Source of the DNA: Hyalangium ruber | GTDB lineage: Bacteria; Myxococcota; Myxococcia; Myxococcales; Myxococcaceae | Assembly (NCBI RefSeq): GCF_034259325.1 | Contig: NZ_JAXIVS010000001.1 | Coordinates: 124,001-188,000 of the forward strand | DNA length: 64,000 bases | Reading direction: 5' to 3' | Shown here: positions 1 to 64,000 of the stretch, piece by piece | Layout of the letters: every line of letters begins with the position of its first letter | How positions within the stretch are numbered: the stretch's first letter is position 1 | Program-made: the position numbers and the translations under genes | The notes under the pieces: model-generated | What the model was told of the DNA's origin: nothing | The model's input: only the letters and a program-made list of their open reading frames with translations | Databases searched by the model: none

Positions 1-119
1 GCGCGGTGGTCGGCCTCCATCTTCTCGTGCGCGGAGGCCAGCTCCGGGTGGGTCGCCGACGGCGCCTTCGCACACGCGACGAGTCCCAGCACTCCCAACG
101 TCAGAATGAGCTTTCGCAT
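1..119 (-). CDS. small lipoprotein, partial (3' end beyond the left edge)
   Basis: The first 39 codons of a minus-strand gene are visible and the rest lies outside the window. The protein begins MRKLILTLGVLGLVACAKAP, a short basic and hydrophobic signal ending in a lipobox (L-V-A-C, Cys16), so an exported lipoprotein is expected. The mature part seen is hydrophilic and histidine/glutamate-rich (HPELASAHEKMEADHR). An in-frame ATG lies at 125, but GAGG just after the preceding stop sits about nine bases before the ATG at 119 and only three before the one at 125, so 119 is preferred. It follows the next lipoprotein gene by about 11 bp and is probably co-transcribed with it. Function unknown. Confidence 0.6.
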   Translation of the reverse strand, partial: MRKLILTLGVLGLVACAKAPSATHPELASAHEKMEADHR

Positions 120-130
120 GGTCATGGCCC

Positions 131-616
131 TCAGTGCTCGTGGCCGTCGTCATGCGCCGCCGCCTCGATGACGACCGAGACGGAGGCCTGCGGGGTGGGA
201 CCAAAGGTGAGGGTGTGCAGGCCCACCTTCATCGGGATCGTGTGGCGCCCCTTGATCTCGGCGCACTCGGAGGAGCTGGTCTTGCTGTCCTCGATGGCCA
301 CGGTCTGGCCATTCGCGTCCTTGATGGCCACCTGCACGTCGGCACCGGTGAAGAGGACGTAGTCCGCCTCCTCCGTAGCGGAGAAGGAGACCGAGCCACC
401 CTTCCCACCCGTCACATCGACGAGCGAGATGTCGTAGCGGCGGTGGTCATCCTTCACCTGCGACAGGTTGGTGGTGGTGGCGGAGGCGTTGACCGTCGAG
501 GAGGGCCCTTCCTTGAGGTGCTCGCACCCCTCGACGTCAATGTTCTCTTCCTCGTCACCACAGCCGATGAGCAGCGCGGTGGACAGCAGGGCAGCGGACA
601 ACAGCTTCAGGTTCAT
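131..616 (-). CDS. exported lipoprotein with histidine-rich tail
   Basis: A 161-residue protein starting MNLKLLSAALLSTALLIGCG, a signal peptide with a lipobox ending at Cys19. The mature part has a short acidic linker, one cysteine pair, and a beta-rich body (YDISLVDVTGGKGGSVSFSA) resembling a single secreted beta-sandwich. It ends in HDDGHEH, a possible metal-binding tail. The reading frame stays open upstream to 799, but the ATG at 616 is chosen because the signal peptide starts there and GGAG precedes it by eight bases. It lies between two other histidine-rich exported proteins on the same strand, which suggests a small periplasmic metal-handling or stress operon. That role is an inference; no family was recognised. 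Confidence 0.7.
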   Translation of the reverse strand: MNLKLLSAALLSTALLIGCGDEEENIDVEGCEHLKEGPSSTVNASATTTNLSQVKDDHRRYDISLVDVTGGKGGSVSFSATEEADYVLFTGADVQVAIKDANGQTVAIEDSKTSSSECAEIKGRHTIPMKVGLHTLTFGPTPQASVSVVIEAAAHDDGHEH

Positions 617-899
617 GTGTGTGACTCCACGGGTGGGTACTGCGGAAAAGCCGCGCGACGCCCCAGCCCCGTGCTCCCGAGAGAGCGGCACGGTGAGGGA
701 CACGCGGCAGGGTGTGCGGAGGAAGCTCCCGCGCCAGGCACAGGGAAGCCTTCGCGGGCGGAGCCCTACGTCAGCAGGGAGACGCCCCGCACGCCGCACG
801 ACTCATGGCTGGAAACAGCCAACGGACGTGGGACGGCGGAAAGCACCCCACTCCCGCACGGCACGCAGGCGCCGCGCAGGAAGACGCGCTCCGACAAGC

Positions 900-1346
900 T
901 CAGGACAGCGGAGGAGATGACTTGGGTGCCAGCCGGAGCCGAGCGACAGGCTCCGGGTGGACCTGCTCCAGCATGGGGGCCGGACTGGATACGGCCAGCG
1001 CCTCCACGGTGAGCAGCGTTTCAACTGCGGGCGTCAGAGTCTCCCGGCGGAAGAAGGTATGGGCGCAGTGCGCCTCGGCGTCGTGCGACGCCATGGCAGC
1101 CGGTCCCGCCCGAGAGATGCTCACCTCGGCGTCGGAGGAGGCGAGCACCACCCCCGCCGGCTGCTCATGCAGCCCTTCCTCGCCAACGTGGATGACCTCA
1201 CCGTGCTCCAGACACGTGGTGTGCTGAACCAGGGTGAAGTGCGCCATGTCCCCCAGGTACGCCAGCGCACAGAGCACCACGAGCGGCAGCGCCAGCAGGC
1301 GCGGCCGGTGGAAGCTTCCAGGCGAATGGCGGTTGGAGTGGCTCAC
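900..1346 (-). CDS. small histidine-rich membrane or secreted protein
   Basis: A 148-residue protein with a GTG start. A basic N-terminus (SNRHSPGSFHRPR) is followed by one hydrophobic segment at about residues 17-36 (LLALPLVVLCALAYLGDMAH), so it is either a signal-anchor protein or is cleaved. The rest is rich in histidine (for example HFTLVQH, CLEHGEVIHV, ASHDAEAHCAH). The layout recalls small His-rich proteins found beside heavy-metal efflux genes (DUF2946-like), but no confident family match can be made by eye. It is the first gene of the three-gene minus-strand set at the left edge, 283 bp upstream of the next lipoprotein gene. No strong ribosome-binding site precedes the GTG, so the start is uncertain. 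Confidence 0.55.
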   Translation of the reverse strand: MSHSNRHSPGSFHRPRLLALPLVVLCALAYLGDMAHFTLVQHTTCLEHGEVIHVGEEGLHEQPAGVVLASSDAEVSISRAGPAAMASHDAEAHCAHTFFRRETLTPAVETLLTVEALAVSSPAPMLEQVHPEPVARLRLAPKSSPPLS

Positions 1347-1425
1347 GTCAGTCGAGTGCTAAGTGAACAGCAGTTGCATTTGTAAGCCAGTCCCTTGCCG
1401 GGTGCAAGCCAGTCGAAGCATCGAC

Positions 1426-3075
1426 TCAGACGGCGTACCCCATCGCGCCCGCCTTCGTCGGCGCGTCCGGATCGAGCATGACGTTCACGCAGGCCACCGT
1501 GCCGCTGGCCACCGCGCGCTCCAGCGCCGGGCGGATCTGCGCGGGCTCGGTGACGAGTTCCCCGTGGCCGCCCAGCGCCTCCACCACCTTGTCGTAGCGG
1601 GTAGGTGCCAGCAGCGTGCCCGGCGACTTGTCCTCGCCGAACATGCCCACCTGCGGCAGGCGAATCTGCCCCCAGGCCGCGTCATTGCCCACCACGCACA
1701 CCATGGGCAGCTTGAAGCGCACCGCCGTCTCGAAGTCCATGCCGTTGAGACCGAACGAGCCGTCGCCCTGGATGACCCAGTGCGTGCGGTTGGGGTGCAG
1801 CGTCTTGGAGGCGATGGCGAACGGCGCGCCCACGCCCAGGCACCCCAGCGGTCCCGGATCCAGCCAGCGACCCGGCTGGCGCAGCTCGATCACCTTGGCG
1901 GCCATGGCCACCCAGTTGCCACCGTCCGCGATGAACACCGGGTCCTGCCCCGCCGAGTTGGCCACGTCGGACATCTCCTTGGCCAACCGGTAGTGGTGGA
2001 TGGGGGCGCTGTCGTCCTTCGTCCACGCCTCCAGGTCCTTCAGCTTCTTGTTCTCGCGGGCACGCAGGCCCGAGAGGAACGAGGTGCGCTCGGTGCGCGG
2101 CGTCGCGTCCGCGAACGCGGTGAGCGCGCTGAAGCTGTCGGCGATGATGCCCACCTCCACCCGCCGGTTGCGGCCGATCTCCGTCGGATCGATGTCCACC
2201 TGGACGATCTTCGACTCCGCGCTGAAGGTGGGCTCCGCGCCATAGTTGAGGCGGAAGTCGAACGGAGTGCCGATGACGAACACCACGTCCGCGCCGCTCA
2301 AGGCATCCTTGCGCGTGTGCTGGAAGAAGAGCGGGTGGCTCGCCGGCAGACAGCCACGCCCCGCGCCGTTGAGGTAGACGGGCACCTGCGCCGTCTCGCA
2401 GAAGCGGCGCAGCGCATCCCACGCGCCGTCCCAGTACACGGAAGAGCCGGCGATGATGGCCGGGCGCTCGGCGGACTTCAGCAGCGCCATGGCCTCGTCC
2501 ACCTTGCGCGGATCCGGCGGCTGTCGCGCATCCGTACGGTAGCGCTCCGGCAGTTGCAGGGCGGCTTCGTCCGCGCCGTTGCAGAGCACATCCCACGCCA
2601 GCTCCAGGAAGACGGGCCCCGGCCGACCGGACAGCGCCACGCGAAACGCCTTGGCCAGATACGACGGCACCAGATCTGGCGTGGGGATGCGATCCGACCA
2701 CTTGGAGATGCGGTGGAACAGGTCCACCTGCTCCATCTCCTGCAGCGAGCCGCGGCTCTGGTTGAAGATGGGTGCCGCGCCGCCCAGGAGGATCATCGGC
2801 GAGCTGGCCGCGTGGGCGTTGGCCACGCCGGTCAGCGCGTCCGTCACGCCGGGACCCGCCGTCACCACCGCCACGCCAATGCCTCGCGTCACCCGGGCAT
2901 AGGCATCCGCGGCGTGCGCGGCGGCCTGCTCATGCCGGGTGTCGATGACCTGGATGCCCTCCTCCACGCAGCCCGCGTAAATGGGGGCTACATGCAACCC
3001 CGAGAGGGTGAAGATGTGCCGGACGCCCTCCTTCTTGAGCATCTTCGCGACGAGCTGCCCGCCTGTCACCGACAT
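1426..3075 (-). CDS. thiamine-diphosphate-dependent enzyme, acetolactate synthase / 2-hydroxyacyl-CoA lyase-like
   Basis: A 549-residue protein, the usual length for the ThDP decarboxylase/acetolactate synthase superfamily. The N-terminal pyrimidine-binding domain carries the catalytic glutamate in DTRHEQAAAHA (Glu49). The central domain is typical, and the C-terminal pyrophosphate-binding domain has GDGSFGLNGMDFETA (from about residue 437), ending GND where the Mg/ThDP motif normally has NN. The reaction is probably carboligation or decarboxylation of a 2-oxo acid or 2-hydroxyacyl-CoA. Substrate cannot be assigned; no acetolactate synthase small subunit lies nearby, which argues against a biosynthetic IlvB. 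GGAGG six bases before the ATG supports the start. The DsbA-fold isomerase gene lies 43 bp upstream on the same strand, so the two may form a catabolic operon. Confidence 0.8.
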   Translation of the reverse strand: MSVTGGQLVAKMLKKEGVRHIFTLSGLHVAPIYAGCVEEGIQVIDTRHEQAAAHAADAYARVTRGIGVAVVTAGPGVTDALTGVANAHAASSPMILLGGAAPIFNQSRGSLQEMEQVDLFHRISKWSDRIPTPDLVPSYLAKAFRVALSGRPGPVFLELAWDVLCNGADEAALQLPERYRTDARQPPDPRKVDEAMALLKSAERPAIIAGSSVYWDGAWDALRRFCETAQVPVYLNGAGRGCLPASHPLFFQHTRKDALSGADVVFVIGTPFDFRLNYGAEPTFSAESKIVQVDIDPTEIGRNRRVEVGIIADSFSALTAFADATPRTERTSFLSGLRARENKKLKDLEAWTKDDSAPIHHYRLAKEMSDVANSAGQDPVFIADGGNWVAMAAKVIELRQPGRWLDPGPLGCLGVGAPFAIASKTLHPNRTHWVIQGDGSFGLNGMDFETAVRFKLPMVCVVGNDAAWGQIRLPQVGMFGEDKSPGTLLAPTRYDKVVEALGGHGELVTEPAQIRPALERAVASGTVACVNVMLDPDAPTKAGAMGYAV

Positions 3076-3118
3076 GCCGTGCCTCCTCCCGTGAGTCGTT
3101 GAAAGCTCTTCGTGAAGC

Positions 3119-3712
3119 TCAGGCCCCCCGCAGGGCCCGCTCCACGAACATCAGTCGATCATTGCCGAAATACATGTCCTCCCCCACGAAGAACGTGGGG
3201 GCGCCGAAGGAGCCCCGGGCCACGGCCTCATCCGTGTTGCGGCGCAGGGCGTCCTTGATCTCCTGGCTCTCCGCGCGCGCCATCGCCGTCTCCGCCACGA
3301 GGCCCGCCGCATTCGCCACCTCCGCGAGCACCTTCGGATCGTTCAGGTCCCGGCCCTCGACGAAGGCGACCCGATAAGCAGCGTGGGTAAAGGGGGCGAT
3401 GCGCCCCTGCTCCGTCGCCACCAGCCCGAGCCGGTTGGCCTTCAAGGAGTTGATGGGGAAGCTCTCCGGAAGCCGAAACTCCGGCAGCCCCAGGTGGCGC
3501 GCCCAGTCCTGAAGGTCTTTGCCGAGATAAGCGGCCTTGTGCGCGTTAGTGACCGGTGGCACGTTCCCCGTGGCCTTGAATACGGCACCCAGGAGAAAGG
3601 GGCGCCAGCGCAGCTCCGCACCCGTACGCTGCGCGACGGCTTCCACTTGCTGGGAGGCGAGGTAGGAATACGGACTGGCGTAATCGAAGAAGAACTCGAG
3701 CGTCTTGGCCAT
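3119..3712 (-). CDS. 2-hydroxychromene-2-carboxylate isomerase-like protein (DsbA / kappa-GST fold)
   Basis: A 197-residue protein of the DsbA-like thioredoxin-fold isomerase family. The N-terminus LEFFFDYASPYSYLAS carries the family's catalytic serine (Ser13) in place of a CxxC. The C-terminal part GSFGAPTFFVGEDMYFGNDRL is the conserved cis-proline/substrate loop (GAPTF). Relatives isomerise hydroxychromene carboxylates glutathione-dependently in naphthalene catabolism or act as kappa-class GSTs; the true substrate here is unknown. The frame is open beyond 4100, but the ATG at 3712 gives the usual length and starts just before the first beta strand. It is transcribed away from the ATP-grasp gene across a 76-bp divergent promoter region and lies directly upstream of the ThDP enzyme. 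Confidence 0.85.
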   Translation of the reverse strand: MAKTLEFFFDYASPYSYLASQQVEAVAQRTGAELRWRPFLLGAVFKATGNVPPVTNAHKAAYLGKDLQDWARHLGLPEFRLPESFPINSLKANRLGLVATEQGRIAPFTHAAYRVAFVEGRDLNDPKVLAEVANAAGLVAETAMARAESQEIKDALRRNTDEAVARGSFGAPTFFVGEDMYFGNDRLMFVERALRGA

Positions 3713-3788
3713 CGAGCGGCTCCACCCGGGACACCTGGCGCGGTGCCAGGTGGCATGTCTGGAAGTATCGCGAAGAAGGTTTATCCCC

Positions 3789-5261
3789 GTGAATGAACTT
3801 TTAGAAGTCCTGCGGTTCCAAGCCCCCAAGTTTGGCGCGGAGTTGTCCCGCACCGCATACCAGCGCGGCTTGGCGGTGACCCAGAAGGACGGCACCACCC
3901 GCCCCATCCCCATCACCGCCACGCCCGTCATCCTCGACGCCGCGGAGATCCGCCGCCGCGCTGAGCTGGCCACGAAGCTGTCCTCCGCCACGCACAAGAT
4001 GGCCGAGGCGGTGCTCAACGGTGGCTCCCGCGAAGTCCTCCTCGGCGCGCTCTCGCCCCTGGAGCGCTCCATCGCCGAGCGCACCTTCAGCCACGTCGCC
4101 CGGCTGGCCACCACGCGCGTGGACTTCTTCGTGGACACCGGCAACCAGGCACGCGCCCTGGAGATCAACACCACCATCCCCGCGATGCAGGGCTACTCGG
4201 ACATCGCCGCGCGCTCGTTCCTCGAGGTGGTGGCCCGGCACTTCAACTACCCGGAGCGCGCCATCCACGCGCTGCTGACGCTCAACGGCAGCAACGCGAT
4301 GGCGCTCTACCGCGCCCTGCTGGACGGGTACGCCGCCGAGCGCGACGGGAAGTTGCCGGACACCATCGCCCTGCTCTGCCGCCGCAACGACGCGCAGATC
4401 ACCGAGCTGCGCTACCTGTGCGAGCGCTTCCGCGAGTTCGGCGCGGACGCGGACGTGGTCCACCCGGATGAGGTGTCCGGCGACGACGCCTTCATCGTGA
4501 ACGGCAAGAAGTACGAGCTCGTCTATCGCCACCTCTTCATCCGGCGCCTGGAGGAGACGCCCTCGCCCTGGGTGGAGGAGTTCCTGGGCGTCGTGCCGGG
4601 CAAGAAGGCCGTCTTCCTCAACCCGCCCACCTCGCAGATGGAGGTGAAGGCGACCTTCGCCCTGCTCTCGCAGGCCGTGACCGATCCGGCGCTCGCGGAG
4701 GGCGCGGGCCTGGACGCCTCCGAGCTGGAGGCCATCCGCGTCTCCGTCCCCTGGACGCGGCGCTTTCGGAGCGGCCCCGCGACAGGGCCCGGAGGCGAGG
4801 CGCTGGACGATCTGGTGGCCGCGGTGGCCGCCGAGCCTCGCCGCTTCGTGCTCAAGCGCTCCTGGGACTACGGCGGCAAGGCCGTGTTCCTCGGCCGCTC
4901 GGTGGGCAGCGTGCCGTACAACGAGCGCGCACAGGCCCTCTATGGAGGGCCCCTGACCTGGGCCGAGCTGTGCGAGCGAGCAGTCTCGGACCCGACCGGC
5001 GGCGGCTACGTGGTGCAGGAGGTGGTGGAGACGACGCCCGAGGAACATCTGGTCTGCACCGACACCGGCGCGCTGCCCACCTCGTTCTTCGTGGACTACT
5101 CCGCCTATGCCTCGGTCGGGCTGGCCAGGCAGCCAGCCTGGGGCGGCGTGTGCCGCGGCTCCATGGGAGAGATCGTCAACATCGTGGGCGGCGGCGGCGT
5201 GTTGCCGCTCATCACCACCGAGGTCGCCCACAAGCTGCTCATGGCCTGGAAGGCCATCTGA
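3789..5261 (+). CDS. ATP-grasp-like protein of unknown substrate
   Basis: A 490-residue protein with a GTG start preceded by AGAAGG nine bases upstream. The C-terminal third has ATP-grasp features: RFVLKRSWDYGGKAVFLG at about residues 350-368 (nucleotide-binding lysine and glycine-rich loop), then YVVQEVVE and a C-terminal CRGSMGEIVNIVGGGG. The N-terminal half includes FFVDTGNQARALEINTTIPAMQGYSD, similar in feel to circularly permuted ATP-grasp or glutathione-synthase-like proteins. Such enzymes usually join a carboxylate to an amine or thiol through an acyl-phosphate. No substrate or partner gene is evident, so the product is unknown. It is divergent from the isomerase/ThDP pair and followed by a hairpin at 5262-5281. 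Confidence 0.65.
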   Translation: MNELLEVLRFQAPKFGAELSRTAYQRGLAVTQKDGTTRPIPITATPVILDAAEIRRRAELATKLSSATHKMAEAVLNGGSREVLLGALSPLERSIAERTFSHVARLATTRVDFFVDTGNQARALEINTTIPAMQGYSDIAARSFLEVVARHFNYPERAIHALLTLNGSNAMALYRALLDGYAAERDGKLPDTIALLCRRNDAQITELRYLCERFREFGADADVVHPDEVSGDDAFIVNGKKYELVYRHLFIRRLEETPSPWVEEFLGVVPGKKAVFLNPPTSQMEVKATFALLSQAVTDPALAEGAGLDASELEAIRVSVPWTRRFRSGPATGPGGEALDDLVAAVAAEPRRFVLKRSWDYGGKAVFLGRSVGSVPYNERAQALYGGPLTWAELCERAVSDPTGGGYVVQEVVETTPEEHLVCTDTGALPTSFFVDYSAYASVGLARQPAWGGVCRGSMGEIVNIVGGGGVLPLITTEVAHKLLMAWKAI

Positions 5262-5281
5262 AGCGCGAGAGAGATCGCGCT
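5262..5281. terminator. hairpin just after the ATP-grasp stop codon
   Basis: Perfect 7-bp arms AGCGCGA (5262-5268) and TCGCGCT (5275-5281) with a six-base loop, immediately after the TGA stop. What follows is ATATAAGG rather than a T-run, so this is a weak terminator candidate. TATATAA could equally serve as a -10-like element for the membrane protein gene starting at 5338. Confidence 0.4.
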
Positions 5282-5337
5282 ATATAAGGTAGCGCTTGCC
5301 GCCGGGCTCCTCCGGCGCTGGAAAGGAAGAGCTTCGA

Positions 5338-6051
5338 ATGGCCTGGGAAACCTCGGGATGGCAGTCCGCCTCCGCCTCGTCGGAGGTCAACGCCGCCCTC
5401 GTACAGGAGTCGCGGCGCGCGTTCATGTCGCGCGTGTACGGCTGGATGTTCGCCGGCCTCATGGTCACCGGCCTGGTGGCGCTCTTCACCGTCAGCAACC
5501 AGCAGCTGCTGAATGTAGCCGTCGCGTGGCGCATCCCGCTGCTGCTGGCGGAGCTGGGCCTGGTCTTCCTGCTCTCGCTGATGGCGCCCCGGCTGTCCGG
5601 CCCGGTGGCCGGGTTGATGTTCCTGGCCTACTCGGCGCTCACGGGGATGACGCTGTCCATCTACTTCCTCATCTACACCGCGGGCTCCATCGGCCAGGCC
5701 TTCCTGCTCACCGCCGGCGTCTTCGGCGCGCTGAGCCTCTACGGCACGCTCACCAAGAAGGACCTGAGCGCCTGGGGCTCCTTCCTCTTCATGGGCCTGG
5801 TGGGCGTGGTGCTGGCCGGTCTGGTGAACCTCTTCCTGCGCAGCGACGCGATGTCCTTCGTCGTCGCTTGTGCCTCCGTGGTCGTCTTCGCGGGCCTGAC
5901 CGCCTATGACACCCAGAAGCTGCGCGAGATGCACGCCACCACCGGCTACAGCAGCGCCGCCAGCGTGAGCATCGTCGGCGCGCTCACCCTGTACCTGGAC
6001 TTCATCAACCTGTTCCTCGCCCTGCTGCGGCTGCTCGGTCGCCGCCGCTAA
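5338..6051 (+). CDS. Bax inhibitor-1 / YccA-YbhL family membrane protein
   Basis: A 237-residue integral membrane protein with about seven hydrophobic segments. The N-terminal cytoplasmic stretch reads VQESRRAFMSRVYGWMFAGLMV, followed by the family's AYSALTGMTLSIYF and, near the end, the conserved FAGLTAYDTQKLREM and LTLYLDFINLFLALLRLLGRR. These are signatures of the BI-1-like (TMBIM, YccA/YbhL) family, whose bacterial members include pH-dependent calcium leak channels and FtsH-associated proteins; the exact role here is unknown. The ATG is preceded by AAGGAAG about eight bases upstream. It stands alone, followed by a palindromic hairpin at 6117-6140. Confidence 0.92.
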   Translation: MAWETSGWQSASASSEVNAALVQESRRAFMSRVYGWMFAGLMVTGLVALFTVSNQQLLNVAVAWRIPLLLAELGLVFLLSLMAPRLSGPVAGLMFLAYSALTGMTLSIYFLIYTAGSIGQAFLLTAGVFGALSLYGTLTKKDLSAWGSFLFMGLVGVVLAGLVNLFLRSDAMSFVVACASVVVFAGLTAYDTQKLREMHATTGYSSAASVSIVGALTLYLDFINLFLALLRLLGRRR

Positions 6052-6116
6052 CGCGGATCCACGCCCTGGGAGGTCCCTTCACGGACCCGTGGTGAAGGCG
6101 ACCTCCCCGTCGGGCT

Positions 6117-6140
6117 CCGACTCCCTACCCAGGGAGTCGG
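6117..6140. terminator. perfect 10-bp hairpin between the BI-1 gene and vgrG
   Basis: CCGACTCCCT (6117-6126) and AGGGAGTCGG (6131-6140) form perfect 10-bp arms around a four-base ACCC loop. It lies 65 bp after the BI-1 stop and about 105 bp before vgrG. There is no T-tract on either side, so it may be a terminator, a transcript-stabilising hairpin or a protein-binding dyad. Confidence 0.5.
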
Positions 6141-6246
6141 ACGCATCGCTCGCGGTTGATGGTGTCAGCCAGCTGACATACGGTTGTGGGATCTCCAACC
6201 GTGCCCGCGCCTCCGCACGGGCCGCGCCGCGAGTGGGTGCCCCGAG

Positions 6247-8577
6247 ATGGACGTCTTCACGCTGACGTGTGACAAGCTCCCCACCGAGACGCGAGTCATG
6301 CGGGTGTCCGGCCACGAGGGGCTGTCCCGGCTCTACAGCTTCACGCTCGACCTGGTGATGCCTGGAGACGAGGGCCTGTCCTTCGACATGGGGGAGGCCA
6401 TCAACACCGCGGCCACCCTGGACATCCACGAGGGAAACGGCACGCGGCGCGGCACCTTCCACGGCATCCTCTCCACCGTGGACTGGGTACAGGAGGTGGC
6501 CGACAACGCCATCTACCGGGTGACGCTGGTGCCGCGCCTGTGGCGGCTGGGCCTGAGCGTTCACAGCAACGTCTTCGTGGACAAGACCGTCAAGGACATC
6601 GCCATGGACGTGCTCCTGTCCAACGGTCTCAAGGAGAAGAAGGACTTCGAGTTCCGGCTGGGGCCCACCAAGTACGAGAAGATGCCGCACGTGTCCCAGT
6701 ACCGGGAGAGCGACCTGGACTTCCTGTCGCGGCGCCTGGAGCGGGACGGCCTCTACTACTTCTTCGAGCAGTTGGACGCCGGCGAGAAGCTCATCATCAC
6801 CGACGCCCAGGACAAGCACACCGCCAGCGGCTCGGTGCGCTATTTCCCTCAGGGCTCGAGCGAGACCATGGGCACCGAGGCGCTCCACGCCTTCGTGTGC
6901 CGGCACCAGATCCGCCCCAAGCAGGTGAAGCTGCGGGAGTACGACTACCTGCGGCCGACCATGGATCTGATGAAGACGGACCCCGTGGTGCAGAACGGCG
7001 ACGGGGACGTGGTCAGCCATGACGAGAACTACAGCACCCCGGGCGAGGGCCAGCGGTTGGCCAAGGTGCGCTCCGAGGAGCTCAAGTCGCGCGAGGTGGT
7101 GTTCGAGGGCCATGGCCTCACCTACGACGTGCGCCCGGGCTACACCTTCGACGTGACGGCGCACCCGCGCCCCTCCTTCAACGTGTCGTACCTGGCCGTG
7201 GCGGTGACGCACGAGGGCACCCAGGGCGTGCTCGGCGAAGGCCCCCAGCAGGAGCCGCAAGCGCCCACCTACCTCGTCCGGATGGAGGCCATCCCCGCCA
7301 CCGTGCAGTTCCGGCCGCGCCGCCTCACGCCCATTCCGCGCATCTACGGCACGGAGATGGGCGTGGTGGACGGGGAGCAGGACAGCACCTACGCGCAGAT
7401 CGACAGCCACGGCCGCTACAAGGTGCAGGTCTTCTTCGACGAGAACGATCCGCGCAACGGCAAGGCCTCCATGTGGCTGCGCATGCTGCAGCCGCACGGT
7501 GGACCGAACGAGGGCTTCCACTTCCCGCTGCGCAAGAACACCGAGGTGATGCTGGTGTTCCTGGGGGGAGACCCGGACCGGCCGGTGATCGCCGGCGTGG
7601 TGCCCAACACGCACACGCCCAGCCCCGTCACGGTGGACAACGCCACCCACAACGTCATCCTCACCGGCGGCGGCACCCGGATGGAGATCGAGGACAACGA
7701 CGGCGCGCAGTACCTGAAGATCACCACGCCGCCCGAGTCGACCCTCCTCCACCTGGGCGCCCCGGATGGGGCCGGCTACAACGTCCACCTGTCCTCCATG
7801 GGCAAGGGGCTGGTGGAGTTCGGCGGCGACCTGGACATCCGGGTGGACGGGCATCAGACGGAGGAGGTCACCCTCGACGTCCGCGAGCACTACAAGGCCA
7901 AGCGGGACACCACGGTGGACTCCGACCACAAGGTCGAGGTCAAGGGCAAGGAGGACTACAAGGTCCACGGCAACCAGAAGACCGAGGTCCTGTCCAACCG
8001 TGAAGTGAAGGTGACGAGCAACCAGAAGCACGAGGTCGGCGGCAACGACGAGGTGAAGGTCACCGGCAACCAGACCGTCAAGGTCACCGGCAACCAGGAA
8101 ACCACCGTGACGGGCAATCAGAAGAACACCGTCACCGGCAACCAGACCGAGACCATCACCGGCAACGTCATGCAGACGGTGACGGGCAACGTCACCCAGA
8201 CGCACTCGGCCAACCTCACGCACACCGTGGTGGGCTCGGCCACCGTCAGCTACGTGGCCGACAAGAAGGAGAGCATCGTGGGGGCGGAGGCCTCCTTCAA
8301 GATCTCCGCGACCTCGGAGACCGTGCTCGGGGTGAAGAACGAGAACATCATAGTGTCGAAGATCGACTCGGTGCTCGGCTCGGCGATCGAGGCCATCATC
8401 GGCCTGAAGGTGGCCACGCACCTGGGCCCGTCCATCGAGGTCACCTCGGTCCTCAAGCTCGGCAAGCGCGGCATCAGCCTGTCCGCCATCGACCTGGAGG
8501 TGAAGAACACCACCGGTCCCCGCATCGGCAACGCGGCCCTCGAGATCGCCTGCAGAGCCATCACGATCTTTCCATGA
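6247..8577 (+). CDS. vgrG: type VI secretion tip protein VgrG
   Basis: A 776-residue spike protein. The N-terminus (MDVFTLTCDKLPTETRVMRV..GLSRLYSFTLDLV) is the gp27-like hub domain. The middle holds the gp5-like OB-fold (DSHGRYKVQVFFDENDPRNG, MWLRMLQPHGG..GFHFPLRKNTEVMLVFLGGDPDRP). From about residue 555 to 670 it switches to tandem short repeats of the type (V/I)TGN(Q/V)xxTV, the beta-helical needle. VgrG trimers sit on the Hcp tube tip and deliver effectors, usually through PAAR proteins. The residues after the helix may be an adaptor extension; no toxin domain was recognised. It heads a tightly packed module, its stop overlapping the next start by 4 bp (ATGA). The start is uncertain because only a weak GGGTG precedes the ATG. 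Confidence 0.93.
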   Translation: MDVFTLTCDKLPTETRVMRVSGHEGLSRLYSFTLDLVMPGDEGLSFDMGEAINTAATLDIHEGNGTRRGTFHGILSTVDWVQEVADNAIYRVTLVPRLWRLGLSVHSNVFVDKTVKDIAMDVLLSNGLKEKKDFEFRLGPTKYEKMPHVSQYRESDLDFLSRRLERDGLYYFFEQLDAGEKLIITDAQDKHTASGSVRYFPQGSSETMGTEALHAFVCRHQIRPKQVKLREYDYLRPTMDLMKTDPVVQNGDGDVVSHDENYSTPGEGQRLAKVRSEELKSREVVFEGHGLTYDVRPGYTFDVTAHPRPSFNVSYLAVAVTHEGTQGVLGEGPQQEPQAPTYLVRMEAIPATVQFRPRRLTPIPRIYGTEMGVVDGEQDSTYAQIDSHGRYKVQVFFDENDPRNGKASMWLRMLQPHGGPNEGFHFPLRKNTEVMLVFLGGDPDRPVIAGVVPNTHTPSPVTVDNATHNVILTGGGTRMEIEDNDGAQYLKITTPPESTLLHLGAPDGAGYNVHLSSMGKGLVEFGGDLDIRVDGHQTEEVTLDVREHYKAKRDTTVDSDHKVEVKGKEDYKVHGNQKTEVLSNREVKVTSNQKHEVGGNDEVKVTGNQTVKVTGNQETTVTGNQKNTVTGNQTETITGNVMQTVTGNVTQTHSANLTHTVVGSATVSYVADKKESIVGAEASFKISATSETVLGVKNENIIVSKIDSVLGSAIEAIIGLKVATHLGPSIEVTSVLKLGKRGISLSAIDLEVKNTTGPRIGNAALEIACRAITIFP

Positions 8578-11213
8578 AAGGCATCAAGCCCCAGCGACTG
8601 GGCATCCTCACGCGGCCCTTCGAGCACGAAGGGGTGTTCCACTTCGCGGTCAGCGTGCTGGCCTTCTTCTCGTTCGAGGCGCCCTCCCAGCTGCTCTCCG
8701 AGGTGGAGCTGTGGAAGTTCCTCCCGAAGGAGCTGGGCAAGGACGCGGCCCTGGACATGGGCATGCCCAAGGCCCACGCCGAGGTGCTGCTCACGGCCAA
8801 GGCCTACCCTGCCGGCAGCAAGGGCCAGGGAGCCTGTCCGGTGCGGCTGCGGCTGGGCAAGGTGGACAAGACGCTCTACGCGGTGGGAGACCGCTTCTGG
8901 AAGGGCGGCGTGCCCACGCAGCCCCTGCCCTTCAAGGAGCTGCCCATCACCTACGCGAACGCGTACGGCGGAGCGGGCTACCCGCAGAACCCGCTCGGCA
9001 AGGGCTTCGCGCCCGTGCGCACGCCCCAGGGCGAGCTGCACCCGCTGCCCAACATCGAGAACCCCAAGCAGCTCGTCAGCACCCCGAAGGACAAGCGGAT
9101 GCCGGCCGGGTTCGGCCCGTACGATCTCACCTGGCCCCAGCGCTTCTCGAAGACGGGGACGTACGACGAGAAGTGGATGAAGGAGCGCTTCCCGGGCTTC
9201 GCCAAGGACATCGACTGGACCTTCTTCAACACCGCGCCGGAGGATCAGCAGTTCGACGGCTATCTCCAGGGTGATGAGCCCTTCACGCTGGAGAACATGC
9301 ACCCGGCCAAGCCGGTCCTCCAGGGACGGCTGCCCCACCTCAAGGCGCGGGCGTTCATCAATCAGAAGACGGACAAGGGCGAGGAGTTCCGCGAGCTGTC
9401 CACGCGACTCGACACGGTCCACCTGTTCCCGCATGCGGAGCGCGGCGTGCTCGTGTTCCGCGCCGTCACCCAGGTGACCGAGGACGACGCCGCGGACGTG
9501 CTGCAGCTCATGGTGGCCTGCGAGGCACCGGATGCCCCTCGACCGCTGGCGCACTATCGCGGGGTGCTCGCCGAGCGGCTCGACCGGGAGAAGGGGTACC
9601 TGGCCGCCCTCCGGGACAGTGATTTGATGCCGCCCGCGGCCGAAGGCGCGAAGCCCGCGTGGGCCGAGCTGCCGGACCTGCCCCCGGCTCCGGAGAAGCG
9701 GCTGGAGAAGAACCTGCGCAAGCGCGCGGAGCTCGAGATGGAGCGGATCCGGCAGGAGATCCGCGCACAGGGGCTCGACCCGGACAAGCACGTGCCCAAG
9801 GCGCTGCCGCCGGAGCCTCCGCCGCCAAAGCTGGAGGAGCTGGGCGCCGTCATCCAGACCGCCATGGCCACGGCGGACGAGCAACTGCGCCAGGCGGAGG
9901 CGAACCGCACGAAGGCCGAGCAGGAGGCCCGAGCGATCTGCAAGCAGCTCGGGCTGGACTACGACCAGGTGGTGGCCAAGCACCAGAGCAAGCAGGGCGG
10001 CCCTCCCGCCTACTCCGCCGACGCGGAGCTGGCGCGCATGAAGCAGTCGGTCGCCGACCTCAAGGCGCTCGGTGTCAACCTGCCCAACGTGGAGGCGCAG
10101 GTCCAGGATCCAGCCCTGGAGGAGAAGCTGCGCAAGACGGAGGCGGCGCTGCTGTTGAGCTACCGCATCAGCGCGCACCACCAGCCAGCGGCCTCGCGGC
10201 TCCCTCCAGAGGAGGCGGCGCGGGTTCGTCAGCAGGTGCTCGCGCTCTTCAAGGCGGGCGAGAGCTTCGAGGGCCGGGACCTGACGGGCGCCGACCTGTC
10301 TCGCCTGGAGCTGCCGGGGGCCAACTTCCGCGGCGCGCTGATGGAGAGCGTGAACCTCAGCGGCGCCGACTTGAGCGGAGCGGACTTCACCGGCGCGGTG
10401 CTCGCGCGGGCGGACCTGTCCGAGGCGAACCTGTCCGGCACCGTCTTCGCGGGCGCCAATCTGGGCCAGGCCCGCCTCGTGAAGGCGCGAATGGCCGAGC
10501 CGGGAGACCTGTCGCGCGTCATCCTCGCCCGCGCGGACCTCACCCGGGCGAGCCTGCGCGGGGCGCGCATGGAGGGCGTGGATCTCTCGGAGGCCGTGGT
10601 GGCTGGCGCGGACCTGGGAGGCGTGGTGGCGCGCGAGCTCACGCTGCTGCGGACCGATCTGTCCGGCATCAAGCTGGCGGGCGCAGACCTGCGCAAGAGC
10701 AACTTCATCGAGGTGACGGTGGCCGGCGTGGACTTCACCGGCGCCACCCTCACCGGCGCCGTCTTCGTCACCTGCAAGGGGGACGGGGCGTGCTTCTACA
10801 AGGCCCAGCTCGACAACCTGCGCCTGGTCAAGGACTGCTCCTTCGCCAAGGTGGACTTCCGGGAGGCCAACCTCCAGGGCGCCAACCTACGCTCCACCCG
10901 CCTGGAGGAGTCCGACTTCAGCCAGGCCACGCTCAAGGGCGCGGACCTCAGCGAGAGCAACCTGCAGCGGGCCCGCTTCTACCGGGCGGTGGCTCCCGAG
11001 GCGCGCTTCATGAAGGCGGACCTGACGGACGCCCACCTGGTGTCCTGCAACCTCATGCAAGGCATCCTCCAGAAGGCCCGCATCCAGGGCGCGGACTTCC
11101 GGGGCGCCAACCTCTTCCGGGTGGACTTCGCCCGCGTGCGTGGCTCGGCCAAGAGCCTCCAGGACGCCAACGTCAAGCAGGTGCGCATCCTCCCCCGGAG
11201 CCCCCATGGATAG
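8574..11213 (+). CDS. DUF2169 domain - pentapeptide repeat fusion, T6SS accessory/effector-associated
   Basis: An 879-residue cytosolic protein with three parts. Residues 1 to about 340 match the DUF2169 type found next to vgrG (for example YAVGDRFWKGG, PITYANAYGGAGYPQNPLGKG, and the LQGDEPFTLENMHP stretch). Residues of about 360-530 are charged and largely alpha-helical (EKRLEKNLRKRAELEMERIRQ). From about residue 560 to the end there are dozens of A(D/N)LSGAxL-type five-residue units, which build a right-handed quadrilateral beta-helix. DUF2169 proteins are thought to help load effectors or shape VgrG/PAAR tips; the repeat part could be chaperone, scaffold or cargo. It overlaps vgrG by 4 bp and the following pentapeptide gene by 8 bp, so the three are very likely translationally coupled. 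Confidence 0.88.
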   Translation: MKGIKPQRLGILTRPFEHEGVFHFAVSVLAFFSFEAPSQLLSEVELWKFLPKELGKDAALDMGMPKAHAEVLLTAKAYPAGSKGQGACPVRLRLGKVDKTLYAVGDRFWKGGVPTQPLPFKELPITYANAYGGAGYPQNPLGKGFAPVRTPQGELHPLPNIENPKQLVSTPKDKRMPAGFGPYDLTWPQRFSKTGTYDEKWMKERFPGFAKDIDWTFFNTAPEDQQFDGYLQGDEPFTLENMHPAKPVLQGRLPHLKARAFINQKTDKGEEFRELSTRLDTVHLFPHAERGVLVFRAVTQVTEDDAADVLQLMVACEAPDAPRPLAHYRGVLAERLDREKGYLAALRDSDLMPPAAEGAKPAWAELPDLPPAPEKRLEKNLRKRAELEMERIRQEIRAQGLDPDKHVPKALPPEPPPPKLEELGAVIQTAMATADEQLRQAEANRTKAEQEARAICKQLGLDYDQVVAKHQSKQGGPPAYSADAELARMKQSVADLKALGVNLPNVEAQVQDPALEEKLRKTEAALLLSYRISAHHQPAASRLPPEEAARVRQQVLALFKAGESFEGRDLTGADLSRLELPGANFRGALMESVNLSGADLSGADFTGAVLARADLSEANLSGTVFAGANLGQARLVKARMAEPGDLSRVILARADLTRASLRGARMEGVDLSEAVVAGADLGGVVARELTLLRTDLSGIKLAGADLRKSNFIEVTVAGVDFTGATLTGAVFVTCKGDGACFYKAQLDNLRLVKDCSFAKVDFREANLQGANLRSTRLEESDFSQATLKGADLSESNLQRARFYRAVAPEARFMKADLTDAHLVSCNLMQGILQKARIQGADFRGANLFRVDFARVRGSAKSLQDANVKQVRILPRSPHG

Positions 11214-12252
11214 GGCCGAGCTGCGCGCCTGGATCGAACGCGGTGAGCCCGTCACGGATCTGGATCTGTCCGGCGCGGCCTTCGCGGGCGCCGATCTGTC
11301 GGGCGCCATCTTCGAGAAGGTCCGCTTCCAGGGCGCGGACCTGACCGGCGCGGATCTGCGCGAGTCCACGTTCATCCAGTGTGACTTCTCCGGTGCGCGG
11401 ATGGGCGGAGTCCAGCTCCAACACGCCGTGGTGCAGGAGGGAAACCTGAAGGGCGCGGTGCTGGCCAAGGCCTCGCTGGTGCTCACGCAGTTCATCCAGT
11501 CCCAGCTCGTCTCCGCGGACCTGAGCGGGACGAAGATGCAGCAGGCGGCGCTGCTGCGCGTGGACTTGTCCGGTGCCTCCTTCGCGGGGGCGGACATGGA
11601 CCGGGCCGCCGTGGTCGAGTCCAAGACGGCGGGCGTGGACCTCACGGGCGCGAGGCTGAAGCAGACGACGCTGTACCAGGCCGACCTGCGCCAGGCGAAG
11701 CTCGGTGGGGCGAAGTTCGAGCTGGCTGTGCTGGTGGAGAGCAAGCTGGCCGGCCTGGACCTGCGCGGCGGCGACTTCACGCTGACCCAGTTCACCGGCG
11801 CAGACCTCACGGGGTGCGACCTGCGCGAGGCGAACCTCACCCAGTGCAACTTCAAGGACGCCCTGCTGGAGGGCGCGAAGCTGGACGGTGCCCAGGCTCC
11901 CAACGCCCTGTTCGTGGGGGCGAAGCTCAAGCGGGCGAGCCTGCGCGGGACGCAGCTGTTCCAATCGATCTTCATGGACGCCGACCTGACGCAGGCCGAT
12001 TGCACCGGCGCCCAGATGCAGCAGTGCATCCTTCACCGGGCCGCCTGCCTGGTGGTGCGCTTCACCAACGCCGACCTCACCTACGCGGACTTCTCCTCGG
12101 CGGACGTGTCGGGGGCGCACTTCACGGGCGCCACCGTCACCCGGGCGAAGTTCCACCGGACGAAGGAAGAGGGCACACTGAACAAGGGGCGAGGGGCGTT
12201 GGGAGACGATCCGGAGCTGGCCGAAGCCGAACGTTGGAAGCCGAGATACTGA
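11206..12252 (+). CDS. pentapeptide repeat protein of the T6SS module
   Basis: A 348-residue protein consisting almost entirely of pentapeptide repeats (FAGADLSGAIF, GADLTGADLRE, TLYQADLRQAKLGGAKF), with a short N-terminal helix MDRAELRAWIERGEP and a charged C-terminal tail. It overlaps the end of the preceding DUF2169-pentapeptide gene by 8 bp in another frame. It reads like a stand-alone relative of that protein's C-terminal half. Functions in this fold include DNA mimicry (gyrase protection) and scaffolding, but the genomic setting points to VgrG-linked effector handling or immunity. Which of these applies cannot be decided from sequence. Confidence 0.85.
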   Translation: MDRAELRAWIERGEPVTDLDLSGAAFAGADLSGAIFEKVRFQGADLTGADLRESTFIQCDFSGARMGGVQLQHAVVQEGNLKGAVLAKASLVLTQFIQSQLVSADLSGTKMQQAALLRVDLSGASFAGADMDRAAVVESKTAGVDLTGARLKQTTLYQADLRQAKLGGAKFELAVLVESKLAGLDLRGGDFTLTQFTGADLTGCDLREANLTQCNFKDALLEGAKLDGAQAPNALFVGAKLKRASLRGTQLFQSIFMDADLTQADCTGAQMQQCILHRAACLVVRFTNADLTYADFSSADVSGAHFTGATVTRAKFHRTKEEGTLNKGRGALGDDPELAEAERWKPRY

Positions 12253-12260
12253 GAGGACGT

Positions 12261-12914
12261 ATGCGACAGCTCGCGAGGGTGCGGGAGCAGAAAGAGGCGT
12301 TCCAGGAGTCGGGCACCGTCATGGAGACGGGCGACGGGGGCGCGCTCACGGTGCGCACCGAGTCGGGCATGTACGGTGCGCGCCGGGCCTTCAGTTGTCT
12401 GGTGGAGCCCATGGTGGGAGACGTCGTCCTGCTGAGCGGGCTGCCTGGCGGGCAGTGCTACGTGCTCGCGGTGCTGGAGCGCGAGTCGGATGCTCCGGCG
12501 CGGCTGGTCTCGGAGGGAAACCTCGAGGTCCGGCTGCCGCGCGGGCGCTTCGTGGTCGCGGCCCAGGAGGGCGTGGACCTCGTCTCCGCCCAGGAGGTCT
12601 CCGTCACGGCCGGCGGGGTCCGCGTACACGCGACCGAGGGCAACGTCGTGGTCCGCCAGCTCTCCGTGCTCGGCGCATTCGTGCGCGCCGAGTTCGACCG
12701 CATCAAGGTCATGGCCGAGAGCTGTGATTCGGTGTTCGACCGGATGCTGCAGCGGGTGAAGCGCTCCTACCGCTTCGTCGAGGAGCACGATCAGGTACGC
12801 GCGGCGCAGATCGACTACGTGGCCCAGAACAACGCCAGCCTGCGCGGCGAGAACACGCTGATCACCGCCAAGGACCTGATCAAGGTCGACGGCGAGCAGA
12901 TCCACCTCGGATAG
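12261..12914 (+). CDS. DUF3540 family protein of the T6SS module
   Basis: A 217-residue protein starting MRQLARVREQKE, with GAGAGGA just upstream of the ATG. It shows the DUF3540 layout: an N-terminal small beta domain (GALTVRTESGMYGARRAFSCLVEPMVGDVVLLSGL), a central beta-repeat region (GNLEVRLPRGRFVVAAQEGVDLVSAQEVSVTAGGVRVHATEGNVVV) that looks like a short VgrG-type beta helix, then a helical segment and a C-terminal VgrG-like tail (LITAKDLIKVDGEQIHLG). Such proteins occur only in VgrG/DUF2169/DUF4150 clusters and probably contribute to an effector-delivery tip. It sits 8 bp after the pentapeptide gene and 11 bp before the PAAR-like gene. Confidence 0.8.
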   Translation: MRQLARVREQKEAFQESGTVMETGDGGALTVRTESGMYGARRAFSCLVEPMVGDVVLLSGLPGGQCYVLAVLERESDAPARLVSEGNLEVRLPRGRFVVAAQEGVDLVSAQEVSVTAGGVRVHATEGNVVVRQLSVLGAFVRAEFDRIKVMAESCDSVFDRMLQRVKRSYRFVEEHDQVRAAQIDYVAQNNASLRGENTLITAKDLIKVDGEQIHLG

Positions 12915-12925
12915 GGAGCGCCACC

Positions 12926-13318
12926 ATGTTCGCGAACACGCAGATGATGGGGATGGACATGGGCTTTCCGGACGTCTGTCTGACGCCCATACCCGCGCCG
13001 ACGCCCATCCCCTACCCCAACATCGCCATGGGGCCCATGGGCGTGCCGGCCGCCTATCACATCCTGTTCATGTGTACGCCCGCCCACAACCTGGGCACCA
13101 TGGTCCCGCTGACGAACGGAGACAACGCCGGCGTGGCCATGGGCGTCGCCTCGGGCACCGTGATGGGGCCGGCGCGCCACCTGACGGGAGCCTTCACCGT
13201 GCTGGTGGGCGGCATGCCCGCCACGCGCCTGACGAGCGTGGCCCTGCAGAACTCGACCAACTGCCCGGGCATGCGGATCGTCCCGAGCCAGACCAAGGTG
13301 CTCATCCTCGCCCCCTGA
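12926..13318 (+). CDS. DUF4150 PAAR-like spike protein
   Basis: A 130-residue protein with proline/glycine-rich, beta-prone sequence: MGFPDVCLTPIPAPTPIPYPNIA, then GPARHLTGAFTVLVGGMPATRLTSV and NCPGMRIVPSQTKVLILAP. These are signatures of DUF4150 (PAAR-like) proteins, which form the sharpened cone on a VgrG trimer and can carry effectors. This copy is a bare tip without a C-terminal toxin extension, so any effector must be a separate protein. AGGGAG precedes the ATG. It lies between the DUF3540 gene and a membrane-anchored protein on the same strand. Confidence 0.85.
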   Translation: MFANTQMMGMDMGFPDVCLTPIPAPTPIPYPNIAMGPMGVPAAYHILFMCTPAHNLGTMVPLTNGDNAGVAMGVASGTVMGPARHLTGAFTVLVGGMPATRLTSVALQNSTNCPGMRIVPSQTKVLILAP

Positions 13319-13343
13319 GGGCCTTGGAGAAGGAGCCGCGCGC

Positions 13344-13985
13344 GTGGACATCCCGAATTGGGTCGAGGCCATCTTCCGGGGACCGTGGCTCTGCATCGCC
13401 ATCGCGGCAGGGGTCACCCTCTTCATCCTGTTCTCCGATGGAGGGGGCAAGGCCCAGCGCTCCGAGAAGGAGGCCCAGGCCCTGAAGAACGTGCCGCAGT
13501 CCGCGGTGAAGCAGGCCCGCAAGCTCGTCCAGGAGAACACGCCCCTGCTCGCGGTGAAGCTGCTCAATGAAGTGGCGGGCATCTCGAACGTGGACGCGCA
13601 TGCGTACGTCCAGACGTTCCAGGCCATCCAGGAGGGCCACTTGTCCTTCGGAGAGGCCCTCACCGTCGAGCTCGCGTGCGACGTGAAGGCGCACATGGAC
13701 AAGTCCGAGCGCGAGCAGGCCGTGAAGCTCCTGGTGTCGCGCGCGGGCGCTCCCCAGGAAGAGGCCGTGCGGCTGGTGGAGATGCTAGGCGCGTCGAGCC
13801 GGAGCAACCGCGCCCGGGTCGCGGGCAAGCCCCTGCCGGAAGCGGCGTCCGCGGAGGATCTCAAGAAGGTCGATGCCCTCGCGGCCGAGGGCAAGGCCAT
13901 CGAGGCGATCAAGCTCTACCGGCAGCTCACCGGCGCGAGCCTGAAGGAAGCCAAGGACTACGTGGACTCCCGCTCCGCGCGCTGA
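13344..13985 (+). CDS. membrane-anchored protein with ribosomal L7/L12 C-terminal-like domain
   Basis: A 213-residue protein with a GTG start and a good ribosome-binding site (GAAGGAG, eight bases). After a short N-terminus comes one membrane segment (about residues 13-32, GPWLCIAIAAGVTLFILFS), then a charged helical body with two helical repeats. The C-terminal 45 residues (KKVDALAAEGKAIEAIKLYRQLTGASLKEAKDYVDS) resemble the L7/L12 C-terminal domain, which elsewhere binds partner proteins. It is the last gene of the VgrG module, 25 bp after the PAAR-like gene. It could be an immunity protein, a membrane adaptor or the cargo itself. No toxin motif is visible; the role is unknown. Confidence 0.6.
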   Translation: MDIPNWVEAIFRGPWLCIAIAAGVTLFILFSDGGGKAQRSEKEAQALKNVPQSAVKQARKLVQENTPLLAVKLLNEVAGISNVDAHAYVQTFQAIQEGHLSFGEALTVELACDVKAHMDKSEREQAVKLLVSRAGAPQEEAVRLVEMLGASSRSNRARVAGKPLPEAASAEDLKKVDALAAEGKAIEAIKLYRQLTGASLKEAKDYVDSRSAR

Positions 13986-13994
13986 GCCAGCGGC

Positions 13995-14435
13995 TCAGCT
14001 GTTGCGCAGCGGCTTGCCTTCCGCGTCCTTCGGCGACTCGCCGACGAGGATCATGATGCCGTCGATCAGCGGCCAGAGCGCCCCGAGGCCGCAGGTGAGG
14101 AACGTCACCGCGATCTGCGCGATCGCGATGCCCACGTGGCCCGTGTAGAAGCGGCCAATGCCCAGGCCTCCCAGGCAGATCTGCAGCACCCCGGCGACGA
14201 TCTTGCTCCGGTGCGAGAAGGGCAGCCCCGTCTTGGGGTCGATGCCATAGGGCGCCGCCCCGCTGAACGTCGACGCGGTGAGCGGCTGCCCCAGCCGCGG
14301 CTCCTGCGTCGGTCGCACGAGCGTCTGGGACACCGTCGGCGACGGCTGCGACGTGGGCGCACTCATCCGCGCTCCGCACACCGTACAAAAGCTGGCCCCG
14401 GACGCTACCTGGCTACCGCACTGGTTACAGAACAC
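13995..14435 (-). CDS. zinc-ribbon TM2 domain membrane protein
   Basis: A 146-residue protein. The N-terminal zinc ribbon is CNQCGSQVASGASFCTVCG (Cys3, Cys6, Cys17, Cys20). A Ser/Thr/Pro/Gln linker follows, then a TM2 domain (about residues 65-135) with SKIVAGVLQICLGGLGIGRFYTGHVGIAIAQ and a second membrane segment ending in DGIMIL. TM2 proteins are small two-helix membrane proteins of unclear function. The start is GTG, with GAGGAG seven bases upstream. It converges on the end of the T6SS module, with only 9 bp between the stops. Confidence 0.85.
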   Translation of the reverse strand: MFCNQCGSQVASGASFCTVCGARMSAPTSQPSPTVSQTLVRPTQEPRLGQPLTASTFSGAAPYGIDPKTGLPFSHRSKIVAGVLQICLGGLGIGRFYTGHVGIAIAQIAVTFLTCGLGALWPLIDGIMILVGESPKDAEGKPLRNS

Positions 14436-14474
14436 GCGAGCGCTCCTCGAGAGGTGGAGATGAACCGCGGGGCC

Positions 14475-14810
14475 TCAGCTCCCCGCCTTCTTCATCAGCG
14501 GCATGAAGAGCCGCTCCACCGGCTTGCCGCCGATCAAGTGCTCCTCGACGATGGCCGGTACATCCTCCACCTTCACCCCACCGTACCAGACGCCTTCCGG
14601 GTAGACGACGACCGAGACGCCGAAGGCGCACGTGTCCAGGCACCCCGCCGCGTTGGCCCTCATCTGCCCCTTGATGCCGCGCTTCTCCAATTCGGCCTTG
14701 AAGGCGGCTCGCACCTCCTCGGCTCCCTTGGTGGCGCAGCACCCCTTGGGGTGCCCGTCAGGACGGCGGTTGGTGCAGACGAAGATGTGGCGCTGGAACG
14801 GGGGAGCCAT
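14475..14810 (-). CDS. (2Fe-2S) ferredoxin, thioredoxin-like
   Basis: A 111-residue protein of the thioredoxin-like [2Fe-2S] ferredoxin family. It begins RHIFVCTNRRPDGHPKGCC, with candidate ligands Cys12 and Cys24 or Cys25, then RANAAGCLDTCAFGVSVVVYP with Cys57 and Cys61. This spacing (C-x11/12-C, then C-x3-C) fits the family. The C-terminus WYGGVKVEDVPAIVEEHLIGG is also typical. It would carry single electrons; its partner is unknown. AGGA about ten bases upstream supports the ATG. It is divergent from the ribonucleotide reductase gene, which raises the possibility of a redox link, but that is only suggested by position. Confidence 0.88.
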   Translation of the reverse strand: MAPPFQRHIFVCTNRRPDGHPKGCCATKGAEEVRAAFKAELEKRGIKGQMRANAAGCLDTCAFGVSVVVYPEGVWYGGVKVEDVPAIVEEHLIGGKPVERLFMPLMKKAGS

Positions 14811-15337
14811 GGTGTCTTTTTCCTAACCCACCCCCTGTCCGAAAGCGACCACCGCGCACACTTGCCCCCTCCCCGATCCGGCCGGGGGCACTAGGCAGCC
14901 CGGAGATCCGTGCGCAGACTCACAGCAAATATCTGCCAGTGATCACAACCGTCCCGCCAGTGACCATACATGCAACGCCACATACCGACTCTTGATGCGA
15001 GGCACTGTTGATCTACCCCGTTTTTGGCCCTAAAAACCCGCCCCCGCCGCTACGGCTGGCTACAGGCCTGTCGAGCGGTTCCGGGCGTCAGCACCCGCAG
15101 GCACCCCCATCCCTAGGGTGTGGGAGAACGAGGGACACACGATATGGGGCGGAGTAGGAATCTTTCGGAGAGGCTCCCGCCGAGCGCGTCCTGCCTCGCC
15201 TGCCTGCTCTTAGTGCCCGCCCCGTATCCGCCAGGCCCTGTTCACCGCTGATCAGCCATCCCCGTGAAATCTCACGGGCTCGAAGTTCCGCAAAATTTTG
15301 CATCCATACCACGAGTGAATTTCCCGGGAGACCCGTC
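14811..15337. promoter_or_regulatory. 527-bp intergenic region between the ferredoxin and class II RNR genes
   Basis: Divergent promoters must lie here. Visible structure includes the direct repeat GCCAGTGA at 14935-14942 and 14956-14963, exactly 21 bp apart and so on the same face of the helix. There is also an A/T-armed dyad GTTTTT (15020-15025) / AAAAAC (15032-15037), which stands out in such GC-rich DNA. No cobalamin riboswitch core and no convincing NrdR box pair was found. No open frame with coding character was seen. Confidence 0.45.
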
Positions 15338-18112
<2,775 letters not shown>

Positions 18113-18138
18113 GCCCCGCCTGAGCGGGTGACGCACGA

Positions 18139-18172
18139 AGCCCCGGAGAACTCCTCCGGGGCTTTTGTTTTC
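18139..18172 (+). terminator. Rho-independent terminator after nrdJ
   Basis: Perfect 10-bp arms AGCCCCGGAG (18139-18148) and CTCCGGGGCT (18154-18163) around a five-base loop, followed by TTTGTTTTC. It begins 26 bp after the nrdJ stop. The T-run is only on the plus strand, so it ends nrdJ rather than the convergent gene. Confidence 0.92.
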
Positions 18173-18206
18173 AGGGGGCCCGCTGGGGATTCAGCGGGCC
18201 AGGGCT

Positions 18207-21200
18207 TCAGGAGCCCTCGCCCTGCGGCTTCGCCGGCGGGACGCGCTTGGGCTGCGCCTCCGAGGCGGGAGCGGTGGGGCTCGTGCGCGCCGCTTCCTCC
18301 GCGAACTCCGTGAAGGGATCCGGCTCGGGTTCCGCCGCCGGCGCCTCGGGAGTCTTCGGCGCGGCGGACTCCTCGGCTGGGAACATCTGATCCCACCCTG
18401 GCTCGCTCTTCGCCTCCTGCGGCGTGGCGATTACCTCGGGATCACCCTTTCCGAGCCCGTACCTCCCCGTGCTGCTGCGCTCGGGCAGTCCGACCCCGTA
18501 CTTGCCCGTGGTCACCAGCTCCGCGCTCTCCTGCTCGGCAGCGGGAGGAGGAGCCTCGGGCTTGCTTGGGGGAGCCTCGGGCGCCTTGGGCGGCGTGAGC
18601 CCGATGCCGTACTTGCCCGTGAGCGCTGGCTCCGTGGCGCCAAGCTCGTGCGTCTCCGGGGCCGCGGGCTCCGGAGCGAGGGTCCCGTACTTGGCCGTGG
18701 TGATCGGCACCGCTTGGGCCTGCGGGCTCGCGGGCGGGCTGGGCGGCGCGGGAGTCTCCTTCGGCGCCGCGGGCGCTCCAGGCTGCCACTGCGGCACGAA
18801 GTCCCACGCCGAGGCCAGCGCCACTTCGTCCCCTGGCGCGCCGTCGGTGTCCGCCACGTGGGGCGCCTCGGTCTCCAGCGCCAGGCCTCGGTCCTCGGAG
18901 GTGGAAGCAGCGGCGTGCCCAGCGTGCGCTTCGGCCATGCCCACGAACTCCCAGGTGGCCGCGAGCTGCATCGGCTCCTCGGGCGCGGGCGGCAGCTCGC
19001 CCAGATCCACGGGCACCCTCGGCTTGACCTCGGCCACCGGCTCTGGCGCCGGTGCTTCCTCCGCCGGCGTCGGCGCAGGCGCCCCTTGCAGCGTCCAGAC
19101 CCCCGACCGTGTGGTCTCCTCCTGGGGTGGCGCCTTTACGGGCTCGGGCTCGGACAACTCCTTGGCGGCGACCGCCTCGGGCTTGCGCTCGGGGGCTGGC
19201 GGGGCCAAGACCTTCACGGGCTCGGGCTCGGGCTCGGAGGCTTCCAGCGCGGGAGCTTCCTCGGGCTCCGGCTCGACCAGCTCCAGGGCTGCGGGCTTGG
19301 TGGGCTCTGGCTTGACCAGCTCCAGCGTGGGCGCCTTCTCTGGCTCCGGCTCCAGCAACTCCAGCGTGGGCGTCTTCTCGGACTCCGTCTCCAACAGCTC
19401 CAGCGTGGGCGCCTCTTCGGACACCGACGCGGCCGCGAGCTCGGATGGAGCAGCGGATGGCTCCTCCTCCTCGGGCTCCGCATCCAACTCCGGCTCGAGC
19501 TCGACGGGAACGGCGGCCTGTTCCTCTTCCGCGGGCTCTGCCTCCAGCTCCGCTACGGGCTCGGCGGGTGCGGCGGCTTCCTTCGCAGGCTCCGCCTCCA
19601 GCTCCGCCACGGGCTCGGCGGGTGCGGCGGCCTGTTCCTCTTCCGCGGGCTCCGCTTCCAACTCTGGCTCGAGCTCGACGGGGACGGAGGCCTGCTCCTC
19701 TTCCGCGGGCTGTGCCTCCAGCTCCGCCACGGGCTCGGCGGGAGCGGCGGCCTGCTCCTCTTCGAGGGCCTCCCCTTCCAGCTCGGGCTCGGGCTCCAAG
19801 ACATCGTCGACGTCGATGCCGTCGGTTTCCTCGGCGGGAACCAGCACCTCCTCCTGAGACCAGGAGGGCTTCGATCCCGCGAGTTCGGGCGCGGGCTTCG
19901 ACGGTACGGGAATGGGCGCCGCGGGCGCTTGGGGCTTCGCGGCCGCGACCTCACCCACCTGCGGTGGGACGCGCGCAACCACCTCGAGGGACGCGCCAGG
20001 AGGCAGGGGAACAGGCGCGGCGGCAGGAGGAGGCACCGGCACCCCGGGAGCGCTCGCTGCCACGGGGGGCATCGTCTTCGGCACCGACGGAGCAGCGGGC
20101 GGCACCGACGGAGGAGCGCTCAGGGCGGCAGGCGCGGCGACTCCCGGCGCCCCGGAAGGAACGCTCGGGACAGCCGCCGCCGCGATACCGGGCGGGGCGC
20201 TCATGGCGGCGGGCGCGGCGACTCCCGGCGAATCGGAGAGGGAAGGTACCGGCGGTCCGGGTCTCTGCGCCGACGAGCCCAGGGGGACCATGCCAGGCGG
20301 AATCGAGGGGACAGGCGGCCCTGCGACGGGAGGAGGCTGCCCGGGGATCGGCGCTTGCGTCGGACGAGGAGCCGCGACGGAAGGGGCAGGCCCCGGGATG
20401 GGAGGACGCGTCGCCCCAGGCACGGGCGCCGCATGGGCCTGCGCGGGACCTGCCGGGGGATGCGCCACGGGCGGCGCGGTCGGATGCGCCACGGGTGGCG
20501 CGGACGCCCCCGCAGGCGGAGCCCCCACGGCGGGCAGCGCGGCGTTGCTCTGGGGATCCCTGCGAGCAACGGGGCCGGCGGGAGGTGCTCCCGGCGGACG
20601 CCCTGGCACCGGAGCCGAGGCCGGAGCGGCGACGCCGGGTGACATCCCAGGCACCGGCGGTCGGGTCATCCCCGGGGGAACCGGAGGCATGGCCGCCGCG
20701 GGGGGCGGCATCGGCGCGGCGGGCATCCCCGAGGAAGTCTGGCGCGCGGGAGGAATCGGCGCGACGGGAGCCCCCGGCGCGACGGGAGGCGCTGGGATGG
20801 CCTGCATCCCGGCGGAGGTCTGGCGTGCGGGAGGCACGGGCGCTGCTGGTGCTCCAGCGACACCGGGCGGCGGCTGAACAGCCTGCATTCCCGCCGAGGT
20901 CTGGCGCGCGGGAGGTACAGGCGCGGCCCCAGGTGGCACCTGGGACGGAATGGGCACCTGGGTCAGGGGCCTCGCCGCCGCGACTCCTGGCGGCTGCGCA
21001 GGGCCCTGGGGTCGAGGCGCCATCCCAGGGGCCATCGCCTGAGAAGGATGCGGCGCTGCCTGGGCGGCCTGAGGTGCCCCAGCGGGAACACCCGCGGGAA
21101 TCGGCGGCCGAGTGGCCCCAGGCGGCATTTGAGGAACCGGGGCGCCACCCGGGTGCGCGGGGTGAGCCCCTGAAGGGCTCGGCGCGGGATGAGCGCCCGA

Positions 21201-22808
21201 GGGCATCTGCGCGGGGTGAGCCCCCGGAGGCATCGGTGCCGGGGGGGCACCCGGGGGCATCGGTGCCGGGTGAGCGCCCGAGGGCATCGCCGCTCCCGGT
21301 ACCCCCGGCATGGTCGGCCGTGTCTGCGGGGGAACCTGGGCGCCGGGCATGGGCTGGGGCGGGCGCGCGCCCTGGGGAACCGGCGGAACCGTGAGGTGCT
21401 GCCCGGGTCCGGGCGGAGGCGCCGCGGGCCGTGGGGCACCAGCGACAGGTTGCGGAGGCATCGCCGGCATGACTCCCGAAGGAGGCCGCTGCGGCGCCGC
21501 CCCCGCTGGAGCTTGCGGTCCCGTGGGCGGAAGCCCCGGCACGCCCGCCATCGTCGCGGGGCCAGGACGCGGTGCCTGAGCAGCCGGCGGCATGGCTCCC
21601 GGAACCGTGGTGCCCGCCACGGGCGTCCCGGCATGAGGCTGAGCCAGCACCGGAGGCCCTCCGGAGGGCACGCCCGGCAGCGTGGGAGAGGCCTGCGGGG
21701 TCAACTGCGGCGGAGGCGCCGCCGGCCGGCCCTGAGCGGCTTGAGCCGCCTGGGCCCGAGGATCGACAGGAGGCGCGGAGGGCGCAAGGACTGGCGCCGA
21801 GGGCCCAGGCACGCCCGGGGCCGCCGGATGTGGCGCGGCGGCCCCCTGCTGCGGGCTCCCGGCTCCAGGGACCGGAGCGGCAGTGGCCGGCTGCGGAGCA
21901 TTGGCCATGTTGGCCCAGGCGGACGGAGGCATGGTGGGCCGCGAACCCGCCGGCTGCGCTGGCTGCGCTGGCTGCGCCGGGGCAGGCGCGCTGCTGGCCT
22001 GAGGCATGGGAGGCGCGGCGCGAGGAGCAGGAGGCGCCACAGGAGCCTGCGCCTGATCATCCTCCTCCGCGCTCAGGTACTCGCCCAGCTCGAACCCACC
22101 GAACGCCTCGCGCCCCGGGCCACCGGACTCCTCCGCCGGCATCTCGAGGGGTGCATCCGCGGCCTCGGGCTGTCCATCCCCCGAGTCATCACTCAGGAAC
22201 TGCCCGGGCTGGAGCCCTCCGAACATGCCCTGCTTCTCGGGCGAGGCCGCGGGAGGAGGACGCGGCGCAGGCGCCCCACCCACTCCCGCGGGCTTGGTAA
22301 CGGGCGCTCCACCCGCGTCCCGTGCCCCTGCTCCCGAGCGGGTCGCCTCGGGGTCCAGCTTGATGTAGCGCTCGGGACGGGTGATGCCGTAGCGCTTCTC
22401 CAGGTACAGGTAGAGCCGCAGCTCCGGCACCACGCACGCCACGATTCGGAAGCCGGTGATGAACGACAGCTCATCCACCGCCGCCATGTCGGAGGGGCTG
22501 GCCATCGCCACCTTCAGGCGCTTGCCATCCAACGACAGCGGGAACACGAAGTGCTTCTCGGCCAGCGCCGTCGGGATCAGGGCCAGCGTCGCCGAGGTGA
22601 CCGACTCGAACTCCTGGATCGTCGCCTGGGGGGAGCGCGTCTGCTCCGCGAGCACCACGCCCAGCGTCTCGATGTCCAGGTACTCCAACTCGACCAGGTT
22701 GGTCCCCAACCGGCCGCCATAGATCATCTGGGCCTTGAGGCCCTCGTCGAGCTGACCTTGGTTGATGAGGCCCTTTCGGACCAGGATCGCGCCGAGCTTT
22801 TCCGCCAT
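18207..22808 (-). CDS. MshEN (GspE N-terminal)-domain protein with a very long low-complexity tail
   Basis: A 1533-residue protein. Residues 1 to about 150 form a GspE/PilB N-terminal (MshEN) domain: LGAILVRKGLINQGQLDEGL then LGTNLVELEYLDIETLGVVL, matching the paired motifs that bind c-di-GMP in this family. No ATPase domain follows. Instead there are about 1350 residues rich in Pro, Ala, Gly and Glu: two copies of FGGxxxGxxLS (about 198 and 236), PPARQTSAGMQA-type repeats (about 634-695), Glu-rich EPVAELEAEPAEEEQ-type repeats (about 1003-1123), and four (T/S)(A/G)(K/R)YG motifs near the C-terminus (about 1374-1450). This suggests a signal-sensing scaffold with many docking motifs. It lies downstream of the EpsZ-like gene, so a link to polysaccharide or pilus control is possible but unproven. 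Confidence 0.75.
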   Translation of the reverse strand: MAEKLGAILVRKGLINQGQLDEGLKAQMIYGGRLGTNLVELEYLDIETLGVVLAEQTRSPQATIQEFESVTSATLALIPTALAEKHFVFPLSLDGKRLKVAMASPSDMAAVDELSFITGFRIVACVVPELRLYLYLEKRYGITRPERYIKLDPEATRSGAGARDAGGAPVTKPAGVGGAPAPRPPPAASPEKQGMFGGLQPGQFLSDDSGDGQPEAADAPLEMPAEESGGPGREAFGGFELGEYLSAEEDDQAQAPVAPPAPRAAPPMPQASSAPAPAQPAQPAQPAGSRPTMPPSAWANMANAPQPATAAPVPGAGSPQQGAAAPHPAAPGVPGPSAPVLAPSAPPVDPRAQAAQAAQGRPAAPPPQLTPQASPTLPGVPSGGPPVLAQPHAGTPVAGTTVPGAMPPAAQAPRPGPATMAGVPGLPPTGPQAPAGAAPQRPPSGVMPAMPPQPVAGAPRPAAPPPGPGQHLTVPPVPQGARPPQPMPGAQVPPQTRPTMPGVPGAAMPSGAHPAPMPPGAPPAPMPPGAHPAQMPSGAHPAPSPSGAHPAHPGGAPVPQMPPGATRPPIPAGVPAGAPQAAQAAPHPSQAMAPGMAPRPQGPAQPPGVAAARPLTQVPIPSQVPPGAAPVPPARQTSAGMQAVQPPPGVAGAPAAPVPPARQTSAGMQAIPAPPVAPGAPVAPIPPARQTSSGMPAAPMPPPAAAMPPVPPGMTRPPVPGMSPGVAAPASAPVPGRPPGAPPAGPVARRDPQSNAALPAVGAPPAGASAPPVAHPTAPPVAHPPAGPAQAHAAPVPGATRPPIPGPAPSVAAPRPTQAPIPGQPPPVAGPPVPSIPPGMVPLGSSAQRPGPPVPSLSDSPGVAAPAAMSAPPGIAAAAVPSVPSGAPGVAAPAALSAPPSVPPAAPSVPKTMPPVAASAPGVPVPPPAAAPVPLPPGASLEVVARVPPQVGEVAAAKPQAPAAPIPVPSKPAPELAGSKPSWSQEEVLVPAEETDGIDVDDVLEPEPELEGEALEEEQAAAPAEPVAELEAQPAEEEQASVPVELEPELEAEPAEEEQAAAPAEPVAELEAEPAKEAAAPAEPVAELEAEPAEEEQAAVPVELEPELDAEPEEEEPSAAPSELAAASVSEEAPTLELLETESEKTPTLELLEPEPEKAPTLELVKPEPTKPAALELVEPEPEEAPALEASEPEPEPVKVLAPPAPERKPEAVAAKELSEPEPVKAPPQEETTRSGVWTLQGAPAPTPAEEAPAPEPVAEVKPRVPVDLGELPPAPEEPMQLAATWEFVGMAEAHAGHAAASTSEDRGLALETEAPHVADTDGAPGDEVALASAWDFVPQWQPGAPAAPKETPAPPSPPASPQAQAVPITTAKYGTLAPEPAAPETHELGATEPALTGKYGIGLTPPKAPEAPPSKPEAPPPAAEQESAELVTTGKYGVGLPERSSTGRYGLGKGDPEVIATPQEAKSEPGWDQMFPAEESAAPKTPEAPAAEPEPDPFTEFAEEAARTSPTAPASEAQPKRVPPAKPQGEGS

Positions 22809-22953
22809 GAGGCCGTCGATTCTAGACGGCTTCCATGACGTTGCGCGGCTACTCGTTCGTGTTCCAGCAATCTCCAGCCAGACCCGAATCTTTCAGGCCC
22901 GATGGCACTTCACGGCCTGTCGGGGCTGGCGGCGCTGGCCGTACGCGGGAACG

Positions 22954-24348
22954 TCAGTAGGCGTTCTTCGAGAGGAAGCCGCCGAGCGCGGTGCGCACGA
23001 GGATCTTCAGGTCCATCAGGAGCGACCAGTTCTCGATGTAGTACAGGTCGTATTCGATGCGCTTCTGGATGGAAGTCTGGCCGCGCAGGCCGTTGATCTG
23101 CGCCCACCCGGTGATGCCCGCCTTGACCTTGTGGCGCAGGTGGTAGCGGGGGATCTGCCGCTTGAACTCCTCGATGAAGACGGGGCGCTCGGGGCGCGGG
23201 CCCACCAGGCTCATGTCGCCCACCAGCACGTTGAAGAACTGGGGCAGCTCATCGACGGAGTACTTGCGCAGGAAGGTGCCGATGGGCGTGCGGCGCGTGT
23301 CTCCCGCGCTGGCCATCTGCGCGCCCGCCACCTCGGCGTCCGTGCGCATGGTGCGGAACTTGAGGATGTGGAAGGTCTCCCCGTCCATCCCCATGCGCTC
23401 CTGGTTGTAGAGGATGGGGCCTCGGCTGGTGAGCTTCACCATCAGCGCCGTCACCAGCATGATGGGCGCCGTCAGCGCGATGGCCACCAGCGAGAAGACG
23501 ATGTCGAAGGCGCGCTTGGCCACCCGGCTCCACCCATCCATCGGGTCGCCCTGGAGGCTGATGATGGGCAGGCCGCCGAACTCCTCCAGGCCGCCATAGA
23601 GGGTGATGTACTGGTAGAGGTCCGGCACCACCTTCACGTCCACGGTGCGCAGGGCCAGCTGCTCCATGAGCTGCTTGACCACCGGCTGCTGCTCGAGCGG
23701 CAGGGCGATGACGACCTGATCGACGGGCTGCTCGTCCAGCACCCGCTCGACGTCCTTCACCTCGCCCACCACGGGAGCGCCTCGCACGCGCCGCCCTACC
23801 CGCTCCGGATCCAGCGCCAGCACGCCCACCACGCGGAAGCCCAGCTCGCGGTGGTCGCGCACGGTCTCAATGACGCGCCGGCCGAGCTCGCCCTCGCCGA
23901 TGACGAGGATGGTCTTCAGGTTGAAGCCGCGACGACGCACCTCGGCCAGGGCGAGCCGGAGTACCAAGCGCGTCACCGACACGAGCACCAGCGCGTAGCC
24001 GAGGAAGAGCGCCAGGGTGAGGCGCGAGTAGCGCTCGCGGGTGAAGTAGGTGAGCGCCACCAGGATGAGCGTCGCGGTGATGGAGGCCTTGAAGACCGCG
24101 AACAGCTCTCCAATGTGCGTACGCGAGCGGTTGGTGGTGTAGAGGTTCGACTGGTGGAAGGTGAAGGGGAAGATGAACAGCGACATCCCCAGGGAGACGA
24201 GCGTCTCGTCCAGCGGCGGGATGCCATCGGTGACGGGGATGACGCCGATGAAGCGCGTGGCGTAGGCGAGACCGAACGCCACGGCGAGCATGAGCAGGTC
24301 GGTGGCGACCTTGATGGACGTGTAGAAACGCTGGAGACGACTGAACAC
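22954..24348 (-). CDS. polyprenyl-phosphate sugar-1-phosphate transferase (EpsZ/WbaP-like), starts polysaccharide repeat units
   Basis: A 464-residue membrane enzyme that would load the first sugar phosphate onto undecaprenyl phosphate. About four N-terminal membrane segments are followed by a nucleotide-binding-like domain (TILVIGEGELGRRVIETV). A further membrane segment leads into the catalytic bacterial sugar transferase domain: KRAFDIVFS, GPILYNQERMGMDG, FHILKFRTMRTDA, DELPQFFNVLVGDMSLVGPRPE. The GTG at 24348 is preferred over the ATG 48 bp upstream because AGGAG sits seven bases before it. It is the EPS/O-antigen type (EpsZ in Myxococcus); the sugar used cannot be read from sequence. Glycosyltransferases lie just upstream. 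Confidence 0.92.
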   Translation of the reverse strand: MFSRLQRFYTSIKVATDLLMLAVAFGLAYATRFIGVIPVTDGIPPLDETLVSLGMSLFIFPFTFHQSNLYTTNRSRTHIGELFAVFKASITATLILVALTYFTRERYSRLTLALFLGYALVLVSVTRLVLRLALAEVRRRGFNLKTILVIGEGELGRRVIETVRDHRELGFRVVGVLALDPERVGRRVRGAPVVGEVKDVERVLDEQPVDQVVIALPLEQQPVVKQLMEQLALRTVDVKVVPDLYQYITLYGGLEEFGGLPIISLQGDPMDGWSRVAKRAFDIVFSLVAIALTAPIMLVTALMVKLTSRGPILYNQERMGMDGETFHILKFRTMRTDAEVAGAQMASAGDTRRTPIGTFLRKYSVDELPQFFNVLVGDMSLVGPRPERPVFIEEFKRQIPRYHLRHKVKAGITGWAQINGLRGQTSIQKRIEYDLYYIENWSLLMDLKILVRTALGGFLSKNAY

Positions 24349-24567
24349 GCCAGGACTCCTGTGTGGCCCGCCGAACGATCGGCCCCGTCGCTGCAATTCC
24401 CACGCCCCCCTTCACTCGCGGACGGGCCGCGAACTCCGGAAGGCGCGGGGGCGTCCTAGCACGGAAAGACCCGTGAAACCAAGGGGTTGCCCCGCGCACC
24501 GCTGGACACATGGACGCCCGTGCGGCGCGGCACTGTGCGGAAAGCGGAGGCCCCTCTGGCGCGGCTG

Positions 24568-25701
24568 TCAGGGCTGCCCGGCGCGGGAGGAGGCAGGCGA
24601 ACCGAGGAGCGCCTCCACTTCGGCCATGATCCCTTGTTGGAACGCGGCCTTGCTGAAGCGCCGGGCCTGGGCGCGGGCCTCGTCGGGACGGTAGTGGGCC
24701 TCCCACGCATCGAATTGGCGCACCGCGGCGGCGAGCGCGCTGGGGGTCTGCTCGGAGAAGAAGAGGCCAGTGCGCGAGGTGACGGTCTCCAGCACCCCAC
24801 CCTTGGCGTAGGCAATCACGGGCCTACCTGTCGCCTGGGACTCCAGGGGAGTGATGCCGAAGTCCTCCTCGCCGGTGAAGAGCAGCGCGCGCGCGTTGCG
24901 GTAGAGCCCGGGCAGCTCGGCGTCCGGCACGTTGCCCAGGAAGCGGATGTGGGGTGGCAGCGGGCCGGAGGTGAGCCGCGAGGCCTCCTGTCCGGTGCCG
25001 ACGACCCACAGGGGCGTGTCCAGGGTGCGGAAGGCCTCCAGGGCGATGTCGAGCCGCTTGTAGGGAGCAAAGGCGCCGAGCCAGAGGAAGTAGCCGCCCT
25101 GCCCTGTCCCCTCGGTGGGCTCGGCGCAGAAGCGCTCCAGGTCCACGGGTGGGTGGACGACGCCGGCCTCGCGTCCCCAGAAGCGCTGGATCTTCCCGGC
25201 GATGTTGCGGCTGTTGGCGATGAAGCGGTCCACGCCAGCGGAGCTCTCCCGGTCCCAGCGCTGGAGCCAGGGCCGCACGGCGAGCGCGGCCGTGCGCACG
25301 GGCCGCGAGGTGCGCCCCGGCCCGAAGTAGTCATCGAAGAGATCCCACATGTACCGCATGGGCGCGTGGACGTAGCCCAGGTGCCTGGCGCCCGGTGGCT
25401 TGCGGATGCCCTTGGCCACACAGTGGCTGGAGGAGAGCACCAAGTCGTAGCCCTGGAGGTGGAAGGACTCGATGGCGCGCGGGAAGAGCGGCAGGAAGTG
25501 TCGGTAGCGGGAGTGGATGCCCGGGATCCGCTGGAGAAACGAGGTGTAGATGCGCCGGTCCTCGATGACGGGCGGCATCGTCCCGGGCTGGTGGATGAGG
25601 GTGTAGATGTCCGCCTCGGGGAACAGCTCGCACAGCGCTTCGAGGACGCGCTCACCGCCGCGCAGGGTGACGAGCCAGTCATGGACGAGGGCGACCTTCA
25701 C
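24568..25701 (-). CDS. glycosyltransferase, GT4 family
   Basis: A 377-residue GT-B glycosyltransferase. The N-terminal acceptor domain starts VKVALVHDWLVTLRGGERVLEAL, a form common in WbaZ/mannosyltransferase-like GT4 enzymes. The C-terminal nucleotide-sugar domain has YFLWLGAFAPYKRLDIALEA and FTGEEDFGITPLESQATGRPV, containing the E-x7-E motif. It would add a sugar to the lipid-linked intermediate begun by the neighbouring phosphotransferase. The GTG at 25701 is chosen because AGAAGG lies seven bases upstream; an in-frame GTG at 25719 is less well placed. It is divergent from another glycosyltransferase gene across about 97 bp. Confidence 0.9.
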   Translation of the reverse strand: MKVALVHDWLVTLRGGERVLEALCELFPEADIYTLIHQPGTMPPVIEDRRIYTSFLQRIPGIHSRYRHFLPLFPRAIESFHLQGYDLVLSSSHCVAKGIRKPPGARHLGYVHAPMRYMWDLFDDYFGPGRTSRPVRTAALAVRPWLQRWDRESSAGVDRFIANSRNIAGKIQRFWGREAGVVHPPVDLERFCAEPTEGTGQGGYFLWLGAFAPYKRLDIALEAFRTLDTPLWVVGTGQEASRLTSGPLPPHIRFLGNVPDAELPGLYRNARALLFTGEEDFGITPLESQATGRPVIAYAKGGVLETVTSRTGLFFSEQTPSALAAAVRQFDAWEAHYRPDEARAQARRFSKAAFQQGIMAEVEALLGSPASSRAGQP

Positions 25702-25798
25702 GGGGCGACCTTCTAGCACTCGGACGGGCGAGCGCCACCGGCCGTGGCCGCGGATTCGAGGGTCCCCACCCAGGCGCCGTGTGTGCTACTTCGGAGGC

Positions 25799-26893
25799 GT
25801 GGCGAGCATCCTCATCGACTTGCGCATGGTCCGAGGCCGACTGCACGGCATCGCGCGCTATGCCCTGGAGCTGGCGCGGCGGCTGCCCGCGCTCGCGCCG
25901 GATCTGCGCTTCATGGGGCTCACGGCGCCCGAAGGGCTCCCCTCGGATCTGGGAGCGCTGACCCCGTCGATTCCCCTGCACCGCGCCCGCGCGGGCTTCC
26001 TGGCGCCCCTGCTGGAGCAGCCCACGCTGCTGGCGGATCTGCTGCGGCTCTCGCCGGACCTCTTCCACGCCACCTCGTTCTCGCTGCCGGGGCTGTGGAA
26101 CGGCCGGCTGGTGGCCACGCTGCATGACGCCAACCACCTGGCGCTGCCGGAGAACTACAGCCCGGTCCACACGCTCTACTACCGGCTCATCGTCGGCCCG
26201 CGCTCGAAGCGGGCCTCGGCGCTGCTCACGGTGTCCGAGTTCTCGCGCGAGGAGCTGGCCCGGCACCTGAACCTGACGCCCTACCGCTTCCAGGTCATCA
26301 CTCCCGGCGTGGACGAGCGCTACCAGCCCGCTCCGCCTTCCGAGCTCCGGGCCTTCCTCCAGCGGCACCAACTGCCGGCGCGCTACCTCGCCACGGTGGG
26401 CAACACGAAGGCGCACAAGAACCTCGCGCTGCTCGCGAAGCTCGCGCCGGAGCTGCCCGTCCCCATCGTCCTGTTGGCGGGCAAGGGCGCGGCCAAGGAG
26501 CTGGGCTTTCCCGCCTCCACGCTGGAGCTGACGGAGTTGCCGGAAGCGGAGATGCCCCTCTTCTATGGTGCGGCGGCGGCGCTGCTGTTGCCCTCCCGTT
26601 ACGAAGGCTTCGGCCTGCCGGTGCTGGAGGCCATGGCGGCGGGCTGCCCGGTGCTTTCCTCGAATGTCTCGGCGCTGCCGGAGGTCACGGGCGAGGCGGC
26701 CCTGCTGCTGCCGCCGGAAGACCTCGACGCCTGGAGAGAGGCGACGCTGCGCCTGCTCCGGGACGAGAAGCTGCGACAGTCCCTGGTGGAGAAGGGCCGG
26801 GAGCGAGCCGCTCGCTACACCTGGGACGACTGCGCGCGGAAGACCCTGGCGGTGTACCGCCGGGTGCTGGACAGAGCCCCTGCCGCGAGGTGA
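25799..26893 (+). CDS. glycosyltransferase, GT4 family
   Basis: A protein of about 364 residues beginning VASILIDLRMVRGRLHGIARYALEL. The C-terminal donor-binding domain has ATVGNTKAHKNLALLAKLAPEL and PSRYEGFGLPVLEAMAAGCPV (E-x7-E motif). It is a GT-B mannosyl/glucosyltransferase-type enzyme, probably elongating the same polysaccharide as the divergent neighbour. The start is uncertain. GTG at 25799 matches the usual N-terminus, but GGAGG lies only one base before it. An in-frame GTG at 25781 would add six residues. Confidence 0.88.
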   Translation: MASILIDLRMVRGRLHGIARYALELARRLPALAPDLRFMGLTAPEGLPSDLGALTPSIPLHRARAGFLAPLLEQPTLLADLLRLSPDLFHATSFSLPGLWNGRLVATLHDANHLALPENYSPVHTLYYRLIVGPRSKRASALLTVSEFSREELARHLNLTPYRFQVITPGVDERYQPAPPSELRAFLQRHQLPARYLATVGNTKAHKNLALLAKLAPELPVPIVLLAGKGAAKELGFPASTLELTELPEAEMPLFYGAAAALLLPSRYEGFGLPVLEAMAAGCPVLSSNVSALPEVTGEAALLLPPEDLDAWREATLRLLRDEKLRQSLVEKGRERAARYTWDDCARKTLAVYRRVLDRAPAAR

Positions 26894-26976
26894 CGGACTC
26901 CCACCCCCCGCCAGGGGTACACACATGCGATGGGCGCCCCGGCGTGTCAGCGCCCCAGGTATTCTCCGGGGCAGCC

Positions 26977-27690
26977 ATGTCATCGACACGTGATCAGGAA
27001 CTCGAGGCCTCCATCGCCGAACTCATGGCCACCCGCGCCAACGCGCCGCCCGACATGCAGCGGCTCGTGGATCAGCAGATCGAGTCGGTGGAGGGCGCGC
27101 GGCGCATGCAGCGCATGGTCGAGGAGGCCAACGAGAAGAACCGCCTCATCCGCCCCAAGCTGACCGAGGAGATGCGGGCCTTCTTCACGCCGGCGCCTCG
27201 CGCGCGACTGCCCACGTGGATCTCCGACACGCAGACCCGAGCGATGGTGCTGGAGGAGCTGATGCAGTGCCCTGCGGGAGCGAAGGTGTTCCCGGACAAG
27301 GACTCGCTGGAGTGCCGCATCCCTACCCCCAAGGGAGGCATTCCGGAGCGGCACGGGCTGACGCTGTGGTTCTACAAGTCCACGGGTCGGCTGAAGGGCC
27401 AGCGCTACTACGAGCACGGGCTGCTGCGCTGGGCCATCACGTACCACCACACCGGGGGGCGCGAGTCCGAGGGTCAGTACGACAACGTGAAGCCCAAGGT
27501 GGACCGGGAGAACGGCCTCCACACCTACTACGCCCCCAACGGCACCATCGTGCGGCAGGCCGAGTACCAGTCCGGACTGCTCCAGGGCTGGAGCAAGCAG
27601 TGGGAGGACGACGGCTACCCGGCCAGCGCGACGCGCTACGAGAACGGCAAGTCCGTCGAGATGATCGGCCCCACGGGAAAGAGCATCTGA
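26977..27690 (+). CDS. YwqK / MORN-variant repeat protein
   Basis: A 237-residue soluble protein with no signal peptide. The first 100 residues are helical and charged (DQELEASIAELMATRANAPPDMQRLVDQQ). The second half has three or four short repeats with aromatic-glycine pattern: LTLWFYKSTGRLKGQRYYEHGLL, ITYHHTGGRESEGQYDN, HTYYAPNGTIVRQAEYQSGLLQG, KQWEDDGYPASATRYENGK. These resemble the YwqK-type (MORN-variant) repeats often labelled antitoxin-like, though this label is loose and no toxin gene is adjacent. It follows the glycosyltransferase on the same strand after about 84 bp and converges on the O-antigen ligase gene with a shared hairpin at the ends. Confidence 0.65.
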   Translation: MSSTRDQELEASIAELMATRANAPPDMQRLVDQQIESVEGARRMQRMVEEANEKNRLIRPKLTEEMRAFFTPAPRARLPTWISDTQTRAMVLEELMQCPAGAKVFPDKDSLECRIPTPKGGIPERHGLTLWFYKSTGRLKGQRYYEHGLLRWAITYHHTGGRESEGQYDNVKPKVDRENGLHTYYAPNGTIVRQAEYQSGLLQGWSKQWEDDGYPASATRYENGKSVEMIGPTGKSI

Positions 27691-27700
27691 GCCTCCCGCG

Positions 27701-27722
27701 CGCGCCAGGGGTTACTGGCGCG
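27701..27722. terminator. shared hairpin at convergent gene ends
   Basis: CGCGCCAG (27701-27708) and CTGGCGCG (27715-27722) pair across a six-base loop. The TAA stop of the minus-strand O-antigen ligase gene lies partly in that loop (27712-27714), and the plus-strand YwqK-like stop is 10 bp away. There is no T-tract. It probably marks the ends of both transcripts. Confidence 0.5.
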
Positions 27723-28938
27723 TGAGGTCCTCGCTCCGCGCGCAGAGGCCCAGTCCCCAGATGAACATGAAGGACAGATGCACGCTGGAGTGGAATGGCA
27801 GGTAGTGCACTAGCGAGAGGATGTGGAAGCCCACGAAGGACAGCAGCGCGCCCGTCGCCGCGACGGAGCCCGCGCGGTGCCTGCGGATGAGCGCCCGGGC
27901 CAACAACCCGTGTACCGCCGCCAGGAGCAGTAGCCCCACCAGGCCCGTCTCCGCCCAGGTCGTCAGCCACAGGTTGTGGGCGTCCGTGGCGAGGAGATCC
28001 GTGATGCCTGTCTCGGTCTGAGTGGCCAGCGCGGCGGGCTTGTGGTTGCCGAAGCCCACGCCCACCAGCGGGTGCTCCTTCACGAGCCGCCAGCCCACGG
28101 ACATGGCGTGCGTACGCTCACCACCGAAGAGGTTCTCCGCCGCCTTGCCCAGGCGCTCGCGCCAGGCGGGAGTCACCGCCACGAGCACCGCCAGCGCCGC
28201 GGCCACCGCGAGCCCCGTCTTGCGGATCGTGCCTCGGCTCAAGAGCAGCAACGCCAGCACGCACACGATGAAGCCGGTCAGGAGGGCAGCACGGGCGAAC
28301 GCCGCGAAAGGCGCGAGCAGCACGGCGCAGACGACGGCTCCCGCGAGGGCCCGCTGCCACACTCCCCTGCCCCGGGCCAGGAGCGCGAGCGCCGGCCCCA
28401 GGGTGGCGATGGCGCTGTGCGAGAAGCGCAGTCGGTGGAAGAGGAAGCCTCCGGCCGCGTAGCGGGGGTGCTCCTCGGTGCCGAAGTTCTCCTGCAGCCG
28501 GGACAGGTTCAGCTTGAGCAACGCGGGCGGCTCCCAGGTCCAGAGGACGAAGTGCTGGAACAGGCCCAGCGCCGAGGCCACCAGCCATCCGCCCGCCAGG
28601 AGCCCCGCGAGCAGTGCCCAGGGCACACCCACGGTGCCGATCGCGGCCACGGCGGCGCCCGCCACCGAGTCCAGCACCTGCCCGTAGCGTGCGCTCCGAG
28701 GCCATCGCTCCGCCGCTCCCGTCGCGAGCGCGAGGGCGGGCGAGACGAGCTGCCACGCGGCCAGCGCCAGCGTCATCCTTATATAGGCGCGGACATCCGG
28801 CTCGAGGCGCAGCTCCTTGCGGAAGGCCAGCACGAGCGCCCCGAGCACGGCGGCCCCCGCGGCGATCTGCTGCACCACCTCCGCGAGGACAACCCCGACG
28901 GCCCACACGGCGAGGATGAGGGTGACAGCGCGGCGCAC
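27712..28938 (-). CDS. O-antigen ligase / polymerase family (WaaL-Wzy type) membrane protein
   Basis: A 408-residue protein with about ten to twelve hydrophobic segments. The family region is in the periplasmic loop: THAMSVGWRLVKEHPLVGVGFGNHK, then DAHNLWLTTWAETGLVGLLLL, carrying the conserved Arg/His pattern of Wzy_C/O-antigen ligases. It would either ligate lipid-linked glycan to lipid A core or polymerise repeat units; sequence does not separate the two. Start is GTG with AGGAG five bases upstream. It lies downstream of the lptG end on the same strand and belongs functionally with the glycosyltransferases at 22954-26893. Confidence 0.88.
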   Translation of the reverse strand: MRRAVTLILAVWAVGVVLAEVVQQIAAGAAVLGALVLAFRKELRLEPDVRAYIRMTLALAAWQLVSPALALATGAAERWPRSARYGQVLDSVAGAAVAAIGTVGVPWALLAGLLAGGWLVASALGLFQHFVLWTWEPPALLKLNLSRLQENFGTEEHPRYAAGGFLFHRLRFSHSAIATLGPALALLARGRGVWQRALAGAVVCAVLLAPFAAFARAALLTGFIVCVLALLLLSRGTIRKTGLAVAAALAVLVAVTPAWRERLGKAAENLFGGERTHAMSVGWRLVKEHPLVGVGFGNHKPAALATQTETGITDLLATDAHNLWLTTWAETGLVGLLLLAAVHGLLARALIRRHRAGSVAATGALLSFVGFHILSLVHYLPFHSSVHLSFMFIWGLGLCARSEDLTRQ

Positions 28939-28972
28939 GACGTCTCCTGGGGAGGCCGGGCATCATAAGCGT

Positions 28973-28999
28973 CCGGAAGCCCCTGGGAATGACTTCCGG
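28973..28999 (-). terminator. hairpin after lptG
   Basis: CCGGAAG (28973-28979) and CTTCCGG (28993-28999) flank a 13-base loop and begin one base after the lptG TAA stop (29001-29003) in the direction of transcription. It is followed by a short T-poor stretch, so termination would be weak. It is probably the 3' boundary of the purH-lptG operon. Confidence 0.4.
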
Positions 29000-29000
29000 C

Positions 29001-30128
29001 TTACCGACTTCGTCCGCTCGGCGGCGCCCGGCGCTGGGGCAGGTGCAGAAAGCCCTCGCGCCGCAGCCAGAGCGCCAGCGCCGCTACGATCAGAACGACC
29101 GAGGGCAGCCAGGCCGCCAGCGCGGGAGCCATCCGCTCCGTCATCACCAGCGTCCGGCTCACCACCATCAAGCCCCACATCGCCACCGCGATGAGCAGCC
29201 CCTCGACGATGGCCGCCGTGAGGTGGCCTCGCCGGTTCTGCCGCAGCGCCAGGCCGATCGCCAGCAGGGCCGCCGGAAATCCCGCCATCGGGTAGGCGAA
29301 CCGGTTCTGCAGCGCCAGCTCGTATTGCCGAGAGGCCAGCCCCACCTCGGTGCGCGCGGCGACCTGCTCCCGCAGCTCCGCCACCTGCAGCTGCTCGGGG
29401 CGCCCGGGGCGGATGCGGAACGAGCGGGAGGGCACGCCCAGGTCGTACTCCCCCTCCTCCAGCGTCTTCACCGAGGTGCGGCCCTCCGGCGAGAACGAGC
29501 GCTCCACCACGCCCGTCAGCCGCCAGCGTGTCCCGTCCAGCGGGTACATGGCCTCCGCGTCCAACCGGCGCGAGAGCTTGAAGTCGGGCGTCAGCGTGAG
29601 GATCGCCACGTCCTGGAAGCCCTGCTCCGCGCTGCCCGCACGCAGGAAGAAGACGTGCTCGCCGCGCCGGAACCACTGCTTCGGCGTGTAATAGAGCCGC
29701 CAGTCTCCCCACCGGTTGAAGCGCTGGGTGCTGATCTCATCCACGCGCCGGCTCGCCTTCACCACCACCGTCTCATCGAAGGCGATGAGCCCCGCGCACG
29801 CCAGCAGCGCGCACAACCCGATGGGCAGGTAGAGCGACGCGGGGCCGAAGGTAAGCGCCCGCAGCGCGGTCACCTCACCGCGCTTGCGCAGCGTGGACAC
29901 CGTCGCCCCGGCCGCGAGCAGCAGCGCCGCCGGGCCGAGCTGCTGGCTGGCCACCAGCGCCTTGTTCGCGTACAGCCGCATCACGTCCCACACCCACCCC
30001 TCGCCCGTGTACATCCGCGCCCGGTCCACGAAGTCCACCACGAGGAACACGGTCAGCACGGCGGCGAAGATGCCCACCGCGAAGCGCACATAGGTGCGCA
30101 TCACATAGAAGAAGAGCGTCGCCCTCAC
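29001..30128 (-). CDS. lptG: LPS export permease LptG
   Basis: A 375-residue inner-membrane protein of the YjgP/YjgQ family: an N-terminal membrane segment (YVRFAVGIFAAVLTVFLVVDFVDRARMY), a TM pair around ALVASQQLGPAALLLAAGATVSTLRKRGEVTALRAL, a periplasmic beta-jellyroll (about residues 130-275), and three C-terminal segments (FPAALLAIGLALRQNRRG, IAVAMWGLMVVSRTL). With LptF and the LptB ATPase it extracts lipopolysaccharide from the inner membrane. The GTG start overlaps the lptF stop (GTGA), which fixes the start and implies coupled translation. No lptB lies in the window. Confidence 0.9.
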   Translation of the reverse strand: MRATLFFYVMRTYVRFAVGIFAAVLTVFLVVDFVDRARMYTGEGWVWDVMRLYANKALVASQQLGPAALLLAAGATVSTLRKRGEVTALRALTFGPASLYLPIGLCALLACAGLIAFDETVVVKASRRVDEISTQRFNRWGDWRLYYTPKQWFRRGEHVFFLRAGSAEQGFQDVAILTLTPDFKLSRRLDAEAMYPLDGTRWRLTGVVERSFSPEGRTSVKTLEEGEYDLGVPSRSFRIRPGRPEQLQVAELREQVAARTEVGLASRQYELALQNRFAYPMAGFPAALLAIGLALRQNRRGHLTAAIVEGLLIAVAMWGLMVVSRTLVMTERMAPALAAWLPSVVLIVAALALWLRREGFLHLPQRRAPPSGRSR

Positions 30129-31240
30129 CGCACCGTCCCCGAGCGGCTCACCCGCCACATGGCGAAGATGCCCAGGGCGATGAAGATGAGGTTGGTCAGC
30201 TGTCCCGCCAGCACCACCGGCAGCTTGCCCTGGTTGCCCATGTGCTCGAAGGCCCGGCTCAGCAGGTAGAACAGCACGTAGCCGCTCAAGGTCAGCAAGT
30301 AGCCCCACGCCCTGCCCGACTGCCGCCGCCCGATGGCCAGCGGCGTGCCCAGCAGCGCGAAGGACAGGGGCGCCACCGCGTTGCCCAGCCGGCTGTGCAG
30401 CGCCATGAGGAACGGCCGAGAGTCTCCGCCGCTCTTCTCCGCCTCTTCCGCCGCCATGAGCAGCTCGCCCGGAGTCATCTCCTCCTTCGGGGAGCGGAAC
30501 CGGTTCTTGCGGGTGAGCGAGGTGCCCAACCCCACCGAGATCTCCCCCTGCTCGAAGCGCAGCAGGCTGTAGTCCGTCGTGGAGCGGTTGGCGCGATGCA
30601 CCTCGCCCACGTCCAGCACCAGCCGCAGCGCCGCCTCATCCCCCACGCTCGTGTTCACCCGGCCCGTCTGCGCCAGCACCAGCAGCGGCGAGGAGGGCTC
30701 CCGGTCATCGTGCAGGAGCACATGCGTCCACTGACCGCCCTCCCGGGAGACGCGCTCGGCGTAAAGCGTCAAGTCACTCAGGTCCTCGTAGAAGACGCCG
30801 GACTTCACGTCGCCCGCCACGTTCTTCTTGATGACCTCGCTGACCAGCTCCTTCACTCCCGTGAGCCCCCACGGCTCACCCGTGAAGGACAGGAGCAGCA
30901 TCAACCCACCCAGCAGCACGCCAATGACCGCCGGCCCCGCCAGCAACTGCGTCGGGCTGATCCCCAGCGCCTGGAGCGCCGTCAGCTCCCGGTCCTCGCT
31001 CAGCCGTCCCAGCCCCAGCAGGATGGCCAGCAGGAACGCGATGGGCAGCGCCATCACCAGGAAGTGGGGCGCCAGGTAGAGGATGAGCCGGCCGACGTCC
31101 ACCAGCGTCACCGCCGAGCCCAGCAGTACGTCCGTGCCCCGCAGGAACTGCATGACGAACAGCAGCAGGAACAGGAACGCCACCCACACCACCAGGGGGA
31201 CGAGCAGCTCCTTCAGCAGGTAACGCGCGAGCAGCTTCAC
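30125..31240 (-). CDS. lptF: LPS export permease LptF
   Basis: A 371-residue YjgP/YjgQ family permease: RYLLKELLVPLVVWVAFLFL, the second segment block with LPIAFLLAILLGLGRLSEDRELTALQALGIS (the conserved charged loop after TM3 that contacts LptB), a periplasmic domain (about residues 130-275), and C-terminal segments LGNAVAPLSFALLGTPLAIG and GYVLFYLLSRAFEHMG. It partners LptG in LPS extraction. Both ends overlap neighbours by 4 bp as GTGA: its GTG start with the purD stop, and its stop with the lptG start. Confidence 0.9.
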   Translation of the reverse strand: MKLLARYLLKELLVPLVVWVAFLFLLLFVMQFLRGTDVLLGSAVTLVDVGRLILYLAPHFLVMALPIAFLLAILLGLGRLSEDRELTALQALGISPTQLLAGPAVIGVLLGGLMLLLSFTGEPWGLTGVKELVSEVIKKNVAGDVKSGVFYEDLSDLTLYAERVSREGGQWTHVLLHDDREPSSPLLVLAQTGRVNTSVGDEAALRLVLDVGEVHRANRSTTDYSLLRFEQGEISVGLGTSLTRKNRFRSPKEEMTPGELLMAAEEAEKSGGDSRPFLMALHSRLGNAVAPLSFALLGTPLAIGRRQSGRAWGYLLTLSGYVLFYLLSRAFEHMGNQGKLPVVLAGQLTNLIFIALGIFAMWRVSRSGTVR

Positions 31241-32496
31241 GACGTCGCGCGCAGCCCTCGGGCGCCGATGTCACGCCGGAAGTGCATGCCCTCGAAGCGA
31301 ATCCCCGCCACCGTGGCGTAAGCGCGGGTCCGTGCCTCCGACAAGTCCTGACCGCGCGCGCACACCGTCAACACGCGACCGCCCGCCGTCACCAGCGCCC
31401 CGTCCTTCGCCTCCACGCCGGCCAGGAAGACCGGAGCGTCGGCGGAAGCAGCCTCCAGCCCTTCGATGCGCTGGCCGCGCCGAGGCGTGTCCGGATAGTT
31501 CTCCGCCGCCAGCACCACGCCGACCGAAGCGCCCGGCTCCAGCACCAGCGGCCGAGACTCCAGCCGACCCCGAGCGCAGGCATCCAGCAGCGGCAGCAGA
31601 TCCTCGCCGAGCTGGAGCATCAGCACCTGCGTCTCCGGATCCCCGAAGCGCGCGTTGAACTCGAGCACCTTGGGCCCGCTCCGGGTCAGCATCAGCCCCG
31701 CGTAGAGCGCGCCCTTGAACGGTGCGCCCCGTCGACGCATCACCTTCAACATCGGAGCGATGACGCTCTCACCCACGTGGGCCAGCGCCTCGGGTGTGAG
31801 GAACGGCGCCGGACAGTACGCGCCCATGCCGCCCGTGTTGGGGCCGGTGTCGCCCTCCCCCACCCGCTTGTGGTCCTGTGCCGGGGGCAGCAGCACGTAC
31901 CGCTCGCCGTCACACAGGGCGATGACGGAGACCTCCTCGCCCTCCAGCAACTCCTCCAGAACCATGCGCTGGCCCGCCTCGCCCATCGCCCCCACCGTGC
32001 GCACCGCCTGCCGGGCCGACTCCGCATCCGGCGCGACGATGACACCCTTGCCCGCCGCCAGCCCATCCGCCTTGACGACGATCTTCCCCTGCGCCACGGC
32101 ATAGGCCTCGGCCGCCGCCACGTCGGTGAAGACCTGGAAGTCCGCGGTGGGCACACCGGCCTCCGCCATCACCTCCTTGGCGAAGGCCTTGGAGCCCTCC
32201 AGCTTCGCGGCCGCCGCCACCGGACCGAAGCAGGCGATGCCCTCGGCCTCCAGCGCGTCCACCACGCCCGCCACCAGCGGCGCCTCGGGCCCGACCACCA
32301 CCAGGTCCACCTTCTCCCGGCGCGCCAGCTCGGCCACGGCGCGGGGGTCGTCCGCCTTCACCGGGACGTTGGTCCCCAGCCGAGCCGTGCCCGGGTTGCC
32401 CGGGCCACACAGCAGGGCCGAGAGCTTCGGGCTACGCGCCAGCTTCCATGCGAGCGCGTGCTCGCGCCCCCCGGAGCCCAGGAGAAGGACCCTCAC
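31237..32496 (-). CDS. purD: phosphoribosylamine-glycine ligase
   Basis: A 419-residue ATP-grasp enzyme of purine synthesis, joining glycine to phosphoribosylamine to give GAR. Diagnostic sequences are [18 protein letters not shown] at the start, [54 protein letters not shown], and [17 protein letters not shown]. Length is normal for the family. The GTG start is one base after the stop of the preceding TPR gene, and the stop overlaps the lptF start, so it sits inside a tightly coupled operon with purH. Confidence 0.97.
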
Positions 32497-32497
32497 A

Positions 32498-35326
32498 TCA
32501 CCCCCGCTTATCCGTCGTGAACAGCAGGCGCTTGGCGGCGAGGTACGAGCCATCCAGCCCCGCCACCTTCACCAGCCGATCCCGCGCGGAGTCGCGGTTG
32601 GTGGACATCTCCAGCTCCGCCAGCTTCACCTCCGCCGACAGCAGCGAAGGCGCCAGCGCCAGCGCGTCACGCAGGGAGCGCTTGGCGGGCTCCAACTGCT
32701 TGCCCTCCGCCAGCGCCAGCCCGTTGGCCAGGTGCGCGATGGGCTGCTGCCGTCCCGCCGCCACAGCCCTCGCGCCCAGGCTGCGCGCCTTGGCCCCATC
32801 GCCCCGCTGGAGCGCCAACAGCGACAGATAAGCCGCCGCGCCCGAGTTGTTCGGATCCAGGTCCAGCGCCTGCTGGAACAGCCGCTCGGCGCCCGAGCGA
32901 TCCCCCATGTGGTAGAGCAGCACGCCCTCATACAGCGGGGCCGCCACCTCCACGCTCCCGCTGGCCAGCGCCAGGATGGAGCCCTCCATCCCCGCCAGCG
33001 TCTCGCCGGGGCGCAGGAACTCCAGGGTCATCACCGGCCGCGGCGTGAGCCGCATGGGATCCGACTGCAGCGCCTGGAAGAAGAGGCGGAAGGCATCATC
33101 CCTGCGGCCCGCGCCCGCGGCGGCGATGCCCGCCAGCAGCAGCGCATCCTCGCGCCGGGAGTCGAGCCGCACCGCCTCCTGGAAGAACTCTAGCGCCTCG
33201 GCGGGCTTCTTCTCGGCCAGCCGCAGCCGGCCCGCGAGCAGCTTGTCCAGCGCGGGGTCCTCGAGCTTGCCCTGGAACCCGGTCAGGTGCTTGGCCGCCT
33301 TCGCCACATCCCCTCGCCCGATCGCCGCCAGGAACAACTGCAGGTGAGCCGCCGGCAGGTCCTTGACGACGCCCAGGGCCTCCTCGGCCGCCTTCACCCC
33401 GGCATCCACGCTGCCCGCCATGCGCTCGGCGGTCGCGAGGTGTACCAGCATCTCGGCGACATCCCGATCCATGTACCGGGAGCGATTCTTGAGCAGCGCG
33501 CGCAGCTCGCGGATGGCCGCTCCCGCGTTGCCGTCCACCTGGTAGCGCAGCACCGCCAGCGGCACGAGCGCGCGAACATCACCCGATTGGCCCTTGGCGC
33601 GCGACTCATAGAGCTTGCGTGCCTGCTCCACCTCGCCGACCTCCAGGTAGATGCGGGCCATGGTCGCCAGGCTGTCCCAGTGCTCCGGATCCTTCTCGAG
33701 CCGTCCCTTGAGCGCCTCGATCGCCAGCGAGTAGGAGCCCGCCGCCTCGTGGGCCAGCGCCCGGTGGTAGTGGACGCGCTGGAGGTTGGGAGCCAGCGCC
33801 TGCGCCGAATCGAAGTGCTGGTTGGCCAGCCCCATGGACGTCTGGAGGAAAGCCCGGCCCAGCACCAGGTGCGCCTCGGCCTTCTCCATATCCGTGCCGC
33901 TCTTCAGGGCCTCCTCGGCGAGCTGACGCGCCTGCTCGACCGCCTCGGGCTGGTTGGGCCGGCACAGCAGGAGGTTGGCGTGCGCCAGCAGCAGCAGCGG
34001 CGTGCGGCCCGCGCGCTCCTCGGAGGCCTCGATGAGCGAGCGCGCCTCGTCGAAGGTGCCCTTGTCGATGGAGGTGCCCCGCCCGAGCGCCAGCGCCTGG
34101 ACATAGCCGGCGATGGCCGCGTCGCTGCGAGGATCGAGCAGCAACGCCTGCTGGAAGGCCTCCTCCGCCTCCGAATAGGCGGAGCGCTGATCCCGCGACA
34201 GGTGCAGGGCGCCCTCTTCGAGCCGAGCCATGCTGCTGCCGCTCAGGTCCACGTACTGCAACTCCCAGCGCGGCAGCACGGCCTGGATCGCCGCGGGAAT
34301 GGGAGGCTGCGGGGGCGGCTGTGCGGCGAGGGCGGGATCCGGCCGCTGGGGCTTGAGGACCACGAAGTAGTAGTACGCGGCGCCACCGCCGCCGAGCAGC
34401 AGCAGCGCCAGGAAGACGCCCACGAGAGCGCCCCGACCGCCGCCACTGCGGGCCGCGTTCATCGGCGCCATCTGCTGCGGCACATAGGGCCGGGGAGGCG
34501 AGGAGCGCACCCCGCTGCGAGGCTCGGCCGACAAGGCCGGAGCGCCCACGGCCGCGCGCGCCCCACTGCGAGGCTCGGGCGTCAGTCCGGGCGCGCTGGA
34601 CACCCCCGACATGTCGATGGACTCGAGTGGAGGCAGGTCGAAATCCACCGTGCCGGCCGGCTTGCTCCCGGTGACGCCGGTGACGGCGGTGGCGGCCTGA
34701 GAGGCGCGCTCCACCTTCTGGCGACAGTCCTCGCACGTGCCGATCGCCTGATCGAAGGGATCGGTGAGCGGCTTGTTGCACTCGCGGCAACCCACCGTAG
34801 CGGCGGGCGTGGACTGCGGTCGCGCCCCCGGCGCGGCGGTGGCTGGAGCCCCGGGCGCGGCGGCAGCCCCAGCGGGACGACGCGGAGCTGGCGCCACCGG
34901 GGGAGGCGGCGCCTCGGGCGGAGGCCCGAGAAAGTCGAGCAGCGGGTCAGCCGCCTGGCTGGGCACGGGCGGCCCCGGCCGAGCCGCCGCCGCCGGAGCG
35001 GCCCGGGGCGCGGACGGCGCGGCCACGTCGATCCCGTCGAACAGCGGATCCGGCTGCGCCGACGCGTCGCCCGGCACCGCGTCGAGATCGTTGAAGAGAT
35101 CCGCCGCCGACACCGAGCTGGAAGAGGGCGTGGGCATGGGGCGAGGCGCGGCCCCGGGCGGTGCGCTCTGGGGCGCGGGAGAAGAGGCTTCGGCGGGGGC
35201 CGCCGCGTCTCGCTTGACGAGCTGGAGATGCCGACACCGGGGGCATTGCGCACGAACGCCCTTCGGCGAGATCAGCCGGTCATCGATCGCGTAGGCAGCC
35301 GCACATTTCTGGCAGACGATCCGCAT
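32498..35326 (-). CDS. zinc-ribbon, single-pass membrane protein with large TPR domain
   Basis: A 942-residue protein. The N-terminal MJ0042-type zinc ribbon is CQKCAAAYAIDDRLISPKGVRAQCPRC (Cys5, Cys8, Cys28, Cys31). A long Pro/Ala linker contains a second four-Cys motif (CRECN..CEDC, about residues 178-200). One membrane segment lies at about 299-322 (GALVGVFLALLLLGGGGAAYYYFVV). The remaining 600 residues are tetratricopeptide repeats with A-x3-Y/F-x3-L-x2-DP patterns (EAEEAFQQALLLDPRSDAAIAGY, LFQQALDLDPNNSGAAAYLSLL). It is probably an assembly scaffold spanning the inner membrane. Its position, 3 bp after purH and 1 bp before purD, is unusual for purine genes. Confidence 0.82.
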   Translation of the reverse strand: MRIVCQKCAAAYAIDDRLISPKGVRAQCPRCRHLQLVKRDAAAPAEASSPAPQSAPPGAAPRPMPTPSSSSVSAADLFNDLDAVPGDASAQPDPLFDGIDVAAPSAPRAAPAAAARPGPPVPSQAADPLLDFLGPPPEAPPPPVAPAPRRPAGAAAAPGAPATAAPGARPQSTPAATVGCRECNKPLTDPFDQAIGTCEDCRQKVERASQAATAVTGVTGSKPAGTVDFDLPPLESIDMSGVSSAPGLTPEPRSGARAAVGAPALSAEPRSGVRSSPPRPYVPQQMAPMNAARSGGGRGALVGVFLALLLLGGGGAAYYYFVVLKPQRPDPALAAQPPPQPPIPAAIQAVLPRWELQYVDLSGSSMARLEEGALHLSRDQRSAYSEAEEAFQQALLLDPRSDAAIAGYVQALALGRGTSIDKGTFDEARSLIEASEERAGRTPLLLLAHANLLLCRPNQPEAVEQARQLAEEALKSGTDMEKAEAHLVLGRAFLQTSMGLANQHFDSAQALAPNLQRVHYHRALAHEAAGSYSLAIEALKGRLEKDPEHWDSLATMARIYLEVGEVEQARKLYESRAKGQSGDVRALVPLAVLRYQVDGNAGAAIRELRALLKNRSRYMDRDVAEMLVHLATAERMAGSVDAGVKAAEEALGVVKDLPAAHLQLFLAAIGRGDVAKAAKHLTGFQGKLEDPALDKLLAGRLRLAEKKPAEALEFFQEAVRLDSRREDALLLAGIAAAGAGRRDDAFRLFFQALQSDPMRLTPRPVMTLEFLRPGETLAGMEGSILALASGSVEVAAPLYEGVLLYHMGDRSGAERLFQQALDLDPNNSGAAAYLSLLALQRGDGAKARSLGARAVAAGRQQPIAHLANGLALAEGKQLEPAKRSLRDALALAPSLLSAEVKLAELEMSTNRDSARDRLVKVAGLDGSYLAAKRLLFTTDKRG

Positions 35327-35329
35327 GGT

Positions 35330-36874
35330 TCAGTGGCGAAAGTGTCGCACTCCTGTAAGGACCATCGCCACACCATGTTCATCGGCGGCGGCGATGAGCT
35401 CCGCGTCGCGAACCGAGCCACCAGGCTGGATGACGCAGGTAGCGCCCGCCCGGGCCACCTCGTCCAACCCATCCCGGAAGGGGAAGAAGGCATCCGAGGC
35501 CACGGCGCTGCCCTTGAGGGCCTCCCCACCACGCGCTGCGGCAATCTTCACTGAATCCACGCGACTGGTCTGCCCCCCTCCGGCCGCCAACAGCCGGTCC
35601 GCGGAGGAGAAGACGATCGCGTTGCTCTTCACATGCTTGCACACCCTCCAGGCGAAGCGAAGAGCCCGCTCCTCCTCGGCGGTGGGCTTCCGCTGGGTAA
35701 CGACCTTCCACTCGAGCGGGGGCTCGGCCGCATCCTTGTCCTGGAGGAGCAGGCCACCGGACACGCTCCGGGCCTCCAGCTGGACGCGGGGCCGAGCCTC
35801 GGCGGAGGCGAGCGCGGGGCCTGCCTCCAGCAGCCGCAGGTTCTTCTTCGCGGCCAGCACCTGAAGCGCGGCGGCCGAGTAGGAGGGAGCGATGACCGCC
35901 TCCAGGAACGTCTCCGCCAGCGCCTGGGCGCACGCCTCATCCACCTCGCGGTTGAGCGCGACGATGCCGCCAAAGGCGGACACCTCATCCGCCGCGCGCG
36001 CCGTGCGGTAGGCGCGCACCAGCGCCTCATCCAACGCCACGCCGCAAGGGGTGTTGTGCTTGATGATGACGGCGCAGGGCTGCTCGGGGAACTCCAGGAC
36101 GAGCCCGAGCGCCGCATCCAGGTCCAGCAGGTTGTTGTAGGACAGCTCCTTGCCCTGGAGGACCTTGGAGAAGGCCACCGTGGGCTCGGAGGGCGTGGTG
36201 TACTCGCGATAGAAGGCGCCGCGCTGGTGGGGGTTCTCGCCGTAGCGAAGGCCCTGCACCTTCTGGAAGGGCAGCGACAGTTCCGCGGGGAAGGGCTCCT
36301 GGGCCTGCCCGGAGAGCCACCCGGCGATGGCCGCGTCATAGGCCGCCGTATGCGAGAACGCCTTGCGCATCAGCCGGCGCCGCGTCTCCTCCCCCACCCC
36401 GCCCGACTTCTCCAACTCCTCCAGCACCGCCCCGTAGTCGTCCGGGTCCACCACCACGCTCACATGGCGGTAGTTCTTCGCCGCCGCGCGGACCATGGCC
36501 GGACCGCCAATGTCGATCTGCTCGATGACGTCGGCCTCACCGGCGCCCGAGGCCACCGTCTGCCGGAAGGGATAGAGGTTCACCGCGACGAGGGAGATGG
36601 GCGTAATCCCGTGCTGGGACATCTCCAACCGGTCGCTCTCCACATCCAGCCGCCCGAGCAGGCCGCCGTGGATGCGGGGGTGGAGCGTCTTCACCCGACC
36701 GCCGAGGATCTCCGGGCTCTGCGTGTGCTCGGAGACCTTGGTGGCGGGCACGCCCGCGGCCTGGAGCGCCGCGAGGGTGCCACCGGTGGACAACAACCGG
36801 AAGCCACGCTGGACCAAGCCCTGCGCGAAGGGGACCAGGCCGCGCTTGTCGGAAACGCTGAGGAGAGCCAGCAC
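35330..36874 (-). CDS. purH: bifunctional AICAR formyltransferase / IMP cyclohydrolase
   Basis: A 514-residue enzyme catalysing the last two purine steps. The N-terminal IMP cyclohydrolase domain has [38 protein letters not shown], and [18 protein letters not shown]. The C-terminal formyltransferase domain has [47 protein letters not shown], and [13 protein letters not shown]-like sequence ([15 protein letters not shown]), ending [32 protein letters not shown] at 36874 is used because family members start here; the frame stays open for 17 more codons upstream. It appears to be the first gene of the purH-TPR-purD-lptF-lptG operon. Confidence 0.96.
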
Positions 36875-36988
36875 TGGGGTTGCGCGCCTCGCGGTGAGAG
36901 GGGAGGAAGGCGGCGGTGTTAGCAACCGCCCCCCAGGGTGTCAACGCGCCGCGTGGGCCGTGTCCTTCCCGTCACAGGCCCCCGCGAC

Positions 36989-37480
<492 letters not shown>

Positions 37481-37530
37481 GTCCCCTCCAGATGTTTCCA
37501 ATCTATCCGGTTGTCCTGGCCGGTTGCATC

Positions 37531-38055
37531 CTATTGCGAACCGGGCGTTTCGTCTCCGCGTGCCGTGACGGCGCTGCCCAGACGTGCCACGTCCCGAACC
37601 AGATCCTGCGCGCGACGCCGCAGGGTTGCCAACTGCTCCTCGAGCGCCTGGCGGTGCTCTCCACCGAATGGACGCCCTCCCAGCTCTGACTGAAACCCGT
37701 TGAGCACCTCGGCCAGGTCTCGCTCGAGCTGGTCGATGTGGTTTCGATGGAAGAGGAACGAGCGCTTGATGTCCTCGAGCGTGTGTCCCTCGGCCATCAT
37801 CTTCTTGATGGCGTTGATACGCCGTACGGCCTCCACCGGGTAGAGGCCCAGGCTGCCCTGGTGCTTGCCCTTGCGGCCGACCCGTCGGCTGCGCGGCAGC
37901 AGGCCCGCCTGCACGTACTTGCGGAAGGTGGCCTCCGAGAGCTGCACGCCGCGAGGGCGGAAGATCTCCAGGATCGCGCTCGCCGGAAGGCCTCCGGCGA
38001 AGTCGCGCTCGATCCGGTCAATCTCCTCGGGCCCCAGCAATTCCATGTCTTCCAT
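37531..38055 (-). CDS. MerR-family transcriptional regulator
   Basis: A 174-residue regulator. The winged helix-turn-helix is atypical: [37 protein letters not shown] then a basic loop ([39 protein letters not shown]), where YVQAGLLP and [10 protein letters not shown] match MerR recognition and wing elements. The C-terminal half is a helix-rich coiled coil ([33 protein letters not shown]) for dimerisation, without metal-binding cysteines. Two in-frame ATGs (38055 and 38046) are possible. A perfect dyad, TTCAGTA/TACTGAA, touches the first start codon, suggesting autoregulation. Target genes are unknown; the adjacent sigma-region-4 gene 50 bp downstream may be in the same operon. Confidence 0.8.
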
Positions 38056-38073
38056 TCAGTAGAAGGTACTGAA
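38055..38073. promoter_or_regulatory. operator-like dyad at the MerR gene start
   Basis: TTCAGTA (38055-38061) and TACTGAA (38067-38073) are perfect 7-bp arms around GAAGG, a 19-bp dyad like those bound by MerR proteins between -35 and -10. A wider pair, CATTCA (38053-38058) and TGAATG (38084-38089), surrounds it. It overlaps the first base of the regulator's ATG at 38055. Confidence 0.5.
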
Positions 38074-38235
38074 GAGATTCCATTGAATGCCAGAATCGAG
38101 CGTGGACTGTCAAGCCGGAAAGGCCCGGAGGTGGGTTGTTCAAAAGTGAACGGAACCCGGAACGCGGGTGCCCGAGCAGGCCTGGGGCCTGGCGGGACGT
38201 GCGCTCAGCGGTGGGGAATCAAAGGCGGTAGGCGC

Positions 38236-40101
38236 TCAGAAAAAGCGGAACTCGCGGACCAGCCTGCCGTTGGGCTCGATGGTGATGGTCTCCACCTTCT
38301 CGCCCTTCGGGTGCCGAACGGTGAGCTGGTGCTTGCCCGGAGTCAGCTTGAAGGAGCCCTGGCCCGAGACATCGCCGAGCTGCTTTCCGTTCACCAGGAC
38401 GGTGGCGTAGGGCATGGCCTTGACCACGAGCGTGCCCTTTGCGGAAGCAGGCGCGGCGGGGCGGGTGTCCGCCGGGGCGGGCACAGGGGTGGGCGTGACA
38501 GCGAGCGCTCCGGCATCCGCGGTGCCCGCGTCCGGGGAAGCCTCAGCCACGGGAGGGGCCTCCGTAGCCGGCGCGGGAGCGGGAGGAGCCACCTCGGCCA
38601 CCGGCTCGCTCTTCGGGGGAGCCGCAGGCGGCGGGTTCAGCTTCGCCTCGGCCACCGGCTCAGGACCCGAGGTGGCGCCCGGAACAGGCTGCGGCCCCTG
38701 CGTCCGCGCTCGGACCAGGGCCGCGACGCCCACCATGGCCACGAGCACCAGCACGCCCAGCCCCACCCACAGCCCGACGCGCCGGGGCGCGGCCTCCGTG
38801 GGCATGGGCGAGGGAGCGGGCGTCGGTAGCGACACGGTCGGCTCATACCGAGGAGCCTCGGGCTCCACCTCGGCGGGCTGCACGGCTGGCAGGGGCTTGC
38901 CGGGAGTGTTCACCCGAGGGGGAAGCGACGACTTCTTGGAGGCCGAGCCCTCCGCCTGGCGCCCCAGCAAGTGGGTGGAGGCGTGGGCGTCCTCGTCCGG
39001 CGAGAGGCCAGAGCGGCCCCCCTCCACTCCCGGAGACGTCGAGCCCTTGCGGCCCTTGGCCCCGGGCATCACGGCGGTGGGCTCACGGCGCGAAGGCTCC
39101 GCCTCCGACTCGGAGGGCTTGGCGCCGCCTGTCTTCTGCGTGCGATCCGGCAGCGCCGTCAGCGCCACCGCGGAGGGCACACCTCCGATATAGACGCGGC
39201 GCACGAAGGAGGACACGTCCGTGTCATCCGCGGTCTGGGCGTGGTTGAACACGCACTGGATGAGCGCCCGCTCGAGCTCGCCGGCCGTCTGGTACCGCCC
39301 GTCGAGGTCCCGCTCCAGCGCCTTCATCACCACAGCGTCCAGGTCCTCGGGGACGTCCGGGTTGAGGCGAGCCGGGTTGGGGATGACGCTCTGCTGCACC
39401 GCGCGCAGCACTGCCAACTCCGAGTCCCCGTCGAACAGCCGGCCTCCGGTGAGCATCTCCCAGAGGACGATGCCCAGGGCGAACACGTCCGTGCGCGCGT
39501 CCACGGCCTCGCCGCGGGACTGCTCGGGGGACATGTACGCGAACTTGCCCTTGAGCATGCCCGGCGAGGTGAGCTTGTTGCCCGCCTTGGCGATGCCGAA
39601 GTCGGTGAGCTTCACCGCCCCATCGAAGGAGATGAGCACGTTGTGCGGGGTGACGTCGCGGTGGACGAGGAACAGCGGCTCGCCGTTGACCTTGAGCCGG
39701 TGGGCGTAGTGCAGCCCGCGCGCCACCTCCGCGCCGATGTGCGCCACCAGCACCGGCGGCATCGACTCCAGGGTCTCCTTGCACTTCTTGCGCAGGTCCG
39801 CGAGCGAGCAGCCGCGCACGTACTCCATGGCCAGGTAGTACGTGTCCTCGTGCTTCTCGAAGTCGAAGATCTGCACCACGTTGGCGTGGTTGAGCCGCGA
39901 GGCCACCCGCGCCTCGGCGATGAACATGTCCACGAAGCCGGGATCGGTCGCCAGGAACGAGCGGATCCGCTTGATGACGACTTCCTTCTCGAAGCCCTCG
40001 GCGCCATGGGAGTTGGCCAGGTAGATCTCCGCCATCCCGCCCTCGGCGAGCTTGCTGCGAACGATGTACTTGCCAATCTGGGTACCGGCGGCGAGCGTCA
40101 A
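38236..40101 (-). CDS. Ser/Thr protein kinase with single membrane segment and PEGA-like C-terminus
   Basis: A 621-residue receptor-like kinase. The kinase domain (residues 10-275) has the G-loop LAEGGMAEIYLA, catalytic Lys44 in VVIKRI, VHRDVTPHN in place of HRDLKPEN (Asp conserved, so likely active), DFGIAKA, and MSPEQSRG. A basic, Ser/Pro linker follows, then a membrane segment (VGLWVGLGVLVLVAMVGVAALV) and a periplasmic Pro/Ala-rich stretch. It ends in a PEGA-type domain (GTLVVKAMPYATVLVNGKQLGDVSGQGSFKLTPGKHQLTV), a surface module common in myxobacterial kinases. The start appears to be TTG with no clear ribosome-binding site, so the N-terminus is uncertain. A second kinase gene lies 19 bp upstream. 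Confidence 0.9.
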   Translation of the reverse strand: MTLAAGTQIGKYIVRSKLAEGGMAEIYLANSHGAEGFEKEVVIKRIRSFLATDPGFVDMFIAEARVASRLNHANVVQIFDFEKHEDTYYLAMEYVRGCSLADLRKKCKETLESMPPVLVAHIGAEVARGLHYAHRLKVNGEPLFLVHRDVTPHNVLISFDGAVKLTDFGIAKAGNKLTSPGMLKGKFAYMSPEQSRGEAVDARTDVFALGIVLWEMLTGGRLFDGDSELAVLRAVQQSVIPNPARLNPDVPEDLDAVVMKALERDLDGRYQTAGELERALIQCVFNHAQTADDTDVSSFVRRVYIGGVPSAVALTALPDRTQKTGGAKPSESEAEPSRREPTAVMPGAKGRKGSTSPGVEGGRSGLSPDEDAHASTHLLGRQAEGSASKKSSLPPRVNTPGKPLPAVQPAEVEPEAPRYEPTVSLPTPAPSPMPTEAAPRRVGLWVGLGVLVLVAMVGVAALVRARTQGPQPVPGATSGPEPVAEAKLNPPPAAPPKSEPVAEVAPPAPAPATEAPPVAEASPDAGTADAGALAVTPTPVPAPADTRPAAPASAKGTLVVKAMPYATVLVNGKQLGDVSGQGSFKLTPGKHQLTVRHPKGEKVETITIEPNGRLVREFRFF

Positions 40102-40120
40102 GGGAGAGTCCGAAGCATGG

Positions 40121-42349
40121 CTAGAACTTCACCACGACTTTGTTCAAGCCGGTGGCCTTCACTTCCACCCGCTGGGTGAGCGTCCGGCCCAGGTCGGGGT
40201 TGTGGAACTTGCACTGGTACACGCCCACGGGCAGCGACACCGCCTCGAAGGGCGTAGTGCCGAGGTTGCGACCGCCGCAGGAGACCTCCGCCCACGGCGT
40301 CACCGCGAAGCGCACCATCGCCCGGGGCGCATCCGGAGGAGGCTTGGGCGGCTCTCCGCGCGTCTGCTTGATCGTCCCCGCGGCGACAGGAGGAGCCGGC
40401 TTGGGCAGCGGCTCGAGCTCGAAGCGCTCCCGCTGCGCGGGGCCCGCGCCTACCTTCACCTTGCGCGAGAGCGGGCGGTACTGCGCGGCGTTCACCCGCA
40501 CCTCCAGCTCCTGCTCGGCCTTGGCCTGCACCACCAGAGGGCCCGCGCCGCGCTCCACCCCATCCACGAAGATCGTCGCCTGAGCGGGCTCGGTCTCCAG
40601 GGTGAGCTGTACCTGCACGGGAGCCGGCGGCGGCTTCTCCACCATGGGCGGCGGCGGCTTCTCCACCACGGGCGGCGGCGCCTTCACCGGCGGCGGAACG
40701 GGCGAGAGCTTCAGCACCGGAGCCGTCACCGTACCGGTGGCGGGGATCTCCACCGTGGCACGCAGCTCCTGATAACCCTCCCGGGAGAGCGTCACGGGGT
40801 AGTTGCCCTGGGCCATGCCGGGCAACACCAGCGGCGTCGCGCCGGGCAGCAGCCTGCCGTCGAACACCACCTTGGCGCCCGGAGGCACCGTCTCCAGCCG
40901 CACCGTGGCCTGAGGCAGCGCCGCGGGCCGCAGGTAGACCCAGAGGAGGAGCGCCACCGCCACGGCCGACACGGTCGCGGCGATGGCGGCGATCCAGCGC
41001 CGCGTGCTCACGCTCGTCGGCGCCGTCATGTCCGTGCGAGACGGGGCCTCCAGCTCGGGGCGCGTCGCCAGGCGGGGCTCCGGCTCCTGGCGGCGAACGT
41101 CCGCCGTCTGCCGGGGCGTGGGGCGCCGCTCCGCGCGGGGCCGCTCCGCGTCGGAATCGCGCCGCGCCTCGACGCTCTTCATGGCCCGCGAGGGACGCTG
41201 AACGGTGCGATCGGTCACCTCGGCCGGATCGAGGGGAACCGGCCCGGTCGCGGGCGCGGTGAAGGAAGCGGCGGGCACCAGCTCCCCGCGCTCGGCCCGG
41301 GTCACCTCCTTGGTGGAGGGACCCGGCATGATGCCGGAGCGGCGCTGCCCCTCGACAGCGGCCCGCTGGCCCGTGGCGGGAGGATCCTCGTCCACCACCA
41401 CCGTGCCAGCACGTGCCTCCCGCGCGAGCCGCTCCGCGTACAGCTCACGCATGAAGGCCGAGAGCTCTGTCGAGGTCGCCGGGTGCTTCTGGGCGCCCAG
41501 CCACCCCTCGAGCGCCACCTGCAGCTGGAGCGCCTCGGCGTAGCGGGCCTCCGGCTCCTTGGCGAGCGCCTTCATGACGATGGCGCTCAGCTCCGGCGGC
41601 ACGCGTGGGCTGACCTGGGAGGGCGGCGTCACCTGGCACTCCGACACCGCCGACAGCGTCTGCATGTCGCTGGAGCGCTTGAAGAGGCGCATGCCGGTGA
41701 CCAGCTCGTAGAGCACCACCCCCAGCGCGAACACGTCGCTGCGGCAGTCCACACGCTGACCGGCGGCCTGCTCCGGGGACATGTACGAGTACTTGCCCTT
41801 GAGCACCCCCGAGCGCGTGACGGTGGCCTGGTCAGCCGCCTTGGCGATGCCGAAGTCCACCACCTTCACCGCGCCAGCGAAGGACACCAGGATGTTCTGC
41901 GGCGACACGTCCCGGTGGACGATGTTCAGCGGCTTGCCCGAGGGGTCCGTCTTCTTGTGCGCGTAGTCCAGGCCGGCGCACGCATCGATGATGATGCGAC
42001 AGGCCAGGGACACGGGCAGCGGTCGCCCCTGCGAATCGGCCCGCTTGCACATGCGCCGCACGTCCTCGCCGTGGATGTACTCCATGGCCAGGAAGAAGCT
42101 GTCGTCCTGCGCCCCCAGGTCGTGGATCTGCACGATGTTGGGGTGGGCCAGCCGCGCGGCGATACGGGCCTCGTCCAGGAACATCCGGATGAAGTCCACG
42201 TTCTCCGCCAGATGCGGAAGGATGCGCTTGACCACCACCAGCTCGTCGGAGGGCTCGGCCACCTTGCGGCGCGCAAGGTAGATCTGCGCCATCCCGCCCA
42301 TGGCGAGCTTCTTCACTAGCTGGTAGTTGCCGTAGTTTTCGAGCGACAC
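40121..42349 (-). CDS. Ser/Thr protein kinase with tandem PEGA domains
   Basis: A kinase of about 742 residues. The kinase domain starts YGNYQLVKKLAMGGMAQIYLAR and contains VVVKRILPHL, VHRDVSPQNIL, DFGIAKAADQ, and YMSPEQAAG, with the catalytic Asp and DFG intact. A basic and Pro/Glu linker precedes a membrane segment (WIAAIAATVSAVAVALLLWVYL). The exported part has PEGA repeats (ATVRLETVPPGAKVVFDGRLL; LTLETEPAQATIFVDGVERG) and a C-terminal third (MVRFAVTPWAEVSCGGRNLG). The GTG at 42349 fits the usual kinase N-terminus; an in-frame TTG at 42421 is the alternative. It is followed by the second kinase and probably co-transcribed. Confidence 0.9.
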   Translation of the reverse strand: MSLENYGNYQLVKKLAMGGMAQIYLARRKVAEPSDELVVVKRILPHLAENVDFIRMFLDEARIAARLAHPNIVQIHDLGAQDDSFFLAMEYIHGEDVRRMCKRADSQGRPLPVSLACRIIIDACAGLDYAHKKTDPSGKPLNIVHRDVSPQNILVSFAGAVKVVDFGIAKAADQATVTRSGVLKGKYSYMSPEQAAGQRVDCRSDVFALGVVLYELVTGMRLFKRSSDMQTLSAVSECQVTPPSQVSPRVPPELSAIVMKALAKEPEARYAEALQLQVALEGWLGAQKHPATSTELSAFMRELYAERLAREARAGTVVVDEDPPATGQRAAVEGQRRSGIMPGPSTKEVTRAERGELVPAASFTAPATGPVPLDPAEVTDRTVQRPSRAMKSVEARRDSDAERPRAERRPTPRQTADVRRQEPEPRLATRPELEAPSRTDMTAPTSVSTRRWIAAIAATVSAVAVALLLWVYLRPAALPQATVRLETVPPGAKVVFDGRLLPGATPLVLPGMAQGNYPVTLSREGYQELRATVEIPATGTVTAPVLKLSPVPPPVKAPPPVVEKPPPPMVEKPPPAPVQVQLTLETEPAQATIFVDGVERGAGPLVVQAKAEQELEVRVNAAQYRPLSRKVKVGAGPAQRERFELEPLPKPAPPVAAGTIKQTRGEPPKPPPDAPRAMVRFAVTPWAEVSCGGRNLGTTPFEAVSLPVGVYQCKFHNPDLGRTLTQRVEVKATGLNKVVVKF

Positions 42350-42390
42350 AGTGCGCGGCTTACAAAGATCCCGAGCGTAAGCCCCACCGC

Positions 42391-42409
42391 CAGGGGGGTC
42401 AAACCCCTG
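42391..42409. terminator. hairpin between the 119-residue protein gene and the kinase
   Basis: CAGGGG (42391-42396) and CCCCTG (42404-42409) pair across seven bases, 53 bp after the end of the upstream minus-strand gene (42463) and 42 bp before the kinase GTG. No T-run follows. It could be a weak terminator or a leader hairpin, which also argues against the kinase starting at the TTG further upstream. Confidence 0.35.
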
Positions 42410-42462
42410 ATTCGCTTTCAAGAAATCGAGACAGGACAGGGAGCAACCGAGCGAACGGGCCC

Positions 42463-42822
42463 CTACCCGCCCCGACGCACCGGGCGCTGCTCCCGCGTCT
42501 CACGCATGAGCGCTTCCAGCTCTTCCACGTGGCGGCGCAGCACCGGCATCAGCAGCGGGGTGTCGTCCACCCGGTCGAAGAGCTCCAGGACGCGGTCCAC
42601 CCGGCGCTCGATCTCCTCGGCCCGGGTGGGAGAGATGCGCCGCAGCAGCAGATCGGCGCCGGCCTCCATCAGCACGCGGGCCACGGCATCACGCGAGGTG
42701 AGCGGCTCATCCGGGCGGCGCTGGCCCTCTCCACGAATGACGCGCAGGCCGGGCGCGGCGCCGCGCGACGATGAGGGGGCGGGCGTGGAAGGCACCGCTT
42801 GCTTGGGCTGACGGGTACTCAC
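42463..42822 (-). CDS. small helical protein of unknown function
   Basis: A 119-residue protein. The first 50 residues are a Ser/Pro/Arg-rich, disordered tail. The rest is two or three amphipathic helices (SRDAVARVLMEAGADLLLRRI, RAEEIERRVDRVLELFDRVDD, LMPVLRRHVEELEALMRETREQ). No signal, membrane segment or catalytic motif is seen; a helical adaptor is plausible. GTG at 42822 is chosen because the strong AGGAGG lies six bases upstream; an ATG 48 bp earlier in frame has no such site. It is upstream of the two kinase genes on the same strand, so it may act with them, though this is inference. Confidence 0.65.
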   Translation of the reverse strand: MSTRQPKQAVPSTPAPSSSRGAAPGLRVIRGEGQRRPDEPLTSRDAVARVLMEAGADLLLRRISPTRAEEIERRVDRVLELFDRVDDTPLLMPVLRRHVEELEALMRETREQRPVRRGG

Positions 42823-42988
42823 CGGACGCCTCCTCGGCTGCGACGGGGACGGGCTCAGGGTACTCAGCACGTGGGGTCCTCCAACTTTCTGGTCATCCGC
42901 ACAGGTAGATGCAGCCCTGTAGCACCTGGGGCCGACATCCCTGTGCGGAGCCGGAAAATCGGCCCCGCCCTGCCCTGCCCCGCCGCGC

Positions 42989-45931
42989 CTACTGGCAGGC
43001 GCGACGGTAGGAGATCTGCACTCGAGCGCCCGGCGAGGGGCTCGGAGAGAAGACGACCGTGTTGGTGGCGGCCTCGTAGCTCCAGCCGCTGGTGGCGGGC
43101 GTGCCGTTGACGCGCACCGACACCGAGCCCGGATCCGGCAGCTCGCTCAGCGGGAAGCGGTCCTGCGGGGAGAAGGCCTTGTTGGCCACATTGCGCAGCA
43201 GCGGCGCGTAGTCCGGAGCGCACACGGAGAGCACCTCGCCGCCCGTGCGCGTCGCGGCCTCGGCGTAGCGCGTGCCCTCGCCGCCCGCCGTGGAGCAGGC
43301 CACGCCCGTGGGGGCGATGGCGTAGATCGTCATGCGCTGCGGCTGGAACTCGCCCTTCTTCGCCTGGAAGAAGCGCACGTAGGTGTCCACGCTGTCGGGC
43401 GAGTGGTCGTCCTCATCGCCCACGAAGACCACCACCAGCGCCGCCTCGTCCCGCAGGAAGCCCGCGTTGCCGTCATTGGGCATCGGGGTGCGCGGATCAT
43501 CCGCGCTGCTCACGAGCGGCTCGGACAGCGCCCGGCGCACGGCCTCGAAGCCCTGCTCCACCGAGGCGCACTGGCCCACCTGGGAGTTGCCCTGCAGGCG
43601 CGTGGCCAGGTCGGGCATCCGGTGGTTGAGGATGCGCGTGCGGCTGCCATCCACCGGGAAGAAGCGGCCGGCCTCGCCACCATCCGCGCCACCTGGGCAC
43701 ATGTTGGACTCCGGGGCGATGCCCGTGGTCGTCACCGCCACGCGCAGATCCACGTTCTTGGTCAGCGCCGTGTTCACGAAGTCCGGCAGCGCGTTCACGA
43801 AGCGCGGCTGCTCCTCGACCATGGAGGCGGTGTTGTCCACCACGAAGAGCACGTCGACCTTGGAGCCGTCCTGCTGCACGAAGGTGTCCGTCTTCTCCAC
43901 GCGCTTGGAGGACTCACCCAGCAGCGGCACGAGCAGCGGCTGGGGCAGATCGCCCACGTCCACGAAGAGCGGCGACACGTTCATGCCGCTGACCTGGGCG
44001 AAGTACTCCACCTCGGCCGAGAAGGCCTCGCCCGGCTGCAGCGTGAAGGGCCGGGGCGTGGGCGCCGAGCGCAGGGAGAACTCCACGTCCGTGGTGCCCG
44101 GCCCCAGGCGCACGTCCGACACGGTGATCGGCGCGGAGCACGCGTTGAGATAGTTCACCTGGCGCGGCGCCGGCGGGCAGTCCTTGCGGGCGACGCCGAA
44201 GTCCACGAAGCGCGGCGTGGGCACCAGGCATGCCTCCTGCGAGTGAGCCTGGAGCGGCACCAGGACCAGCGGGTTGGCCGGGTCGCCCTGCTCGACCTGC
44301 ACCGTGCCCAGGAACGAGCCGCCCGTGGCCGGCGCGTTGAAGGCCACCTGGAAGGCGAACCAGTCGTTCGGGTACATGACGACGCCGTCCAGCTCGCCAC
44401 CGGGCATGCGGAACACCCCGCCCCCGTCATCCCTCAGCCGGATGTTCTTCACCGGGCACAGATCCGTGCCGACGTTCTGCAGCTTCAAGGCGAGGATCGC
44501 CCCCCGGCGGGGAGGCACCGTGCCGAAGTTCAGCGCGGCCGGAGTAACGGCCAGCTGGCACGGCGCGTGACGCTCGGAGAGACCCTTGAAGTCGAGCCGC
44601 ACCACGCCCGCGTTGAACGCGTTGGTCGCCAGCATCAACGCCCCAGTGGCGGCGCCCTCGCGCGTGGGCTCGAAGAAGACCTTGAAGTTGACCTCCTCAC
44701 CGGGGCCCAGCGTGTGCGGCACCGGCAGCGGCGAGTGGTTGAACTGCGACGGGCCGGCAGGATCCGGCTGGAAGTCCATGCTGGAGATCTTCAGCGGCCC
44801 GCCGTTCGCCGAGCCGCAGTTCTTCACGTTGACGACGATCGACGTCTTGGAGCCCAGCGGCCGAGCGCCGAAGTCATGCTCCACCGGAGAGATGCACAGC
44901 TCCGCCGCGCCGCCGTGGCCCTTGAGCGGCACCGAGGTGGTGGGGTTGCGCCGGCTCACCACGTGGTAGTGCGCGACGTCCTCCGCGGGGCCCATGTGGC
45001 CAGGGCTGTAGCGCAGCTCCCACTCGCGCGCCTCTCCCGGCTGGAGCACCAGCGGAAAGTCGTTGATGGCGTGGCTGAACGAGACATCGCGCCCCTCCAG
45101 CTCCAAGCGCGTCACCTGCATCGGCTCGGTGCTGATGTTGCGGATGCGCGACACCAGCTTCTTGTCCTTGTCGATGGGCACCCCGCCGTAGTCCAGCTCC
45201 GTCGGCTCGGCCACCACCGCCCGGTCCAGCGCCTCGGCGGCCACGTGTACCGGCACGTCCGCGCAGCCCCGGCACGGCGTCACCGCCAGCGCCACGCTCT
45301 TGCGGCCCACCTTCACCGGGTTGAACGTCAGCGGCAGCTCCCGCGTCTCCCCCGGCCCGAGTGTCACCGGCTCGATGGCGAACTCGCCCTGGTCCGCGCC
45401 CAGCAGCCGCGTGGACACCTCCACCGGCATGTCCGTGGGGTTCTCCACCCGGACGCCCAGCGTCTTGGAGGAGTCCGCCTCGATGCGGCCGAAGTCCAGC
45501 TTGTGCGGCGACACGCGTGCCCAGGCGTCCACGCCCGCGCCCTGCAGCGGAATGCGCAGGATGGGCTCCAACTTCGCGTCCGAGTGGATGACGAGCGTGG
45601 CCGGCAGCGCCCCAGGCTCCAGCGGAGCGAAGCGCACCTTCAGCCCGCACTCGCTCCCGGGCAGCAGGCTGTGCGGCCCTTCATGGGTGAAGGACGCCAG
45701 GTAGGTGCCGTCCGGCCCCTCGACCCAGACCTCATCCACCGTGATTCGCGCGCGGCCCACGTTGCGCAGCGTCACCTGCGCCTCGCGCCCGTCGAACACT
45801 GCCACGCGCTGGAAGTCGATCCCCGCCGGCGTCGCCGTCAACCGCCCGTCCGCCGTGGAAGCACGCTCCCGATCCGCACACCCGGCCAACAACCCCACCA
45901 CGAGGGCCCACAGGCCCCAGCGCCCACTCAT
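42989..45931 (-). CDS. lipoprotein with repeated choice-of-anchor-D domains and a VWA domain
   Basis: A 980-residue surface lipoprotein. The signal MSGRWGLWALVVGLLAGCAD ends in a lipobox. Residues of about 30-680 contain five or six anchor-D/ASH-type Ig repeats with signature phrases (HKLDFGRIEADSSKTLGVRVENP, TELDYGGVPIDKDKKLVSRIRN, VEHDFGARPLGSKTSIVVNVKN, AALNFGTVPPRRGAILALKLQN). From about residue 690 is a von Willebrand A domain (VDVLFVVDNTASMVEEQPRF, with DNTAS for the DxSxS metal site). The end is another small beta domain. Such proteins bind ligands or other surface proteins. The in-frame ATG at 45931 directly before the signal peptide is preferred over one 66 bp upstream. Confidence 0.82.
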   Translation of the reverse strand: MSGRWGLWALVVGLLAGCADRERASTADGRLTATPAGIDFQRVAVFDGREAQVTLRNVGRARITVDEVWVEGPDGTYLASFTHEGPHSLLPGSECGLKVRFAPLEPGALPATLVIHSDAKLEPILRIPLQGAGVDAWARVSPHKLDFGRIEADSSKTLGVRVENPTDMPVEVSTRLLGADQGEFAIEPVTLGPGETRELPLTFNPVKVGRKSVALAVTPCRGCADVPVHVAAEALDRAVVAEPTELDYGGVPIDKDKKLVSRIRNISTEPMQVTRLELEGRDVSFSHAINDFPLVLQPGEAREWELRYSPGHMGPAEDVAHYHVVSRRNPTTSVPLKGHGGAAELCISPVEHDFGARPLGSKTSIVVNVKNCGSANGGPLKISSMDFQPDPAGPSQFNHSPLPVPHTLGPGEEVNFKVFFEPTREGAATGALMLATNAFNAGVVRLDFKGLSERHAPCQLAVTPAALNFGTVPPRRGAILALKLQNVGTDLCPVKNIRLRDDGGGVFRMPGGELDGVVMYPNDWFAFQVAFNAPATGGSFLGTVQVEQGDPANPLVLVPLQAHSQEACLVPTPRFVDFGVARKDCPPAPRQVNYLNACSAPITVSDVRLGPGTTDVEFSLRSAPTPRPFTLQPGEAFSAEVEYFAQVSGMNVSPLFVDVGDLPQPLLVPLLGESSKRVEKTDTFVQQDGSKVDVLFVVDNTASMVEEQPRFVNALPDFVNTALTKNVDLRVAVTTTGIAPESNMCPGGADGGEAGRFFPVDGSRTRILNHRMPDLATRLQGNSQVGQCASVEQGFEAVRRALSEPLVSSADDPRTPMPNDGNAGFLRDEAALVVVFVGDEDDHSPDSVDTYVRFFQAKKGEFQPQRMTIYAIAPTGVACSTAGGEGTRYAEAATRTGGEVLSVCAPDYAPLLRNVANKAFSPQDRFPLSELPDPGSVSVRVNGTPATSGWSYEAATNTVVFSPSPSPGARVQISYRRACQ

Positions 45932-46149
45932 GGCACCCATCCCCACCCCCACACCATCACCCCATCCGGCCAACCAGGCGTTCCCAGAACCCACCATGGG
46001 AATCCCAGAGGATCAGGTGGCGAAGCTAGGCACCTACCCAGAGCCGAGCAAGCACACACCCATGGGTACGGGGGTGGAGTTGCCGGGAAGTCGAAGGCGC
46101 GGCAGTTGCCCTGGGGCAGGTGTCCGCCAGCGAACGCCTCGCGGGCCGA

Positions 46150-46797
46150 TCAGAACTTCGGAATGCGCAGTGTCTTACTGATCATCGCGCTGCCGCTCAG
46201 GGCATACAGCAGCACCAAGGGGTGCAGCGTCAACGGCCCCAGGTTCCATTGCCCGCCCAGCATCTCCTGACCCGGGCCGATGCGGCCCATCCAGGTGGCC
46301 ACTGCCAGCACCGCCACCAGGCCGAGGCTGGTGGGAATGGGCGTGCCCTCGAAGTACTTCACCTTGCCGGTGCCGTCGCTCAGCTCCGCCGCCGTCACGT
46401 TGAAGCGCGCCAGCCGGCTGATGCCGCAGGCCACGAAATAGAGGAGCACCATCACGTCCAGCGCCCCCCGCATCCCCACCGCGAAGGCGAGCGCCGCCGG
46501 GGCCATTCCAAAGGAGATGACGTCGGCCAGCGAGTCCAGGTCCGCGCCCAGCGGCGAGGACTTGAAGCGCCAGCGGGCGATGCGGCCATCGGCGAAGTCC
46601 AGCACCAGCGCCAGCGGCATCAGCGCGAAGGCGATCCACAGCCAGTGCAGCTCGCCCGAGGCCAGGTATTGCATCGCCGACAGGATTGCCCCCGAGCCCG
46701 AGAAGCCGTTGCCCAGCGTGACGAAGTCCGCGAGCACGAAGGTGCGGATCATCGAGAAGTGGCGGCGGGGTGGTTTCTCGTGGGACTCAGTCGTCAT
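46150..46797 (-). CDS. pssA: CDP-diacylglycerol-serine O-phosphatidyltransferase
   Basis: A 215-residue membrane enzyme that makes phosphatidylserine from CDP-diacylglycerol and serine. The CDP-alcohol phosphotransferase motif DG-x2-AR-x8-G-x3-D-x3-D is complete (Asp70, Gly71, Ala74, Arg75, Gly84, Asp88, Asp92), followed by hydrophobic helices (ISFGMAPAALAFAVGM, VMVLLYFVACGISRLARFN). Residues FNVTAAELSDGTGKVKYFEGTPIPTS fit PssA rather than PgsA. GGAGGAG seven bases before the ATG at 46797 fixes the start; the frame is open for 25 more codons upstream. No psd gene is adjacent. Confidence 0.93.
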   Translation of the reverse strand: MTTESHEKPPRRHFSMIRTFVLADFVTLGNGFSGSGAILSAMQYLASGELHWLWIAFALMPLALVLDFADGRIARWRFKSSPLGADLDSLADVISFGMAPAALAFAVGMRGALDVMVLLYFVACGISRLARFNVTAAELSDGTGKVKYFEGTPIPTSLGLVAVLAVATWMGRIGPGQEMLGGQWNLGPLTLHPLVLLYALSGSAMISKTLRIPKF

Positions 46798-46946
46798 TCG
46801 GACTCTCCTCCCGTCTCCGAGGACGGTCTCCCTTGAGGGCAAACCATCCCCGGGATCGCGCGGCGGCACCACGCTTTTCTGGCACGCTCAGCGAGCGCGG
46901 CTGTCCAGATTTCACCAAGACCGCCGCTTCGGCCCGCCCACGGACG

Positions 46947-48257
46947 TCAGTTGTTGGGGGCTCCGGCGAGGATCCAGGAGCGGATTCGGATGAGCTCGCC
47001 GGGGTTGGTATCGAAGTAGCTGGTGTCGAGCTGCGGCATCCTGCCGCCACAACCGTCACCGCTGATCTTGAGTACCAGAAGGGACTCGTCGGGCTCCCCG
47101 GGCAGCACCCGCGCGAAGGTGCCACACGCCGCGCTGCCATTCCTGTTGACGAGGGAGGCGTAGGAGTTGGCCTCTTGCAGATTCAGACTTCCGGAAGGCC
47201 CGGCGCCGGTGTGGCACGTCGTACACGTCGGGCTCCAGATGGGCTGGATGTCCGCGGAGTACGTGGGAAGGTGTACCGGCACCTGCACCGACCGTGTCTC
47301 GGACGCAGTGCCATCGGACACCGTGACCTGGAAGGAGTAGGTCGTGTCCTCGCGGAGATCGGGGGAGCGCCACTGCACGACGGACGCCTCGGTGCTCGTG
47401 AAGCTTCCCCTGCCCGCGGGGATCGTCGTCCAGGAATAGGAGAGCGGGTCTCCATCCAGGTCGGTGGCGCCGATGAAGAGCGTGACGGCGTCACCCGCGA
47501 TCAGCCGCGTGGTGGGAGCGGTGACGTTCTCATCCAGGATGGGAGCACGATTGAGGGCGGCGACGTTCGCCACGTCGACGGCCGTCGTTGCCTCGGCCGT
47601 GCCCCCGCGTCGGTCCGAGACCGTCACCTTCAAGATGAAGCGTGTGTTGCGAGAGAGGATGGGCGCCTTCCACGTGCGAGTTGCGCCGGCTTCGCCTTCG
47701 AAGGTCCCCGAGGGGATGAGGGGAGACTGCGTCCAGGTATAGGTCAGGGAATCCCCATCGGGGTCACTGGCAACCACTGAGAGGGTGGTGCTCGAGCCCT
47801 CGTCGAGGGCCGAGCGCGTGGCAGTCACCCCACTGACGGTGGGGACGGAATTGGCGGGGACGGTGAAGGAGAGTGGCTCGGAGCGGGTGGCGTTGCCAGC
47901 GGCGTCGTAGGCCCTGGCGGTGAGCTGGTGGCTTCCCGCCAGGGTGGTGGAGGAATCCCAGGTGCATGAGAAGGTCGCTCCGGAGTCCTTGGCGACCTCA
48001 TCCGCGCAGGCGGGCTTGCCGGAGACGGAGAACTCCACCTTGGCCACCGTCCCGGAGTCATCCTCGGCGGTCGCCTGGAGCGTCCGAGCGCCGGTAACGC
48101 TCTCCCCCGCTGCCACGCCACCCGTCACCCGGACATTCGTCGGGACCTCGGCGTCCTCATCCCCTCCCGACTGACACGCGATCCAACCCAGGCTCAGGAG
48201 CAGTACCGCATGAAGAGAGGTTCTCGGGAGCCACCGGGTGGAATGAGCCGCGTGCAT
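46947..48257 (-). CDS. lipoprotein with Ig/PKD-like domains and a C-terminal heme-c (CxxCH) domain
   Basis: A 436-residue exported lipoprotein (signal TSLHAVLLLSLGWIACQSG, lipobox Cys). After a first beta domain (VRVTGGVAAGESVTGARTLQA..VEFSVSGKPAC) come two PKD/cadherin-like repeats (LSVVASDPDGDSLTYTW; LFIGATDLDGDPLSYSW). The C-terminus holds CTTCH at about residue 345, with a later CGGRMPQ, in the style of small planctomycete-type cytochrome c domains, so it may bind covalent heme. AAGGA five bases before the ATG supports the start. It lies upstream of pssA on the same strand but across 149 bp, so co-transcription is uncertain. Ligand or redox partner is unknown. Confidence 0.72.
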   Translation of the reverse strand: MHAAHSTRWLPRTSLHAVLLLSLGWIACQSGGDEDAEVPTNVRVTGGVAAGESVTGARTLQATAEDDSGTVAKVEFSVSGKPACADEVAKDSGATFSCTWDSSTTLAGSHQLTARAYDAAGNATRSEPLSFTVPANSVPTVSGVTATRSALDEGSSTTLSVVASDPDGDSLTYTWTQSPLIPSGTFEGEAGATRTWKAPILSRNTRFILKVTVSDRRGGTAEATTAVDVANVAALNRAPILDENVTAPTTRLIAGDAVTLFIGATDLDGDPLSYSWTTIPAGRGSFTSTEASVVQWRSPDLREDTTYSFQVTVSDGTASETRSVQVPVHLPTYSADIQPIWSPTCTTCHTGAGPSGSLNLQEANSYASLVNRNGSAACGTFARVLPGEPDESLLVLKISGDGCGGRMPQLDTSYFDTNPGELIRIRSWILAGAPNN

Positions 48258-48605
48258 GTTCGTCCTTGCTCTCAGGCCTCCTCTGGCGCCTGGAGCCCGC
48301 GACTATCGCACGAGGTCACCGTCGGCGAGCCTCTTCGCGGCTTGGGCCTTTTCCCATACATCGCGCCAGGAAGGAGCCAATGCCATACGTGAACATCCAG
48401 CCCGAGGAGTATCAGCGGCGGAGTCCGATCAGGTGCTCCTGACAAGTTTGAACACGAAACGTTTTATTCCACGTATCCGCCTATTCTCTGCACCGGGCTT
48501 CCAATAGTTTCGCGGGTTGGCGCGAGGTTCTGACTTTTCAGAAAAGCTGAGAAGTCGGATTCGAGGAATCCCCCACGAAGAAGCACCTGCGCCGCGGAGA
48601 AGCCC
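48258..48605. promoter_or_regulatory. 348-bp intergenic region with divergent promoters
   Basis: Between the minus-strand heme-c lipoprotein and the plus-strand aminopeptidase. The part from about 48445 to 48560 is clearly less GC-rich than its surroundings, as promoters often are, and includes a small dyad CTTTT/AAAAG near 48533-48545. A 20-codon open frame lies at 48380-48442 (listed separately). No terminator or known operator was recognised. Confidence 0.35.
48380..48442 (+). CDS. possible 20-residue peptide
   Basis: A short frame ATG..TGA encoding MPYVNIQPEEYQRRSPIRCS, with AAGGAG three to four bases before the ATG. The reading resembles a genuine N-terminus that stops early, so it could be a small peptide, a leader, or the remnant of a decayed gene. 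There is no supporting context and it is listed as a candidate only. Confidence 0.2.
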   Translation: MPYVNIQPEEYQRRSPIRCS

Positions 48606-50369
48606 ATGAGGATGAATCAGTTTGGAGCGCTCGCTGCGTGGCTCGCGTGTGCCACGCCCGCATTCGCGCAGGCCCCCCAGCAGGAGAAGGACGTGTGGAT
48701 CACCATCGGCACGGATGCACTGCCGATGGTGCGCGAGTCGTTCCGGGCACAGGGGCTGGAGCTGCTGGCCCCGGCGCGTGAGAAGGGAGGCGTGGCGGCG
48801 CTGCGCCTCAGCGAGTCGCAGATCGACAAGCTCGCGGGCGTGATGCACGACAAGCTCAACCGGTGCGCCGGCTTCATCGCTCATGACTCTCAAACCAAGG
48901 CCCTGGCCGAGGTGGAGCGCGCCAGCGCGCCGCAGCAGTCCCTCGGGACGCTGGCCACCTACACCATCAACAATGGCCCGTCGGTCAACGCGATGCTGAG
49001 CGGAGTGCAGGAACTCAACATCCGCAACACCATCAATTCGCTGTCGACCAACTGGACGACGCGCCGCTACAACGTGCAGTCCGGCAAGGATGCGGCCACG
49101 TGGTTGAAGGACCAGTGGACGATCCTGGCCAACGGACGCACCGACGTATCCGTCGCGTTCTTCACCCATACCTGGCTGCAGCCGTCCGTCATTGCCACCA
49201 TCCAGGGAACCACGCTGCCCAACGAGGTCGTGGTGCTCGGCGGGCACCTGGACTCCATCAACGGGAGTAGCTCCACCGCCGCCGCGCCAGGCGCGGATGA
49301 CGACGCCTCGGGCATCGCCTCCATCACCGAGGTCTTCCGAGTGGCCATGGCCAATGGCTACAAGCCGGCGCGCACGGTGAAGTTCATCGGTTATGCGGCC
49401 GAGGAGGCGGGCCTGTATGGCTCGCAGGCCATCGCGAACTGGCACAAGACCAACGCGGTGAACGTGGTGGGCGTGCTGCAACTGGACATGACCAACTACA
49501 AGGGCTCCACCTACGACTTCGGCATGGTGACGGACAACACCAACGCCACGCTGAACAGCTTCACCACCAGCCTCATGGCCAGGTATCTGCCGGGGACGAC
49601 CTACACCAACATCACCTGCGGCTACGGCTGCTCGGACCACGCCTCGTGGAACAGCGCGGGCTTCCCGGCCACGATGCCCTTCGAGGCGACGATGAGCACG
49701 GACAACCCGAACATCCACACCGCGAACGACACCCTGTCGGTGACGTCTGGCAACGCGAACAACTCGGTGAAGTTCGCCAAGCTCGGCGTGGCCTTCCTGG
49801 GCGAAGTTGCCAAGGGCGCGACCACCGGCAACACGCCTCCGCCGACGGGAGGAGGTCCCATCAACACCGCCACCTTCGACACGACGCTGAAGGCGCCCAA
49901 ATGCGCCACGGTGAGCGCGGGCTGTGACTCGGGCACGCTGCTCACGGGCCGCGCGGCCCTGGGCCCCGAGGTGAACAAGCCCAACACCATCGGCGCCACC
50001 TGCGCGGACGGCACCTCGGGCACCTACCACTCGGACGAGTCGAATGACCGCCTGAAGGTGAGCACGACGAGCGGAGGGAACCTGGCCGCCGGCCAGCAGG
50101 TGACGGTCGAGGCCACGGTGTGGGCCTACTCCACCACCTCGGACAAGCTGGACCTTTACTACGCGGCCAACGCCAACAGCCCGGTGTGGACGCTCATCGG
50201 CACCTTCAGCCCGAGCGGCACCGGGGCGCGGACGATCAGCGCCACGTACACCCTGCCCACCGGGAGCCTGCAGGCCATCCGCGCCAACTTCCGCTACCAG
50301 GGCAGCGCGTCCTCCTGCAGCACGGGCGCGTATGACGACCACGACGACCTGATCTTCGCGGTGCAGTAA
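48606..50369 (+). CDS. secreted zinc aminopeptidase, M28 family
   Basis: A 587-residue secreted enzyme. The signal peptide MRMNQFGALAAWLACATPAFAQA is followed by a propeptide and a catalytic domain (about residues 130-400) of the Vibrio leucyl aminopeptidase/M28 type. The two-zinc ligand set is visible: His in VLGGHLDSI (about 213), Asp in PGADDDASG (bridging), Glu pair in YAAEEAGLYGS, Asp in VLQLDMTNY, and His in IHTANDTL. A C-terminal beta domain (about 430-587, containing STTSDKLDLYYAANANSPVW) resembles the carbohydrate/protein-binding or bacterial pre-peptidase modules of secreted proteases. It removes N-terminal residues from peptides, fitting the predatory and proteolytic lifestyle of myxobacteria. 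Confidence 0.92.
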   Translation: MRMNQFGALAAWLACATPAFAQAPQQEKDVWITIGTDALPMVRESFRAQGLELLAPAREKGGVAALRLSESQIDKLAGVMHDKLNRCAGFIAHDSQTKALAEVERASAPQQSLGTLATYTINNGPSVNAMLSGVQELNIRNTINSLSTNWTTRRYNVQSGKDAATWLKDQWTILANGRTDVSVAFFTHTWLQPSVIATIQGTTLPNEVVVLGGHLDSINGSSSTAAAPGADDDASGIASITEVFRVAMANGYKPARTVKFIGYAAEEAGLYGSQAIANWHKTNAVNVVGVLQLDMTNYKGSTYDFGMVTDNTNATLNSFTTSLMARYLPGTTYTNITCGYGCSDHASWNSAGFPATMPFEATMSTDNPNIHTANDTLSVTSGNANNSVKFAKLGVAFLGEVAKGATTGNTPPPTGGGPINTATFDTTLKAPKCATVSAGCDSGTLLTGRAALGPEVNKPNTIGATCADGTSGTYHSDESNDRLKVSTTSGGNLAAGQQVTVEATVWAYSTTSDKLDLYYAANANSPVWTLIGTFSPSGTGARTISATYTLPTGSLQAIRANFRYQGSASSCSTGAYDDHDDLIFAVQ

Positions 50370-50392
50370 GCCCCCTCCCCTTCGGGAGAGGA

Positions 50393-50420
50393 CCGGGGTG
50401 GAGGTGACACGTCACCCCGG
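50393..50420. terminator. hairpin between the aminopeptidase and symporter genes
   Basis: CCGGGGTG (50393-50400) pairs with CACCCCGG (50413-50420), and the loop itself contains a second dyad (GTGAC/GTCAC). It starts 23 bp after the aminopeptidase stop. There is no T-run, so this is a plausible but unproven terminator. Confidence 0.4.
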
Positions 50421-50527
50421 GTGAAGTCCCGCCCCGGAGCCACGGCGGAGGATGCCGTGGCCCGGGGTTCTCGAGCGAGTGCGCAACTGTGTATATCGTG
50501 GCGACCGCACCACCTTGAAAGGACGCG

Positions 50528-51904
50528 ATGGGGACCGAGATCCGCAGCGGGCACGAGGCTCCGGGGGCGCCTGGGCCAGGGCCCCAAGGGAAGCGTTGGC
50601 TCAAGTCCCACCACCTGTACATGGCCGTCATCGTGGCGGCCATCGCGGGCGTCATCGTCGGCCTCGCGGCGCCTGAGTTCGCCAAGTCGCTCAAGCCGCT
50701 GGGCAGCGGTTTCGTTGGCCTCGTGAAGATGATGATCAGCCCGATCATCTTCTGCACCATCGTGCTGGGCGTCGGCTCGGTGCGGCAGGCGGCGAAGGTC
50801 GGGCACGTCGGCGGGCTCGCGCTGGGTTACTTCGTGACCATGTCCACGTTCGCCCTCGCGATCGGGCTCGTGGTAGGCAACCTGCTCCACCCTGGCTCGG
50901 ACTTGCAGTTCACCGAGGCCCTGCGCGGCTCGGGCGCCAAGGCGAGCAGCGGCGAGGCCAAGGGGACGGCCGACTTCGTCCTGGGCATCATCCCCACGAC
51001 GCTCGTCTCCCCGCTCGCCTCCGGGGAGGTGCTCCAGGCGCTGCTCGTGGCGCTGCTCGTCGGCTTCGCGGTCCAGGGAATGGGCGAGTCCGGCACTCCC
51101 ATCCTTCGGACGATCGGCTACTTCCAACGCCTGGTCTTCAAGGTGCTCGCGATGATCATGTGGGTGGCACCCCTGGGGGCGTTCGGTGCCATGGCGGCCG
51201 TCGTCGGCGCGACGGGTATCGACGCGCTCAAGAGCCTGGCGGTCATCATGGTGGGCTTCTATGTGACGTGCGCCATCTTCGTGTTCGTGGTGCTGGGAGT
51301 GGTACTGCGGGTGGCTACGGGCATGTCGATCTTCCGGCTGCTGCGCTACCTGGGTCGCGAGTTCCTGCTCATCCTCTCGACGTCGTCCTCCGAGACGGCG
51401 CTGCCTCGACTCATCGCGAAGATGGAGCACCTGGGCGTCTCTCGCCCCGTCGTGGGTGTCGTCGTGCCGACGGGCTACTCGTTCAACCTCGACGGCACGG
51501 CCATCTATCTCACGATGGCCTCGCTGTTCATCGCCGAGGCGCTCGGCAAGCCCCTGGCGCTGGGCGAGCAGATCTCCCTGCTGGTGTTCATGATCATCGC
51601 GTCGAAGGGAGCCGCGGGGGTGACGGGAGCCGGCATCGCCACCCTGGCGGGCGGCCTGCAGTCACACCGGCCGGACCTCGTGGATGGCGTGGGGTTCATT
51701 ATCGGCATCGACCGCTTCATGTCGGAGGCCCGGGCGCTCACGAACTTCGCCGGCAACGCGGTCGCCACCGTGCTCATCGGAGCGTGGACCCGGGAGCTCG
51801 ACAAGGGCCGGGCAGAGCAGGTGCTCACGGGCCAGCTCCCGTTCGATGAACACCAGCACGATGCCACCGACGCCCACGCGCACGCTCCCGTTGGGAGCCA
51901 TTAG
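50528..51904 (+). CDS. dicarboxylate/amino acid:cation symporter (DAACS family)
   Basis: A 458-residue transporter of the DctA/GltP family that imports C4-dicarboxylates or acidic amino acids with Na+ or H+. Family landmarks are LVKMMISPIIFCTIVLGVGSV, the serine-rich re-entrant loop ILSTSSSETALPRLIAKME, VVPTGYSFNLDGTAIYLTMASLFIAEA, KGAAGVTGAGIATLAGGL, and IGIDRFMSEARALTNFAGNAVAT. The C-terminal tail is histidine-rich (DEHQHDATDAHAHAPVGSH). A ribosome-binding site (GAAAGGA) precedes the ATG. It stands alone and converges on the tetR gene. Whether it prefers dicarboxylates or glutamate cannot be told from the sequence. Confidence 0.93.
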   Translation: MGTEIRSGHEAPGAPGPGPQGKRWLKSHHLYMAVIVAAIAGVIVGLAAPEFAKSLKPLGSGFVGLVKMMISPIIFCTIVLGVGSVRQAAKVGHVGGLALGYFVTMSTFALAIGLVVGNLLHPGSDLQFTEALRGSGAKASSGEAKGTADFVLGIIPTTLVSPLASGEVLQALLVALLVGFAVQGMGESGTPILRTIGYFQRLVFKVLAMIMWVAPLGAFGAMAAVVGATGIDALKSLAVIMVGFYVTCAIFVFVVLGVVLRVATGMSIFRLLRYLGREFLLILSTSSSETALPRLIAKMEHLGVSRPVVGVVVPTGYSFNLDGTAIYLTMASLFIAEALGKPLALGEQISLLVFMIIASKGAAGVTGAGIATLAGGLQSHRPDLVDGVGFIIGIDRFMSEARALTNFAGNAVATVLIGAWTRELDKGRAEQVLTGQLPFDEHQHDATDAHAHAPVGSH

Positions 51905-51923
51905 CCACCGGATAGAGGGATGG

Positions 51924-52520
51924 CTATGGCGGGGACTCACGGAGCCACGCCGTCACGCGGCGTAGGGTCGCCTCCACCCTCTTGTCCGGCTCCCCCACTG
52001 TCCCGGATCGAAAGAGCGAGAGCCCTTCGAGCAGGGCGACCAGGAGCTCCGCGCGTGCATGGGCCTCGGCACGGCTCAGTCCCGGCGAGGCCTCGCGCAG
52101 CCACTGGGCCACCGCGTCGACATAGCGCACATAGAAGGCGCGCAGCTCCGCGGCGATAGCGGGCTCTCGTGCCGCCATCGCCCACAAGTCGTAGAAGAGC
52201 CGGTAGCTGTTCGGATCCTTCTGGTCTTCCAGGAGGGGCTCCAGCGCCACTTCGAGCGTCCGAGCTGAGCCTGTCGCTCCCCCGACCCGCGCCTCGACCC
52301 GGGCCGTTGCCCGCTCCAGGACCCGCGCGAGCAAGGCGCGCACCAACGCCTCGCGGGTGGCGAAGTAGTACTGCAGATTGCCCAGGCGGATGCCGGCCCG
52401 CTGGGCGACCCCACGCAGGGTAAGGGCCGCGTGTCCCTCCTCCACGAGCAGCTTCTCGGCGGCATCGAGGATCGCCTCGCTCCGCTCCTGGCCCTTGCGG
52501 GACGCACCGCGCGTGCTCAT
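51924..52520 (-). CDS. TetR-family transcriptional regulator
   Basis: A 198-residue repressor. The N-terminal TetR helix-turn-helix reads RSEAILDAAEKLLVEEGHAALTLRGVAQRAGIRLGNLQYYFATREALVRALL (about residues 13-63), the standard TetR DNA-binding fold. The C-terminal part is all helical and holds the ligand pocket (RLFYDLWAMAAREPAIAAELRAFYV). The ATG overlaps the stop of the upstream oxidoreductase gene (ATGA), so the two are co-expressed. A perfect 16-bp dyad directly before that upstream gene is the expected binding site, making this an autoregulated pair. The inducer is unknown. Confidence 0.92.
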   Translation of the reverse strand: MSTRGASRKGQERSEAILDAAEKLLVEEGHAALTLRGVAQRAGIRLGNLQYYFATREALVRALLARVLERATARVEARVGGATGSARTLEVALEPLLEDQKDPNSYRLFYDLWAMAAREPAIAAELRAFYVRYVDAVAQWLREASPGLSRAEAHARAELLVALLEGLSLFRSGTVGEPDKRVEATLRRVTAWLRESPP

Positions 52521-53644
52521 GCCGCCTGCACCAGGGCGTTCTGCTCGGGACGCACCTCGAACTCCACGCCGCAAGAGCGCAGCGCCGCGAGCACTCGCTC
52601 CGGAGCGGGCACTTGCTCCGGGAAGGCGACTCCCACCGGGGGCGGGGCGCCATCCAGGCCGAGCGCCCGCTCCAGGGCCAGGGTCGCTCCCACGGCCGTC
52701 AGGTGTGCCTGGCCTCGTTCATCCACGAGCGTGGCATCGCGCGACTCCGAACCGTGGGAGACCTCGACGCGGATCACCGCCTTTCCCCCCTTGCCGGAGC
52801 CACGGAGCAGGGCCCGGCGCAGGTTCTGGAAGCGCTCGCCTCGGAAGAGATGGAAGAGACCCAGCCCCTGAAGGACCTGAAGGGCGATCGTCGCCGACTC
52901 ATCCGTCAACCCGATGCGCGTGGAGACCGTCCGGGCACCGAGCACCAAGGGCAACGTGAGCTGCTCGGGGGTGTCGAGCCGAAGCACCCGGCGCGGGCGG
53001 CCCGCGAGCTCGGGCCTTCGCGCTCCGGTCAGCGGCTCGACAAGGCGGCGCCGTCCTTCCTCCACGATCTCGAACGGGAGCCCCATGCGGTCCATGAACT
53101 CGATGGAGTCCTCGCCCGCGCGGTCCGCGAGATCATACAGGATGGAGGTCTCCACCGAGGTGGCGCCCCCGAGTTCCCGGGCCAGCGCCGCGCCCACCAA
53201 CGGAACAACTCCACCCATCCATCCCGAGGCCAGGACGACAGGGGCCCGGGGAGGCTCCACCGCCATCAGCGCGAGCGCCTGCTGCATGCGCGCCGTCCAG
53301 CGGGTGATGTCCACATAGGGAATGCCCGCGCGCACGCACGCGCGCAGCAGGCGGTCCGTTGGGTCGTTCACCAGGGCGACGACTGCCCGCGCGGAGAAGT
53401 CGAGAGGAGCCGAGCTGGAGAGATCCACCGTGAGAAGCTCCGCCTCCACCTCCCGCGCCAGAGCCTCGCCCCGGCCGGGCGTCCTTCCGGCGAGCGCCAG
53501 TGATAGCGCGGAGTGACGGGCTCGAAGCAGCCGAGCCACCTCGCTGCCCACCACGCCATATCCCCCGACGAGCACCACGGGTCCCTCTGGGGACCACCGC
53601 GGCGAATCCGATGTGCCGGCTTCTCGAGTATCCATGAGCCTCAT
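52517..53644 (-). CDS. saccharopine dehydrogenase-like NAD(P)-binding oxidoreductase
   Basis: A 375-residue protein (372 if the ATG at 53635 is used). The N-terminal Rossmann domain has VVLVGGYGVVGSEVARLL (GxGxxG-type) and LALAGRTPGRGEALAREV, then VVALVNDPTDRLLRACVRAGIPYVDITRW, typical of the saccharopine dehydrogenase/trans-acting enoyl reductase group. The substrate is not known; relatives include lipid enoyl reductases. It is translationally coupled to the downstream tetR gene (ATGA) and has a perfect dyad two bases upstream of ATG 53644, so expression is probably controlled by that TetR. Neither start has a strong ribosome-binding site; 53635 is preceded by GAGG at a short distance. Confidence 0.82.
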   Translation of the reverse strand: MRLMDTREAGTSDSPRWSPEGPVVLVGGYGVVGSEVARLLRARHSALSLALAGRTPGRGEALAREVEAELLTVDLSSSAPLDFSARAVVALVNDPTDRLLRACVRAGIPYVDITRWTARMQQALALMAVEPPRAPVVLASGWMGGVVPLVGAALARELGGATSVETSILYDLADRAGEDSIEFMDRMGLPFEIVEEGRRRLVEPLTGARRPELAGRPRRVLRLDTPEQLTLPLVLGARTVSTRIGLTDESATIALQVLQGLGLFHLFRGERFQNLRRALLRGSGKGGKAVIRVEVSHGSESRDATLVDERGQAHLTAVGATLALERALGLDGAPPPVGVAFPEQVPAPERVLAALRSCGVEFEVRPEQNALVQAA

Positions 53645-53645
53645 T

Positions 53646-53661
53646 TAGGTCATTTGACCTA
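53646..53661. promoter_or_regulatory. TetR-type operator dyad
   Basis: TAGGTCATTTGACCTA: perfect 7-bp arms TAGGTCA (53646-53652) and TGACCTA (53655-53661) with two bases between. It is AT-rich in GC-rich DNA and lies immediately upstream of the oxidoreductase-tetR operon start. The form fits a TetR homodimer site. Confidence 0.65.
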
Positions 53662-53888
53662 TTTTCGCAAGGACCCGAGACCCGAAGGGGCAAGAAGGCC
53701 CTCCCTCCCCCCTCCCCGGAGTGACGAGTCGAGGCGTCGCGGTTCCTCGCACAACAGGCCTGCGGAGACCGTTGACCCATGAGGAGCACTTCCACAGAGT
53801 GGCGGGGAAGGAGGATTCAGGTGTCCACGGGCTCGCTCCCGGTCCCCAACCGGGAATGCGCTTCAGCGTCCTGAACAACGAGAGTGAA

Positions 53889-54680
53889 ATGAATATCGCG
53901 AAATCCAAAGACGGGACGAGGTTGGCGTATGACGTTTCGGGCCAGGGCCCTGCACTTGTCTACGTGACGGGTGCGACCTGTTTCCGGCGGTTCTTTCCCA
54001 TCGTGAAAGACGCCAAAATATTCGCTGAAAAATTCAAGGTTTACACTTACGACCGCCGGGGGCGCGGCGACAGCGAAGACACTCAACCTTACTCCCTCGA
54101 GCGGGAGATCGAGGACCTTGAAGCCATTATCGATGCGGCAGGAGGATCCGCCTTTGTCTACGGCCATTCCTCTGGGGCGGTGTTGGCTCTCGAGGCGGCT
54201 TTACGGATCCCCCATAAGGTCGCGAAGGTTTTCCTTTATGACGCCGCCTACCTTCATCGCGAGGAGGAAAGAGAGCAATACACCGGCTTGGAACGAGAGG
54301 TTTCGAGTCTTCTGCGTCAGAGCAAGAATGGACAAGCGGTCAAGCGGTTCCTGATTGGAATCGGTATGCCGAAAGCCTTCGCCTACCTGATCCCCCTCAT
54401 GCCGGGATGGAAACAGATCAAAGGCTTGGCGCCGACCCTTATGTACGACATCGCTTTGACACGTGATTTGCCGCCTTTGGATCGAGCGAAGCAGGTGAAG
54501 ATCCCCATCCAGATCACCTACGGCGAGAAGAGCCCCGAGAGCATGCACGGTGTCTCGAACCAACTCGCGAACGCCATTGCCGGCTCCATTCTTTGCCGAG
54601 TACCCAAGCAAGACCATATGGTTGATGCCAAGATCCTGTTGCCCATTCTGTCTGAATTTTTCGAAAGGAGAGCGTCATGA
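53889..54680 (+). CDS. alpha/beta hydrolase
   Basis: A 263-residue alpha/beta hydrolase with GLY-x-SER-x-GLY as GHSSG (Ser94) after FVYGHSSGAVLALEAAL, an oxyanion/arginine region YDRRGRGDSEDTQPY, and a candidate His in KQDHMVDAK (about 246). The acid residue is not in the usual GxxD place (ITYGEKSPESMH). Esterase, lipase or lactonase activity is possible; substrate unknown. The ATG at 53889 starts the conserved fold; earlier in-frame codons have no supporting features. The DNA here is visibly less GC-rich than the neighbours. Its stop overlaps the next start by 4 bp (ATGA), so it is coupled to the AhpD-like gene. Confidence 0.85.
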   Translation: MNIAKSKDGTRLAYDVSGQGPALVYVTGATCFRRFFPIVKDAKIFAEKFKVYTYDRRGRGDSEDTQPYSLEREIEDLEAIIDAAGGSAFVYGHSSGAVLALEAALRIPHKVAKVFLYDAAYLHREEEREQYTGLEREVSSLLRQSKNGQAVKRFLIGIGMPKAFAYLIPLMPGWKQIKGLAPTLMYDIALTRDLPPLDRAKQVKIPIQITYGEKSPESMHGVSNQLANAIAGSILCRVPKQDHMVDAKILLPILSEFFERRAS

Positions 54681-55150
54681 AGCAGCGAATGAACATGGCA
54701 ACCGTGGCACCTGGGGCATTCCAGGCCATGCTGGGTTTGGAGAACTACCTGCATGGGTGCGGCCTGGGGGAGCCGTTGCTGCTGCTCATCAAGCTCCGCG
54801 CCTCACAGCTCAACGGCTGCGCTTACTGCATCGACATGCACTGGAAGGATGCGCGGGCCCTGGGGGAGACAGAGCAGCGGCTGTACGGGCTGGATGCCTG
54901 GGAGGAGAGCCCGTACTACACCGAGCGTGAGCGGGCAGCGCTGCGGTGGACCGAGTCCGTCACGAAGCTGGCACCGGGGCACGTGCCGGACTCCGTCTAC
55001 GAGGCCGTGAAGCCCCACTTCTCCGAGAAGGAACTGGCCGACCTGACGCTGGCCGTGGCCACCATCAACGCGTGGAACCGGATCGTCATCTCCAGCCGCA
55101 CGGTCCCCGGTGGATACACCCCGGGGACGTACTCCCCGAAGAAGCCCTAG
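54677..55150 (+). CDS. carboxymuconolactone decarboxylase / AhpD-like protein
   Basis: A 157-residue protein of the CMD/AhpD family. The redox site is CAYC (Cys48, Cys51) with a following histidine (His55) in GCAYCIDMHWKDARALGE, the classic AhpD-like CxxC-x3-H pattern of alkylhydroperoxidase-like proteins. The rest is helical, with the family's WTESVTKLAPGHVPD and INAWNRIVISSR. It probably reduces or senses peroxides or acts as a small redox enzyme. It overlaps the upstream hydrolase gene by 4 bp, so the two may handle one small-molecule substrate. Confidence 0.88.
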   Translation: MKQRMNMATVAPGAFQAMLGLENYLHGCGLGEPLLLLIKLRASQLNGCAYCIDMHWKDARALGETEQRLYGLDAWEESPYYTERERAALRWTESVTKLAPGHVPDSVYEAVKPHFSEKELADLTLAVATINAWNRIVISSRTVPGGYTPGTYSPKKP

Positions 55151-55255
55151 CCGCTCTGCGTCACTTCTTTTTCGGAGAGCGACCGATGAGTTTGGCGGAG
55201 CGCGGGAGTCCATGGGGCAAGGCTCACGCAGGAGCCCACTACCCAAGGGAGTGCC

Positions 55256-55615
55256 ATGGCAGAGAAGTTCGCGAGCATCGATGACTACATCCGCGCATGC
55301 CCCAAAGACGTCCAGGTCATCCTCAAGAAGGTCCGGCAGTCGATCCGGAAGGTGCTGCCTACAGCCGACGAGAAGATCAAGTACGGGATGCCGGCGCTCA
55401 TGCTCGACGACCGGCATGCGGTGTATTTCGCTGCCTGGAAACGCCATATCGGTCTCTACCCGATCTACCGCTCCAACGCTCCCATAGAGGAGGAACTCGC
55501 GCCCTATCGCGACGCGAAGGACACCCTCAAGTTTCCGCTGAACAAGCCGGTCCCCTACGACCTCATCGAGCGGGTCGTCGCCCACCTCGTGAAGCAGCGA
55601 GGTGCGGCGACATAG
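55256..55615 (+). CDS. DUF1801 (YdhG-type) protein
   Basis: A 119-residue small domain protein of the YdhG/DUF1801 group (some relatives are called iron chaperone-like). Recognisable parts are IDDYIRACPKDVQVILKKVRQSIRKVLPTADEKIKYGMPAL, AVYFAAWKRHIGLYPIYR, and LKFPLNKPVPYDLIERVV. The family adopts a Fic-unrelated alpha/beta fold; function is not established. An ATG at 55256 follows a short spacer from the AhpD-like gene (105 bp), so it is probably a separate or loosely linked gene. Confidence 0.85.
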   Translation: MAEKFASIDDYIRACPKDVQVILKKVRQSIRKVLPTADEKIKYGMPALMLDDRHAVYFAAWKRHIGLYPIYRSNAPIEEELAPYRDAKDTLKFPLNKPVPYDLIERVVAHLVKQRGAAT

Positions 55616-55721
55616 GCCATCTCCCGGGGCGCCTGATACCTTCGAAGGTCCGTGCCCTCCTGCCCTTCCTGAGCGAACGGTTCGGAGGCACGCCACCCTG
55701 GAAGCGAATCGGAGATTGAAG

Positions 55722-56603
55722 ATGGCCGTCACGAGTCCCACGAAGATTGTAGTCATCGGCAGTGGTCTCATGGGGAGCGCACTGGCGCGAGCCTTCGCAG
55801 TGGCGGGTCACGAAGTCGCTGTTTGGAACAGGACTCCAGGCAAAGCCAAGAACGTAGGCGGTGGAACTCTCGCGTTCGAGAACCTGATCGAGGCCGTATC
55901 GGGACGAGAGCTCGTCGTCGTCTCTTTGTCCAACTATGCCGCCTGCTCCGAGCTGTTCTCTTCGGAGGGAGTCTCCTCGGCACTGGCCGGAAAGACCCTC
56001 GTTCAGCTCACCAGCGGCTCACCCGCGGACGCTCGCGAGGCGCTGACGTGGGCAACGGCAAACGGCGTGGACTACCTGGACGCCGCGATCCTCGCCTACC
56101 CGAGCTTCGTCGCCACCGATTACGCGACGGTTTTCTACGCCGGCTCGCGCTCGGTCTTCGACCGGCACCTCGAAACCCTCCAGGCGATCGCCAAGAATTC
56201 GGTCTACGTCGATGAAAAGATCGGGTCCGCCGCGACTCTCGACTGCGCGATTCTCGGGTCTTACTACGGGAGCTCGCTGGCGCTCCTCCATGCCGCGGCG
56301 ATGTGCAAGGCTGAAGGTCTCGACCCGAAGACCTTTTTCTCCCACAAGAACTCCTTCCTCGGTTTGATCTCCGTCACCGCCGATGCCGCGCAGGGAATGA
56401 TCGATCGCAACGATTTTTCGGGTGACCAGTGCAGTCTCAATACCCACGTCGCTGCCATCGAGCACATCGTCCGGCTGAGCAGGGATGCCAGCATCAGCGC
56501 GCGCTTCCCGAACGAGCTGCTCGACAATTACAAGCGAGCCATCAGCGCAGGCTTGGGTGGCCAGGAATTGCCAGCTGTGTTCCGTACCCTGATGCAGGAT
56601 TGA
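55722..56603 (+). CDS. imine reductase / 3-hydroxyisobutyrate dehydrogenase-like NAD(P)-dependent oxidoreductase
   Basis: A 293-residue oxidoreductase of the 6PGDH-like fold. The N-terminal Rossmann motif is VVIGSGLMGSALARAFAVAGHEVAVWNRT (Gly13-x-Gly15-x2-Gly18), followed by the substrate motif VQLTSGSPADAREALTWATANGVDYLDAAILAYPS and the helical C-terminal domain (LDCAILGSYYGSSLALLHAAAMCKAEGL). This resembles imine reductases and beta-hydroxyacid dehydrogenases; the substrate is not readable. GGAG lies about seven bases before the ATG at 55722, the point where the Rossmann fold starts; the frame is open for 40 codons more upstream. Confidence 0.85.
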   Translation: MAVTSPTKIVVIGSGLMGSALARAFAVAGHEVAVWNRTPGKAKNVGGGTLAFENLIEAVSGRELVVVSLSNYAACSELFSSEGVSSALAGKTLVQLTSGSPADAREALTWATANGVDYLDAAILAYPSFVATDYATVFYAGSRSVFDRHLETLQAIAKNSVYVDEKIGSAATLDCAILGSYYGSSLALLHAAAMCKAEGLDPKTFFSHKNSFLGLISVTADAAQGMIDRNDFSGDQCSLNTHVAAIEHIVRLSRDASISARFPNELLDNYKRAISAGLGGQELPAVFRTLMQD

Positions 56604-56638
56604 CGCGCGTGGACAATGGATCACTCCGAGGGCTCACC

Positions 56639-56986
56639 ATGAGTTCCCGCCCACGCACCCTTCTTGCGATCACGCTCACCGCCGCAGCCAGCACGGCATC
56701 CTGTGCCTTCGTGGGGAAGAGCCCTCCAGCGCACTCCATGTGCGATGGACCTCGCGGCTCGCGGGCTCAGCTCAAGACCCCCATCATGGCCTTGAACGGC
56801 GGCCCACGGATGGATGAACCCTTCGAGTGCTCCCGGTCGAGCGGCATGGACCGGGGCGCTTACCTCCGCGTCTATGGTCAGGGGCATCGGCCACCACTTC
56901 GGAATCTCCGTGCGAGGGATCGACTGCAACTCCGTGCCCATCTGATGCATCGTCGTTCATCACCTGCCGTGAGCCTGGGGCCGTAG
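56639..56986 (+). pseudogene. small lipoprotein gene, probably frameshifted
   Basis: A frame beginning MSSRPRTLLAITLTAAASTASCAF, a lipoprotein-like signal (T-A-S-C), continues for 115 codons. After about residue 60 it turns arginine-rich and low in features, as an out-of-frame read would. In the next frame, from 56814, lies a compositionally normal 43-residue reading (MNPSSAPGRAAWTGALTSAS then MVRGIGHHFGISVRGIDCNSVPI, TGA at 56945). One shift between about 56814 and 56880 would join the two into one protein. A sequencing error, a real pseudogene, or two unrelated short frames are all possible. Function unknown. Confidence 0.35.
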
Positions 56987-56996
56987 CATCACGCAC

Positions 56997-57042
56997 GGCA
57001 AGAAGTTGCCCGGGAGCGCTTGCCGGCGGGCAAGAACTTGCC
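56997..57042. repeat. cluster of GGCAAG inverted repeats upstream of the GON-domain genes
   Basis: GGCAAGAAGTTGCC (56997-57010) and GGCAAGAACTTGCC (57029-57042) are 14-bp dyads with starts 32 bp apart, close to three helical turns. A third pairing, CTTGCC (57019-57024) with GGCAAG (57029-57034), lies between and shares a half-site. They end 105 bp before the first GON-domain gene and are candidate operators; they could also form alternative RNA hairpins. Confidence 0.5.
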
Positions 57043-57146
57043 GCCGGGGCACCACCGCCACACTCGTCAGGCAGCCGGCACGAAGGATGCTTTGGAAGGA
57101 GCACAGGCCCGCATCATGTGGGCCGGTTCTCAAGGACTCTTCCGAC

Positions 57147-58328
57147 ATGCCCTCCCTTGCTCGCGCATTACCCGACTGGAAGCCCCTCTGGCTGGCGCTG
57201 GCTGCCACAGCCCCGCTGCTCCTGCCGGGCACCAGTCACGCGGCCACGACCTGCGCCGAGGTGCGCGCGCAGAACCCCTCGGCCGGGGATGGAACCTACT
57301 CCCTCACGCTCGGCGGCCAGCAGGTAGCGGTGCATTGCCACGACATGGCCGGCACGCCGCGGGAGTACCTGACGCTGCCCAGTACCGGCAGCACCACCAA
57401 CTACTCCTATTACGGCAGAGGGCCGAACACGGCGCCTGGCGGGCAGACGACCTGGTACACCAAGGCGCGCTTCGACCCCGCGGCGCTCGCGCTCACGCTC
57501 GATGACACCACCTTCGCCACGAGCGAGGGCTGGAAGCGCTTCGGTAACACCTACGTCTACAGCAGCGCGCTGGCGGGCGCGGGCGACTGCGTGAACACCT
57601 ATTCCCAGACCGGCCGGGGCAACGTCGATCTGACGGGCACACCCTTCGACATCGTGCCTGGCCAGTTCCGGATCGAAGGGAACGTGGCGGCGGGCTCGGC
57701 CACCTTCAGCGGCCCCCAGATCGTCAACCTCACGGGCGGTGGCTACTGCGGCGGCATCGGCACCGGCAACAACCAGCTGCGGCTCGCCTGGCGGTCCGCT
57801 CCGCCGGAGCCGTGTGATTCGGGTGAGCCCAGCATCGTGCTCAATGGCTACCCGGAGCTGACGCTGGAGTGCGGCTCGGCTCCTTACAGCGATCCGGGTG
57901 CACAGGCATTCGATGGGTGCGGCAATCCGATTCAGGTGCATGCCTACAACACGGGGACGGACGCGTCCGGGCCGGGCCCCAACACGAGCGCCGAGGGCTC
58001 GTACTCGGTCTCGTATGCGGCGTGGGATGCGCAGGGACACACGGTGAGCGCCCTCCGGACCGTGAACGTGGAGGACCGGACGGCTCCGACGCTCACGCTC
58101 AACGGGCCCGGGCACAGCGTGCATACGTGTGGCAGCCCGTGGGTGGACCCGGGCGCGAGCGCGACGGATGCATGCTACGGAAACCTGACGTCCCAGGTGG
58201 AGCGCTCGGGTGAGGTGAACGGCTGGGCCGCGGGCCAGTACACGGTGACGTACACGCTGACGGACAGCGGCGGGAACAGCGCCGCCCCCGTGACGCGCAC
58301 CGTGGACGTCGTCGACTGTCCCTGGTGA
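57147..58328 (+). CDS. secreted GON-domain protein with Ig-like repeats
   Basis: A 393-residue secreted protein. The signal peptide ([22 protein letters not shown]) is followed by a GON domain (about residues 35-215): [73 protein letters not shown]. This domain is otherwise known from the end of ADAMTS metalloproteases and from some bacteria. Two cysteine-containing, DUF5011/HYR-like repeats follow (ELTLECGSAPYSDPGAQAFDGCGN; HSVHTCGSPWVDPGASATDACYGN). There is no C-terminal anchor, so it is probably released. It is a paralogue of the next gene; AAGGA lies ten bases before the ATG. Confidence 0.8.
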   Translation: MPSLARALPDWKPLWLALAATAPLLLPGTSHAATTCAEVRAQNPSAGDGTYSLTLGGQQVAVHCHDMAGTPREYLTLPSTGSTTNYSYYGRGPNTAPGGQTTWYTKARFDPAALALTLDDTTFATSEGWKRFGNTYVYSSALAGAGDCVNTYSQTGRGNVDLTGTPFDIVPGQFRIEGNVAAGSATFSGPQIVNLTGGGYCGGIGTGNNQLRLAWRSAPPEPCDSGEPSIVLNGYPELTLECGSAPYSDPGAQAFDGCGNPIQVHAYNTGTDASGPGPNTSAEGSYSVSYAAWDAQGHTVSALRTVNVEDRTAPTLTLNGPGHSVHTCGSPWVDPGASATDACYGNLTSQVERSGEVNGWAAGQYTVTYTLTDSGGNSAAPVTRTVDVVDCPW

Positions 58329-58365
58329 GTCCCGGTACAGCCACCCGGGTAAAGGCATCCGTGTT

Positions 58366-58391
58366 GCAGCGGGCTAAACTCGGCCCGCTGC
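58366..58391. promoter_or_regulatory. 9-bp hairpin between the two GON-domain genes
   Basis: GCAGCGGGC (58366-58374) and GCCCGCTGC (58383-58391) pair perfectly around an eight-base loop. It lies 38 bp after the first gene's stop and 27 bp before the second gene's ATG. It may attenuate read-through between the paralogues or be a regulatory hairpin; no T-run follows. Confidence 0.5.
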
Positions 58392-58417
58392 TGGCTTGTT
58401 CCCAAGGACTCCCAGAC

Positions 58418-60616
58418 ATGACACCCCGCGCGCGCTCCTCCCTACATCGCAAGCCCCTCTGGCTGGCATTGGCCTCGGCAGCCACGCTGCTCCTGCCCGG
58501 CAGCAGCCACGCGGTCGCCTCTTGCGCCGAGATTCGCGCGGGGAATCCCATTGCCGGGGACTCGACCTACACGCTCGGGCTCGGCGGCCAGCCGGTGGAT
58601 GTGTTCTGCCACGACATGGCTGGCACGCCGCGGGAATACCTGACGCTGCCCAATACCGGGAGCGCCTTCAACTACACGCACTACGGTGTTAGCGATAACA
58701 CGTCTCCTACCGGTCAGACGACGTGGTTCACCAAGGTGCGCTTCAACCCCGCGACACTCACGCTCCTGCTCGACGACACCACCTTCTCCACGAGCGAGGG
58801 CTGGATGCAATTCGGAGAATTGTATATCTACGTCAACCCGCTGGGGGGCGCGAGCGACTGCGTGACTTTCGGGTCCGTGACCGGCCGGGGCAACATCGAC
58901 CTGAGGGGCACCCCCTTCGACATCGTGCTCGATCAGTTCGTGCTCGGTGGAAACGAACCCGCGGGCTCCGCTACCTTCAGCGGCACTCAGATCGTCAACC
59001 TCACGGGCGGTGGCTACTGCGGCGGCATCGGCGCCCGTGAGAACCGCTTGCGGCTCAACTTGCGGTCGGCTCCGGAGCGCGAGCCAGAGCTGGTCCACCG
59101 CTATGGCTTCACCACCAGCGGTGAAGACTCCGTGGGCGGCGCGCATGGCACCCTCGAGGGTGGCGCCACGATTGCCAACGGCGAGGTGGTCCTGCCCGGA
59201 GAGGGCGCCTACGTACACCTGCCCATCGGCGGAACCCTCTCCAAACTCCAGGATGCGACCTTCGAAATCTGGGTGAAGTGGAGCCATTCCGAGGCGCCGC
59301 TCTGGGGGCGCATCTTCGACTTCAACGACAACACGCAGCTTTCCATGTACCTGGCCTCGACCCAGTACTCGAAGCTCCTCTTTGGCATCACTGCCCCGCG
59401 TGAGCGCGAGGCGATGATGGTCGCGAGCCACTCCCAGTACCCGTGGGAAGAGCTCACCCATCTGGTGGTGACCATGGACCATACGGAAAGGATCACCCGC
59501 TTGTATGTCAATGGCCTGGAGGTGGCACGCGGGAGCACGGCGCTCACCCCGGCCAGCCTGGGCGCCACCCCGAACGCCTGGTTGGGCCGCTCGCTGGATC
59601 CGCTGACCCCCTTCTTCAAGGGTGCCATCTCGGAGCTCCGCATCTACCGGACGGTCCTGTCACCGAGCCGCATCGCTGCCCACTTCAACGCGGGGGATCT
59701 CCCGCGAGTGCTGGCGACAACCATCAGCGAAGGACCCGCCAACCCCACCAGCCAGGACGCCACCCCTTTCGTCTTCAACGCCAACGTGCAGGACCTCCGC
59801 TACCAGTGCAGCGTGGATGAGGCCCTCTTCCAGCCCTGCACATCTCCGTTCGTCCCCCCGTCCCTCAGCGACGGCTCACATACCTTTCGGGTCCAGGCGC
59901 GCGACACGATGGGCAACATCGAGCCCTCGCCCACCACCTACTCCTGGAGAGTGGACAAGACGCCTCCCGAGACGGGCTTCGCCTCGACTCCCGAGCCTGC
60001 TACCCGTTTGCGAAACCCCACCTTCTCGTTCACCTCCAACGAGTCCCGCATCACCTTCGAGTGCAGCCTGGACGGAGCGGCCTTCACCGAATGCCCTGGC
60101 GTCTTCCCTGCGCTGGACGATGGCGAACATCGGCTCGCCGTCCGAGCGCGCGACGAGGTAGGCAATGTGGACCCCGATGCAGCCCAGCATGCCTGGATGG
60201 TGGATACCGTGGCGCCTCTGGAGCCCGCTCTCCTGGAGCCAGCTCCGGGGCAGGAACTCTTCACGGCAAAGCCTGGCTTCTCCGGCACCGCCGAGCCCGG
60301 CACGAGCGTGACGCTCCTCATCGACGGCGTTGAGGCCGGCTCGGTTCGAGCAGACGATCAAGGCGTCTGGAGGAGCCTGCCCGAGGCTTCTCTTCCCTGG
60401 GGAGCGCACCGCGTCTCCGCCAAAGCCACCGACAAGGCTGGCAACATCGGTCCCCTTCTCCCCGAGGTACACTTCGCCACCTCACGGCGCAGCGCCTACG
60501 CCTTGGGCTGCGCTGCCGGCTCCACCTCATGGCAGGGCTCCTGGCCATGGGCCCTGCTGCTGCTCGGGCTCCTGAGGCCGCGCCCTCGTCCGCCGCATCG
60601 CGCTCCATTACATTGA
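58418..60616 (+). CDS. secreted GON- and LamG-domain protein with MYXO-CTERM-like surface tail
   Basis: A 732-residue cell-surface protein. The signal ([23 protein letters not shown]) and GON domain (about residues 35-225, [40 protein letters not shown]) closely match the preceding gene. It then diverges: a LamG-like concanavalin fold (about 230-415, [45 protein letters not shown]), Ig-like repeats with [16 protein letters not shown] and [16 protein letters not shown], and a C-terminal tail [32 protein letters not shown]. That Gly-Cys, hydrophobic, arginine pattern fits the MYXO-CTERM sorting signal, so the protein is probably anchored to the outer surface. No protease domain is present. Confidence 0.82.
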
Positions 60617-60675
60617 GGCGGTAATGGCTGGCGGACAGGCTGCCACCCATCCGTCCGGGTGTACCGTGTCGTGAT

Positions 60676-60704
60676 ATGACGTGAAGAGGCTCTCTTCACG
60701 TCAT
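60676..60704. promoter_or_regulatory. perfect 13-bp inverted repeat covering a kinase start codon
   Basis: ATGACGTGAAGAG (60676-60688) and CTCTTCACGTCAT (60692-60704) are perfect 13-bp arms around GCT. The right arm contains the first two bases of the kinase ATG (60703-60705), and the left arm contains the purine-rich GAAGAG. In RNA this would fold over the start region; in DNA it is a strong operator candidate. It begins 60 bp after the preceding stop. Confidence 0.7.
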
Positions 60705-62403
60705 GAGCGCACGCGCCTCCCTCTCCTGCAGCACCTGTGGCAACTCAGTGCCCGTGGGAGCGATGGTGTGCCCTCACGATGGAACGCTCGTCCCTGACGC
60801 GATGTTGGGCCAGCACCTCGGCGAGTACGTGGTGCGCCGGCATATCGGCAGCGGGGGCATGGGCATTGTCTACGAGGGTGAGCACCTCACCATCGGCCGC
60901 AAGGTCGCCATCAAGCTCATCCGCGAAGAGCAATCCCAGGGGGCCCATGCCCGCGGGCTGCTGGCCGAGGCCCGCGCGGCCAGCGCCATCCGCCACCACG
61001 GGATCATCGACATCTTCGGCTTCGGTCAGCAGCCGGGTGTCGGCCAGTATCTCGTCATGGAGTACCTGGAGGGCAGCCCCCTCAATGAGCGCCTCCAGGC
61101 CCACACGCCCCTGCCCCTTACCGAGGCCGTCGCGCTGCTCTGCGAGGTGCTCGACGCGCTCTCCGCCGCGCACGCCGTGGGCGTCATCCATCGGGACCTC
61201 AAGCCGAGCAATATCTTCGTTGCCCGGCAATCCAACGGGACCGAGTCCATCAAGGTGCTCGACTTCGGGCTCGCCAAGCGCAGCACCACCCCCCAGGGCA
61301 CCATCCCGCAGACGCACTCGGACGTCGTCGTCGGCACGCCCCAGTACATGTCGCCAGAGCAGGCCCTCTGCGAGGCGGTGAGCCCCCAGACGGATCTCTA
61401 TGCGGTGGGTGTCATCGCCTTCGAGCTGCTCACGGGGCAGCGGCCCTTCACCGGCCGCTCTCCCATGGAGATCGTCGCCCACCACCTGAAGACGCCTCCG
61501 CCCGCGCCCTCGTTGCTCGTGGAGCTGCCCCCCGAGCTCGATGCGCTCGTCCTTCAGCTGCTCGCCAAGGAGCCCCAGCGGCGTCCAGGCTCGGCCAGCG
61601 AGGTGGCGAGCCAGCTCAGGAAGCTGCTCCCGTCTCGGGAAGGCTCCGGCCTGCACTCAGGGCCTCGGAGCGCCCGTGCGCTCACCGCCGTCGAGCATCC
61701 ACCGGCCACACCTCCCACGGCGACACTGCAACCTGCTCCGGGCATTCCGAGCCCCAAGGCCACACCTCCCAAGCGAAGGTCGCTCTGGGGGTGGAGCGCG
61801 GCGGCAGGTGGCGTCCTGACACTGGTCTTCGGGCTGGGCGCGGTCATGACTCGCGAGTCCCATCCGCCGGCCCCACTCATCCCCGCTCCGTCTCTCGTGG
61901 CGCAGCCCGCGACGAGCCCCTCCCTCACCCAGGTGGTGCTCCAGCCGCCGCGCTCCGAGCCGGAACCGATCCAGGCCCTCGCTCCCGCTCCCGTACCCAC
62001 GGCGACAGTCAGGCGTCGAGAGGCCGCGCCCTCCCCCGCCAGGCGGAAGGCGCCCGTGGTGCCTCCGCCCGCCGACGCTCTCGCTGCTTCGGTCCAGCCC
62101 GTGTCCGCACCTCCCGTGCCCGCGCTACCCGAGCCCGCCCCTCCCGAGCCTGCTCCGCAGCCAGCGGCGACCGGGATCCTCCACCTCGTGATGAAGGGGA
62201 CCTGGGCGGATGTCTGGGTGGATGGGCAGAAGCTCGGACGCGTGCCCCCCACCCACAGCTACACGCTGTCCGCGGGTGCGCATGAGCTCGAGCTCCGCAA
62301 CCCGGCCTTCGCGAACTATCGGCGCACACTCGTCATCCCCGCCGGCGGCAAGCTGCAACACATCGCTGACCTGAGCGCCGAGGCTTCCTCCCACTCGCCA
62401 TGA
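60703..62403 (+). CDS. zinc-ribbon Ser/Thr protein kinase with PEGA domain
   Basis: A 566-residue kinase. The N-terminus has a zinc-ribbon-like CSTCGNSVPVGAMVCPHDG (Cys9, Cys12, Cys23, with His25). The kinase domain (about 40-310) has GSGGMGIVYEG, VAIKLIREEQ, VIHRDLKPSNIF, DFGLAKR, GTPQYMSPEQAL, and FELLTGQRPFTG, with all catalytic residues intact. A Pro/Ala linker leads to a membrane segment (SLWGWSAAAGGVLTLVFGLGAVM), a periplasmic Pro-rich stretch and a C-terminal PEGA domain (WADVWVDGQKLGRVPPTHSY). The start codon sits inside a long inverted repeat with no separate ribosome-binding site. The stop overlaps the next gene's start by 4 bp. Confidence 0.9.
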   Translation: MSARASLSCSTCGNSVPVGAMVCPHDGTLVPDAMLGQHLGEYVVRRHIGSGGMGIVYEGEHLTIGRKVAIKLIREEQSQGAHARGLLAEARAASAIRHHGIIDIFGFGQQPGVGQYLVMEYLEGSPLNERLQAHTPLPLTEAVALLCEVLDALSAAHAVGVIHRDLKPSNIFVARQSNGTESIKVLDFGLAKRSTTPQGTIPQTHSDVVVGTPQYMSPEQALCEAVSPQTDLYAVGVIAFELLTGQRPFTGRSPMEIVAHHLKTPPPAPSLLVELPPELDALVLQLLAKEPQRRPGSASEVASQLRKLLPSREGSGLHSGPRSARALTAVEHPPATPPTATLQPAPGIPSPKATPPKRRSLWGWSAAAGGVLTLVFGLGAVMTRESHPPAPLIPAPSLVAQPATSPSLTQVVLQPPRSEPEPIQALAPAPVPTATVRRREAAPSPARRKAPVVPPPADALAASVQPVSAPPVPALPEPAPPEPAPQPAATGILHLVMKGTWADVWVDGQKLGRVPPTHSYTLSAGAHELELRNPAFANYRRTLVIPAGGKLQHIADLSAEASSHSP

Positions 62404-63206
62404 AGCTCCGCCCTGGGCTGTTCATGGTGGTGGCGCTCCTGCTGGTTTCAGGTTCCGCCTCGGCGCAGACGACGGGAATCGAGCACTACGAGTATGGGAA
62501 CTTCGAGGCAGCGGCCCGGCGGTTCGAGCAGGAGCTGGCCGATCCTCAACTGCCCTCCGAGAGCCGGGCGCTGACCCGCATCTACCTGGCGGCCGCCCTG
62601 TACGCCCTGGGGCAGGAGAAGGAGGCTCGGAAACCGCTGGAGGTGCTCGCGCGTGAGCACCCCGAGGTGCGGGTGGATCCCGTGCGCTTCCCGCCAGAGC
62701 TGGTGTCACTCGCCGAGCTCATCCGCCAGCAGGTCGAGTCCGGGCGACAGCTCGCCATCCAAGAGGCCGCGCTTCAGAAGGCGCGAGAGAAAGCGCAGCG
62801 GCGAGCCGTCCTTGCGGTTTCCAGCACGCTGAGACCCGAGGCGCTTGGCCTCTTCGAAGCCGTGGATCGTCGGTGGACCTTGGGGGTGGGACTCACCTTC
62901 CAGCACGGCTCCCTGGAAGGCAGCATCCGCATGATGCTGGGCCATCCCCCGCTCTTCCAGGTGCAAGGCGGCGTGCTCCCGGGCTACGGAGTCTTGAGAC
63001 CCTTCCTGGGCTTGCGAGCCAGCCTGCTGCCCGGGCAGCAGACCTATGGCGTAGGGCCCGTGCTCGGTGGGCGCATCGCGCTGCCAGCCGGCCTCGTGGG
63101 CGTGGTAGATCTGGGAGCCGATTACTTCTTCACCCGCCGGGACGATCTCCAGCGCTTCGCCGTCACGGCCCATGCAGGGCTCGGCTTCGATCTACGCCTG
63201 CCGTGA
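62400..63206 (+). CDS. exported TPR-like / outer-membrane-like protein linked to the kinase
   Basis: A 268-residue protein with a signal peptide (LFMVVALLLVSGSASAQTTG). The first half has two or three TPR-like helices (EYGNFEAAARRFEQELADPQL, YLAAALYALGQEKEARKPLEVLAREHPEV). A coiled helix follows, then a C-terminal region of short alternating strands ending in phenylalanine-rich turns (WTLGVGLTFQHGSLEG, VVDLGADYFFTRRDDLQRFAVTAHAGLGFDLRLP), which could be a small beta-barrel or periplasmic beta domain. It overlaps the kinase gene by 4 bp (ATGA), so it is likely translated with it and may be a sensor or output partner in the envelope. Function unknown. Confidence 0.68.
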   Translation: MKLRPGLFMVVALLLVSGSASAQTTGIEHYEYGNFEAAARRFEQELADPQLPSESRALTRIYLAAALYALGQEKEARKPLEVLAREHPEVRVDPVRFPPELVSLAELIRQQVESGRQLAIQEAALQKAREKAQRRAVLAVSSTLRPEALGLFEAVDRRWTLGVGLTFQHGSLEGSIRMMLGHPPLFQVQGGVLPGYGVLRPFLGLRASLLPGQQTYGVGPVLGGRIALPAGLVGVVDLGADYFFTRRDDLQRFAVTAHAGLGFDLRLP

Positions 63207-63237
63207 CAGGAGCCCTGCCTCGACTGGAGGTGAGTTC

Positions 63238-64000
63238 ATGCCGAGGGACCCATCAGCGCAGGGCGACGCCCAAGAGACCGCGAGCATGGAGGGGCTCCTG
63301 GTTCGTGCGTACCTGCCACCTGTCCGGCTGCGCGTCGCGTTGATCGCCAACAGCGCGGGGGCCAAGGTGTCGCGCCTGCTCTCGCCGGACACTCCGCTCA
63401 TTGTAGGACGCGCTCCAGAGGCGGGGCTCCGCATCGAGGACCAGAACCTGTCGCGGGAGCACGCCCGGTTCCTCCTCTCCGGCTCGCGGGTGCTGGTGGA
63501 GGATCTCGGCTCGAAGAACGGCACCTTCTTCGCCGGCAGCCGTGTCGCCCGCATCGAGCTCACGATCGGCGATGAGATCGTCCTGGGTGGCGTCGCCCTT
63601 CAGGTGCAGGCCCTTGGAGCCACGGGGGACTCTCTTGGCATCGTCCGGGAAGAGCTGATCCGGCACCACCTGGAGGAGGAACTCACCCGCGCCCAGCAGT
63701 TTCGCCGCCCCTTCGGTCTGCTCCTGGTGCGAGTGCTGTCCAGGGGAGGAGGCGCCACGGCAGAGCGGGAAGATGGCTCCTGGATCGAGGCCGTACGCAG
63801 TCACCTCCGCCCGGTCGATCTCATGGCGCTCTACGGCTCCAGCGCGCTCGAGGTGTTGCTGCCGGAGACCGGCGCCGAGGAGGTCCATCGAATCGCCCGC
63901 GCCATCGCGGCCTCGCGCATCGGCGGAGGCGGCCAGCTGCTCGTGGGCCTTGCCCTCTACCCGGCCTCCGGTAGCACCGCGGACGCGCTGTTCGAAGCGG
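63238..64000 (+). CDS. FHA-domain regulator, partial (continues beyond the right edge)
   Basis: The first 254 codons are visible and open to the window end. GGAGG seven bases before the ATG fixes the start. The FHA domain (about residues 45-120) has all key elements: VGRAPEAGLRIEDQNLSREH (Gly-Arg and Ser-x2-His) and VEDLGSKNGTFF. FHA domains bind phosphothreonine, so this is a natural substrate reader for the adjacent kinase. A second alpha/beta domain follows (EELIRHHLEEELTRAQQFRRPFGLLLVRV, VDLMALYGSSALEVLLPET), like the degenerate GGDEF-type domain in some myxobacterial FHA/sigma-54 activators. A sigma-54 AAA+ domain beyond the edge is expected, not seen. Confidence 0.82.
   Translation, partial: MPRDPSAQGDAQETASMEGLLVRAYLPPVRLRVALIANSAGAKVSRLLSPDTPLIVGRAPEAGLRIEDQNLSREHARFLLSGSRVLVEDLGSKNGTFFAGSRVARIELTIGDEIVLGGVALQVQALGATGDSLGIVREELIRHHLEEELTRAQQFRRPFGLLLVRVLSRGGGATAEREDGSWIEAVRSHLRPVDLMALYGSSALEVLLPETGAEEVHRIARAIAASRIGGGGQLLVGLALYPASGSTADALFEA

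Follow-up and report, generated by a model that had tools for sequence, protein, structure and literature searches.

Introduction

The GON domain is known from animal proteases, namely ADAMTS9, ADAMTS20 and GON-1 of C. elegans, in which it forms part of a secreted protein. To our knowledge, no ligand of the domain is known in these proteases. Judged by title and abstract, literature combining the GON domain with bacteria concerned ADAMTS proteases. In the worm, the GON domain alone, supplied with a signal sequence, rescues secretion defects, which establishes that it has an activity there apart from the protease (PMC4517882).

Other described systems are relevant to the proteins that carry the domain here. 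The myxosortase MrtX of Myxococcus xanthus processes and surface-sorts MYXO-CTERM proteins, such as TraA and MXAN_4924 (PMC11980579). Bacterial surface stalks can be built of Ig-like or cadherin-like domains, as in the PF16403 (Bact_surface_Ig-like) family and staphylococcal SraP, and fibrinogen-related domains and intelectins provide a structural comparison for the GON domain itself.

We describe two adjacent genes of Hyalangium ruber, located in a window (the whole stretch of DNA analysed) of 64,000 nt of contig NZ_JAXIVS010000001.1. The reading that we favour, at about even odds (roughly 0.5), is an operon-like pair of adhesin- or lectin-like secreted proteins, which would present the same GON binding head in two different displays.

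Organization of the gene pair

Both open reading frames, their starts and the sequence shared in front of them (CAAGGACTC..GACATG) proved to be real (Table 1), and this leader is kept in most of the 10 relatives aligned. The initial annotation had described the two products as related GON proteins standing without any protease. This was borne out: the PF08685 scores of both lie far over the curated cut-off of 22.6 bits, and a domain profile search detected neither a protease nor thrombospondin repeats in the two proteins. The GON heads are 70% identical as aligned domains (68.6% in protein and 78% in DNA over the codon-aligned stretch), so that their common descent, which had also been proposed, extends well beyond the signal peptides. 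A search of the whole genome (10.77 Mb) returned no GON protein besides these two.

Table 1. Features of the GON gene pair and its surroundings (positions in the window)
Feature	Position	Strand	Details
Palindrome GGCAAGAAGTTGCC	56997..57010	.	first of two in front of gene 1; candidate operator
Palindrome GGCAAGAACTTGCC	57029..57042	.	second of the two, at a spacing of 32 bp; candidate operator
Leader CAAGGACTC..GACATG, gene 1	57131..57149	+	conserved; ATG at 57147
Gene 1	57147..58328	+	393 aa; signal peptide, GON, two cysteine-containing Ig-like domains, CPW end
Signal peptide, gene 1	57147..57242	+	residues 1-32, SHA|ATTC, read by eye
GON domain, gene 1	57246..57797	+	PF08685, 67.9 bits
C-terminal CPW module, gene 1	57804..58325	+	PF16403 x2; two Ig-like domains, end -VVDCPW-stop
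Leader CAAGGACTC..GACATG, gene 2	58403..58420	+	conserved; ATG at 58418
Gene 2	58418..60616	+	732 aa; signal peptide, GON, LamG, Ig-like domains, MYXO-CTERM-like tail
Signal peptide, gene 2	58418..58513	+	residues 1-32, read by eye
GON domain, gene 2	58517..59068	+	PF08685, 56.3 bits
LamG / concanavalin-like domain (Laminin_G_3), gene 2	59198..59677	+	PF13385, 80.2 bits
Ig-like stalk repeats (OmpL47-type model), gene 2	59693..60205	+	NF047446, 46.5 bits
Big_13 Ig-like domain, gene 2	60266..60448	+	PF19077, 70.1 bits
MYXO-CTERM-like tail, gene 2	60506..60613	+	TIGR03382, 15.8 bits (cut-off 15.85); Gly-Cys, hydrophobic helix, Arg-rich end
Ser/Thr kinase and envelope-type gene, downstream of gene 2	60703..63206	+	blastn synteny with the anchored gene in relatives

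Upstream palindromes and transcription

The two palindromes in front of gene 1 are conserved upstream of relatives. The exact motif GGCAAGAASTTGCC is present in 5 copies in the whole genome (reversed-pattern control: 0) and occurs as a double motif (GGCAAGAASTTGCC x2) at two sites, the second of which lies upstream of another protein with a CPW tail. Within the family, the double palindrome was detected in 9 of 96 genomes. In Hyalangium versicolor there are seven occurrences, which include the two GON loci read and sites next to several genes for lipoproteins or secreted proteins. At five loci of other genomes or elsewhere in Hyalangium (L246, L247, L248, L252, L258) it adjoins genes that are not obviously secreted, and it may therefore be more than an operator of surface-protein genes. 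One further gene of H. versicolor (contig C12, L256 678-1628) adjoins the double palindrome and is devoid of a CPW tail; its head is 31% identical to that of a CPW-tail protein encoded on C15.

Upstream of gene 2 the double palindrome is absent, and the stretch between the two genes showed no terminator-like site, which fits a single operon. A pattern scan revealed no sigma-70 promoters. An operon-like pair, presumably transcribed together, is the most likely arrangement.

The GON domain of bacteria

The bacterial GON covers positions 2-57 and approximately 86-192 of the 199 positions of PF08685. As about 30 central columns are unmatched, it may be regarded as a short form of the domain. In contrast to ADAMTS9, ADAMTS20 and GON-1, it is placed N-terminally, after the signal peptide, it is accompanied by neither protease nor thrombospondin repeats, and it contains only four invariant cysteines (73 of 73 aligned domains).

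Of the 96 family genomes, 43 encode GON at least once, next to highly diverse partner domains, and a single protein often contains it in tandem. A phylum search returned none outside the family Myxococcaceae. Confinement to this family is nevertheless too narrow a view, since a contig search found relatives in Minicystis, Nannocystis, Polyangium, actinobacteria, Chloroflexi MAGs and Paenibacillus; the phylum search thus understates the spread of the domain over other myxobacterial orders and phyla.

Several members of the collection are unusual. Five GON proteins (L034, L067, L071, L069, L081) have about 1000 residues, often with two GON domains in tandem, and L069 additionally matches beta/gamma crystallin and Vps62. 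The GON domains of L091, L092 and L093 are very divergent. L091 combines MXAN_6577-type cysteine-rich repeats, an AgmC-like region and GON with what appears by eye to be a fibrinogen-like GGGW end, and L093 looks alike by eye. Record L114, labelled Comamonas sp. KCTC 72670, contains a Myxococcus-type GON protein; genome G066 shares its genus code with Myxococcus genomes, and the label of L114 is probably wrong.

An AlphaFold2 model of the gene 1 GON (window positions 57240-57794) was obtained with a mean pLDDT of 97.1. Its first 43 or so residues align structurally with ficolin, intelectin, tenascin and the procollagen C-propeptide at Z-scores of 5-6; for the fibrinogen-like domains of ficolin, intelectin and tenascin, the rmsd was 1.6-2.2 over 41-44 residues, at an identity of at most 27%. 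Foldseek gave intelectin as the best match (probability 0.99, E 0.12), a profile search of the PDB placed tenascin and XEEL on top (E 0.02-0.08), and the fibrinogen-like NCBIfam model NF040941 matched below its cut-off. C5 and C33 of GON appear to sit at the place of the first disulfide of fibrinogen-related domains and intelectins, whereas the YCDxxxxGGGW motif is absent. Taken together, these lines, each of them weak and none with a significant E-value of its own, suggest that an N-terminal subdomain comprising a quarter of GON is shared with fibrinogen-related lectins.

For the remaining 140 or so residues no convincing structural match was obtained, and no viral relative of the fold was found at E 0.001 or better. 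An hhalign comparison of the fibrinogen-like C-terminus of L091 with the GON profile was negative. From the fibrinogen-like resemblance and the LamG/Ig context we infer a binding role for the bacterial GON. As the bacterial domain is compact, confidently modelled and represented by dozens of relatives, it offers a tractable route to what GON binds.

The probably anchored protein

Gene 2 places its GON on a LamG/Ig stalk, which MrtX would sort to the outer surface of the cell by means of the MYXO-CTERM-like tail. The tail scores just below the TIGR03382 cut-off, and its syntenic orthologue in genome G033 exceeds it with 16.5 bits. The Cys-containing motif, the transmembrane stretch and the Arg-rich end are all found in gene 2; this tripartite layout is kept in six proteins, and the tail cysteine is invariant in six relatives. 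The genome also encodes MrtX (NF040593, 442 bits versus a cut-off of 180, at G000:C1:409326). With both the tail layout and the sorting enzyme present, surface display of the gene 2 protein is likely.

Gene 2 thus resembles the MrtX-sorted TraA and MXAN_4924 (PMC11980579) in its signal peptide, Ig-rich stalk, Gly-Cys/hydrophobic helix/Arg-rich tail and the occurrence of MrtX in the genome. It differs from TraA in the head, which in TraA is not GON, and in a tail that scores marginally under the cut-off.

The CPW module of gene 1

The last 170 or so residues of gene 1 form a module of two Ig-like domains with a Cys-Pro-Trp end, and a genome search found the same module at full length in about ten proteins. 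The C-terminal copies number ten with gene 1 included; they belong to unrelated secreted proteins, and nine of them end in -(N/D)CPW and one in CPTYE. One longer protein of the genome contains an internal copy without CPW. Among the heads joined to the module are propeller-like lipoproteins, a CBM96 and one DUF642-like domain. As several of the carriers look like lipoproteins themselves, the module need not be an anchor, or not simply an alternative one.

The family survey (96 genomes, matches at E 1e-45 or better) found the module in 10 genomes: 12 matches in this genome, 8-13 in each of genus g8, and one and two in two others, counts that include, as the weakest matches, long proteins with internal, non-CPW copies. 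All of the best 30 matches fetched end in CPW-stop, and four cysteines are invariant (34 of 34). The AlphaFold2 model of the module (mean pLDDT 93.8) resembles tandem Ig or cadherin-like stalks, with matches to structures of chitinase Ig-like domains, SraP and InlK. While it consists of two such domains, the module differs from the PF16403 and SraP stalks in being terminal, with an exact -CPW-stop end and four invariant cysteines, and in being largely restricted to the genus of the window and g8. It is a lineage-specific element, nearly confined to Hyalangium-type genomes.

We also considered gene 1 as a truncated copy. This is ruled out, because its -CPW end recurs in the Hyalangium counterpart and in ten proteins of its own genome. 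The initial annotation had regarded gene 1 as the released member of the pair and gene 2 as the anchored one. The sorting tail of gene 2 agrees with the latter; the former fares less well, as a module common to about ten secreted proteins means that the gene 1 protein may be retained rather than free. A role of the module in secretion, stability or association with the matrix or surface would be likelier than simple release.

It is tempting to go one step further and see in the CPW module a hitherto overlooked C-terminal device by which Hyalangium-type myxobacteria sort or attach some ten secreted proteins per genome, whose heads are unrelated, and in the double palindrome the mark of a small regulon of such surface proteins. 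This idea is tentative and we consider it rather unlikely to hold as a whole. If true, gene 1 would encode a GON that is kept at the surface or in the matrix and acts next to the MrtX-anchored one. The invariant CPW end hints that one lineage of myxobacteria may possess, in addition to MYXO-CTERM, a second type of tail for surface proteins.

Gene order, evolution and alternative explanations

The anchored gene and the downstream kinase block are colinear in genomes G033 (80%) and G040 (77%); by blastn, the colinearity covers 58389-63857 with L047 and 58404-63087 with L052. A shortened anchored gene is kept at the same place on contig C4 of H. versicolor. The colinear pair, intergenic stretch included, was found once more, at another locus of that species (contig C16, 74% over 57064-60574). 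The partner differs by genome, being a GON-Ig2 protein, a divergent GON-GON protein or missing. In G033 the free gene, which encodes a GON-GON protein, and the anchored gene are adjacent and divergently read around the same palindromes. The anchored gene is therefore the stable member, and the unanchored partner is variable.

In the trees, the GON domains of the window fall within a clade of 15 rows (100/99). They are not sisters in the best tree; their sisterhood received an AU p of 0.21 on DNA and 0.07 on protein. A simple tandem duplication is consequently not shown, and the data do not reject it. Grouping of the gene 1 GON with its Hyalangium counterpart was rejected on DNA (p 0.029) and not on protein (p 0.158); for gene 2 the values were 0.002 and 0.065, respectively. 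Grouping of all anchored GONs, or of the syntenic ones, was rejected (p below 1e-3). GON sisters within one genome were found in the DNA tree for the C16 pair (100/98) and for G033 (100/99). The likeliest interpretation of these sequences, though not a proven one, is that GON has been copied or converted within genomes.

In an alternative account, domain shuffling brought two unrelated secreted proteins together by chance, with only a recently copied head and leader in common, and no functional pair exists. The many genomes with GON beside very varied partners, the single recurrence of the gene order and the separation of the window GONs in the best tree would all fit, and yet chance does not readily explain why the intergenic stretch recurs with both genes in H. 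versicolor, nor the divergent arrangement around the same palindromes in G033; we find this account somewhat unlikely. The close kinship of free and anchored GONs in G033 and on C16 could instead be taken as a sign of TraA-like self- or kin-recognition, with an anchored receptor and a diffusible or matrix-held partner matching through their heads, and the tail tree groups gene 1 of the window with its Hyalangium counterpart, weakly (81/67). The same kinship is, however, expected from gene conversion or recent copying, which also explains the rejected groupings without recognition. Moreover, sisterhood of the two window GONs is not shown, and among anchored proteins GON is no more variable than LamG. 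We regard recognition of this kind as very improbable.

A third possibility is that the proteins are accessories for binding prey or polysaccharide, whose heads attach the cell, or the enzymes that it secretes, to a glycan substrate. The LamG domain of gene 2, the CBM96 and DUF642-like heads of other CPW proteins and the lectin-related, fibrinogen-like start of GON point in this direction. On the other hand, the pair contains no enzyme, and ligand specificity is not readable from sequence; we rate this option as quite improbable. None of our results points specifically to contact with kin or prey, the two functions suggested at the outset.

We return to a secreted pair, both members of which are probably adhesin- or lectin-like, with one kind of GON head mounted on two supports, a sorting tail and a recurrent CPW module. 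This describes the locus better than the free and anchored duplicate of the initial annotation: sisterhood of the heads did not emerge from the trees, and the partner changes from genome to genome. The MYXO-CTERM assignment draws on layout, MrtX and the G033 orthologue, with the score of the gene 2 tail itself marginally short. Conservation in other myxobacteria was found in part, for the anchored gene in two further genomes and for the order of the pair in one. Within this reading we infer ligand binding (probably to a glycan or the matrix), co-transcription, a role of the palindromes and a function of the CPW module.

The anchored gene of G040 (L052 2465-5017) has a peculiar beginning, as its stop-to-stop frame opens with part of a GrpB match (PF04229), and the gene looks as if it lay in or beside a broken grpB.
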